From the NCBI GenBank assembly GCA_030066555.1, contig JASJBK010000003.1:70287-105491 (forward strand): a stretch of DNA of 35,205 bases, written 5' to 3'. A program made the position numbers and the translations under genes. A model generated the notes under the pieces. That model did no database searches. It was not told the origin of the DNA and saw only the letters and a program-made list of their open reading frames with translations. This DNA is from Halieaceae bacterium. GTDB lineage: Bacteria; Pseudomonadota; Gammaproteobacteria; Pseudomonadales; Halieaceae. Shown one piece after another: positions 1 to 35,205 of this stretch (positions are counted from its first letter, which is position 1; every line of letters begins with the position of its first letter).

Positions 1-575
1 ATGATCACGTTCATGTCGGTATCCGCACCCGAGTCTTCGACATAGTCGAGGTCCAGTACCGGCTCTCCATTGACTACACCCACCGATACCGACGCGATCA
101 TCTGCTGGAGCGGATCGCCCTCGATACGGCGCTCGCGCTGCAGGTAGCGGAGTGCATCGACCAACGCCACGCAGCTGCCGGAAATAGCGGCGGTGCGGGT
201 GCCACCATCGGCCTGGATGACGTCGCAGTCGATATTGATGGTGTTCTCGCCGAGCTGCTCGAGGTCGACCGCCGCCCGCAGGGAGCGTCCGATCAGCCGC
301 TGGATTTCCACCGTCCGGCCACCCTGCTTGCCGCGCGCGGCCTCGCGGGCCATGCGCTCGCCGGTAGAGCGGGGCAACATGCCGTATTCCGCGGTCAGCC
401 AGCCACGGCCCTGGCCGCGCAGGAAGCGAGGTACACCCTCGGAGACGCTGGCCGTGCAGATAACCCGGGTATCGCCGAAGGCGACCAGTACCGAGCCCTC
501 GGCGTGGCGGGTGAAGTTACGGGTAAAACTGATATCGCGCAGCTGGTTCGGTGCGCGGCCGCTGGGTCTGGACAT
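1..575 (-). CDS. rph: Ribonuclease PH, 3' part cut off by window edge
   Basis: RNase PH is a phosphate-dependent 3'-5' exoribonuclease that trims the 3' ends of tRNA precursors. The reading frame begins at an ATG at 575 with [15 protein letters not shown], the classical N-terminus of the family. It runs out of the window in the stretch [18 protein letters not shown], which is conserved in the C-terminal half. About 191 codons are present of a usual 238-240, so roughly the last 47 residues lie outside. A TATAAT box at 606-611 (minus strand) lies about 30 bp upstream of the start. It diverges from yicC, the usual arrangement in Gammaproteobacteria. The identification is secure; only the end is missing. 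Confidence 0.96.
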
Positions 576-605
576 GAGGAAATCTTCGCGAGGCAGGAGC
601 CCGGC

Positions 606-611
606 ATTATA
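606..611 (-). promoter_or_regulatory. -10 box of the rph promoter
   Basis: Read on the minus strand, this is a perfect TATAAT about 30 bp upstream of the rph ATG. No good -35 is visible; the best candidate, GTGACG, sits about 19 bp upstream. The position in the short rph/yicC divergent gap supports a promoter. Confidence 0.5.
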
Positions 612-658
612 CGGTATAGAACGCGACCTACGTCACTGGCGAATCCGCCGGGTGCTGC

Positions 659-664
659 TAAAAT
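659..664 (+). promoter_or_regulatory. Possible -10 box of the yicC promoter
   Basis: TAAAAT lies 23 bp upstream of the yicC ATG. The -35 position holds CTGGCG, a poor match, so this is weak evidence. The 112-bp gap between rph and yicC must nevertheless contain a plus-strand promoter, and this is the best candidate in it. Confidence 0.3.
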
Positions 665-687
665 CGTTGCCTTTTCCGGGGGTCCGC

Positions 688-1557
688 ATGAACGTCAACA
701 GCATGACCGCTTTCGCCAGGGAGAGCGACGATGCCGGCCCCGGCAGCCTGGCCGTGGAAATTCGCTCCGTCAATCACCGCTACCTGGACTGCCAGTTCAA
801 GCTGCCGGAAGGCCTGCGCAACCTCGAACCGGCCCTGCGCGAGCGGCTGCAGAATCGCCTGTCGCGGGGCAAGGTCGAGGTACAGTTCCGCTGGCAAGCA
901 CAGGCCGGCCACGATGGCGCCCTGGTGATCAACCCCGACCAGCTGCGGGCGCTGGCTTCAGCCATGGCGCAGGTGGAAGACGCCATCAGCCAGGCACGAC
1001 CGCCCAGCAGCCTGGAGATCCTGCACTGGCCTGGCCTGGTGGAGGGCGGCAGTGAAGACAGCGAGGCCCTGGCTGCACGCGCGCTGTCCCTGTTCGACAG
1101 CGCGCTGGAGACGCTGGTCGAGACCCGCAACCGGGAAGGTACGAAGCTTGCCAACTTCATTCGCGAGCGCCTGTCCGGTGTCACCAGGGAAGTCAATGCG
1201 GCGCGCGAGCGCATGCCGGAGCTGCTCGCCCAGCAGCACGAGCGCATGAAGACCCGGGTCACTGACCTGGGCGTGGACGCCGACCCGGAGCGGCTGGAAC
1301 AGGAGCTCGCCATCGTTGCCCAGAAGGCCGATGTCGACGAGGAGCTCGATCGCCTGGTCGCCCACGTTGAAGAGGTCGGTCGTGTGCTGGACAAGGGCGG
1401 CCCCTGTGGCCGCCGCCTGGATTTCCTGATGCAGGAGCTCAATCGCGAGGCCAATACCCTGTCGTCCAAATCGTTGGCCACCAGCACCACCCAGAACGCC
1501 GTTGAGCTCAAGGTATTGATTGAGCAAATGCGCGAACAGATTCAGAACCTTGAGTAA
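688..1557 (+). CDS. yicC: YicC/YloC-family endoribonuclease
   Basis: The 289-residue product matches the usual length of YicC (about 287). It starts MNVNSMTAFAR, the family's hallmark N-terminus (SMTAFAR), followed by the YicC-like N-terminal domain (EIRSVNHRYLD, about residues 22-32). It ends with the conserved DUF1732 C-terminal domain (GRRLDFLMQELNREANTLSSK). YicC/YloC proteins are reported endoribonucleases that affect small-RNA and mRNA turnover. The frame stays open upstream to 193, but that extension is antisense to rph and unlike the family, so I start at 688. An internal ATG at 703 is possible but would remove conserved residues. The divergent rph neighbour also encodes an RNase. Confidence 0.93.
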   Translation: MNVNSMTAFARESDDAGPGSLAVEIRSVNHRYLDCQFKLPEGLRNLEPALRERLQNRLSRGKVEVQFRWQAQAGHDGALVINPDQLRALASAMAQVEDAISQARPPSSLEILHWPGLVEGGSEDSEALAARALSLFDSALETLVETRNREGTKLANFIRERLSGVTREVNAARERMPELLAQQHERMKTRVTDLGVDADPERLEQELAIVAQKADVDEELDRLVAHVEEVGRVLDKGGPCGRRLDFLMQELNREANTLSSKSLATSTTQNAVELKVLIEQMREQIQNLE

Positions 1558-2208
<651 letters not shown>

Positions 2209-2222
2209 GCCAATGTTTTTGT

Positions 2223-2228
2223 TATACT
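2223..2228 (+). promoter_or_regulatory. Possible -10 box upstream of rpoZ
   Basis: TATACT in the AT-rich stretch after gmk lies about 36 bp before the rpoZ ATG. The expected -35 position overlaps the gmk stop and holds CTGTCG, a 3-of-6 match. rpoZ-spoT may thus have its own promoter in addition to read-through from gmk. Confidence 0.35.
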
Positions 2229-2264
2229 TCTCCGCTTTCGTTTGTTGAGGCACAGGAACTCAGA

Positions 2265-2528
2265 ATGGCACGTGTAACCGTAGAAGATTGTCTGGAAAAC
2301 GTCGCAAACCGCTTTGAGCTGGTGATGGTAGCCAGCAAGCGCGCCCGTCAGATGGCGACCGGCGGCAAGGACCCGATGGTCGAGGAAGAGTCAGACAAGC
2401 CCACCGTTATCGCCCTGCGGGAAATCGCCGAAGGCTTCATCACGCCGGAGATCCTCGAGCGCGAGGAAGAAGTCGACGCAGAAGAAGAGCTGCTGGAAGC
2501 CATGGAGTCTACTCCCGAGGTCCTCTGA
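2265..2528 (+). CDS. rpoZ: RNA polymerase omega subunit
   Basis: Omega (87 residues here, about 90 in E. coli) helps fold and assemble the beta' subunit and forms part of one ppGpp site on RNA polymerase. The start [20 protein letters not shown] and the helix [11 protein letters not shown] followed by [13 protein letters not shown] are the conserved omega signature. The tail from about residue 65 is very acidic ([17 protein letters not shown]), as usual for this subunit. AGGAA lies 8-12 bp before the ATG. Its place between gmk and spoT ties it to stringent-response control. Confidence 0.96.
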
Positions 2529-2571
2529 GCCCGCCTTTCTGGCGAGGCGCTGAGGCTGGCTGGATCTGACA

Positions 2572-2606
2572 ATGACTTCGAGACAGCGGAGAGCATGAGT
2601 CAGTGA
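2572..2606 (+). other. Two nested mini-reading frames leading into spoT
   Basis: An ATG at 2572 opens an 8-codon frame (MTSRQRRA) stopping at 2596-2598. That TGA overlaps a second ATG at 2595 (ATGA), which opens a 3-codon frame (MSQ) stopping at 2604-2606. This second stop overlaps the spoT GTG at 2603 (GTGA). A GGAG at 2588-2591 is 3 bases from the middle ATG and 11 from the GTG, so it fits neither start perfectly. This could be a translational-coupling leader or chance; no evidence of expression is visible. Confidence 0.3.
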
Positions 2607-4723
2607 ACAGCATCAGCGGCCTCGACAGCATTCTCCAAACCTACCTCACCTCCGAGGAAAGCAACCAGGTCAAGCGCGCCTACTTCTTTGCGGAGCAGGC
2701 GCACCACGGCCAGTTCCGCCGCAGCGGCGAAGCCTACGTATCCCACCCGCTGGCCGTGGCCGGCATTCTCGCCGACATGCACATGGACCACCAGAGCCTG
2801 ATGGCCGCCATGCTGCACGATGTCATCGAGGACACCGGCATCAAGAAGGAGGCCATCGGCGCCCAATTCGGGCCGACGGTTGCGGAGCTGGTGGACGGCG
2901 TCAGCAAGCTCACCCAGATCGAATTCAGCTCCCAGGCGGAAAAGCAGGCCGAGAACTTCCAGAAAATGGCCCTGGCCATGGCCAAGGACATTCGCGTGAT
3001 CCTGGTGAAGCTCGCCGATCGCCTGCACAACATGCGCACCCTGGGTGTGCTGCAGGTCGACAAGCGCCGGCGCATCGCCCGTGAAACCCTGGAAATGTAC
3101 GCGCCCATTGCCCTGCGCCTGGGTATGAATAACGTGCGCATGGAGTTCGAGAACCTGGGCTTCAGTGCGCTACACCCGATGCGCGCCGAGCGCATTTCCG
3201 CCGCCGTGCGCCGCGCCCGCGGCAACCGCAAGGAACTGGTGGAGAAGATCCGCCACCAGCTGCAGAACTGCCTGGAGCAGGAAGGCCACAGCGCCGAGGT
3301 TATCGGCCGCGAGAAGCACCTCTACAGCATCTACCTGAAGATGAAGAGCAAGGGCAAGAACTTCTCCGAGATCATGGATATCTTTGCCTTCCGCATCATC
3401 GTCGACTCGGTGGATACCTGCTACCGGGTGCTGGGCTGCGTGCACAACCTGTACGCGCCGGTGCCGGGGGAATTCAAGGACTATATCGCCATTCCCAAGG
3501 CCAACGGCTACCAGTCACTGCACACGGTGCTGATGGGAATGCACGGCGTGCCGATCGAGATCCAGATTCGCACCCGCGACATGGAAGAGATGGCCAATAA
3601 CGGCATCGCCGCCCACTGGCTGTACAAGTCCAGCGAATCCACCGCCGCCAGCGGCAGCCATGCCCGCGCCCGGCAGTGGGTGCAGGGCCTGCTGGAAATG
3701 CAGCAGCGCGCCGGCAATTCCCTGGAATTCATCGAAAGCGTAAAGATCGACCTGTTCCCGGACGAGGTCTACGTGTTCACACCCAAGGGCGACATCATGG
3801 AATTGCCCCGTGGCGCCACCGCGGTGGACTTTGCCTACGCGGTGCACACCGATGTCGGCAACAGCTGCGTGGCCTGCCGCATCAATCGGCGCCTGGCGCC
3901 GCTGTCAGAGCCGCTGCAGAGCGGACAGACGGTGGAGATTCTTACCGCTCCGGGCGCCAGACCCAACCCGGCCTGGTTCAACTACGCCGTCACCGCCAAG
4001 GCCCGCACCAATATCCGTCACTTCCTCAAGCAGCAACGGCGAGAGGATTCGATCGATCTCGGCAAGCGCCTGCTGGACAAGGCGTTGATGGCGCTGGATA
4101 CCAATTTTGACGCACTGGAGGCGGCCAAGACCGAGGCCTACCTGGAGCAGGCCGGCTACAAGCATATCAACCAGTTGCTGGAAGACATCGCCAAGGGCAA
4201 CCGGGTAGCCGGCATCACCGCCCAGCAGCTGCTGGGCGAAGCGCCAGAGGCGACTCCGGACGGCGAGGGTTTCCACCCGCAGCCGGTGGCAATCCGCGGC
4301 ACCGAGGGTTTCATGGTCAGCTACGGCAAGTGCTGTCACCCCCTCCCGGGTGACGCGATAGCGGGCTATATCAGCGCTGAGAAGGGCATCGTGGTGCACC
4401 GCGAGCACTGCCACAATCTCGCAGAGCTGCGAGAGAACGTGGACCGGCTGGTTCCGCTGCGCTGGGATGACCAGGTCGAGGGCGAATTCGTCACCGCCTT
4501 GCGCATCGAGGTAGAAAACCGCCGCGGGATGCTGGCTGTGCTCGCCACCCGCATCAACAGCCTGGACGCCAATATCGAGAAAATCAGTACCGAGGACAAG
4601 GACTACCAGTTCAGCTACGTCAACCTGGAAATGTCCGTAAAGAACCGGGTGCACCTCGCGCAGATCCTCAAGCGCATTCGCGGCCTGAAGGAAGTCCACA
4701 AGGTTACTCGTATCAAGCATTGA
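2603..4723 (+). CDS. spoT: (p)ppGpp synthetase/hydrolase SpoT
   Basis: This 706-residue protein has the full long Rel/SpoT layout. The HD hydrolase domain has H48 and HDVIED at 72-77, then RLHNMRTL further on. The synthetase domain contains DYIAIPKANGYQSLHT and EIQIRT. These are followed by TGS (near VDFAYAVHTDVG), the Cys-rich segment KCCHPLPGDAIAGYI and a C-terminal ACT domain. It degrades, and may make, (p)ppGpp. The motif before DYIAIPK reads EFKD (residues 290-293), where bifunctional enzymes normally have RxKD and RelA has ExDD. The start is GTG at 2603, the only start in frame that matches the family's N-terminus. It follows rpoZ by 74 bp and precedes ridA by 10 bp. Confidence 0.96.
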   Translation: MNSISGLDSILQTYLTSEESNQVKRAYFFAEQAHHGQFRRSGEAYVSHPLAVAGILADMHMDHQSLMAAMLHDVIEDTGIKKEAIGAQFGPTVAELVDGVSKLTQIEFSSQAEKQAENFQKMALAMAKDIRVILVKLADRLHNMRTLGVLQVDKRRRIARETLEMYAPIALRLGMNNVRMEFENLGFSALHPMRAERISAAVRRARGNRKELVEKIRHQLQNCLEQEGHSAEVIGREKHLYSIYLKMKSKGKNFSEIMDIFAFRIIVDSVDTCYRVLGCVHNLYAPVPGEFKDYIAIPKANGYQSLHTVLMGMHGVPIEIQIRTRDMEEMANNGIAAHWLYKSSESTAASGSHARARQWVQGLLEMQQRAGNSLEFIESVKIDLFPDEVYVFTPKGDIMELPRGATAVDFAYAVHTDVGNSCVACRINRRLAPLSEPLQSGQTVEILTAPGARPNPAWFNYAVTAKARTNIRHFLKQQRREDSIDLGKRLLDKALMALDTNFDALEAAKTEAYLEQAGYKHINQLLEDIAKGNRVAGITAQQLLGEAPEATPDGEGFHPQPVAIRGTEGFMVSYGKCCHPLPGDAIAGYISAEKGIVVHREHCHNLAELRENVDRLVPLRWDDQVEGEFVTALRIEVENRRGMLAVLATRINSLDANIEKISTEDKDYQFSYVNLEMSVKNRVHLAQILKRIRGLKEVHKVTRIKH

Positions 4724-4733
4724 AGGAACTGTT

Positions 4734-5117
4734 ATGATCAACCGCGCCGTCATCTCCAGCGCTGATGCCCCCGAGGCCATCGGGCCCTATTCACAGGCCG
4801 TCAAGGTCGGCAACACCGTGTGGCTTTCGGGCCAGATCCCGCTCGATCCCGGCACCATGACCCTGGTCGAGGGCGACATCACGGCCCAGGCCCAACAGGT
4901 GTTCAGGAATCTTGCTGCCGTGGCGGCGGCGGCCGGCGGCACCCTCAACGATGCGGTCAAGGTCAATATCAGCCTCACCGATCTCGGGGACTTCACCGCC
5001 GTGAACAGCGTCATGGCAGAGTTCTTTGAAGAGCCCTATCCCGCGCGGGCCTGCGTGCAGGTAGCAGCGCTGCCTAAAGGCGCGGATATTGAAGTCGAAG
5101 TGATTATGGCCCTGTAG
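4734..5117 (+). CDS. ridA: RidA-family enamine/imine deaminase
   Basis: RidA (127 residues, the normal size) hydrolyses reactive 2-aminoacrylate and related enamines made by PLP-dependent dehydratases, protecting other PLP enzymes. Family features are APEAIGPYSQAVKVGNTVWLSGQ at the N-terminus, a G-rich middle and PARACVQVAALPKGADIEVE, which carries the catalytic Arg (in ARACVQV). AAGGAA lies about 6-11 bp before the ATG, right after the spoT stop, so it is probably cotranscribed with spoT. Its last 14 bp overlap the 3' end of the convergent gene on the other strand. Confidence 0.95.
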   Translation: MINRAVISSADAPEAIGPYSQAVKVGNTVWLSGQIPLDPGTMTLVEGDITAQAQQVFRNLAAVAAAAGGTLNDAVKVNISLTDLGDFTAVNSVMAEFFEEPYPARACVQVAALPKGADIEVEVIMAL

Positions 5118-5964
5118 CGGGCTTGCCGAGCATGGCGCCGTAACCGGCCCGGTAATCGGGGTAGCGCAACTGGTATCCCGATGCGTGCAGCAAGCCGTTA
5201 CGACAGCGGCGATTGGCCGACGGCGGCGCCACGGTTTCCCGCGGGTCATCGACCCCCATCATTGCAGCCAGCCAACTCTCGACTTCGTGACTCAGCGCCG
5301 GAAGGTCGTCATTGGCGAGGTAGAGTCGCTCGCGCTGTTGCAGGCCCAGCAGGTGCAACAGGAATCCGACGCAATCATCCCGGTGAATCCGGTTACTGTA
5401 GTGGGCAGGCTCCCGGCTGACGATCTCACCCCGTCGGATACGCTCCAGCAGGCGGCTGGGGCTGCGACCGTATATCCCCGAGAATCGCACCACGCTGACC
5501 TGGTGGTGGCTTGCAAGCAGGCGCTGTTCAGCCTCCACCAGGATTTGCGCCTGGCCGTCAGCGGGCGCCAGGGCCGAAGTTTCGTCTACCCAGGCGCCAC
5601 CGGCATCACCATAGACCCGGGTGCTGGACACGTAGATAAGCTGCTGCGGTGGCAAATCCGCCCACAGTGCCAGCAGGTTCTCCACCGGCCGCAGGTAGCC
5701 CTGCCGATAGCCGTCAACGTCCCGCGCCGGCGGCGTGGGTGTTAGCACGCTGATATCGGCAGGATGCTCCGCCAGCTGTGCCAGCGAAGCGGGGTCGGTA
5801 TAGTCGAGCGCCATGGCGGGTATTGCCGGCGGCAGGGCGGCCACATTGCGGCGCAACGCCAGTGGCTGGTCGCCGCGGGCGGCCAGCTGCAGGGCGACGC
5901 CGGTACCGAGGTCACCACAGGCGATCAGGTTGACGCGGACGGGGTTTTTTTCGACGGGGCTCAC
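5104..5964 (-). CDS. NAD-binding SDR-type epimerase-like protein (YeeZ-like)
   Basis: The 286-residue protein resembles YeeZ/extended-SDR sugar-nucleotide epimerase-like proteins (about 274 residues). The N-terminal NAD-binding turn is CGDLGTG (residues 16-22). The middle has YVSSTRVYGDAGG, with the STxVYG signature, and VVRFSGIYG follows. The usual YxxxK catalytic Lys is not seen after this Tyr, so the activity may be non-standard or the protein a sensor. The most upstream sensible start is GTG at 5964; a longer frame to 6147 runs antisense into recG and is unlikely. A TATAGT at 5972-5977 is so close to the GTG that the mRNA could be leaderless. The substrate is unknown. Confidence 0.8.
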   Translation of the reverse strand: MSPVEKNPVRVNLIACGDLGTGVALQLAARGDQPLALRRNVAALPPAIPAMALDYTDPASLAQLAEHPADISVLTPTPPARDVDGYRQGYLRPVENLLALWADLPPQQLIYVSSTRVYGDAGGAWVDETSALAPADGQAQILVEAEQRLLASHHQVSVVRFSGIYGRSPSRLLERIRRGEIVSREPAHYSNRIHRDDCVGFLLHLLGLQQRERLYLANDDLPALSHEVESWLAAMMGVDDPRETVAPPSANRRCRNGLLHASGYQLRYPDYRAGYGAMLGKPATGP

Positions 5965-5979
5965 TGGTACAACTATACG
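5951..5979 (+). promoter_or_regulatory. Possible recG promoter
   Basis: TCGACG (5951-5956) and TATACG (5974-5979) are separated by 17 bp and match four and five positions of the -35 and -10 consensus. They lie 51 bp upstream of the recG GTG and overlap the start of the divergent epimerase-like gene. The same AT-rich spot read on the minus strand gives TATAGT at 5972-5977, so the two genes may share a divergent promoter. Confidence 0.35.
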
Positions 5980-6029
5980 CCGCTCATCGAAGCCCAGTTC
6001 AAGCCCTATGCCCAGCCCAGAAGCTTTCC

Positions 6030-8087
6030 GTGCCTGACATTGCCAACCAGCCTGTGACCAGCCTGCGCGGCGTCGGACCGCGCATGGCAGAAAAACTCGC
6101 CGAGGCCGGCATCGAACAGGTGGAGGACTTGCTGTTCCACCTGCCACTGCGTTACCAGGACCGCACGCGCATCACGCCACTGGGGGCCGTGCAGCCGGGC
6201 AGTGACGTGGTCGTGGAGGGCGAGGTTCGCGTTGCCGATATTGCCTTCGGCCGGCGCCGCAGCCTGCTGTGTCGAATTCAGGACAATACCGGCACCCTCA
6301 GCCTGCGCTTCTTCCACTTTTCCGCCGCCCAGAAGAACAACCTGCAGCCCGGCCGGCGCATTCGCTGTTTTGGTGAAGTGCGGCGCGGGGCCAGTGGCCT
6401 GGAGATGTACCACCCGGAGTACCGACTCATCGACGATGCACAGCCAACCCCGGTGGCCGAATCGCTGACACCGATCTACCCGGGCAGCGCGGGCGTGTCC
6501 CAGGCGACCTGGCGCAAGCTGTGCGAACAGGCAGTGGACCTGGTAGCACGGGCAGCGCCGTCGGACCTGTTGCCCGACCGCGAAGGCTTCGGCCTCAGCC
6601 TGGTGGAGGCGCTGACCTACCTGCATGCGCCGCCGCCAGATGCGCCCCAGGAACTGATCCGCGACGGTCGCCATCCGGCCCAGCTGCGACTCGCCCTGGA
6701 GGAATTGGTGGCTCACAACCTGTCACTGGAAAAGCTGCGCCGCCAGCAACAGGCCAGGGGAGCCCCGGTACTGGAGGGCGGCCAGGCAGCACTCGACGAA
6801 TTCGTAGGCACGCTGCCGTTTGCACTCACCGCGGCCCAGCGTCGTGTGGTGGACGAAATTCTCGACGATCTCGCCAAACCCGTACCGATGCTGAGGCTGG
6901 TGCAGGGCGATGTCGGCTCCGGCAAGACAGTGGTAGCGGCCTGTGCCGCACGCCGCGCCATGGCCTGCGGTTTCCAGGTAGCCATCATGGCACCCACTGA
7001 GATTCTCGCCGAGCAGCATCGCGCCAGCTTCGCCAACTGGTTCGAAGGGGAGGGCATCTCCCCCTGCCTGCTCACCGGACGCGTCAAGGGGAATGCCCGT
7101 CGCTCTACGCTCGAGGCAATAGCCAGCGGGGAGGCACCGCTGGTGATTGGTACCCACGCCCTGTTCCAGGATGATGTGGTGTTCTCCCGGCTCGGGCTGG
7201 TGGTGGTGGACGAACAGCACCGTTTCGGGGTGCACCAGCGCCTGCGCCTGACGCAGAAAGGCGAGCAGCCGCACCAGCTGGTGATGACGGCGACGCCGAT
7301 TCCGCGGACGCTGTCGATGGTGGCCTACGCTGACCTCGATTGCTCGGTGATCGACGAACTGCCGCCAGGGCGGCAGCCGGTACAAACCGTGTTGATCAGC
7401 GACAGCCGTCGCGACAAGGTGATCGAGCGGGTCCGTGCCGCCTGCGAGGGCGGCCGCCAGGCCTACTGGGTGTGCACCTTGATCGAGGAGTCAGATGCAC
7501 TCGAGGCCCAGGCCGCCGAGGCCACCTGTCAGGACCTGGAGACCCGGCTGCCGGGGCTGCGAATCGGGCTGGTGCACGGCCGCCTGAAGCCGTCGGCCAA
7601 GGAAGCGGTGATGCAGCAGTTCAAGCAGGGCGAGATTGACCTGCTGGTGGCGACTACGGTGATCGAAGTAGGGGTAGATGTCGCCAATGCCAGCCTGATG
7701 ATCATCGAGAACCCGGAGCGGCTGGGGTTGGCCCAGCTACACCAGTTGCGCGGCCGCGTCGGTCGCGGCTCCGAGGCCAGTCATTGTGTACTGCTGTTCA
7801 AGTCACCCCTGAGCCAGCAGGGCCAGGCGCGGTTGAGTTCGATGCGCGAGAGCAACGATGGTTTCTATATTGCCGAGCGCGACCTGGAGCTGCGTGGCCC
7901 GGGCGAGGTGCTGGGCACCCGCCAGACCGGCCTCATGGATTTCCGGGTGGCGGATATCCAGGTGCACGGGGATTTGCTGGACCGGGTCCGCGAGCTCGCC
8001 GGGGAGCTCGCCGACCATCAGCCGGAGCGGGTCGACCCGCTGATTCGTCGCTGGCTCGGTAACGCTGAGCGCTTCGCCAGCGTCTGA
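6030..8087 (+). CDS. recG: ATP-dependent DNA helicase RecG
   Basis: RecG drives fork reversal and branch migration of Holliday junctions and R-loops. The 685-residue length matches E. coli (693). The N-terminal wedge domain begins SLRGVGPRMAEKLAEAGI (a helix-hairpin-helix-like stretch), followed by an OB fold. Helicase motifs are in order: GDVGSGKT (Walker A), MAPTEILAEQH, DEQHRFGV (motif II as DEQH), TATPIPRT, then the second RecA lobe with ATTVIEVGVDVANA and QLRGRVGRG. The start is GTG at 6030; the ATG at 6008 is out of frame and opens a very short frame. It is convergent with the next gene, with 7 bp between stops. Confidence 0.97.
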   Translation: MPDIANQPVTSLRGVGPRMAEKLAEAGIEQVEDLLFHLPLRYQDRTRITPLGAVQPGSDVVVEGEVRVADIAFGRRRSLLCRIQDNTGTLSLRFFHFSAAQKNNLQPGRRIRCFGEVRRGASGLEMYHPEYRLIDDAQPTPVAESLTPIYPGSAGVSQATWRKLCEQAVDLVARAAPSDLLPDREGFGLSLVEALTYLHAPPPDAPQELIRDGRHPAQLRLALEELVAHNLSLEKLRRQQQARGAPVLEGGQAALDEFVGTLPFALTAAQRRVVDEILDDLAKPVPMLRLVQGDVGSGKTVVAACAARRAMACGFQVAIMAPTEILAEQHRASFANWFEGEGISPCLLTGRVKGNARRSTLEAIASGEAPLVIGTHALFQDDVVFSRLGLVVVDEQHRFGVHQRLRLTQKGEQPHQLVMTATPIPRTLSMVAYADLDCSVIDELPPGRQPVQTVLISDSRRDKVIERVRAACEGGRQAYWVCTLIEESDALEAQAAEATCQDLETRLPGLRIGLVHGRLKPSAKEAVMQQFKQGEIDLLVATTVIEVGVDVANASLMIIENPERLGLAQLHQLRGRVGRGSEASHCVLLFKSPLSQQGQARLSSMRESNDGFYIAERDLELRGPGEVLGTRQTGLMDFRVADIQVHGDLLDRVRELAGELADHQPERVDPLIRRWLGNAERFASV

Positions 8088-8094
8088 AAAAGCC

Positions 8095-9465
8095 TCAGCC
8101 GAGAATCGGCGGCAGCTCTTTCTGCAGTGCCAGCTTTTCTTTGGTGGCATCACCGGTCAAGGCAAAGCCCAGCAGTTGGCCTTCGCCGTTGCGGAATTCG
8201 GCTTTCACACTGTTACCGTCTTCCATGAACTGCCACTCGCCCTCGGTATCGGGCGCCACCGGGCTGACCACCACCGGGCAGGCCGGGGTCTTGATGGTCA
8301 CCGGCATGGCCGGATAGGCCACCTCGGTAGTGTCTCCCGCCAGGGTCTTGCCCAGGGCGCGAGCGGCAGCCATCAGCGGCGCCACGTAGACCAGTACATG
8401 CCCTTCCACCTCGGCGCAGTCGCCAAAGGCGTAGACATTAGGGGCACTGGTTTCCAGCAGCCGGTTGGCCTTGATACCGCGCCCGACGGCGAGGCCCGCC
8501 GACTCGGCCAGCCCGGTGCTGGGACGCACACCCACCGCGCACAGCACGATATCCGCCTCGATGGTTTCACCGTTATTGAGTGAAACGGCAACGCCGTCGC
8601 CAGACTTGTTCACTTCCGTGGCCAGCGGCCCGAAGTGGAAGCGGGCGCCCTTTTCCTCGAGGCCGCGCTGCACCGCCTTGCCGGCGGGTTCGGGCAGCAG
8701 CGTGGGCAGGCAGTAACCCAGCGGATCGACGGTCTCAACTTCGAAACCGCCGTTGATCAGGTCGTTGGTGAACTCACAGCCGATCAGCCCGCCTCCGATA
8801 ATGCACACCTTTTCGACGTCGTTCTTGGCAATGGCCTGGCGGAAATCGTCGTAGTCCAGCAGGTCATTCACAGAGTAAACGTACTCCAGTGCGTCGCCGG
8901 CCAGCGGCGGCTTGATGACCTCGGCACCTACCGCCAGTACCAGTTTCGAGTAGTGCAGGGCGGTTTCCGAGTCGGCCACGTGTACCAGCTGCTTGTCGGT
9001 ATCAATGCTGGACACCCTGGTACGGGTCCAGACTGAGGCATTCAGGGTCTGGCCCATGCTGCCGGCATCGGCGGTGGCGAGGTCGTCAGCACTGGTGTCC
9101 TTGGTGTAGCCGGTGGACAGCATGGGCTTGGAGTAGGCGCGACCGTCGTCCGCGGTAATCAGGATCAGCGGTGTCGAGTCGTCGTGTTTGCGGAACTCCT
9201 TGGCCAGCCCATAGCCGGAGAGGCCTGTGCCGATAATCACCACCGGGGCGTGCTCGGTATCCGCTTCCGCCTCCTGGTGGTGGGGCACCTGTTCCACCGG
9301 GGATTCCTCGATCAGCTCGAAATCTTCCTTGCCGACACCACAATCCGGACACAGCCAGTCTTCGGGAACATCTTCCCACTTGGTACCAGGTGCGATGCCA
9401 TCGTCCGGCCAGCCCTTGGCCTCGTCATAGACCAGGCCGCAAACTATGCATTCCCATTTGCTCAT
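8095..9465 (-). CDS. Fused rubredoxin - rubredoxin reductase
   Basis: One 456-residue polypeptide joins two proteins usually encoded separately. Residues 1-54 are a rubredoxin with the iron-binding CxxC pairs at C6/C9 and C39/C42 and the conserved [24 protein letters not shown] region. A charged linker (about 55-73) leads to a pyridine-nucleotide-disulfide-type reductase with FAD-binding GTGLSG (79-84), NAD(P)-binding GGGLIG (224-229) and the second FAD motif [13 protein letters not shown]. Electrons would pass NAD(P)H to FAD to Fe. Known rubredoxins of this type feed alkane hydroxylase AlkB or protect against oxygen, but no alkB is in this window. The ATG at 9465 is clear. The protein is cytoplasmic, with no signal peptide. 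Confidence 0.9.
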
Positions 9466-9511
9466 AGGCTGGGGTCTCCGTGATTTGTGCGGTGTTTCGG
9501 GGATGGGACAC

Positions 9512-9517
9512 TATAAT
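9512..9517 (+). promoter_or_regulatory. -10 box of the ubiC promoter
   Basis: A perfect TATAAT lies in the 64-bp gap between the rubredoxin fusion and ubiC. The expected transcription start (about 9524) would fall only a few bases before the ATG at 9530. That favours either a nearly leaderless message or one of the downstream GTG starts. No clear -35 is visible. Confidence 0.5.
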
Positions 9518-9529
9518 CGCGGCTGAAAA

Positions 9530-10114
9530 ATGTGCAAGTCACGCGGGCTGTGGCACACTGCCGCCGTGCCAAACCCGCTTGCCGTGACTTCCAATCCCAC
9601 CTGGTACAGCCCCGAACAGATGCAGCTGCGCGGGCTGCCCGGGAACGTGCGCCCCTGGCTGCTGGACGATACCTCCCTGACCGAGCGACTGCTGCGCAAG
9701 ACCGGTGGGGACTTTCGGGTCCAGCGCCTGAGCCAGGGCTGGTGCCGACCGCAGCTTTCCGAATCGCGCCTGCTAGAGCTGTCGGCAGGGCAGTGGGCCC
9801 TGGTGCGCGAGGTGGTGTTGCGCTGCTTCGATCAGCCCTGGGTCTATGCACGCAGCGTAATCCCGGCGGCCACACTCAGTGGAGAACTGAGGCGCCTGCG
9901 CCAGCTACAGAACGATTCGCTGGGTGCCCTGCTGTTCCGGCATCCGGAGCTGAGCCGGGAGGCCTTCGAAATCGCCCAGCTGCCGGCGGGCAGCCACTAT
10001 ATACACCGCGATTTCCGGCAGGACAGCCCGGCCTGGGCCCGGCGCTCCCGCTTTGTATTGCATGGCCGCAGCGTGCTGGTCAGCGAGGTGTTCCTGGAAC
10101 GGTTTCAAGCCTGA
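9530..10114 (+). CDS. ubiC: Chorismate pyruvate-lyase
   Basis: UbiC splits chorismate into 4-hydroxybenzoate and pyruvate, the first committed step of ubiquinone synthesis. Family landmarks are ARSVIPAATLSG (with the conserved Arg), NDSLGALLF, RRSRFVLHG and LVSEVFL (with the catalytic Glu) near the C-terminus. From the ATG at 9530 it has 194 residues, longer than E. coli UbiC (165). The first 20 or so residues are not family-like, and in-frame GTG codons at 9566 and 9584 are plausible true starts, especially given the TATAAT at 9512-9517. No Shine-Dalgarno sequence is obvious for any of the three. ubiA follows 46 bp later, giving the usual ubiCA pair. Confidence 0.9.
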   Translation: MCKSRGLWHTAAVPNPLAVTSNPTWYSPEQMQLRGLPGNVRPWLLDDTSLTERLLRKTGGDFRVQRLSQGWCRPQLSESRLLELSAGQWALVREVVLRCFDQPWVYARSVIPAATLSGELRRLRQLQNDSLGALLFRHPELSREAFEIAQLPAGSHYIHRDFRQDSPAWARRSRFVLHGRSVLVSEVFLERFQA

Positions 10115-10160
10115 GGGAGACCCGTCATAATAGGCGCCTTTCGTCATTCCGCGTCTTTTC

Positions 10161-11039
10161 ATGTCCACCGCCACCTCCCGATTCTCGGCTTACCTGCAGC
10201 TGGTTCGCTTCGACCGCCCCATCGGCACCCTGCTGCTGCTGTGGCCCACCCTGTGGGCCCTGTGGCTGGCGGCCGAGGGTATACCGCCTCTGAAGCTGCT
10301 GCTGATCTTCTCCCTGGGCACGTTTCTGATGCGCAGCGCCGGCTGTGCCGTCAACGACCTGGCTGATCGCAACCTGGACGGCGCCGTGGAGCGCACCCGG
10401 GAGCGACCCCTGGTCACCGGTGCGGTGGCGCCCAATGAGGCCCTGGCGCTGGCCGCCAGCCTGTCCCTGGCCGCCTTCGTCCTGGTTCTGTTTACCAATA
10501 CCCTGACTATCCTGCTGTCCTTTGCCGGTGTCGTGCTGGCCGCCTGCTACCCTTTCATGAAGCGCCATACGCACCTGCCGCAGCTGGTATTGGGGGCGGC
10601 ATTTTCCTGGGGCATCCCGATGGCCTTCGCCGCCGTATCAAACACACTGCCGCCGGCCCTGTGGCTGGTGTTTGTGGCCAACCTGTTCTGGACGGTGGCC
10701 TACGATACGGAGTACGCCATGGTGGACCGCGAAGACGATCTCAAGGTGGGCATCAAGTCGACCGCAATACTGTTCGGTGAACAGGACCGTCACATCATTG
10801 CCGCGCTGCAGGCGCTGACCATCATTGCCCTGCTGCTGGTGGGCCAGCGCTTCGAGCTGGGCTGGATCTACTTCCTGTCGCTGCTGGCGGCGAGTCTGCT
10901 GTTTGTCCACCAGCAGCGCCTGATCAGGGAGCGCCAACCGGCGGACTGTTTCCGCGCCTTCCTGAACAATAACTGGGTGGGTGCCGCGGTGTTTGCCGGC
11001 CTCGTGCTGGACGCCTGGAGCCGCGGCACGGCCCAGTGA
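10161..11039 (+). CDS. ubiA: 4-hydroxybenzoate octaprenyltransferase
   Basis: UbiA is an inner-membrane prenyltransferase that attaches the polyprenyl tail to 4-hydroxybenzoate, the product of the adjacent UbiC. The 292-residue protein has about eight or nine hydrophobic segments and both Asp-rich motifs that bind Mg-diphosphate: NDLADRNLD (residues 65-73) and YDTEYAMVDREDD (181-193). RERPLVTG after the first motif is also conserved. Its stop overlaps the GTG of the next gene (GTGA), which suggests coupled translation. Confidence 0.96.
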   Translation: MSTATSRFSAYLQLVRFDRPIGTLLLLWPTLWALWLAAEGIPPLKLLLIFSLGTFLMRSAGCAVNDLADRNLDGAVERTRERPLVTGAVAPNEALALAASLSLAAFVLVLFTNTLTILLSFAGVVLAACYPFMKRHTHLPQLVLGAAFSWGIPMAFAAVSNTLPPALWLVFVANLFWTVAYDTEYAMVDREDDLKVGIKSTAILFGEQDRHIIAALQALTIIALLLVGQRFELGWIYFLSLLAASLLFVHQQRLIRERQPADCFRAFLNNNWVGAAVFAGLVLDAWSRGTAQ

Positions 11040-12214
11040 ACGGCGTCGAAATAGAAGCGCACTTCCTGCCCTCGCTGACGCAGGTTGACCGGGACAGCTG
11101 GAACAGCGTCACCGGCACTGACTACCCGTTCCTGCGTCACGAATTCCTGCTGGCTCTTGAGAACAGTGGCTGCACCGACGCCGACAGCGGCTGGCAGCCC
11201 TACCACGTGGTGCTATACCGCGGCGACAAGCTGATCGCGCTAATGCCGATGTACCTGAAGTCCCACTCCTACGGCGAATACGTTTTCGACTGGAGCTGGG
11301 CAGACGCCTACCGGCGCCACGGGCGCCAGTACTACCCCAAGTTGCTGACGGCCATACCCTTCACACCCGCCACCGGGCCGCGGCTGTGCGTGGCGGCCGG
11401 CGAAAACCCTGCCCAGTGCCGATCCGCCCTGCTGGCTGCCGCCCAGCAGTTCGCCGACCAACAGGACCTGTCGTCCTGGCATGTGCTGTTCCCGGAAGAT
11501 GAGGAAGCGGCGACGCTGGAGGGCCAGGGCATGAGCCTGCGCCGCGGCAGCCAGTTCCACTGGTTCAACCAGGGCTACGGCAGCTTCGACGACTTCCTGG
11601 GCACCTTCAACAGCCGCAAGCGCAAGTCCCTGAAGCGCGAGCGGCGGCGAGTGGAGGAGCAGGGCATCGAGCTCGATATCCTCGAGGGCAGGGATATCAG
11701 CGCACGCGACTGGGACGATTTCTACCGCTTCTACCAGATGACCTACGCCAAGCGCAGCGGTCACGGGGGTTATCTCAACCGGGCGTTCTTTGAACAGCTG
11801 GGCTCAAAATTGCCCGAGCACTGTGTGATGGTGCGCGCCAGCCTCGACGGCGAGGCAGTCGCCGGCTCCCTGTGCCTGCGCTCCAACGATACCCTCTACG
11901 GCCGCTACTGGGGTTGTGTGCGCGAACTCGACTGCCTGCATTTCGAGGCCTGCTACTACCAGGGCATCGAGTACTGCATTCGTGAGGGACTCGCGCGCTT
12001 CGACCCCGGCGCCCAGGGTGAGCACAAGATCCAGCGCGGATTCACGCCGATTGCCACGGTATCAGCGCACTGGATGGCCGACCCCGCCTTTGCCCAAGCC
12101 ATTGATGATTTCACGCGCCGGGAAGAAGACCATATCGACGCCTACATCCGCGAAGCCTCCAACTACCTGCCTTTCAAGCAGGAAGCCCAGCAGCAGGAAG
12201 AGTCAGGGGGCTGA
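11036..12214 (+). CDS. FemAB/GNAT-like acyltransferase (DUF482, COG3146 type)
   Basis: The 392-residue protein resembles the DUF482/FemAB-like family, often annotated as GNAT or 'peptidoglycan biosynthesis' protein. Visible marks are an early YPFLRHEFLLALE segment, SYGEYVFDWSWADAYRRHG, a basic stretch (SRKRKSLKRERRRVEEQG), then AGSLCLRSNDTLYGRYWG and ARFDPGAQGEHKIQRGF, which is highly conserved in this family. No signal peptide or membrane helix is seen, so it is probably cytoplasmic. The substrate is not known; transfer of an aminoacyl or acyl group is inferred from the fold only. The GTG start overlaps the ubiA stop by 4 bp. Its 3' end overlaps the convergent methyltransferase gene by 12 bp. 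Confidence 0.8.
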   Translation: MNGVEIEAHFLPSLTQVDRDSWNSVTGTDYPFLRHEFLLALENSGCTDADSGWQPYHVVLYRGDKLIALMPMYLKSHSYGEYVFDWSWADAYRRHGRQYYPKLLTAIPFTPATGPRLCVAAGENPAQCRSALLAAAQQFADQQDLSSWHVLFPEDEEAATLEGQGMSLRRGSQFHWFNQGYGSFDDFLGTFNSRKRKSLKRERRRVEEQGIELDILEGRDISARDWDDFYRFYQMTYAKRSGHGGYLNRAFFEQLGSKLPEHCVMVRASLDGEAVAGSLCLRSNDTLYGRYWGCVRELDCLHFEACYYQGIEYCIREGLARFDPGAQGEHKIQRGFTPIATVSAHWMADPAFAQAIDDFTRREEDHIDAYIREASNYLPFKQEAQQQEESGG

Positions 12215-12799
12215 TTTGTGCCACGCCAGCAGCCGATTGTTGGCGGGCATGGCGACATCATCCAGCAGGCGGTAGCCCGCAGCCTCGGCCAGGCCGTCCA
12301 CCGCTTCGAAATCGCGAATACCACCGCCCGGGTGCTGCACCGCCAGCCACTCGTCAAACTGCGCATTGCTCTCGCTGGTGTAGCGCCCGCCGTAGTTGAA
12401 GGGGCCGTACACCAGCAGGCGATTGCCGGCCGGGGCATGACCGCCCAGATACAAAAACAGCGCCTCCACCGACGACCAGGGCATGATATGCAGGCTGTTG
12501 GCAGTAAAGATCGCTGCAGGTATCTCGATACCCCAGTCCGCCCAGGTCACATCCAGCTGATGCGGGGCTGGCAAGTTGTCGCCCGGGTAGTCCTCGCGCC
12601 AGGCCTCGATAGCGGGCAGGTTGTCGGGCAGGTCACTGGGCTGCCAGCGCAGGGCCGGCAGCTGCTCGGCAAAGAAGCGCGCGTGCTGGCCTGTCCCGCT
12701 GCCCAGCTCCAGCAGCACATCGACGCCGTCGAGCAGCCGCCGCAGCTCCACCAGGATCGGCTGCTTGTTGTTTTCACAAGCCTGGGAAAAAGGGCGCAC
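12203..12799 (-). CDS. DUF938-family class I SAM-dependent methyltransferase
   Basis: About 198 residues, the usual DUF938 length. The N-terminus RPFSQACENNKQPIL is the family signature, followed by the SAM-binding motif LLELGSGTGQHARFFAEQLP. FTANSLHIMPW and YGPFNYGGRYTSESNAQFD are also conserved. The frame stays open upstream to 12946, but that part overlaps the preceding gene. GTG at 12799, with GGAG about 6 bp upstream, gives the family's normal N-terminus and a 14-bp gap after the monooxygenase. The substrate is unknown. It is placed with a flavin monooxygenase and yaaA, so a role in small-molecule modification is possible but unproven. Confidence 0.82.
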   Translation of the reverse strand: MRPFSQACENNKQPILVELRRLLDGVDVLLELGSGTGQHARFFAEQLPALRWQPSDLPDNLPAIEAWREDYPGDNLPAPHQLDVTWADWGIEIPAAIFTANSLHIMPWSSVEALFLYLGGHAPAGNRLLVYGPFNYGGRYTSESNAQFDEWLAVQHPGGGIRDFEAVDGLAEAAGYRLLDDVAMPANNRLLAWHKSAP

Positions 12800-12813
12800 G
12801 CGTGGCTCCGCGC

Positions 12814-14271
12814 CTAGGCGCTCATATCGTATTCGGAGAAATCGGGGTGCTGCATGCTGAAGTGAAAGCGCAGCGAACTGTGCGGCCAGTTGTTGGTGAT
12901 CTTGCCGCTTTCGTTCTTGTACCAGCTGCCGCACTCGCCGCCCCATACCGTGTCCGCCAGGTCGGCCTGCAGCTTCTCATTGAAGCGAGCGGCCACCTCG
13001 CGGTTGGCATCCAGCAGGCGGATGTCGTGCGCCAGCATCTTGTCGATGCAGCGCAGCACATACTGCACCTGCGCCTCGACCATGTAGATGATGGAGTTGT
13101 GGCCGAGGTTGGTGTTGGGCCCATACAGCATGAACAGGTTGGGGAATCCCGGTACGGCAACGCCTCTATGCGCCCACGCCCCATCCCGCCAACAGTCTGT
13201 AAGCCGCTCACCACCGCGGCCGCGGATCTCCAGCGGCGCGAGGAACTCGGTGGCCTTGAAGCCGGTGCCGTAGATGATCACGTCCACCGGGCGCTCGACC
13301 CCGTCCTCGGTGATCACCCCCTCAGGACCGATGCCCCGGATCGGCGAGGTGACAATATCGATGCCGCCCGCGGCCAGCGCCTGGTAGTAGTCGTCCGACA
13401 CCAGGATGCGCTTACAGCCCAGCGGGTAGTCCGGGGTCAGCACCTTGCGCAGTGCCGGGTCGCTGATTTCCTTTTCCAGGTAGCCATGCGAAATCCACTT
13501 CACCAGCCGGTGACGCAGGGAGCCCGGCAGCATCGCGCCAAAGAAAAACAGCTCCTGTCGCAGGTACCAGCGCAGGCGCGAAAGCTTCTGCAGCCAGGGA
13601 TAGCGTCGATAGCGATCGATTTGCTCTGTACTGTAGGCGCGATCGTTGCGCGGCACGAGATAGTTGGCGCTGCGTTGGTAGACAGTGACATGCGCCGCTT
13701 CGCGGGCTACCGGTGGAATGAACTGGATGGCACTGGCGGCATTGCCAATCACGGCCACACGTTTCCCGGTGAGGCTCACGCTGTGGTCCCAGCGGGCGGA
13801 GTGAAAGCTGGCGCCGCTGAAGCTGTCGCGACCGGGGAATTCCGGGGTGTTGGGTCGGTTGAGCTGGCCCAGTCCGCTCACCAGGAAACGGCAGGCAAGG
13901 CGCTCACCGCTGGCAAGGCGCAGCTGCCAAACGCCCGCGGCCTCGTCGAGCTCGGCCGCCTCCACCGCGGTGTTGTAGCGGATCGAATCGCGCAGCTGGT
14001 ACTTGTCTATGCAGTGCTCGAAGTAGGCCTGGATTTCACGCTGCGGCGCATAGGCCCGCGACCAGTCCGGTTTCGGCTCGAAGGAGAAGCTATACAGGTG
14101 GGAAGCGACGTCGCAGCAGGCGCCGGGATAAGTGTTGTCGTGCCAGGTACCCCCGGAGGCCTCGGTCTTCTCGAGGATCAGAAAATCGCTGATCCCCGCG
14201 TCACGCAGTTTGATGCCCATGCAGATGCCGGACATGCCGGCACCGAGAATTATGACCGAGTAATGCTCCAT
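12814..14271 (-). CDS. Flavin monooxygenase, Baeyer-Villiger type
   Basis: This 485-residue class B flavoprotein has an N-terminal FAD motif GAGMSG (about residues 10-15) and the Baeyer-Villiger fingerprint FSGASFHSARWD (FxGxxxHxxxWD) near residue 150. A second Rossmann motif for NADPH (VIGNAASAIQFIP) follows, in which the second Gly of GxGxxG is Ala, and then IYGTGFKAT. It resembles cyclohexanone/4-hydroxyacetophenone monooxygenase-like proteins, which insert oxygen next to a ketone; the real substrate cannot be read from sequence. The start is the ATG at 14271 (MEHYSVIILGAG), which shares one base with the yaaA stop (TGATG). A longer frame to 14298 lies inside yaaA and is less likely. Confidence 0.88.
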   Translation of the reverse strand: MEHYSVIILGAGMSGICMGIKLRDAGISDFLILEKTEASGGTWHDNTYPGACCDVASHLYSFSFEPKPDWSRAYAPQREIQAYFEHCIDKYQLRDSIRYNTAVEAAELDEAAGVWQLRLASGERLACRFLVSGLGQLNRPNTPEFPGRDSFSGASFHSARWDHSVSLTGKRVAVIGNAASAIQFIPPVAREAAHVTVYQRSANYLVPRNDRAYSTEQIDRYRRYPWLQKLSRLRWYLRQELFFFGAMLPGSLRHRLVKWISHGYLEKEISDPALRKVLTPDYPLGCKRILVSDDYYQALAAGGIDIVTSPIRGIGPEGVITEDGVERPVDVIIYGTGFKATEFLAPLEIRGRGGERLTDCWRDGAWAHRGVAVPGFPNLFMLYGPNTNLGHNSIIYMVEAQVQYVLRCIDKMLAHDIRLLDANREVAARFNEKLQADLADTVWGGECGSWYKNESGKITNNWPHSSLRFHFSMQHPDFSEYDMSA

Positions 14272-15044
14272 CAGGCCTCTTCGCGAGTGAACACCCATTC
14301 GCGTGCGGTGGATTCACCTGCATTATAGCGGTAGCCGTCGACCTTGAATTTCTTGAGGTCAGTGACTTTTTCGAGCCGCTTGTCGATCGCGTAGCGGGCC
14401 ATCTGCCCCCGGGCCTTCTTGGCGAAGAAACTGATGACCTTGTACTTGCCGTTTTTCTTGTCCTTGAACACCGGGGTGATGATGTCGGCATTGAGTTCAC
14501 CGCCGCGCACTGACTTGAAGTACTCGTTGGACGCGAGGTTTACCAGCACATCGCTCTTCAGCGACTTGAGCTGCTTGTTGAGTGCGCCGGTGATGTCGTC
14601 ACCCCAGAATTCGTAAAGGTTGCGGCCGCCGCTGTTCTCAAACTTGAGGCCCATCTCCAGCCGGTAGGGCTGCATCAGGTCCAGCGGCCGCAGCACCCCG
14701 TACAGGCCCGAGAGGATGCGCAGGTGCTTCTGGGCGTAGTCGAGATCGGCCGTTTTCATGGTGTCGGCGTCGAGACCCGTATAGACGTCACCCTTGAAAG
14801 CCAGCACCGACTGCTTGGCATTCTCCAGCGTAAACGGCTCTCCCCAGTTCATGAAGCGCTCGTGGTTGAGCTCGGCCAGCTTGTCGCTGATGCCCATCAG
14901 CGAGCCGATCGCCTCGGGCGAGAGCTGGCGGGCATCCTTTACCAGCTGCGAAGAACGTTCCAGCAGGGCAGGCTGGGTGGCCTTGCGGGTCTGCGGCGGA
15001 GTTTCATAGTCCAGCGTTTTTGCCGGTGACAATACGATTAACAT
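14271..15044 (-). CDS. yaaA: Peroxide stress protein YaaA
   Basis: YaaA lowers free intracellular iron during hydrogen-peroxide stress and binds DNA. The protein (257 residues from the 15044 ATG) starts MLIVLSPAKTLDYETPP, the family signature, and continues with ISDKLAELNHERF, ALLAFKGDVY-like AFKGDVYTGLDA, LRILSGLYGVLRPLDLMQPYRLEMG and FAKKARGQMARY, all conserved. An ATG at 15053 is nine bases upstream, but AGGAA is correctly spaced only for 15044. The stop codon overlaps the start of the monooxygenase gene, so the two are probably cotranscribed and coupled. Peroxide protection beside an oxygen-using flavoenzyme is suggestive but may be coincidence. Confidence 0.95.
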   Translation of the reverse strand: MLIVLSPAKTLDYETPPQTRKATQPALLERSSQLVKDARQLSPEAIGSLMGISDKLAELNHERFMNWGEPFTLENAKQSVLAFKGDVYTGLDADTMKTADLDYAQKHLRILSGLYGVLRPLDLMQPYRLEMGLKFENSGGRNLYEFWGDDITGALNKQLKSLKSDVLVNLASNEYFKSVRGGELNADIITPVFKDKKNGKYKVISFFAKKARGQMARYAIDKRLEKVTDLKKFKVDGYRYNAGESTAREWVFTREEA

Positions 15045-15138
15045 GCTTTCCATTCCTGTAGCGTGTCCTGTAGCTGGCAGTGCGCATTTGCATCTCGCGG
15101 ACGGCGCTGCAGCCTAGCCTGCGCATCTTCCGCGCGGC

Positions 15139-15144
15139 TATACT
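15139..15144 (+). promoter_or_regulatory. Possible -10 box in the yaaA/dctQ divergent gap
   Basis: TATACT on the plus strand lies about 54 bp before the dctQ ATG; TATAAA at 15169-15174 is a second candidate. Neither has a convincing -35. The 153-bp gap between yaaA and dctQ contains no gene and should hold promoters for both. Confidence 0.3.
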
Positions 15145-15197
15145 GCGCCGAATCATACGCCGGACAGCTATAAAAACCAGCCGGGACATACCGTTTG

Positions 15198-15707
15198 ATG
15201 CAAGCACTGCGACACTTTATACGCACCGTGGATCATTTTACCGAGCAGTCCGGCCGCTGGCTTGCCTGGCTGTGCCTGGCACTGGCCCTGTCGGTGTGCC
15301 TGGTGGTGCTGCTGCGCTACGGACTGGGCACAGGGTCCATCGCGCTGCAGGAGTCCAGCACCTACCTGCATGCCCTGGTGTTCATGCTCGGGGCCGCCTA
15401 CACCTTGAAACATGACGGCCATGTGCGGGTGGATATCTTTTACCGGCGCTTCAGCACACGCGGCAAGGCCTGGGTCAACAGCGTCGGCTGCATCCTGTTC
15501 CTGCTGCCCTTCAGCGTGTTCGTGTTCGCCATGAGTTGGCCTTTTGTCGCCGAGGCATGGCGCATTCTCGAGGGCTCCCCGGACCCCGGCGGTATTCACG
15601 GGGTGTTTCTTCTCAAATCGCTGATCCCGCTGATGGCCGTCAGCCTCATGCTGCAGGGGCTGGCGGAGCTGGCCCGCAATGCCCTGGTGCTGGTGGGCGA
15701 GGAGTGA
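15198..15707 (+). CDS. dctQ: TRAP transporter small permease (DctQ type)
   Basis: The 169-residue membrane protein has four hydrophobic segments and the DctQ pattern GTGSIALQESSTYLHALVF followed by HVRVDIFYRRFS. TRAP transporters are Na+-driven secondary importers in which DctQ and DctM form the membrane part and DctP binds the substrate in the periplasm. The start is ATG at 15198 (a TTG three bases earlier is also possible). The end overlaps the dctM GTG by 4 bp (GTGA), indicating coupled translation. The matching dctP is on the opposite strand at 18447-19595. Confidence 0.9.
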   Translation: MQALRHFIRTVDHFTEQSGRWLAWLCLALALSVCLVVLLRYGLGTGSIALQESSTYLHALVFMLGAAYTLKHDGHVRVDIFYRRFSTRGKAWVNSVGCILFLLPFSVFVFAMSWPFVAEAWRILEGSPDPGGIHGVFLLKSLIPLMAVSLMLQGLAELARNALVLVGEE

Positions 15708-17080
15708 GCGAGGCCGCCAACACCACCTCCCTGTGGATGTTTGCCTGCGTCTGCCTGGCGTTGATGCTCGGCTACCCGGTGGCCTATACCCTGGCAGGCA
15801 CCGCGCTGTTGTTTGCCGCCGGCGGCATTCTCATCGGCAATTTTGATCCCAGCTTTCTCACGGCCCTGCCAGGCCGGCTGTTTGGCACCATCAGCAATAT
15901 CACCCTGATCGCGGTGCCGCTGTTCATCATGATGGGGGTGATCCTGGAGAAATCCCGGGTGGCCGAGGAACTGCTGGACAATATGGCCAGACTGTTCGCT
16001 CGCCTGCGAGGCGGTCTTGGCATATCGGTGGTACTGGTAGGCGCCATGCTGGCGGCCAGCACCGGCATTGTCGGCGCCACCGTGGTGACCATGGGGCTGC
16101 TGTCGTTGCCGAGCATGCTCAAGCGCGGCTACCACCCGGCGCTGGCCACCGGCACCATCTGCGCCACCGGCACCCTGGGACAGATCATACCGCCGTCGAT
16201 CGCACTGGTGCTGCTGGGCGACATTCTTTCCAGCGCCTATCAACAGGCCCAGCTGCGTATGAATGTGTTCAACCCGAAAACGGTATCGGTGGGCGACCTG
16301 TTTATCGGCGCGTTGCTGCCTGGCCTGGTGCTGGTGGCGCTGTATATCCTCTACCTGCTGGTATATACCGCCCTGCGGCCCCAGCACGCACCAGCGGCGA
16401 TGGACATCGAGCCGATCTCCACCCGGGCACTGCTCAGGGGGCTGGTGCCGCCGCTATTGCTGATCATGGCGGTACTGGGATCGATCCTCGGCGGTGTCGC
16501 CACCCCTACCGAGGCCGCCGGCGTCGGCACCCTCGGGGCGCTGGCCCTGGCCCTGGCCAAGCGCGAGATGAGCCGGGAGCGCCTGCACGAGGTGGCGCGC
16601 AATACCCTGGAAGTCACCTGCATGGTGTTCATGATCCTGATCGGCGCAGCGCTGTTCTCGCTGGTATTCCGCGGCTTCGGCGGCGAGGAGCTGATTCATC
16701 ACTATTTCGAGTCCATCCCGGGCGGCGTCATGGGCGCCACGCTGGTAGTGATGCTGGTGATCTTCCTGCTGGGCTTCATACTCGATTTTATCGAGATCAC
16801 CTTTGTGGTGGTGCCCGTGGTCGGACCGGTGCTTTTGGCCATGGGGCTGGACCCGATCTGGCTCGGGATCATGATCGCCATCAACCTGCAGACGTCCTTC
16901 CTTACACCACCCTTTGGTTTTGCCCTGTTCTACCTGCGGGGTGTAGCCCCGGACAGCGTGCCTACCGGCGCTATCTACCGCGGGGTGATTCCGTTTATTA
17001 TCATCCAGCTTGCAGTGCTGGGCCTGCTGGTGCTTTGGCCTGGACTAGCCACCTGGTTGCCGGCGCTGCTCAAGCAATGA
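15704..17080 (+). CDS. dctM: TRAP transporter large permease (DctM type)
   Basis: The 458-residue protein has about 12 hydrophobic segments. Family marks are FIMMGVILEKSRVAEELLDNMARLF, the MLAASTGIVGATVVTMGLL stretch, GTLGQIIPPSIALVLLGD and QTSFLTPPFGFALFYLRG. The insertion near SSAYQQAQLRMNVFNPKTVSVGDLF is typical of the subgroup serving TakP-like (alpha-keto acid or lactate) binding proteins. The start is the GTG at 15704 that overlaps the dctQ stop; the frame is open further upstream, inside dctQ, which is not meaningful. It works with DctQ and, by inference, with the DctP encoded at 18447-19595. Confidence 0.93.
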   Translation: MSEAANTTSLWMFACVCLALMLGYPVAYTLAGTALLFAAGGILIGNFDPSFLTALPGRLFGTISNITLIAVPLFIMMGVILEKSRVAEELLDNMARLFARLRGGLGISVVLVGAMLAASTGIVGATVVTMGLLSLPSMLKRGYHPALATGTICATGTLGQIIPPSIALVLLGDILSSAYQQAQLRMNVFNPKTVSVGDLFIGALLPGLVLVALYILYLLVYTALRPQHAPAAMDIEPISTRALLRGLVPPLLLIMAVLGSILGGVATPTEAAGVGTLGALALALAKREMSRERLHEVARNTLEVTCMVFMILIGAALFSLVFRGFGGEELIHHYFESIPGGVMGATLVVMLVIFLLGFILDFIEITFVVVPVVGPVLLAMGLDPIWLGIMIAINLQTSFLTPPFGFALFYLRGVAPDSVPTGAIYRGVIPFIIIQLAVLGLLVLWPGLATWLPALLKQ

Positions 17081-17111
17081 CACGCGCATCGAATCCACAA
17101 TCGGGACCACC

Positions 17112-17513
17112 ATGAACGATATCGACAGCACGCCGCTCCCCCAGGGCGACCTCGCCCTGCAGACCGTCGCCATGCCCCGCGACACTAACGCCAATGGCGA
17201 TATCTTTGGCGGCTGGCTGCTGTCGCAGATGGACCTGGCGGGTGGCATAGCCGCCGGAGACGTGGCCCAGGGACGTGTGGCCACGGTCGCCATCGACGGC
17301 ATGGCCTTCCTGACACCGGTACACGTCGGCGCCGTGGTGCGCTGCTATACAGACGTGCTGGAAATCGGTCGCAGCTCCATCCGCATCATGGTGGAGGTAT
17401 GGATAGATTCGAAGCACGACGGCGATCCCATCAAGGTGACCGAGGGCGAGTTCGTGTTTGTCGCCATCGATGAAAACGGCCGCACCCGCGCAGTGCCGGA
17501 GATCGGCAGCTAG
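17112..17513 (+). CDS. YciA-type acyl-CoA thioesterase
   Basis: A 133-residue single hot-dog-fold protein. MPRDTNANGDIFGGWLLSQMD (residues 21-41) contains the family's active-site region, with the catalytic Asp expected at D41; ATVAIDGMAFLTPVHVGAVV forms the next conserved block. YciA-type enzymes hydrolyse a broad range of acyl-CoAs in the cytoplasm. It begins 31 bp after dctM, so cotranscription is possible, but no functional link to the transporter is evident. Confidence 0.9.
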   Translation: MNDIDSTPLPQGDLALQTVAMPRDTNANGDIFGGWLLSQMDLAGGIAAGDVAQGRVATVAIDGMAFLTPVHVGAVVRCYTDVLEIGRSSIRIMVEVWIDSKHDGDPIKVTEGEFVFVAIDENGRTRAVPEIGS

Positions 17514-17589
17514 CAAACTTCATGTTATGGCGGTAGTGTTCACCGTCGCGCTTAATACTCCACCCGCTCAGTAAACCACAGGAGATACC

Positions 17590-18435
17590 ATGACCATTGC
17601 CCACTCACTGATTGGCAGGGGCGCGCTCGCCGCCCTGGCCGCAACCGTTTCGCTGGCGCTGCCGGCACAGGCCGACAGCGATGCGCTGGCCGAGGCGATC
17701 GCCGGCAAGCACCGTACCGCCGCCTACGTGGAGCGCGACCCCTACCGCAACCCCATGAAGACGCTGAGCCTGTTCGACGTGCAGCCCGACCACACGGTAG
17801 TGGAAATCTGGCCTGGCGGCGGCTGGTATACCGAGATCCTCGCCCCCTACCTGCGCAAGGAAGGCAAGCTGATTGCCGCCCACTATGACAGCAGCGACAC
17901 GCAGGCCAGCTACCGTCCGCGCTCGCGGGCCGGCTTCGAGAAAAAGCTGGCGGCTAACAAGCGGGTCTACGGCAAGGTGGAAATCGGTTCGCTGATGATC
18001 GACGAAGAATCCAGGGAGGTGGTGATTGGCGCCGCCGAGGCCAACAGCGTCGATCGCGTGGTGACCTTCCGCAATGCCCACGGCTGGCGCAGCCGCGGTA
18101 TCGACGACGCCGTGTTTGAGCACTTTTTCGAGATACTCAAGTCGGGCGGCAAGCTGGGTATCGTCCAGCACATGGCCGACCCCGAGCAGGACTGGCTGTC
18201 GAAAAATATCGGCTACGTGGGTCGCGACTACGTGATCGCCAAGGCCACCCAGGCCGGCTTTATGCTGGAAGCCGAGGGCTTCTTTAACCGCAACCCGCTG
18301 GATACCAAGCGCCATGAAGGCGGTGTCTGGCAGCTGCCGCCCAACCTGCGCGGCCTCGAGACCGAAGAAGAGAAGGCCGCGTCGCGCGCCATCGGTGAAT
18401 CCGAGCGCATGACCCTGGTGTTCGTCAAACCGTAA
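17590..18435 (+). CDS. Exported class I methyltransferase-like protein (COG4798 type)
   Basis: The 281-residue product has an N-terminal signal peptide with a hydrophobic core (about residues 11-24) and a predicted cut after AQA (26-28). The mature part carries a modified SAM-binding motif, VVEIWPGGGWYTEILAPYL (70-88), then FRNAHGW, and FFEILKSGGKLGIVQH near the usual motif III. It matches predicted methyltransferases of COG4798, which often have signal peptides. A SAM-dependent enzyme in the periplasm is unexpected because SAM is cytoplasmic, so the ligand and activity are uncertain. CAGGAG lies 6 bp before the ATG. It converges with dctP, 11 bp apart. Confidence 0.8.
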   Translation: MTIAHSLIGRGALAALAATVSLALPAQADSDALAEAIAGKHRTAAYVERDPYRNPMKTLSLFDVQPDHTVVEIWPGGGWYTEILAPYLRKEGKLIAAHYDSSDTQASYRPRSRAGFEKKLAANKRVYGKVEIGSLMIDEESREVVIGAAEANSVDRVVTFRNAHGWRSRGIDDAVFEHFFEILKSGGKLGIVQHMADPEQDWLSKNIGYVGRDYVIAKATQAGFMLEAEGFFNRNPLDTKRHEGGVWQLPPNLRGLETEEEKAASRAIGESERMTLVFVKP

Positions 18436-18446
18436 GCTCTTAAGGG

Positions 18447-19595
18447 CTATTGCCCGGGAGCTGGCTCCAGGTCCCGGGCATTGATATAGGCCTGTTCCGA
18501 AATGCGGTGGTAGTTCTTCACCCCCTCATAGAACTCGCTGAATGAGGCATAGGCCTCGGCGGCCATCGGGTCGCTGGCCGCCAGCTCCTCCACCGCTTCC
18601 CGCGCCGCCTGCTTCAGGGCGATGATCACGTCGTCCGGCAGGCGCCGCAGTTTCACCCCATGTACCTCCACTAGCTCAGTGAGGGCGCGGTTGTTGCGAG
18701 CGGTGTACTCGTCCAGCATATCCTGGTTGATGGCCCGGGCGGCGCCCTCGACAATCGCCTGCAGGTCAGCCGGCAGGGCATTGAAGGCGTCCTTGTTGAC
18801 GATGAATTCCAGCACGGGCCCGGGCTCCTGCCAGCCCGGATAGTAGTAATACTCGGCCACCTCGTGCAGGCCCATCGCCAGGTCGTTGTAGGGCCCCACC
18901 CACTCGGTGGCATCGATGACCCCGGTCTGCAACGAGGTATAGAGTTCACCGCCAGGCATGGTCACTGCCACCCCACCGGCGCGGGAAAATACTTCGCCGC
19001 CAAGCCCGGGAATGCGCATCTTCAGGCCCTGCAGGTCCTCAATGGAATTGATCTCCTTGTTGAACCAGCCGGCCATCTGCACGCCTGAGTTGCCGCCCGC
19101 CATGGGGATCAGGTTAAAAGGCGCATAGGCCTTGCGCCACAGTTCCAGGCCGCCCCCGTAGTGCATCCAGGCGCTGGCCTCGTCGGCGGTGAACCCGAAG
19201 GGCACGGCGGTGAAGAACACCGCCGACGGAACCTTGCCGGTCCAGTAGTAGCCGGCCCCGTGGCCGATCTCTGCGACCCCCTGGGACACCGCATCGAACA
19301 CCCCGAAGGGCGGCACGATCTCGCCGCCGCCGTATACCTGCACCCGCAGGCGGCCGCCGCTCATCTCATCGACCCGGCGGGCGAAATTCTCCGGGCCGCG
19401 CCCCAGGCCGGGAAAGTTCTTGGGCCAGGTGGTTACCAGCTTCCACTCGATGACATCCTCCGCCTGCTGGCGCCCTTCAGAGACACTCGCATCGCGACTC
19501 GCCCGGTCCAGCACCCAGCCGGCCAGGGTCAGTACCAGCAGTGCGAGCAACAACAGGATGACCAGGGGTGTAAGGCGTTGTTCATTGAGTGCCAT
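18447..19595 (-). CDS. dctP: TRAP transporter substrate-binding protein (DctP/TakP type)
   Basis: The 382-residue protein starts with one strong hydrophobic segment (about 9-27) that lacks an obvious signal-peptidase site, so the protein may stay anchored in the inner membrane. The mature part begins EWKLVTTWPKNFPGLGRGPE, typical of the TakP (alpha-keto acid) branch. LKMRIPG contains the conserved substrate-carboxylate Arg (R194), and DATEWVGPYND contains E231/W232, expected near the ligand site. AAGGA lies 8-12 bp before the ATG. It probably delivers a small organic acid to DctQM; the exact substrate is not visible. The gene follows uvrD on minus by 36 bp and converges on the exported methyltransferase gene. 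Confidence 0.9.
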   Translation of the reverse strand: MALNEQRLTPLVILLLLALLVLTLAGWVLDRASRDASVSEGRQQAEDVIEWKLVTTWPKNFPGLGRGPENFARRVDEMSGGRLRVQVYGGGEIVPPFGVFDAVSQGVAEIGHGAGYYWTGKVPSAVFFTAVPFGFTADEASAWMHYGGGLELWRKAYAPFNLIPMAGGNSGVQMAGWFNKEINSIEDLQGLKMRIPGLGGEVFSRAGGVAVTMPGGELYTSLQTGVIDATEWVGPYNDLAMGLHEVAEYYYYPGWQEPGPVLEFIVNKDAFNALPADLQAIVEGAARAINQDMLDEYTARNNRALTELVEVHGVKLRRLPDDVIIALKQAAREAVEELAASDPMAAEAYASFSEFYEGVKNYHRISEQAYINARDLEPAPGQ

Positions 19596-19631
19596 GGCGC
19601 TAGTCCTTATTGTTGAGCCTGTCGAAACGGG

Positions 19632-21782
19632 TCACATCGACTGCAGGTTGGCGTACTGCACCACCAGCCATTTACTGCCCTCGGCGTCGAAGTTGACCTC
19701 CACCCGAGCGTTGCTGCCGCGGCCCTCGAAGTTCAGCACCACACCTTCCCCGAACACCTGGTGGTAAACGCGCTGGCCGAGGTTGAGGCCGGTATCTTCC
19801 ACCTCGGCCGTAAAGCCGATGCTGGCCGGGCGGGTGATGGTAGTGTGCAGGCGCACCTCTTCCAGCAGCTCGGTGGGAATTTCACGAATGAAGCGCGAGG
19901 GCGCATTGAAGTTCTCGTTGCCGTACATGCGGCGAGTCTCCGCGTAAGTCACCACCAGCCGCTGCATGGCGCGGGTGATACCCACATAGCAGAGCCGCCG
20001 CTCTTCCTCGAGGCGGCCGGGCTCTTCCAGCGACATGCGATGGGGGAACAGGTTTTCTTCCATGCCCGCCAGGAACACCAGCGGAAACTCCAGGCCCTTG
20101 GCGGAGTGCAGCGTCATCAGCTGCACGCTGTCCTCGTGTTCCTCGGCCTGGGCCTCACCGGCATCAAGTGCAGCATTGTCCAGGAACTCCTGTAGTGGCG
20201 AGAGCTCATCGTTCTCAGGCTCGAACTGGCGCGCGGCGGTGACCAGTTCCTGCAGGTTTTCGACCCGCGCCTGGCCGCGCTCACCTTTCTCCTTGCCGTG
20301 ATACTCCACCAGCTCGCTGGCCTCGATGACATGCTGGGTCAGCTCCGCCAGGCCCAGCTCGGAGGTATCCGAATCCATTTCATTGACCAGCACGCAGAAG
20401 GCCTCAAGCGCATTCAATGCCCGGCCTGGTAGCAGCTTTTCGTCAACCATGGTGGCAATTGCCTGCCACAGGGAAAACTGGCGTTCGCGGGCGAGCTCAC
20501 GCACCGCGTCGACCGTCTTGCCGCCAATGCCCCGCGGTGGCGTATTGATGACCCGCTCCAGCGCGGCGTCATCGGCGCGACTGACAATCAAGCGCATATA
20601 GGCCAGCGCGTTCTTGATCTCCAGGCGTTCGTAGAAGCGCTGGCCACCGTAGATGCGGTAGGGCACCGCCGCGCGAATCAGTGCTTCTTCCAGTACCCGC
20701 GACTGGGCATTGGAGCGGTAAAGAATGGCCGAGTCCGTGCGAGCGTTGCCCTCGCCGATCCAGTCCTCCAGTCGCTCGACAATGAAGCGCGCCTCGTCCT
20801 GCTCGTTGAAACCGGCGTACAGGGTGATGGCCTCGCCTTCCTCACCCGCAGTCCACAGCTCCTTGCCGAGCCGGTTCATGTTGTGTGAGATCACCGCGTT
20901 GGCGGCCTTAAGGATGGTAGAGGTGGAGCGGTAATTCTGTTCCAGTCGCACGGTGCGCACCGGATCGAAATCCCGTGAGAAGCGCTGGATGTTTTCGATT
21001 TTTGCACCGCGCCAGCCGTAGATGGACTGGTCGTCATCGCCTACCGCGACAATGGGGATGGCATCGCCGACCAGCACCCGCAGCCAGGCGTACTGGATGG
21101 TGTTGGTGTCCTGGAACTCGTCCACCAGCACGTGGCGGAAGCGACCCTGGTAGTGGGCCAGCAGCTCAGGTTGTTTCAACCACAATTCGTGGGCGCGCAG
21201 CAGCAGTTCGGCGAAATCCACCAGCCCGCCGCGCTCGCAGGCCTCTTCGTAAGCCGTGTAAACACGCAGCATCGTGTAGGCGAAGGGATCGCTCTCCGGC
21301 GCCTCGATGTGGGCAGAGCGCAGGCCCTCGTCCTTCTGACCGTTGATGTACCACTGGGCCTGGCGTGGCGGCCAGCGCCCCTCGTCCAGGTCCAGCTCCC
21401 GGCAGATGCGCTTTACCAGCCGCAGCTGGTCATCGGAGTCGAGGATCTGGAAATTCTGCGGCAACCCGGCTTCCTGCCAGTGGGCCTTGAGCAGGCGGTG
21501 GGCGAGGCCGTGAAAGGTGCCCACCCACATGCCGTGGGTGCCGATCGCCAGCATGTCCTCGATGCGTGAGCGCATCTCCCGCGCGGCCTTGTTAGTGAAG
21601 GTCACGGCAAGAATGGACCAGGGCGACAGGCCCTCGGCCTGGATCAGCCAGGCGATCCGGTGCACCAGCACCCGGGTCTTGCCGCTGCCGGCGCCGGCGA
21701 GGACCAGCATATTCTGACTTTCAGAGGCTACCGCATCGCGCTGGGCGTCATTGAGCGGTTCGAGAATTCGGGTGACGTCCAT
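19632..21782 (-). CDS. uvrD: DNA helicase II UvrD
   Basis: UvrD unwinds DNA 3'-5' in nucleotide excision and mismatch repair. The 716-residue protein (E. coli 720) starts MDVTRILEPLNDAQRDAV with the Q motif, then GAGSGKT (residues 30-36), TFTNKAAREM, DEFQDTN (Walker B region), GDDDQSIYGWRGA, LEQNYRS, LMTLHSAKGLEFP and VGITRAMQRL. The C-terminus (NLGQRVYHQVFGEGVVLNFEG) is the UvrD RNA-polymerase-interacting tail. An ATG at 21791 would add three residues; a longer frame to 22088 is antisense to the next gene and is rejected. No LexA-type operator is visible upstream. Confidence 0.95.
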   Translation of the reverse strand: MDVTRILEPLNDAQRDAVASESQNMLVLAGAGSGKTRVLVHRIAWLIQAEGLSPWSILAVTFTNKAAREMRSRIEDMLAIGTHGMWVGTFHGLAHRLLKAHWQEAGLPQNFQILDSDDQLRLVKRICRELDLDEGRWPPRQAQWYINGQKDEGLRSAHIEAPESDPFAYTMLRVYTAYEEACERGGLVDFAELLLRAHELWLKQPELLAHYQGRFRHVLVDEFQDTNTIQYAWLRVLVGDAIPIVAVGDDDQSIYGWRGAKIENIQRFSRDFDPVRTVRLEQNYRSTSTILKAANAVISHNMNRLGKELWTAGEEGEAITLYAGFNEQDEARFIVERLEDWIGEGNARTDSAILYRSNAQSRVLEEALIRAAVPYRIYGGQRFYERLEIKNALAYMRLIVSRADDAALERVINTPPRGIGGKTVDAVRELARERQFSLWQAIATMVDEKLLPGRALNALEAFCVLVNEMDSDTSELGLAELTQHVIEASELVEYHGKEKGERGQARVENLQELVTAARQFEPENDELSPLQEFLDNAALDAGEAQAEEHEDSVQLMTLHSAKGLEFPLVFLAGMEENLFPHRMSLEEPGRLEEERRLCYVGITRAMQRLVVTYAETRRMYGNENFNAPSRFIREIPTELLEEVRLHTTITRPASIGFTAEVEDTGLNLGQRVYHQVFGEGVVLNFEGRGSNARVEVNFDAEGSKWLVVQYANLQSM

Positions 21783-21906
21783 GCCGAGCATTCTAGCGAA
21801 ATCGCCCCGGCGCTGCCCCGCTTTTCCGCGGCACACGCCGTCAATTCCGTGACAAGCGCCGCCTGGGGTACCATGACGCCCATCACCCGCAGTGAAGATG
21901 ACGATA

Positions 21907-23910
21907 ATGATAAAGCGATCCCTGGTGTGTGCCTGCCTGGCGATATTGGCAGGCTGCGGCGAATCACTGGAAGACCGGCAATCCGATACCTCCCGGGGCC
22001 TCGCGGGCGAGGCGCGGGGGAATAGCGTACTGGTTCCGGACATGGGTATCCTCGACCGCAGACCGGCGCCGCCGAACCCGGAGCGCAACGCCTACTTCGG
22101 CGACCTGCACGTACATACCGGCAACTCCTTCGACGCCTACTCGTTCGGCACCACGGCAACGCCGGCGGACGCCTATCGCTACGCCCAGGGCGCCGCCCTG
22201 AAACACCCGGTGGGCTTCGAGGTGCGACTGCAGCAGCCGCTGGACTTCTACGCCGTCACCGATCACGCCATGTTCATGGGCCTGGTCAAGGCTGCCGACA
22301 AGGATCCGCGCTTTTCCCGGTATGAAATTGCCAAGCCCCTGCACGGCATCAACGACCCGGACAACATGAATGAGCTGAGCCTGATCAGCCGCGGCCGGGC
22401 ATTCAGCGATTTTGTGCCCGCCCTGGTCGCGGGCGTGCTGGATGGCAGCATCGACGAGGAGCTGGTGCACTCCATCACCCGCGCCACCTGGGCCGAGGCG
22501 GTGACAGCGGCCGACGCCGCCTACCAGCCGGGGCGCTTCACCACTTTCGCCGCCTACGAGTACACCACCTCCAGCGACGACCGCGGCAACCTGCACCGCA
22601 ACGTAATCTTCCGCTCCACCGACAAGCTACCGGCCATGCCGTTCTCCAGGCTCAATTCCCAGAATCCGGAGGGCCTGTGGGACTGGATGGACGAGCTGCG
22701 GGTGCAGGGCATCGAGAGCCTGGCCATCCCACACAATTCCAACGGCTCCAACGGGCAGATGTTCAAGCTGGTGGACTGGGCCGGCGACCCGATGGACGAC
22801 GACTATGCCCGGCAGCGTATGCGCAATGAGCCGCTGGTGGAGGTTTCACAGGTCAAGGGCACTTCGGAGACTCACCCCCTGTTGTCCAGGAATGACGAGT
22901 GGGCCTATTTCGAGATCGCCCCCTACCGGGTGGCCACCAAGCTCGACAGCCAGCCCGAAGGCAGCTACGTCCGCGATGCCTACCTGCGCGGGCTGGCGAT
23001 GGCGGAGACCGGCATGAAAAACCCCTACCAGTTCGGGCTGGTCGCCGCGAGTGACACCCACACGGGTGCTGCCTACCTGGAGGAAGACAGCTACCACTCC
23101 AAGACCGGCATGCTGGACGGTACGCCGGAGCGCCGCGGCAGCGTACCCGCGCGCTTCCTGCACGGCACGCTGGCGAGCTGGTACGACCCCGGGCTGATCA
23201 CCACCGTTGAGGGCCGAGACTACCTGGCCATCTCTTCTTTCGAGTACTGGTCGGCTTCCGGCACCGCCGCAGTGTGGGCCGAGGAAAACACCCGTGAATC
23301 CATCTACGACGCCTTCCGGCGCAAGGAGACCTTTGCCACCAGCGGGCCGCGTATCCGCCTGCGTTTCTTTGCCGGTGACTTCGACCCTGGCATGGTGGAC
23401 AGCGCTGACCTGGTCAGCACCGCCTACCGCGAGGGCGTGACCATGGGTGGTGAGCTGCCGGCCACCGAGAGCGCGCCCCTGTTTATCGGCTGGGCGGTCG
23501 CCGACGCCAACGGCACGCCGCTGCAGCGCCTGCAGGTCATCAAGGGCTGGATAGACAACGGCGAGCACCGCGAAGCCATTTACGACATCGCCTGCTCGGA
23601 CGGCAATGCAGTGGATCCGCAAACCCACCGCTGCCCGGACAACGGCGCCTCGGTGAACCTGGCGGATTGCTCGACCAGCACCGGGGTGGGCGCCAGTGAA
23701 CTAAAAACCGGCTGGCGCGACCCCGACTATCAGCCCGGACAGGCCGCCTTCTACTACCTGCGGGCGCTGGAAAACCCCACCTGTCGCTGGTCAACCTGGG
23801 ATGCTATTCGCGCCGGCGTGGAGCCACGCCCGGACCTGCCGGAGACTATCCAGGAAAGGGCCTGGTCATCACCTATCTGGATGGGCGGCCTGGAGGGCGG
23901 TAACCGTTGA
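21907..23910 (+). CDS. DUF3604 family lipoprotein with PHP-like metal-binding motifs
   Basis: The protein has about 667 residues from the 21907 ATG. MIKRSLVCACLAILAGC is a short lipoprotein signal with the lipobox LAGC (C17 lipidated); the next residue, Gly, suggests sorting to the outer membrane. DUF3604 motifs resembling PHP-domain metal ligands follow: FGDLHVHTGNSFDAY (H68, H70), VTDHAMF (D119, H120), IPHNSNGSN (H276) and SDTHTGA (D383, H385). It is therefore probably a periplasm-facing metal-dependent hydrolase; substrate and reaction are unknown. In-frame starts at 21892 (GTG) and 21898 (ATG) are alternatives; no strong Shine-Dalgarno sequence separates them. Its 3' end overlaps the convergent Cys-rich gene by 38 bp. 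Confidence 0.85.
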   Translation: MIKRSLVCACLAILAGCGESLEDRQSDTSRGLAGEARGNSVLVPDMGILDRRPAPPNPERNAYFGDLHVHTGNSFDAYSFGTTATPADAYRYAQGAALKHPVGFEVRLQQPLDFYAVTDHAMFMGLVKAADKDPRFSRYEIAKPLHGINDPDNMNELSLISRGRAFSDFVPALVAGVLDGSIDEELVHSITRATWAEAVTAADAAYQPGRFTTFAAYEYTTSSDDRGNLHRNVIFRSTDKLPAMPFSRLNSQNPEGLWDWMDELRVQGIESLAIPHNSNGSNGQMFKLVDWAGDPMDDDYARQRMRNEPLVEVSQVKGTSETHPLLSRNDEWAYFEIAPYRVATKLDSQPEGSYVRDAYLRGLAMAETGMKNPYQFGLVAASDTHTGAAYLEEDSYHSKTGMLDGTPERRGSVPARFLHGTLASWYDPGLITTVEGRDYLAISSFEYWSASGTAAVWAEENTRESIYDAFRRKETFATSGPRIRLRFFAGDFDPGMVDSADLVSTAYREGVTMGGELPATESAPLFIGWAVADANGTPLQRLQVIKGWIDNGEHREAIYDIACSDGNAVDPQTHRCPDNGASVNLADCSTSTGVGASELKTGWRDPDYQPGQAAFYYLRALENPTCRWSTWDAIRAGVEPRPDLPETIQERAWSSPIWMGGLEGGNR

Positions 23911-24310
23911 GACCGGTGGGCGGCTGCCCTGGCGGGGTAACCAAATTGCCGTCCTCATCCAGCGGGCCGGCAAAGTTACGTTCGCAGGCGTCAGCGCTGG
24001 CAGGTCGGCATCCACCGTAGCAATCGATCTCTCCGTGGATGTTGGTGAGTACCGCACCACCGGGCTGACTCGAACAGAGAATCTCGTCGTCAATACTGCG
24101 CCGGCACTCTCCCACCGAGCACACGACTTGCTGGTAGCGGTCCAGCAGGGCACTGCCGTCGATATGTGGGGCGCAATAGACTTCGCCATAGCGATCCCTG
24201 AGGCAGGGCCCCGCCCCACAAATGGTTTCTATGCGCCCGGTGTCTCGCATGCACTCGGCGAACGATGGGAAGGACCCCAGGCCCATCAGCAAAAGCAGCA
24301 ACCACCGCAT
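23873..24310 (-). CDS. Small exported Cys-repeat protein, function unknown
   Basis: The 145-residue product begins with a signal peptide (MRWLLLLLMGLGSFPSFA) likely cut before EC. The mature part carries a regular cysteine array: C31-x4-C36-x9-C46-x17, then C64-x4-C69-x9-C79-x17, and a third start at C97-x3-C101, with C109 near the end. This gives two exact 33-residue repeats. A short motif, roughly L-x-D-R-Y-x-E-V-x-C (e.g. RDRYGEVYC), recurs five times, ending at C31, C46, C64, C79 and C97. The tail is Pro/Gly-rich. GAGGT precedes the ATG by 8 bp. I recognise no named domain; disulfide-bonded hairpins in the periplasm are an inference. It sits just upstream of glmU on the same strand. Confidence 0.75.
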   Translation of the reverse strand: MRWLLLLLMGLGSFPSFAECMRDTGRIETICGAGPCLRDRYGEVYCAPHIDGSALLDRYQQVVCSVGECRRSIDDEILCSSQPGGAVLTNIHGEIDCYGGCRPASADACERNFAGPLDEDGNLVTPPGQPPTGLNGYRPPGRPSR

Positions 24311-24336
24311 CACGTGCTACCTCGAGCTGCCAAGCA

Positions 24337-25749
24337 TCAAGCGTCGCTCTCTGAGGGATCTCCGACGGGAGAACCCTCGGCCTGGTCAACGGATGTCTTT
24401 TCCGGCCGCTTCCAGCCGTCGAGATTGCGCTGGCGGGCTCGCGAAATGGCGAGCTGATTGCCGGGGACTGTCTTGGTGATGGTGGAGCCGGCACCAACAA
24501 AGCCGCGTTCCTCGATTTCCACCGGGGCCACCAGGGTCGAATTTGAACCCACAAATACACCATTGCCGATCTGGGTGCGGTGCTTATTGGCGCCGTCGTA
24601 ATTGCAGGTGATGGTACCGGCGCCGATATTGACCCGTTCACCCATATCCGTGTCACCGATATAACTGAGATGATTGACCTTGCTGCCGGCGCCGATCTCG
24701 GATTTCTTGGTTTCCACGAAGTTGCCGATGCGCACCGCCTCGGCGAGGTGGGTTTCCGGGCGCAGTCTGGCGAAGGGGCCGATCACGCAGTTAGCTGCGG
24801 TAGCTACCCCCTCCATATGGGTGAAGGGCTTGATCTCAGTTCCCGCGCCGATGCTGCAATCGATCAAGACACAGTTGGCGCCTACCTTGACGCCGTCAGC
24901 GAGGGTGTTTTCACCCTCAAATACGCAGTTCACATCGATTGACACATCACGGCCACACTCCAGGCTGCCGCGGATATCCAGCCGGCTGTCGTCGGCCACA
25001 CCGACGCCGGCCTGCAGCAGTCGGGCCGCCAGGCGACGCTGGTATTCGCGCTCCACCCGGTTGAGCTGGACCCGATCGTTGACGCCCAGCACTTCGATTT
25101 CCGACGGCGCGGTGGCTGTGGCGACCGGGATACCTTCGCGCAGGGCGAGGCCGACGATGTCCGGCAGGTAGTATTCACCCTGGGTATTGTTGTTGCCCAC
25201 CTGGGGCAACAGCTGCTTGAGATGGTAGGCAGGGGCGGCGAGTATGCCGGTATTGATCTCATTGATCAGCCGCTCCTTGGGGGCGGCGTCGCGCTCTTCG
25301 ACAACTCCCAGCAGCTTGCCTTTCTTGGTGCGCAGAATGCGGCCATAACCGTGGGGGTCGTTGACCCGGGCGGTCAGCAAGGCCGGGCCGGACATGGCCT
25401 GCGCCAGCAGGTCCTTGAGGGTATCCGGGCGGATCAGCGGAACATCGCCATAAAGCACCAGTACCGCGGCATCATCATCAATGGCCGGCAGCGCCTGCAT
25501 GACCGCGTGACCGGTGCCAAGCTGCTGGTCCTGTAGCACCCAGTTGAGCTGGCGCTGGGCGAAGCTCTCCCGCACCTGCTCGGAACCGTGGCCCACCACG
25601 ACGTGGCAGGCCACCGGTGCCAGCGCATTGGCGCTATCGAGTACATGCTGCAGCAGGGGCACACCGCCTACCCGGTGCAATACCTTGGGCAGGGCGGAAT
25701 GCATGCGTTTGCCTTCACCGGCGGCGAGAATGACGATATCGAGTTTCAT
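24337..25749 (-). CDS. glmU: Bifunctional UDP-GlcNAc pyrophosphorylase / GlcN-1-P acetyltransferase
   Basis: GlmU makes UDP-GlcNAc, the precursor of peptidoglycan and LPS. The 470-residue protein has the N-terminal uridylyltransferase domain with LAAGEGKRMHSALPKVLH (8-25), QDQQLGTGHAV and LYGDVPLI. The C-terminal left-handed beta-helix has the hexapeptide-like repeats (e.g. VNHLSYIGDTDMGERVNIGAGTITCNYDG) that form the acetyltransferase site. The tail from about 450 (DQAEGSPVGDPSESDA) is variable. In E. coli glmU follows the atp operon directly; here nhaC and a repeat region separate them. Confidence 0.97.
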   Translation of the reverse strand: MKLDIVILAAGEGKRMHSALPKVLHRVGGVPLLQHVLDSANALAPVACHVVVGHGSEQVRESFAQRQLNWVLQDQQLGTGHAVMQALPAIDDDAAVLVLYGDVPLIRPDTLKDLLAQAMSGPALLTARVNDPHGYGRILRTKKGKLLGVVEERDAAPKERLINEINTGILAAPAYHLKQLLPQVGNNNTQGEYYLPDIVGLALREGIPVATATAPSEIEVLGVNDRVQLNRVEREYQRRLAARLLQAGVGVADDSRLDIRGSLECGRDVSIDVNCVFEGENTLADGVKVGANCVLIDCSIGAGTEIKPFTHMEGVATAANCVIGPFARLRPETHLAEAVRIGNFVETKKSEIGAGSKVNHLSYIGDTDMGERVNIGAGTITCNYDGANKHRTQIGNGVFVGSNSTLVAPVEIEERGFVGAGSTITKTVPGNQLAISRARQRNLDGWKRPEKTSVDQAEGSPVGDPSESDA

Positions 25750-25798
25750 GTGGCTGCTGGTTCCCCCAAGTGCGCGGACCCCATCATAACGTAGGGGA

Positions 25799-27391
25799 TT
25801 ATGATGACATGGTGGCCGGCGGTTCTACAGCCCGTCCCAGCAGCCGGTGGCTGCCGATCAGCGCACCCACCGCCAGCAACAGCACCAGCCACCAGGGCGC
25901 TCCGTAACCCACCGGTACCAGGCAGACCAGTATCGCTACCGCTCCCACCAGCAGGGCATAGGGCATCTGGGTGCGAACGTGCTCGACGTGATCACAACCC
26001 GACGCCAGCGATGACAGCACCGTGGTATCGGAAATTGGCGAGCAGTGATCGCCCCAAACCGCGCCGCACAGCACACTGGCCACGGTAGAGAAAACCAGTG
26101 GCATCGATTCCGCGGGCGGGCCACCGGCGGCCAGGATAGCCGACCAGGTGACGGGGATCACCAGCGGCAGCAATATCGCCATCACGCCCCAGCTCGATCC
26201 GGTCGCGAAGGCGGTTACCGCGGCCAGCAGGAAGGTACCCGCCGGCACCAGCGGCAGGACCAGCTTGTCGCCGGTGACGGCCACCAGGAAGTCAGCGGTT
26301 CCCAGGGCCGAGGTGGTATCCGACAATGCCCAGGCCAGCACCAGGATAATCAGTGGTTCGACCATTACGCTGACACCCTTCACCCAGGACTTGATCAGTG
26401 ACTCCAGCGACATGATGCGCTGGCCCAGGGTCAGGGCGCCCGCCACCGAGGCGCCCAGGAAGGAGCCCCACAGCAGTGCCCGGTAAACGTCGGCTGAGCC
26501 CAACCGGGCTCGCAGGGTGTCACCTTCGCCGGTGATATAAAGGCTGGCAAAGCAGCTACCGATCAACGTCACGATCGGCAGCAGGGCGTTGAGCGCGCGC
26601 CGCGGTATGGCTTCATCCAGCTCGGTATCCAGCGGCCCCACCAGGCCCTCGCCGCTTGACACCGGCGCCACCTGGCCGGTGACCCGGCTGCGCAGCTCGG
26701 CCTTACGCATGGGCCCGAAATCGCGACAGGTCCAGCTCACCAGGAACACAAAGAAGATCGCCAGGATCGGGTAGAAGCTATAGGGAATGGAGTTGAGGAA
26801 TACGCCGGTGGCGTTCAACTCGAAACCTTCCAGCCCGGCAATAGCCTTGTTGATAAGCCCCAATTCATAGCCGATCCAGGTGGTGAGCACGGCGATACAG
26901 GCCACGGGGGCGGCGGTGGAGTCCACCAGGTAGGCGAGCTTTTCCCGGGAGATCTTCAGGCGGTCGGTGACCGGACGCACCGTGTTACCCACTACCAGGG
27001 TGTTGGTGTAGTCATCGAAGAAAATGCACAGGCCCAGGAACCACACCGAGAGCTGGCCGCGGCGCACACTATGTGCCCAGGCCATCACCAGGTTGACGAT
27101 GCCGTGCATACCGCCGTTGCGGGAGATAATGCCGACCATGCCGCCGATCATGCCGGTAAACAGCAGCACCGAGACGTTATCGGCGTCCAGCATCACCTGG
27201 AAGATGCGCACCTGGAAGGTTTCCAGCAGCGCGGTGAACACAGCGGTCGGGCCCTCGCCACTCTCCAGCACCATGCCCACCCAGATGCCGAGGAAGATCG
27301 AGGGGATAACCGCGCGCAGCCAGAGCGCCAGGCCTATTGCCAATATCGGCGGAAGTATGGATGTCCAGTCGGCGACCTGGTCGGGCGACAT
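25799..27391 (-). CDS. Na+/H+ antiporter, NhaC family
   Basis: The 530-residue inner-membrane protein has about 11-12 hydrophobic segments. NhaC-family marks are FDDYTNTLVVGNTVRPVTD, with the conserved acidic pair likely in ion binding, VDSTAAPVACIAVLTTWIGYELG, FATGSSWGVMAILLPLVIPV and GDHCSPISDTTVLSS. These proteins exchange Na+ (sometimes with organic substrates) for H+, which fits a marine bacterium with Na+-driven TRAP transport nearby. GAGG lies 7-10 bp before the ATG. It is on the same strand as the atp operon but separated from it by about 600 bp holding a terminator and repeats, so it probably has its own promoter. Confidence 0.88.
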   Translation of the reverse strand: MSPDQVADWTSILPPILAIGLALWLRAVIPSIFLGIWVGMVLESGEGPTAVFTALLETFQVRIFQVMLDADNVSVLLFTGMIGGMVGIISRNGGMHGIVNLVMAWAHSVRRGQLSVWFLGLCIFFDDYTNTLVVGNTVRPVTDRLKISREKLAYLVDSTAAPVACIAVLTTWIGYELGLINKAIAGLEGFELNATGVFLNSIPYSFYPILAIFFVFLVSWTCRDFGPMRKAELRSRVTGQVAPVSSGEGLVGPLDTELDEAIPRRALNALLPIVTLIGSCFASLYITGEGDTLRARLGSADVYRALLWGSFLGASVAGALTLGQRIMSLESLIKSWVKGVSVMVEPLIILVLAWALSDTTSALGTADFLVAVTGDKLVLPLVPAGTFLLAAVTAFATGSSWGVMAILLPLVIPVTWSAILAAGGPPAESMPLVFSTVASVLCGAVWGDHCSPISDTTVLSSLASGCDHVEHVRTQMPYALLVGAVAILVCLVPVGYGAPWWLVLLLAVGALIGSHRLLGRAVEPPATMSS

Positions 27392-27423
27392 CAGCGATCC
27401 TCGTTTTTTCCCGCAGCATATCG

Positions 27424-27445
27424 GCTAGTACCTTCATGTGCTAGC
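27424..27445. promoter_or_regulatory. Operator-like inverted repeat upstream of nhaC
   Basis: GCTAGTAC and GTGCTAGC are 8-bp arms separated by 6 bp and complementary except at one position. The site lies 33-54 bp upstream of the nhaC ATG, where a regulator could act. No matching regulator is encoded nearby, so this is only a candidate. Confidence 0.25.
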
Positions 27446-27478
27446 GACGGTGTGTAGGCTGTGTCGACAGTTTCAGAG

Positions 27479-27542
27479 AAATGCTCCGTAGCGCGGGCAC
27501 GAACTGGGCTTACCCCCTCCCAGGACACGCTAGAAGCATGCC
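27479..27542. repeat. Direct repeat copy A (64 bp)
   Basis: This 64-bp stretch is repeated at 27575-27638 with about nine mismatches and no gaps. It carries only the left flank of the palindromic element: after GCATGCC the sequence diverges, so it looks like a truncated or decayed copy. Confidence 0.7.
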
Positions 27543-27574
27543 TTACAAGTCCGCTTGAACGACTACGCTTGGAT

Positions 27575-27638
27575 AAATGCTCCGTAGGGCGGGCGCAAAC
27601 TGGGTCTGCCCCCTCCCCAGACACGCTAAAAGCATGCC
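27575..27638. repeat. Direct repeat copy B (64 bp)
   Basis: Second copy of the 64-bp repeat, 96 bp downstream of copy A. It runs into the complete palindromic unit at 27600-27703 and supplies its left arm and the start of its core. Confidence 0.7.
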
Positions 27639-27703
27639 GTCCATGGCTCGCTCGGCGCCGGCCGTCCCTGGCCGGCGACGGTCCGTGGAGGGGGCAGACC
27701 CAG
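27600..27703. repeat. Palindromic repeat unit 1
   Basis: Terminal 17-bp perfect inverted repeats, CTGGGTCTGCCCCCTCC at 27600-27616 and its complement at 27687-27703, enclose a 31-bp core (27624-27654). They also enclose an 8-bp hairpin (CGCCGGCC, 6-base loop, GGCCGGCG, 27656-27677). The core recurs exactly, in inverted orientation, in unit 2. The element resembles a REP/MITE-like intergenic repeat; no transposase is near. Confidence 0.75.
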
Positions 27704-27788
27704 CTCACGCCCTCTTACTGAGTGAGATTCCAGCAGATCAGATTCTAAGCTCGATATCGGGGGTTCTACGCGCGGAGCGTGGGCGGTG

Positions 27789-27883
27789 CCCGGGGCGTTG
27801 GCGGGACCGTCTGCGGCCAGGACGGCCGCAGTCGAGCGAGCCATGGACGGCATGCTTTTAGCGCGTCCCGCCAACGCCCCGGG
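27789..27883. repeat. Palindromic repeat unit 2, inverted relative to unit 1
   Basis: Terminal 19-bp perfect inverted repeats, CCCGGGGCGTTGGCGGGAC at 27789-27807 and its complement at 27865-27883, enclose an 8-bp hairpin (CTGCGGCC/GGCCGCAG, 27811-27831). They also enclose the 31-bp core (27833-27863), identical to the reverse complement of the unit 1 core. The order of parts is the mirror of unit 1, but the arm sequences are different. Confidence 0.75.
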
Positions 27884-27946
27884 TATCGCGCACGCGGCTT
27901 CGTGGCAACAACGGCCAAGCTACTATTTGCCCCGCTATGGACAGGC

Positions 27947-27974
27947 AAAAAAAACCCCGGCAGTGCCGGGGTTT
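27947..27974 (-). terminator. Rho-independent terminator of the atp operon
   Basis: Read on the minus strand, a perfect 10-bp stem (AAACCCCGGC with GCCGGGGTTT) and 3-base loop are followed by eight T residues. It begins 20 bp past the atpC stop codon, where the atp operon should end. Confidence 0.92.
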
Positions 27975-27994
27975 CGATGAGGGCTAGTAGAGTC

Positions 27995-28423
27995 TTAGCC
28001 GCGACCGGCGCGGTTGCGCATCTTCTGGAGTGTACGCAGCTGGGCGGCGGCTTCGGCAAGCTGGGCAGCGGCGCGACCGTAGTCGAATTCGCCAGTCTGC
28101 TCCGCCAGGGCTTTTTCCGCAGCCTGGCGGGCTTCTTCTGCCGCGGCCTCGTCGACGTCGTCGGCGCGGATCGCGGTGTCAGCCAGGATGGAGACCACGC
28201 CGGGCTGTACTTCCAGGAAGCCGCCGGAGACGTAGTACACCTCTTCCTCGCCATTTTGCTTGACGATGCGGATCGGTCCGGGCACCAGGTCGGTCAGCAG
28301 CGGGGCGTGACCGTAGTTGACGCCCAGCTCGCCCTGCGAGCCCGTTGCGACCAGGCTTTCCACCAAACCGGAGAAGATCTCCTGTTCGGCGGAAACGATA
28401 TCGCAGTGGATTGTCATGGACAT
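27995..28423 (-). CDS. atpC: ATP synthase epsilon subunit
   Basis: Epsilon (142 residues) belongs to the F1 central stalk and can inhibit ATP hydrolysis. The N-terminal beta-sandwich starts [17 protein letters not shown] and has [19 protein letters not shown], the family signature. The C-terminal helical pair is Ala/Glu-rich (about residues 90-135). It is the last gene of the operon, 24 bp after atpD, and ends just before the terminator. A second Met at residue 3 is an alternative start. Confidence 0.96.
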
Positions 28424-28447
28424 AGCGTTTGACCTCGCAGCGAAACC

Positions 28448-29905
<1,458 letters not shown>

Positions 29906-30769
29906 CTAGCTGATGGCCGCGGCACCACCCACGATTTCTGACAATTCCTGGGTAATCGCTGCCTGTCGCGCCTTGTTGTAGATCAGCTGCAAGTCGTCGA
30001 TCAGCTCGCCGGCATTGTCGGTGGCGTTCTTCATCGCCAACATGCGGGCCGCCTGTTCGCAGGCGCCGTTCTCTACCACGGCCTGGTACACCAGCGATTC
30101 GATGTAGCGGGCCAGCAGGCCATCCAGCAGGTCGCGGGCTTCCGGCTCGTAGATGTAGTCCCAGTGATGCCGCATCTCGTCAGACTCTGCCGCCACCAGC
30201 GGCAGGATCTGCTCGACGGTGGGGTCCTGGGTCATGGTGTTCACGAACTCGTTGCCCACCAGGTAGAGCTTGTCGATCTTGCCGTCGGCGAAGGCGTCGA
30301 GCATGGTCTTCACCGAGCCGATCAGGTCGGCCAGCAGAGGCTCTTCACCGAGGTCGCGGGTGGCCGCGACAATGTTGCCGCCAAAGCTGCCGAAGAAGCC
30401 CGCCGCCTTGGCACCGATCAGGCACAGGTCGACCGGGATGCCCTGGTCGTCCCACTCTTTCATCGAGCGGATCGCCGCCTTGAACAGGTTGATATTCAGG
30501 CCACCGCACAAACCGCGGTCGGTAGACACGATCACATAGCCGACCCGCTTCACCTCGCGCTCCTGCATGTACAGGTGCTGGTACTCCGGGCGGGCATTGG
30601 CGAGGTGGCCGACCACGCTGCGGATGCGGTTGGCGTAGGGCTTGCCGACTTCCATGCGGTCCTGGGCACGGCGCATCTTGCTGGCCGCGACCATTTCCAT
30701 CGCACTGGTGATCTTCTGGGTACTCTGGATACTCGAGATCTTGGTGCGAATTTCTTTTCCAACTGCCAT
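29906..30769 (-). CDS. atpG: ATP synthase gamma subunit
   Basis: Gamma (287 residues) is the rotating shaft of F1. The N-terminal helix [33 protein letters not shown] and the C-terminal helix [40 protein letters not shown] form its coiled coil and are nearly invariant in the family. [12 protein letters not shown] in the middle is also diagnostic. It lies 18 bp after atpA and 60 bp before the chosen atpD start. Confidence 0.97.
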
Positions 30770-30787
30770 AGGTAGCTCCGGGCTGGA

Positions 30788-32338
30788 TTACCAGGTCTGG
30801 GTGGACTTGAAGGTTTCCAGGGCAGACTTGAACTGGCCTTCCAGCTCGTCGTTCCAGTCGCCGGACTCCACGATGCCGTCCATCAGCGCCGCGTGCTCGG
30901 ACTTCATGTAGGCCAGCAGCGCCGCTTCGAAGTCACCGACTTTCTCTACGTCCACGTCCTGCAGGAACTCGTTGTCCGCGGCGTAAATCAGCAGGCCCAT
31001 CTCGGCAATGCTGAGCGGGGCGTACTGCTTCTGCTTCATCAGCTCGGTCACGCGCTCACCGTGGTCCAGCTGGGCCTTGGTGGCGTCGTCGAGGTCAGAG
31101 GCAAACTGGGAGAAGGCCGCCAGTTCGCGGTACTGCGCCAGCGCGGTACGAATACCACCGGACAGCTTCTTCATGATCTTGGTCTGGGCCGCACCACCAA
31201 CACGAGACACGGAAATACCAGCGTTCATCGCCGGACGGATGCCGGAGTTGAACATATCGGTCTCGAGGAAGATCTGGCCATCGGTAATGGAGATCACGTT
31301 GGTCGGTACGAAAGCTGACACGTCACCGGCCTGGGTCTCGATCACCGGCAGCGCGGTCAGAGAGCCGGTCTGGCCCTTCACTTCACCGTTGGTGAACTTC
31401 TCAACGTAGTCGGCGTTCACGCGTGCAGCGCGCTCAAGCAGGCGCGAGTGCAGGTAGAAAACGTCACCCGGGTAGGCTTCACGGCCCGGCGGACGACGCA
31501 GCAGCAGGGAGATCTGGCGGTAGGCCACCGCCTGCTTACTGAGGTCATCGTAAATAATCAGCGCGTCTTCACCGCGGTCGCGGTAGTACTCGCCCATGGT
31601 GCAGCCTGCGAACGGTGCCAGGTACTGCATGGAAGCGGGGTCGGAGGCATTGGCGGCCACCACAATGGTGTGGTCCATGGCGCCGTGCTCTTCCAGCTTG
31701 CGCACCACGGCTGCCACCGAGGACGCTTTCTGGCCGACGGCAACGTACACACACTTAATGCCGGTGCCCTTCTGGTTGATGATGGCGTCGATGGCGATGG
31801 CGGTCTTGCCCACCTGGCGGTCGCCGATGATCAGCTCACGCTGGCCGCGACCGATCGGTACCATGGCGTCGATGGCCTTGAGGCCGATCTGCACCGGCTG
31901 GTCTACCGACTGGCGTGCGATAACACCCGGCGCGACTTTTTCGAGGGCATCGGTCGCGGCCGTGTTAACTGGTCCCTTGCCATCGATGGGTGTACCCAGG
32001 GCGTCGACAACGCGACCCTGCAGTTCCGGGCCGACCGGTACTTCCAGGATGCGGCCGGTGCAACGACAGGTCTGGCCTTCCGCCAGGCCCTTGTATTCAC
32101 CGAGGATTACTGCGCCAACAGAATCCCGCTCCAGGTTCAGCGCCATACCGTAGACGCCGCCGTCAAATTCGATCATCTCCCCGTACATCACGTCCGTCAG
32201 GCCGTGAATACGGATGATGCCGTCGCTTACTGAAACTACCGTGCCCTCGTTGCGGGCCTCTGAGCTGACATCGAGCTGGTCGATGCGCTGCTTGATAATT
32301 TCACTGATCTCCGATGGATTCAGTTGCTGCATGCTCAT
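30788..32338 (-). CDS. atpA: ATP synthase alpha subunit
   Basis: Alpha (516 residues) forms the non-catalytic nucleotide sites of the F1 hexamer. It starts [23 protein letters not shown]; the P-loop [13 protein letters not shown] and the SRVGGAAQ signature are present. A Met at residue 3 (32332) is an alternative start that matches other AtpA N-termini more closely; AGGA spacing favours 32338. It is in the standard position between atpH and atpG. Confidence 0.97.
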
Positions 32339-32363
32339 TTCTCTAATCCTCTGTCCTAACTGC

Positions 32364-32900
32364 TTAGGAATTCATTGCCTCGGACAGCTTGTTCAGCCGA
32401 CCGCGCACGGAGCCGTCGATCACCAGGTCGCCGGCACGGATAACAACCCCGCCCAGCAGGGACTCATCGACCTGCGTCTCGACCTTTACTTCGCGTTCCA
32501 GTTTCTTGCTGAGTACCTGCGCCAGGTTCTCCTCGGCAGCACCCTCGAGCGAGTAGGCCGACACCACAGTGACGTCCACGCTGCGTTCCTGCTCGGCCTT
32601 CAACTGTTCGAACAGCTCGCTGATTTCCGGCAGCAGCGGCAGGCGCTTGTTGGTGGCCAGCACGTGAATGAAGTTCTGCTGCTCGGCACCCAGGGCGTCA
32701 CCGCAGATTTCGTTAACCGTGGCAGCCAACTGCTGCGCCGTGTGCGCGGGGCTGGCCAGCATGGTTGCAACGCTCTCATCAGTGCTGACGGCGGCGGCTG
32801 TCGCCAGTGCGCCGGACCACTCAGCCAGTGCGCCCCTGCCGTGGGCATATTCAAAGGCGGCCCGTGCGTACGGGCGTGCCAGTGTGCTCAGTTCCGCCAT
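32364..32900 (-). CDS. atpH: ATP synthase delta subunit
   Basis: Delta (178 residues) sits on top of F1 and joins it to the b-subunit stator. It begins [19 protein letters not shown] and ends with [29 protein letters not shown], the conserved C-terminal signature. The ATG is one base past the atpF stop codon, so translation is probably coupled. Confidence 0.96.
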
Positions 32901-32901
32901 A

Positions 32902-33372
32902 TCAAAGCTCGGCCGCGAGCTTGTCTACCAGCTCGCTGTGGCGCTGCATGTCGATCTCGGCAGCCAGTACTTTTTCGGCACCGGCCAGTGCCAGGGTTGC
33001 TACCTGGCCGCGCAGTTGTTCGCGCGCGCGGTTGAGCTCCTGGTCGATCTCCGCCTGGGCCGCTTCCTTGAGGCGATCGCCTTCTTCGCGGGCCTGGCTC
33101 TTGGCTTCGTCGACAATCTGGCTGGCGCGGCGGTTGGCCGCGTCCAGGATACCGGCCGCTTCTTCCTTGGCCTCCTTGAGGCGCTCGACGGCTTTCTCCT
33201 GGGCTAGCTCCAGGTCGTGATTGGCGCGATCGGCAGCGGCCAGGCCGTCTGCGATCTTGTCTGCACGCTCCTGCATGGCTTTCAGAATCGGCGGCCATAC
33301 ATATTTCATGCAGAACAGGACAAAAGCGGCAAAGGCCAGCATCTGTCCAATCAGCGTAAGATTAAGATTCAC
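32902..33372 (-). CDS. atpF: ATP synthase b subunit
   Basis: Subunit b (156 residues) forms the peripheral stalk. [29 protein letters not shown] is the family's membrane helix (about 7-27), followed by a long charged helix rich in Ala, Glu, Lys and Arg that dimerises and reaches delta. It lies between atpE and atpH in the standard order. Confidence 0.96.
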
Positions 33373-33460
33373 GCTTCGCTCCTCACAGTAAGTCTGTGGT
33401 TACGGGCCGCCTTACGCGGCCCCGGGTACCTGCTTGTTGTTGATGTCAAAGCCGGCGGCT

Positions 33461-33697
<237 letters not shown>

Positions 33698-33725
33698 CTA
33701 ATTAATGGATAGCGTTAGGTGTAAC

Positions 33726-34649
<924 letters not shown>

Positions 34650-34665
34650 TCAATGTCGGAGGGGG

Positions 34666-35058
34666 TCAGGGATTCTGTGCTCCCCGCCTCAACAGCCATG
34701 CGGCCCCGACGATTTGCAGTATCAACATGCAGCCGTAGCCTGCGAATACCGCCCAACCCTCGATGGGTCGCACCATGGCGAATATCAACGCAAAGCCCGC
34801 TATCGCCATAAAAAACTTGCCGATCTCTGCCGCATAACCCGCTCGAACAGCGCGCTGCACGTTGCTCGCCCCGCGCCAGCGGAACAGGCTCAGTGCGAAC
34901 CAGGCATTAGGGACAACGGCAACGAGACCACCCAGTCCAAGCGACCTGGCGGTCACAGGGTTCCAGCCCGTGACGCCTGCCCAGAGTCCGAGCAGAACAA
35001 TAAGTTGCACAACGATAATGCGATGGAACGGCGGCCGGGAGATTCTGGCGCCTGTCAT
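34666..35058 (-). CDS. atpI: ATP synthase subunit I
   Basis: AtpI (130 residues) is a small membrane protein thought to help assemble the c-ring or to aid cation supply. Four hydrophobic segments are visible (about 14-32, 40-60, 78-94 and 103-123), with LGGLVAVVPNAWFALSLFRWRG and AGYAAEIGKFFMA typical of the family. It is the first gene of the atp operon, transcribed leftward. Sequence similarity in this family is low, but position and topology make the call firm. Confidence 0.9.
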   Translation of the reverse strand: MTGARISRPPFHRIIVVQLIVLLGLWAGVTGWNPVTARSLGLGGLVAVVPNAWFALSLFRWRGASNVQRAVRAGYAAEIGKFFMAIAGFALIFAMVRPIEGWAVFAGYGCMLILQIVGAAWLLRRGAQNP

Positions 35059-35183
35059 GTGTGTACCTTGCTATTCACACGGCTGCCCACATGCTGCCCC
35101 GTACTCGGATCCCTCAGCTGACCTTCGGCAAACACTAGGCTTTCCTCGGTAACCGCCGCGGGACCCCTCCCGAAAGCGCGCGC

Positions 35184-35189
35184 ATTATA
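35184..35189 (-). promoter_or_regulatory. -10 box of the atp operon promoter
   Basis: Minus-strand TATAAT lies about 125 bp upstream of the atpI ATG. With normal spacing the -35 would fall at or just beyond the window's end, so it cannot be checked. The 147 bp between atpI and the right edge contain no other gene that I can support. Confidence 0.5.
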
Positions 35190-35205
35190 GGGTTTCTACC
35201 CCATT

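Follow-up and report, generated by a model that had tools for sequence, protein, structure and literature searches.

Between a minus-strand gene for a Na+/H+ antiporter (nhaC) and atpC, a Halieaceae bacterium carries two palindromic repeats with one shared core and arms of different sequence, each arm pairing with its own partner, and the question is what kind of element keeps such pairing while its sequence changes. The window analysed here is a stretch of 35,205 nucleotides, and within it the layout given in the preliminary description is borne out, with the two units followed by a terminator-like site (27951-27975) and then atpC. The 31-bp core of unit 1 (27624-27654, plus strand) is identical to the reverse complement of 27833-27863, where the core of unit 2 lies on the minus strand. 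The plus-strand arms pair perfectly over 17 bp in unit 1 (27600-27616 with 27687-27703) and over 19 bp in unit 2 (27789-27807 with 27865-27883), and an 8-bp inner hairpin is found in both units. With mismatches allowed, the inverted repeats extend to 27591-27712 (84% complementary) and 27777-27895 (90%), and on either strand the folds of both units beat all 200 shuffled sequences (z -7.1 to -9.3). No promoter-like site was found in the intergenic stretch, a comparison of 27560-27900 with phage and plasmid collections gave no match at the sensitivity used, and open reading frames crossing the units were set aside as mechanical only.

The explanation that we favour, and put at roughly an even chance of being right, is that the palindromes are an inverted pair, one A and one B unit, from a REP/BIME-like family of repeats dispersed through the genome downstream of genes. 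On the strand opposite the core as first described, each unit would form an RNA of the TwoAYGGAY type (RF01731), with a hypervariable, strictly paired basal stem leading through a three-way junction to two hairpins, whose loops mostly have the form CA(N)GGAYG. The two RNAs would point away from each other, so that read-through from either side would give a transcript with one unit in sense. The two loops of a unit would bind a CsrA dimer, and the copies jointly could serve as decoys for CsrA or as 3' ends marked by it. We infer from sequence and predicted structure both that RNA is made from the units and that its loops bind CsrA. Both the RNA family and the prediction that it binds CsrA have been published; the repeat nature, the pair geometry and the wobble polarity described below are new.

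The core is not confined to this site. A search of the source genome (G000) with the 24-nt inner core and up to three mismatches returned 41 matches, compared with none for the reversed control, and exact matches occur in three Halieaceae metagenome assemblies, probably those of the sister species G001-G003 of the same genus, and in Parahaliea mediterranea TN14-10. Local coincidence or a simple duplication, raised at the outset as the alternative, is ruled out by these 41 matches together with the shuffle controls. With many matches situated at the ends of contigs and an assembly that is 86% complete, the genome holds at least this number. The 30 copies that were read, out of the 41, fall into two subfamilies, A, with a foot resembling GTAGGGCGGGCGCGAACTGG, and B, with a foot resembling CCGCGCGTGCGGCACC, and the window holds one of each. 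The arms of the two units had been called unrelated; their sequences do differ, but they are diverged arms of subfamilies A and B, each with its own consensus. A third form, C, has a different core (CGCCGTGAACCC...) and arms that vary between copies past the first few pairs. The tetranucleotide GTAG is common in A units (45 of 57), less so in B units (8 of 45), and is read directly in the outer foot of unit 1 (27584-27587, plus strand). The window also contains a half A unit, not mentioned earlier, that consists of the left foot and left arm only (27488-27542, plus strand), within a 72-nt stretch (about 27476-27547) that duplicates part of unit 1 in direct orientation at 83% identity. Half copies adjoin full units at further loci of the source genome. 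At locus L041 (600-800), as in the window (27476-27643), the left flank and left arm are tandemly duplicated beside a full unit, as if replication had slipped at the hairpin.

Units are arranged in pairs with a fixed geometry. Among neighbouring units less than 450 bp apart, 44 of 46 have convergent cores (core(+)/core(-)) and hence diverging RNAs; by a rough classifier, the 44 pairs comprise 34 A-B, one A-A and one B-B, with 8 not fully called. The spacing is 182-188 in 25 of the 44, with a variable spacer sequence; in the window, the spacer that separates the two RNAs at their 5' ends occupies 27715-27776, and in the family its length is often constant. In the distant genome G143, 11 of 11 listed pairs with members no more than 400 bp apart have the same geometry, as do 4 of 5 listed in G023. 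Gene context was assessed with a codon-usage gene caller in 51 stretches of G001-G003 and Parahaliea, where 37 of 48 sites could be classed: 21 lie between convergent genes, 15 between co-directional genes, one between divergent genes and none within genes, compared with 29 convergent, 91 co-directional and 39 divergent background gaps of at least 60 bp in the same stretches. In the sister species, the units are thus situated 3' of genes, and 36 of the 37 classed sites fit inverted dimers between convergent or co-directional genes; the site in the window lies between co-directional genes.

Assignment to the TwoAYGGAY family is shown for the repeat family and not, by score, for each unit of the window. 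Unit 1 (27584-27719, minus strand, subfamily A) reaches 37.3 bits with the RF01731 covariance model (E 3.5e-4), under the 43-bit cut-off, and folds at -81.2 kcal/mol (z -8.0), whereas unit 2 (27777-27895, plus strand, subfamily B) has no match at E<=1 and is a member by its core sequence and by a fold like that of unit 1. Across the source genome, where 150 of 154 candidates were scored, there are 30 matches at E<=1, six of them over the cut-off, and 14 control genomes gave none. Among 58 genomes searched as relatives, including the source, E<=0.001 is reached in 15 and the cut-off exceeded in 11. A class-wide search of 369 genomes, again including the source, found 19 carriers at E<=1e-4, 16 over the cut-off; 13 have at least two matches and six have one, and these copy numbers are floors, as seven candidates were scored per genome. 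Four of these carriers, scored in full, hold 15, 10, 14 and 30 matches at E<=0.01. The basal stem and two hairpins that the repeats share with TwoAYGGAY RNAs are backed by covariation (38 pairs in three helices), hairpin 2 contributing only one covarying pair, and the two terminal AYGGAY-type loops are present as A(N)GGAX, with the Y place often G or missing. What differs from the published family is that the repeat is multi-copy, paired and dispersed, with a hypervariable basal stem. An entry in the 2010 discovery table gives TwoAYGGAY as probably an RNA and probably not cis-regulatory, and in the portions of the literature that our search covered no paper was found describing it as a dispersed paired repeat. 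What had been an orphan RNA in Rfam is, in several gammaproteobacterial lineages, a dispersed repeat that comes in pairs. Matches to MIR1437, mir-5615 and MIR7526, far below their cut-offs, were taken as chance.

The preliminary description had read the retained pairing as selection on a folded shape, and the arms of the other copies lend this good support. From the fetched loci of G000-G003, which cover most but not all hits, 127 units were parsed and 113 kept (105 A/B and 8 C), with flanks of at least 20 nt and at least 11 of 16 arm pairs; this pair filter drops broken units and so favours pairing, and it is not the sole basis of the shuffle and polarity tests. Arm changes were counted at positions 2-15 in 104 A/B units with longer flanks, with the consensus of three length/subfamily classes as the reference. 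Changes on both sides that preserve Watson-Crick pairing number 342, compared with 63 one-sided changes and 18 two-sided changes without pairing. Of 1456 cells, 1375 are Watson-Crick; re-dealing the right arms within their class 1000 times leaves 893.5 on average and never more than 950. A gap-free alignment of 96 columns, built from 70 units with a 23-nt hairpin, all distinct, has 98.0% of cells paired, as opposed to 77.3% when the 3' letters are shuffled, and 533 cells changed on both sides, as opposed to 155.5; 23 of the 38 pairs have changed on both sides, and slid structures are only 35-44% paired. Arm length is matched as well: A arms have 19 or 20 nt on both sides in 42 of 57 units by pattern, another 11 misread by the pattern agree by eye, and four were not read.

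Which strand folds can be read from the wobble pairs. At arm positions 0-15 of the 104 units, G-U pairs fall on the TwoAYGGAY strand 42 times and on the core strand 7 times (p 3.6e-7); counted once for each distinct combination of class, position and pair, the ratio is 28 to 7 (p 5e-4), and the bias has one direction in all four genomes, G000-G003. Positions 16-20 hold 140 wobbles on the TwoAYGGAY strand and 2 on the core strand, mostly inherited. Were the core strand the folded one, G-T would be tolerated there; the wobbles lie instead on the TwoAYGGAY strand, which points to the strand opposite the core as first described. Of the one-sided wobble changes, 29 of 32 are C>T on the RNA strand, and strand-specific C-to-U deamination could be part of the cause, which would likewise mark the TwoAYGGAY strand as exposed or transcribed. 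In the distant genomes, a crude arm parser, which read 37 of 57 units (0 of 4 in G082), gives 49:29 toward the RNA strand (p 0.03). A count over the whole fold, which took in flanking hairpins, is mixed, with RNA-strand to other-strand ratios of 89:99 in G143, 53:24 in G325, 35:20 in G419 and 17:7 in G082.

Compensation of this extent could also arise purely at the DNA level, if one arm of a palindrome is copied onto the other by replication template switching, with no selection on an RNA. This process has been described as both creating and maintaining RNA stems (PMC8794818). It would account for the great excess of compensated double over one-sided changes and would explain the 163 transversion-type changes among the 342, which cannot pass through a G-U intermediate, and the half copies beside full copies suggest hairpin slippage. 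On its own, however, template switching gives no reason for the 42:7 wobble polarity, for the constant loops or for the common spacing, and as the sole cause we consider it unlikely. The explanations are not exclusive: template switching may well act together with selection, and the combination of template switching with selection on the RNA strand fits most observations. The family also offers a natural experiment on stem pairing, with double and single changes counted in roughly a hundred sibling stems of four closely related species, which allows stepwise compensation to be distinguished from template switching.

The loops point to CsrA. On the RNA strand, A(N)GGAX occurs in hairpin 1 of 109 of 112 A/B units and in hairpin 2 of 111. 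Hairpin 1 has the loop CAGGACG in 33 units, CATGGATG in 29, CAGGGACG in 29 and CAGGGATG in 10, alongside rarer forms, and hairpin 2 has mainly CAGGGATG, CAGGGACG or CATGGACG; in the distant genome G143, ACAGGGAUGU (ACAGGGATGT) is the most frequent loop. In the window, unit 1 presents AGGGAC in hairpin 1 (27656-27677, minus strand, 8-bp stem) and AUGGAC in hairpin 2, which the core forms on the minus strand. The consensus from CsrA SELEX is RUACARGGAUGU, with six-nucleotide loops in the majority, and the hairpins mostly have four contiguous pairs or fewer (PMC7652899), so that very stable stems, such as the eight pairs of hairpin 1 here, may be a disadvantage for CsrA. A high-affinity CsrA/RsmE site is an ANGGAX hexaloop placed directly on a stem, and the form without N, to which CAGGACG belongs, has lower affinity (PMC4005645). 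Binding of CsrA by TwoAYGGAY RNAs was proposed by Gardner and colleagues on the basis of motif matches (PMC4333381), and all 10 genomes searched have a csrA gene. Between the species of G000-G003, CsrA residues 1-54 vary at a single place (K/R), so CsrA does not explain the core special to G000 (see below). Sponge RNAs of the Csr/Rsm system, such as CsrB and RsmZ, are single-locus small RNAs with many sites; they share with the repeats the A(N)GGAX hairpin loops and the presence of a csrA gene in the genome, and differ in that here two sites are predicted per copy and the copies are scattered. The repeat nature thereby gives the proposed CsrA role of TwoAYGGAY a new form, that of many scattered sites. 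A literature search combining CsrA with REP and CsrA with MITE gave no paper on point. As a tentative and rather doubtful suggestion, dozens of two-site CsrA-binding hairpins behind genes might form a diffuse sponge that tracks global transcription via read-through, in which the stems would evolve by template switching, compensation would be mutational and selection would only polish the result.

Without any involvement of CsrA, the units might alternatively protect or process mRNA 3' ends, a function that has been suggested for REPs. Their location 3' of genes and their very stable stems are in keeping with such a function, but it leaves unexplained the near-constant A(N)GGAX loops in two hairpins, which extend to distant genomes, and we think it quite improbable. 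In a third alternative, which we also consider unlikely, the repeats are unusually large GTAG-tagged REPs/BIMEs that a RAYT (Y1) transposase spreads in the form of single-stranded DNA, the fold being the recognition hairpin of the enzyme and any RNA role incidental. The repeats share with this class the GTAG foot of most A units, though of few B units, GTAG standing on the outside of the pairs, as well as inverted dimers and the 3' intergenic setting, convergent or co-directional, as published for REPs. GTAG REPs are, however, simple palindromes of 20-40 bp with a stem of 5-13 bp, as opposed to the branched fold of 100-135 nt here, and REPs have an associated RAYT gene, whereas no Y1 (RAYT-type, Y1_Tnp) transposase was found in 5 of 12 carriers (G000, G001, G006, G016 and G023), including G023 and G006 at 99% completeness (G000 only 86%). 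In the other seven carriers, the stretches around eight Y1 genes have no RF01731 match at E<=0.01. Moreover, TnpAREP acts on the GTAG-bearing REP strand and not on the inverted one, but the strand that folds here, and on which wobbles are tolerated, is the opposite one. A literature search on Halieaceae with REP found no paper on point.

Returning to the A/B repeat family as such, the preliminary description had offered, beside selection, a mobile element whose ends are swapped or copied. The first half is consistent with copies that are dispersed, flipped and present or absent; against the second, arms are hardly shared between loci. Arms that differ at no more than one position account for 2 of 667 comparisons within a genome and subfamily, which makes recent copy-paste seem rare. 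Units occupy shared intergenic sites in as many as four sister species, with orientation flipped between species at some loci: between nhaC and atpC, the order A-B of G000 is reversed to B-A in G002 and G003, and G001 retains a half A. At C38:67600, a unit is present in G000 and G002 with none seen in G001, but no clean empty site was found; at G002:C299, only the right flank is common with G001 and G003. While ortholog flanks are mostly 82-94% identical, 44 ortholog comparisons, which are not independent, differ at 254 of 704 arm positions (196 compensated, 47 one-sided and 11 two-sided unpaired). A arms differ at 6.8 of 16 positions between orthologs and at 8.1 between any two species, and B arms at 4.7 and 5.5, so that arms from the same site are hardly more alike than arms from different sites. 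Cores differ at 1.9-2.3 of 35 positions within a genome and at 4.5 between G000 and its orthologs (19 comparisons). This homogeneity by species sets G000 apart from the rest, the difference among G001-G003 (2.0-2.8) being about the within-genome level, and the cores of pair partners are more alike than re-dealt ones (53 compared with 66.6 differences in 36 pairs, p 0.016). No comparable homogeneity is seen in the arms, for which the values within and between genomes are 7.7 and 8.1 in A, and 5.3 and 5.5 in B. Integron attC sites were set aside, since the repeats have a conserved interior flanked by variable sequence, the reverse of the attC layout.

Other elements have entered or joined the repeats. 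In the source genome, a gene for a 383-aa transposase with HTH_38 and rve domains, which we take to be of the IS30 type, lies in the hairpin-1 loop of an A unit (L031, C237, 4690-5841), and the last 100 bases of L047, where contig C12 ends, hold, in another A unit, the end of an apparent second copy of this element. A second palindromic repeat, like GTCATTCCCGCGAAGGCGGGAATCCAG, occurs at five loci of the same genome (L034, L044, L045, L046 and L031), four times inside the A-B spacer. In the distant genomes G143 (L235-L253) and G325 and G419 (L254-L269), pair halves seem to be followed by extra long hairpins, for example GTGACTTTTTGTTACGACAAAAAGTTAC, making larger composites (9 loci). Finally, small GC-rich insertions lie within hairpin 1 or at the junction in G003 (C144 12760; C168 11306 and 11504; C38 59487), with almost one sequence in two units each.
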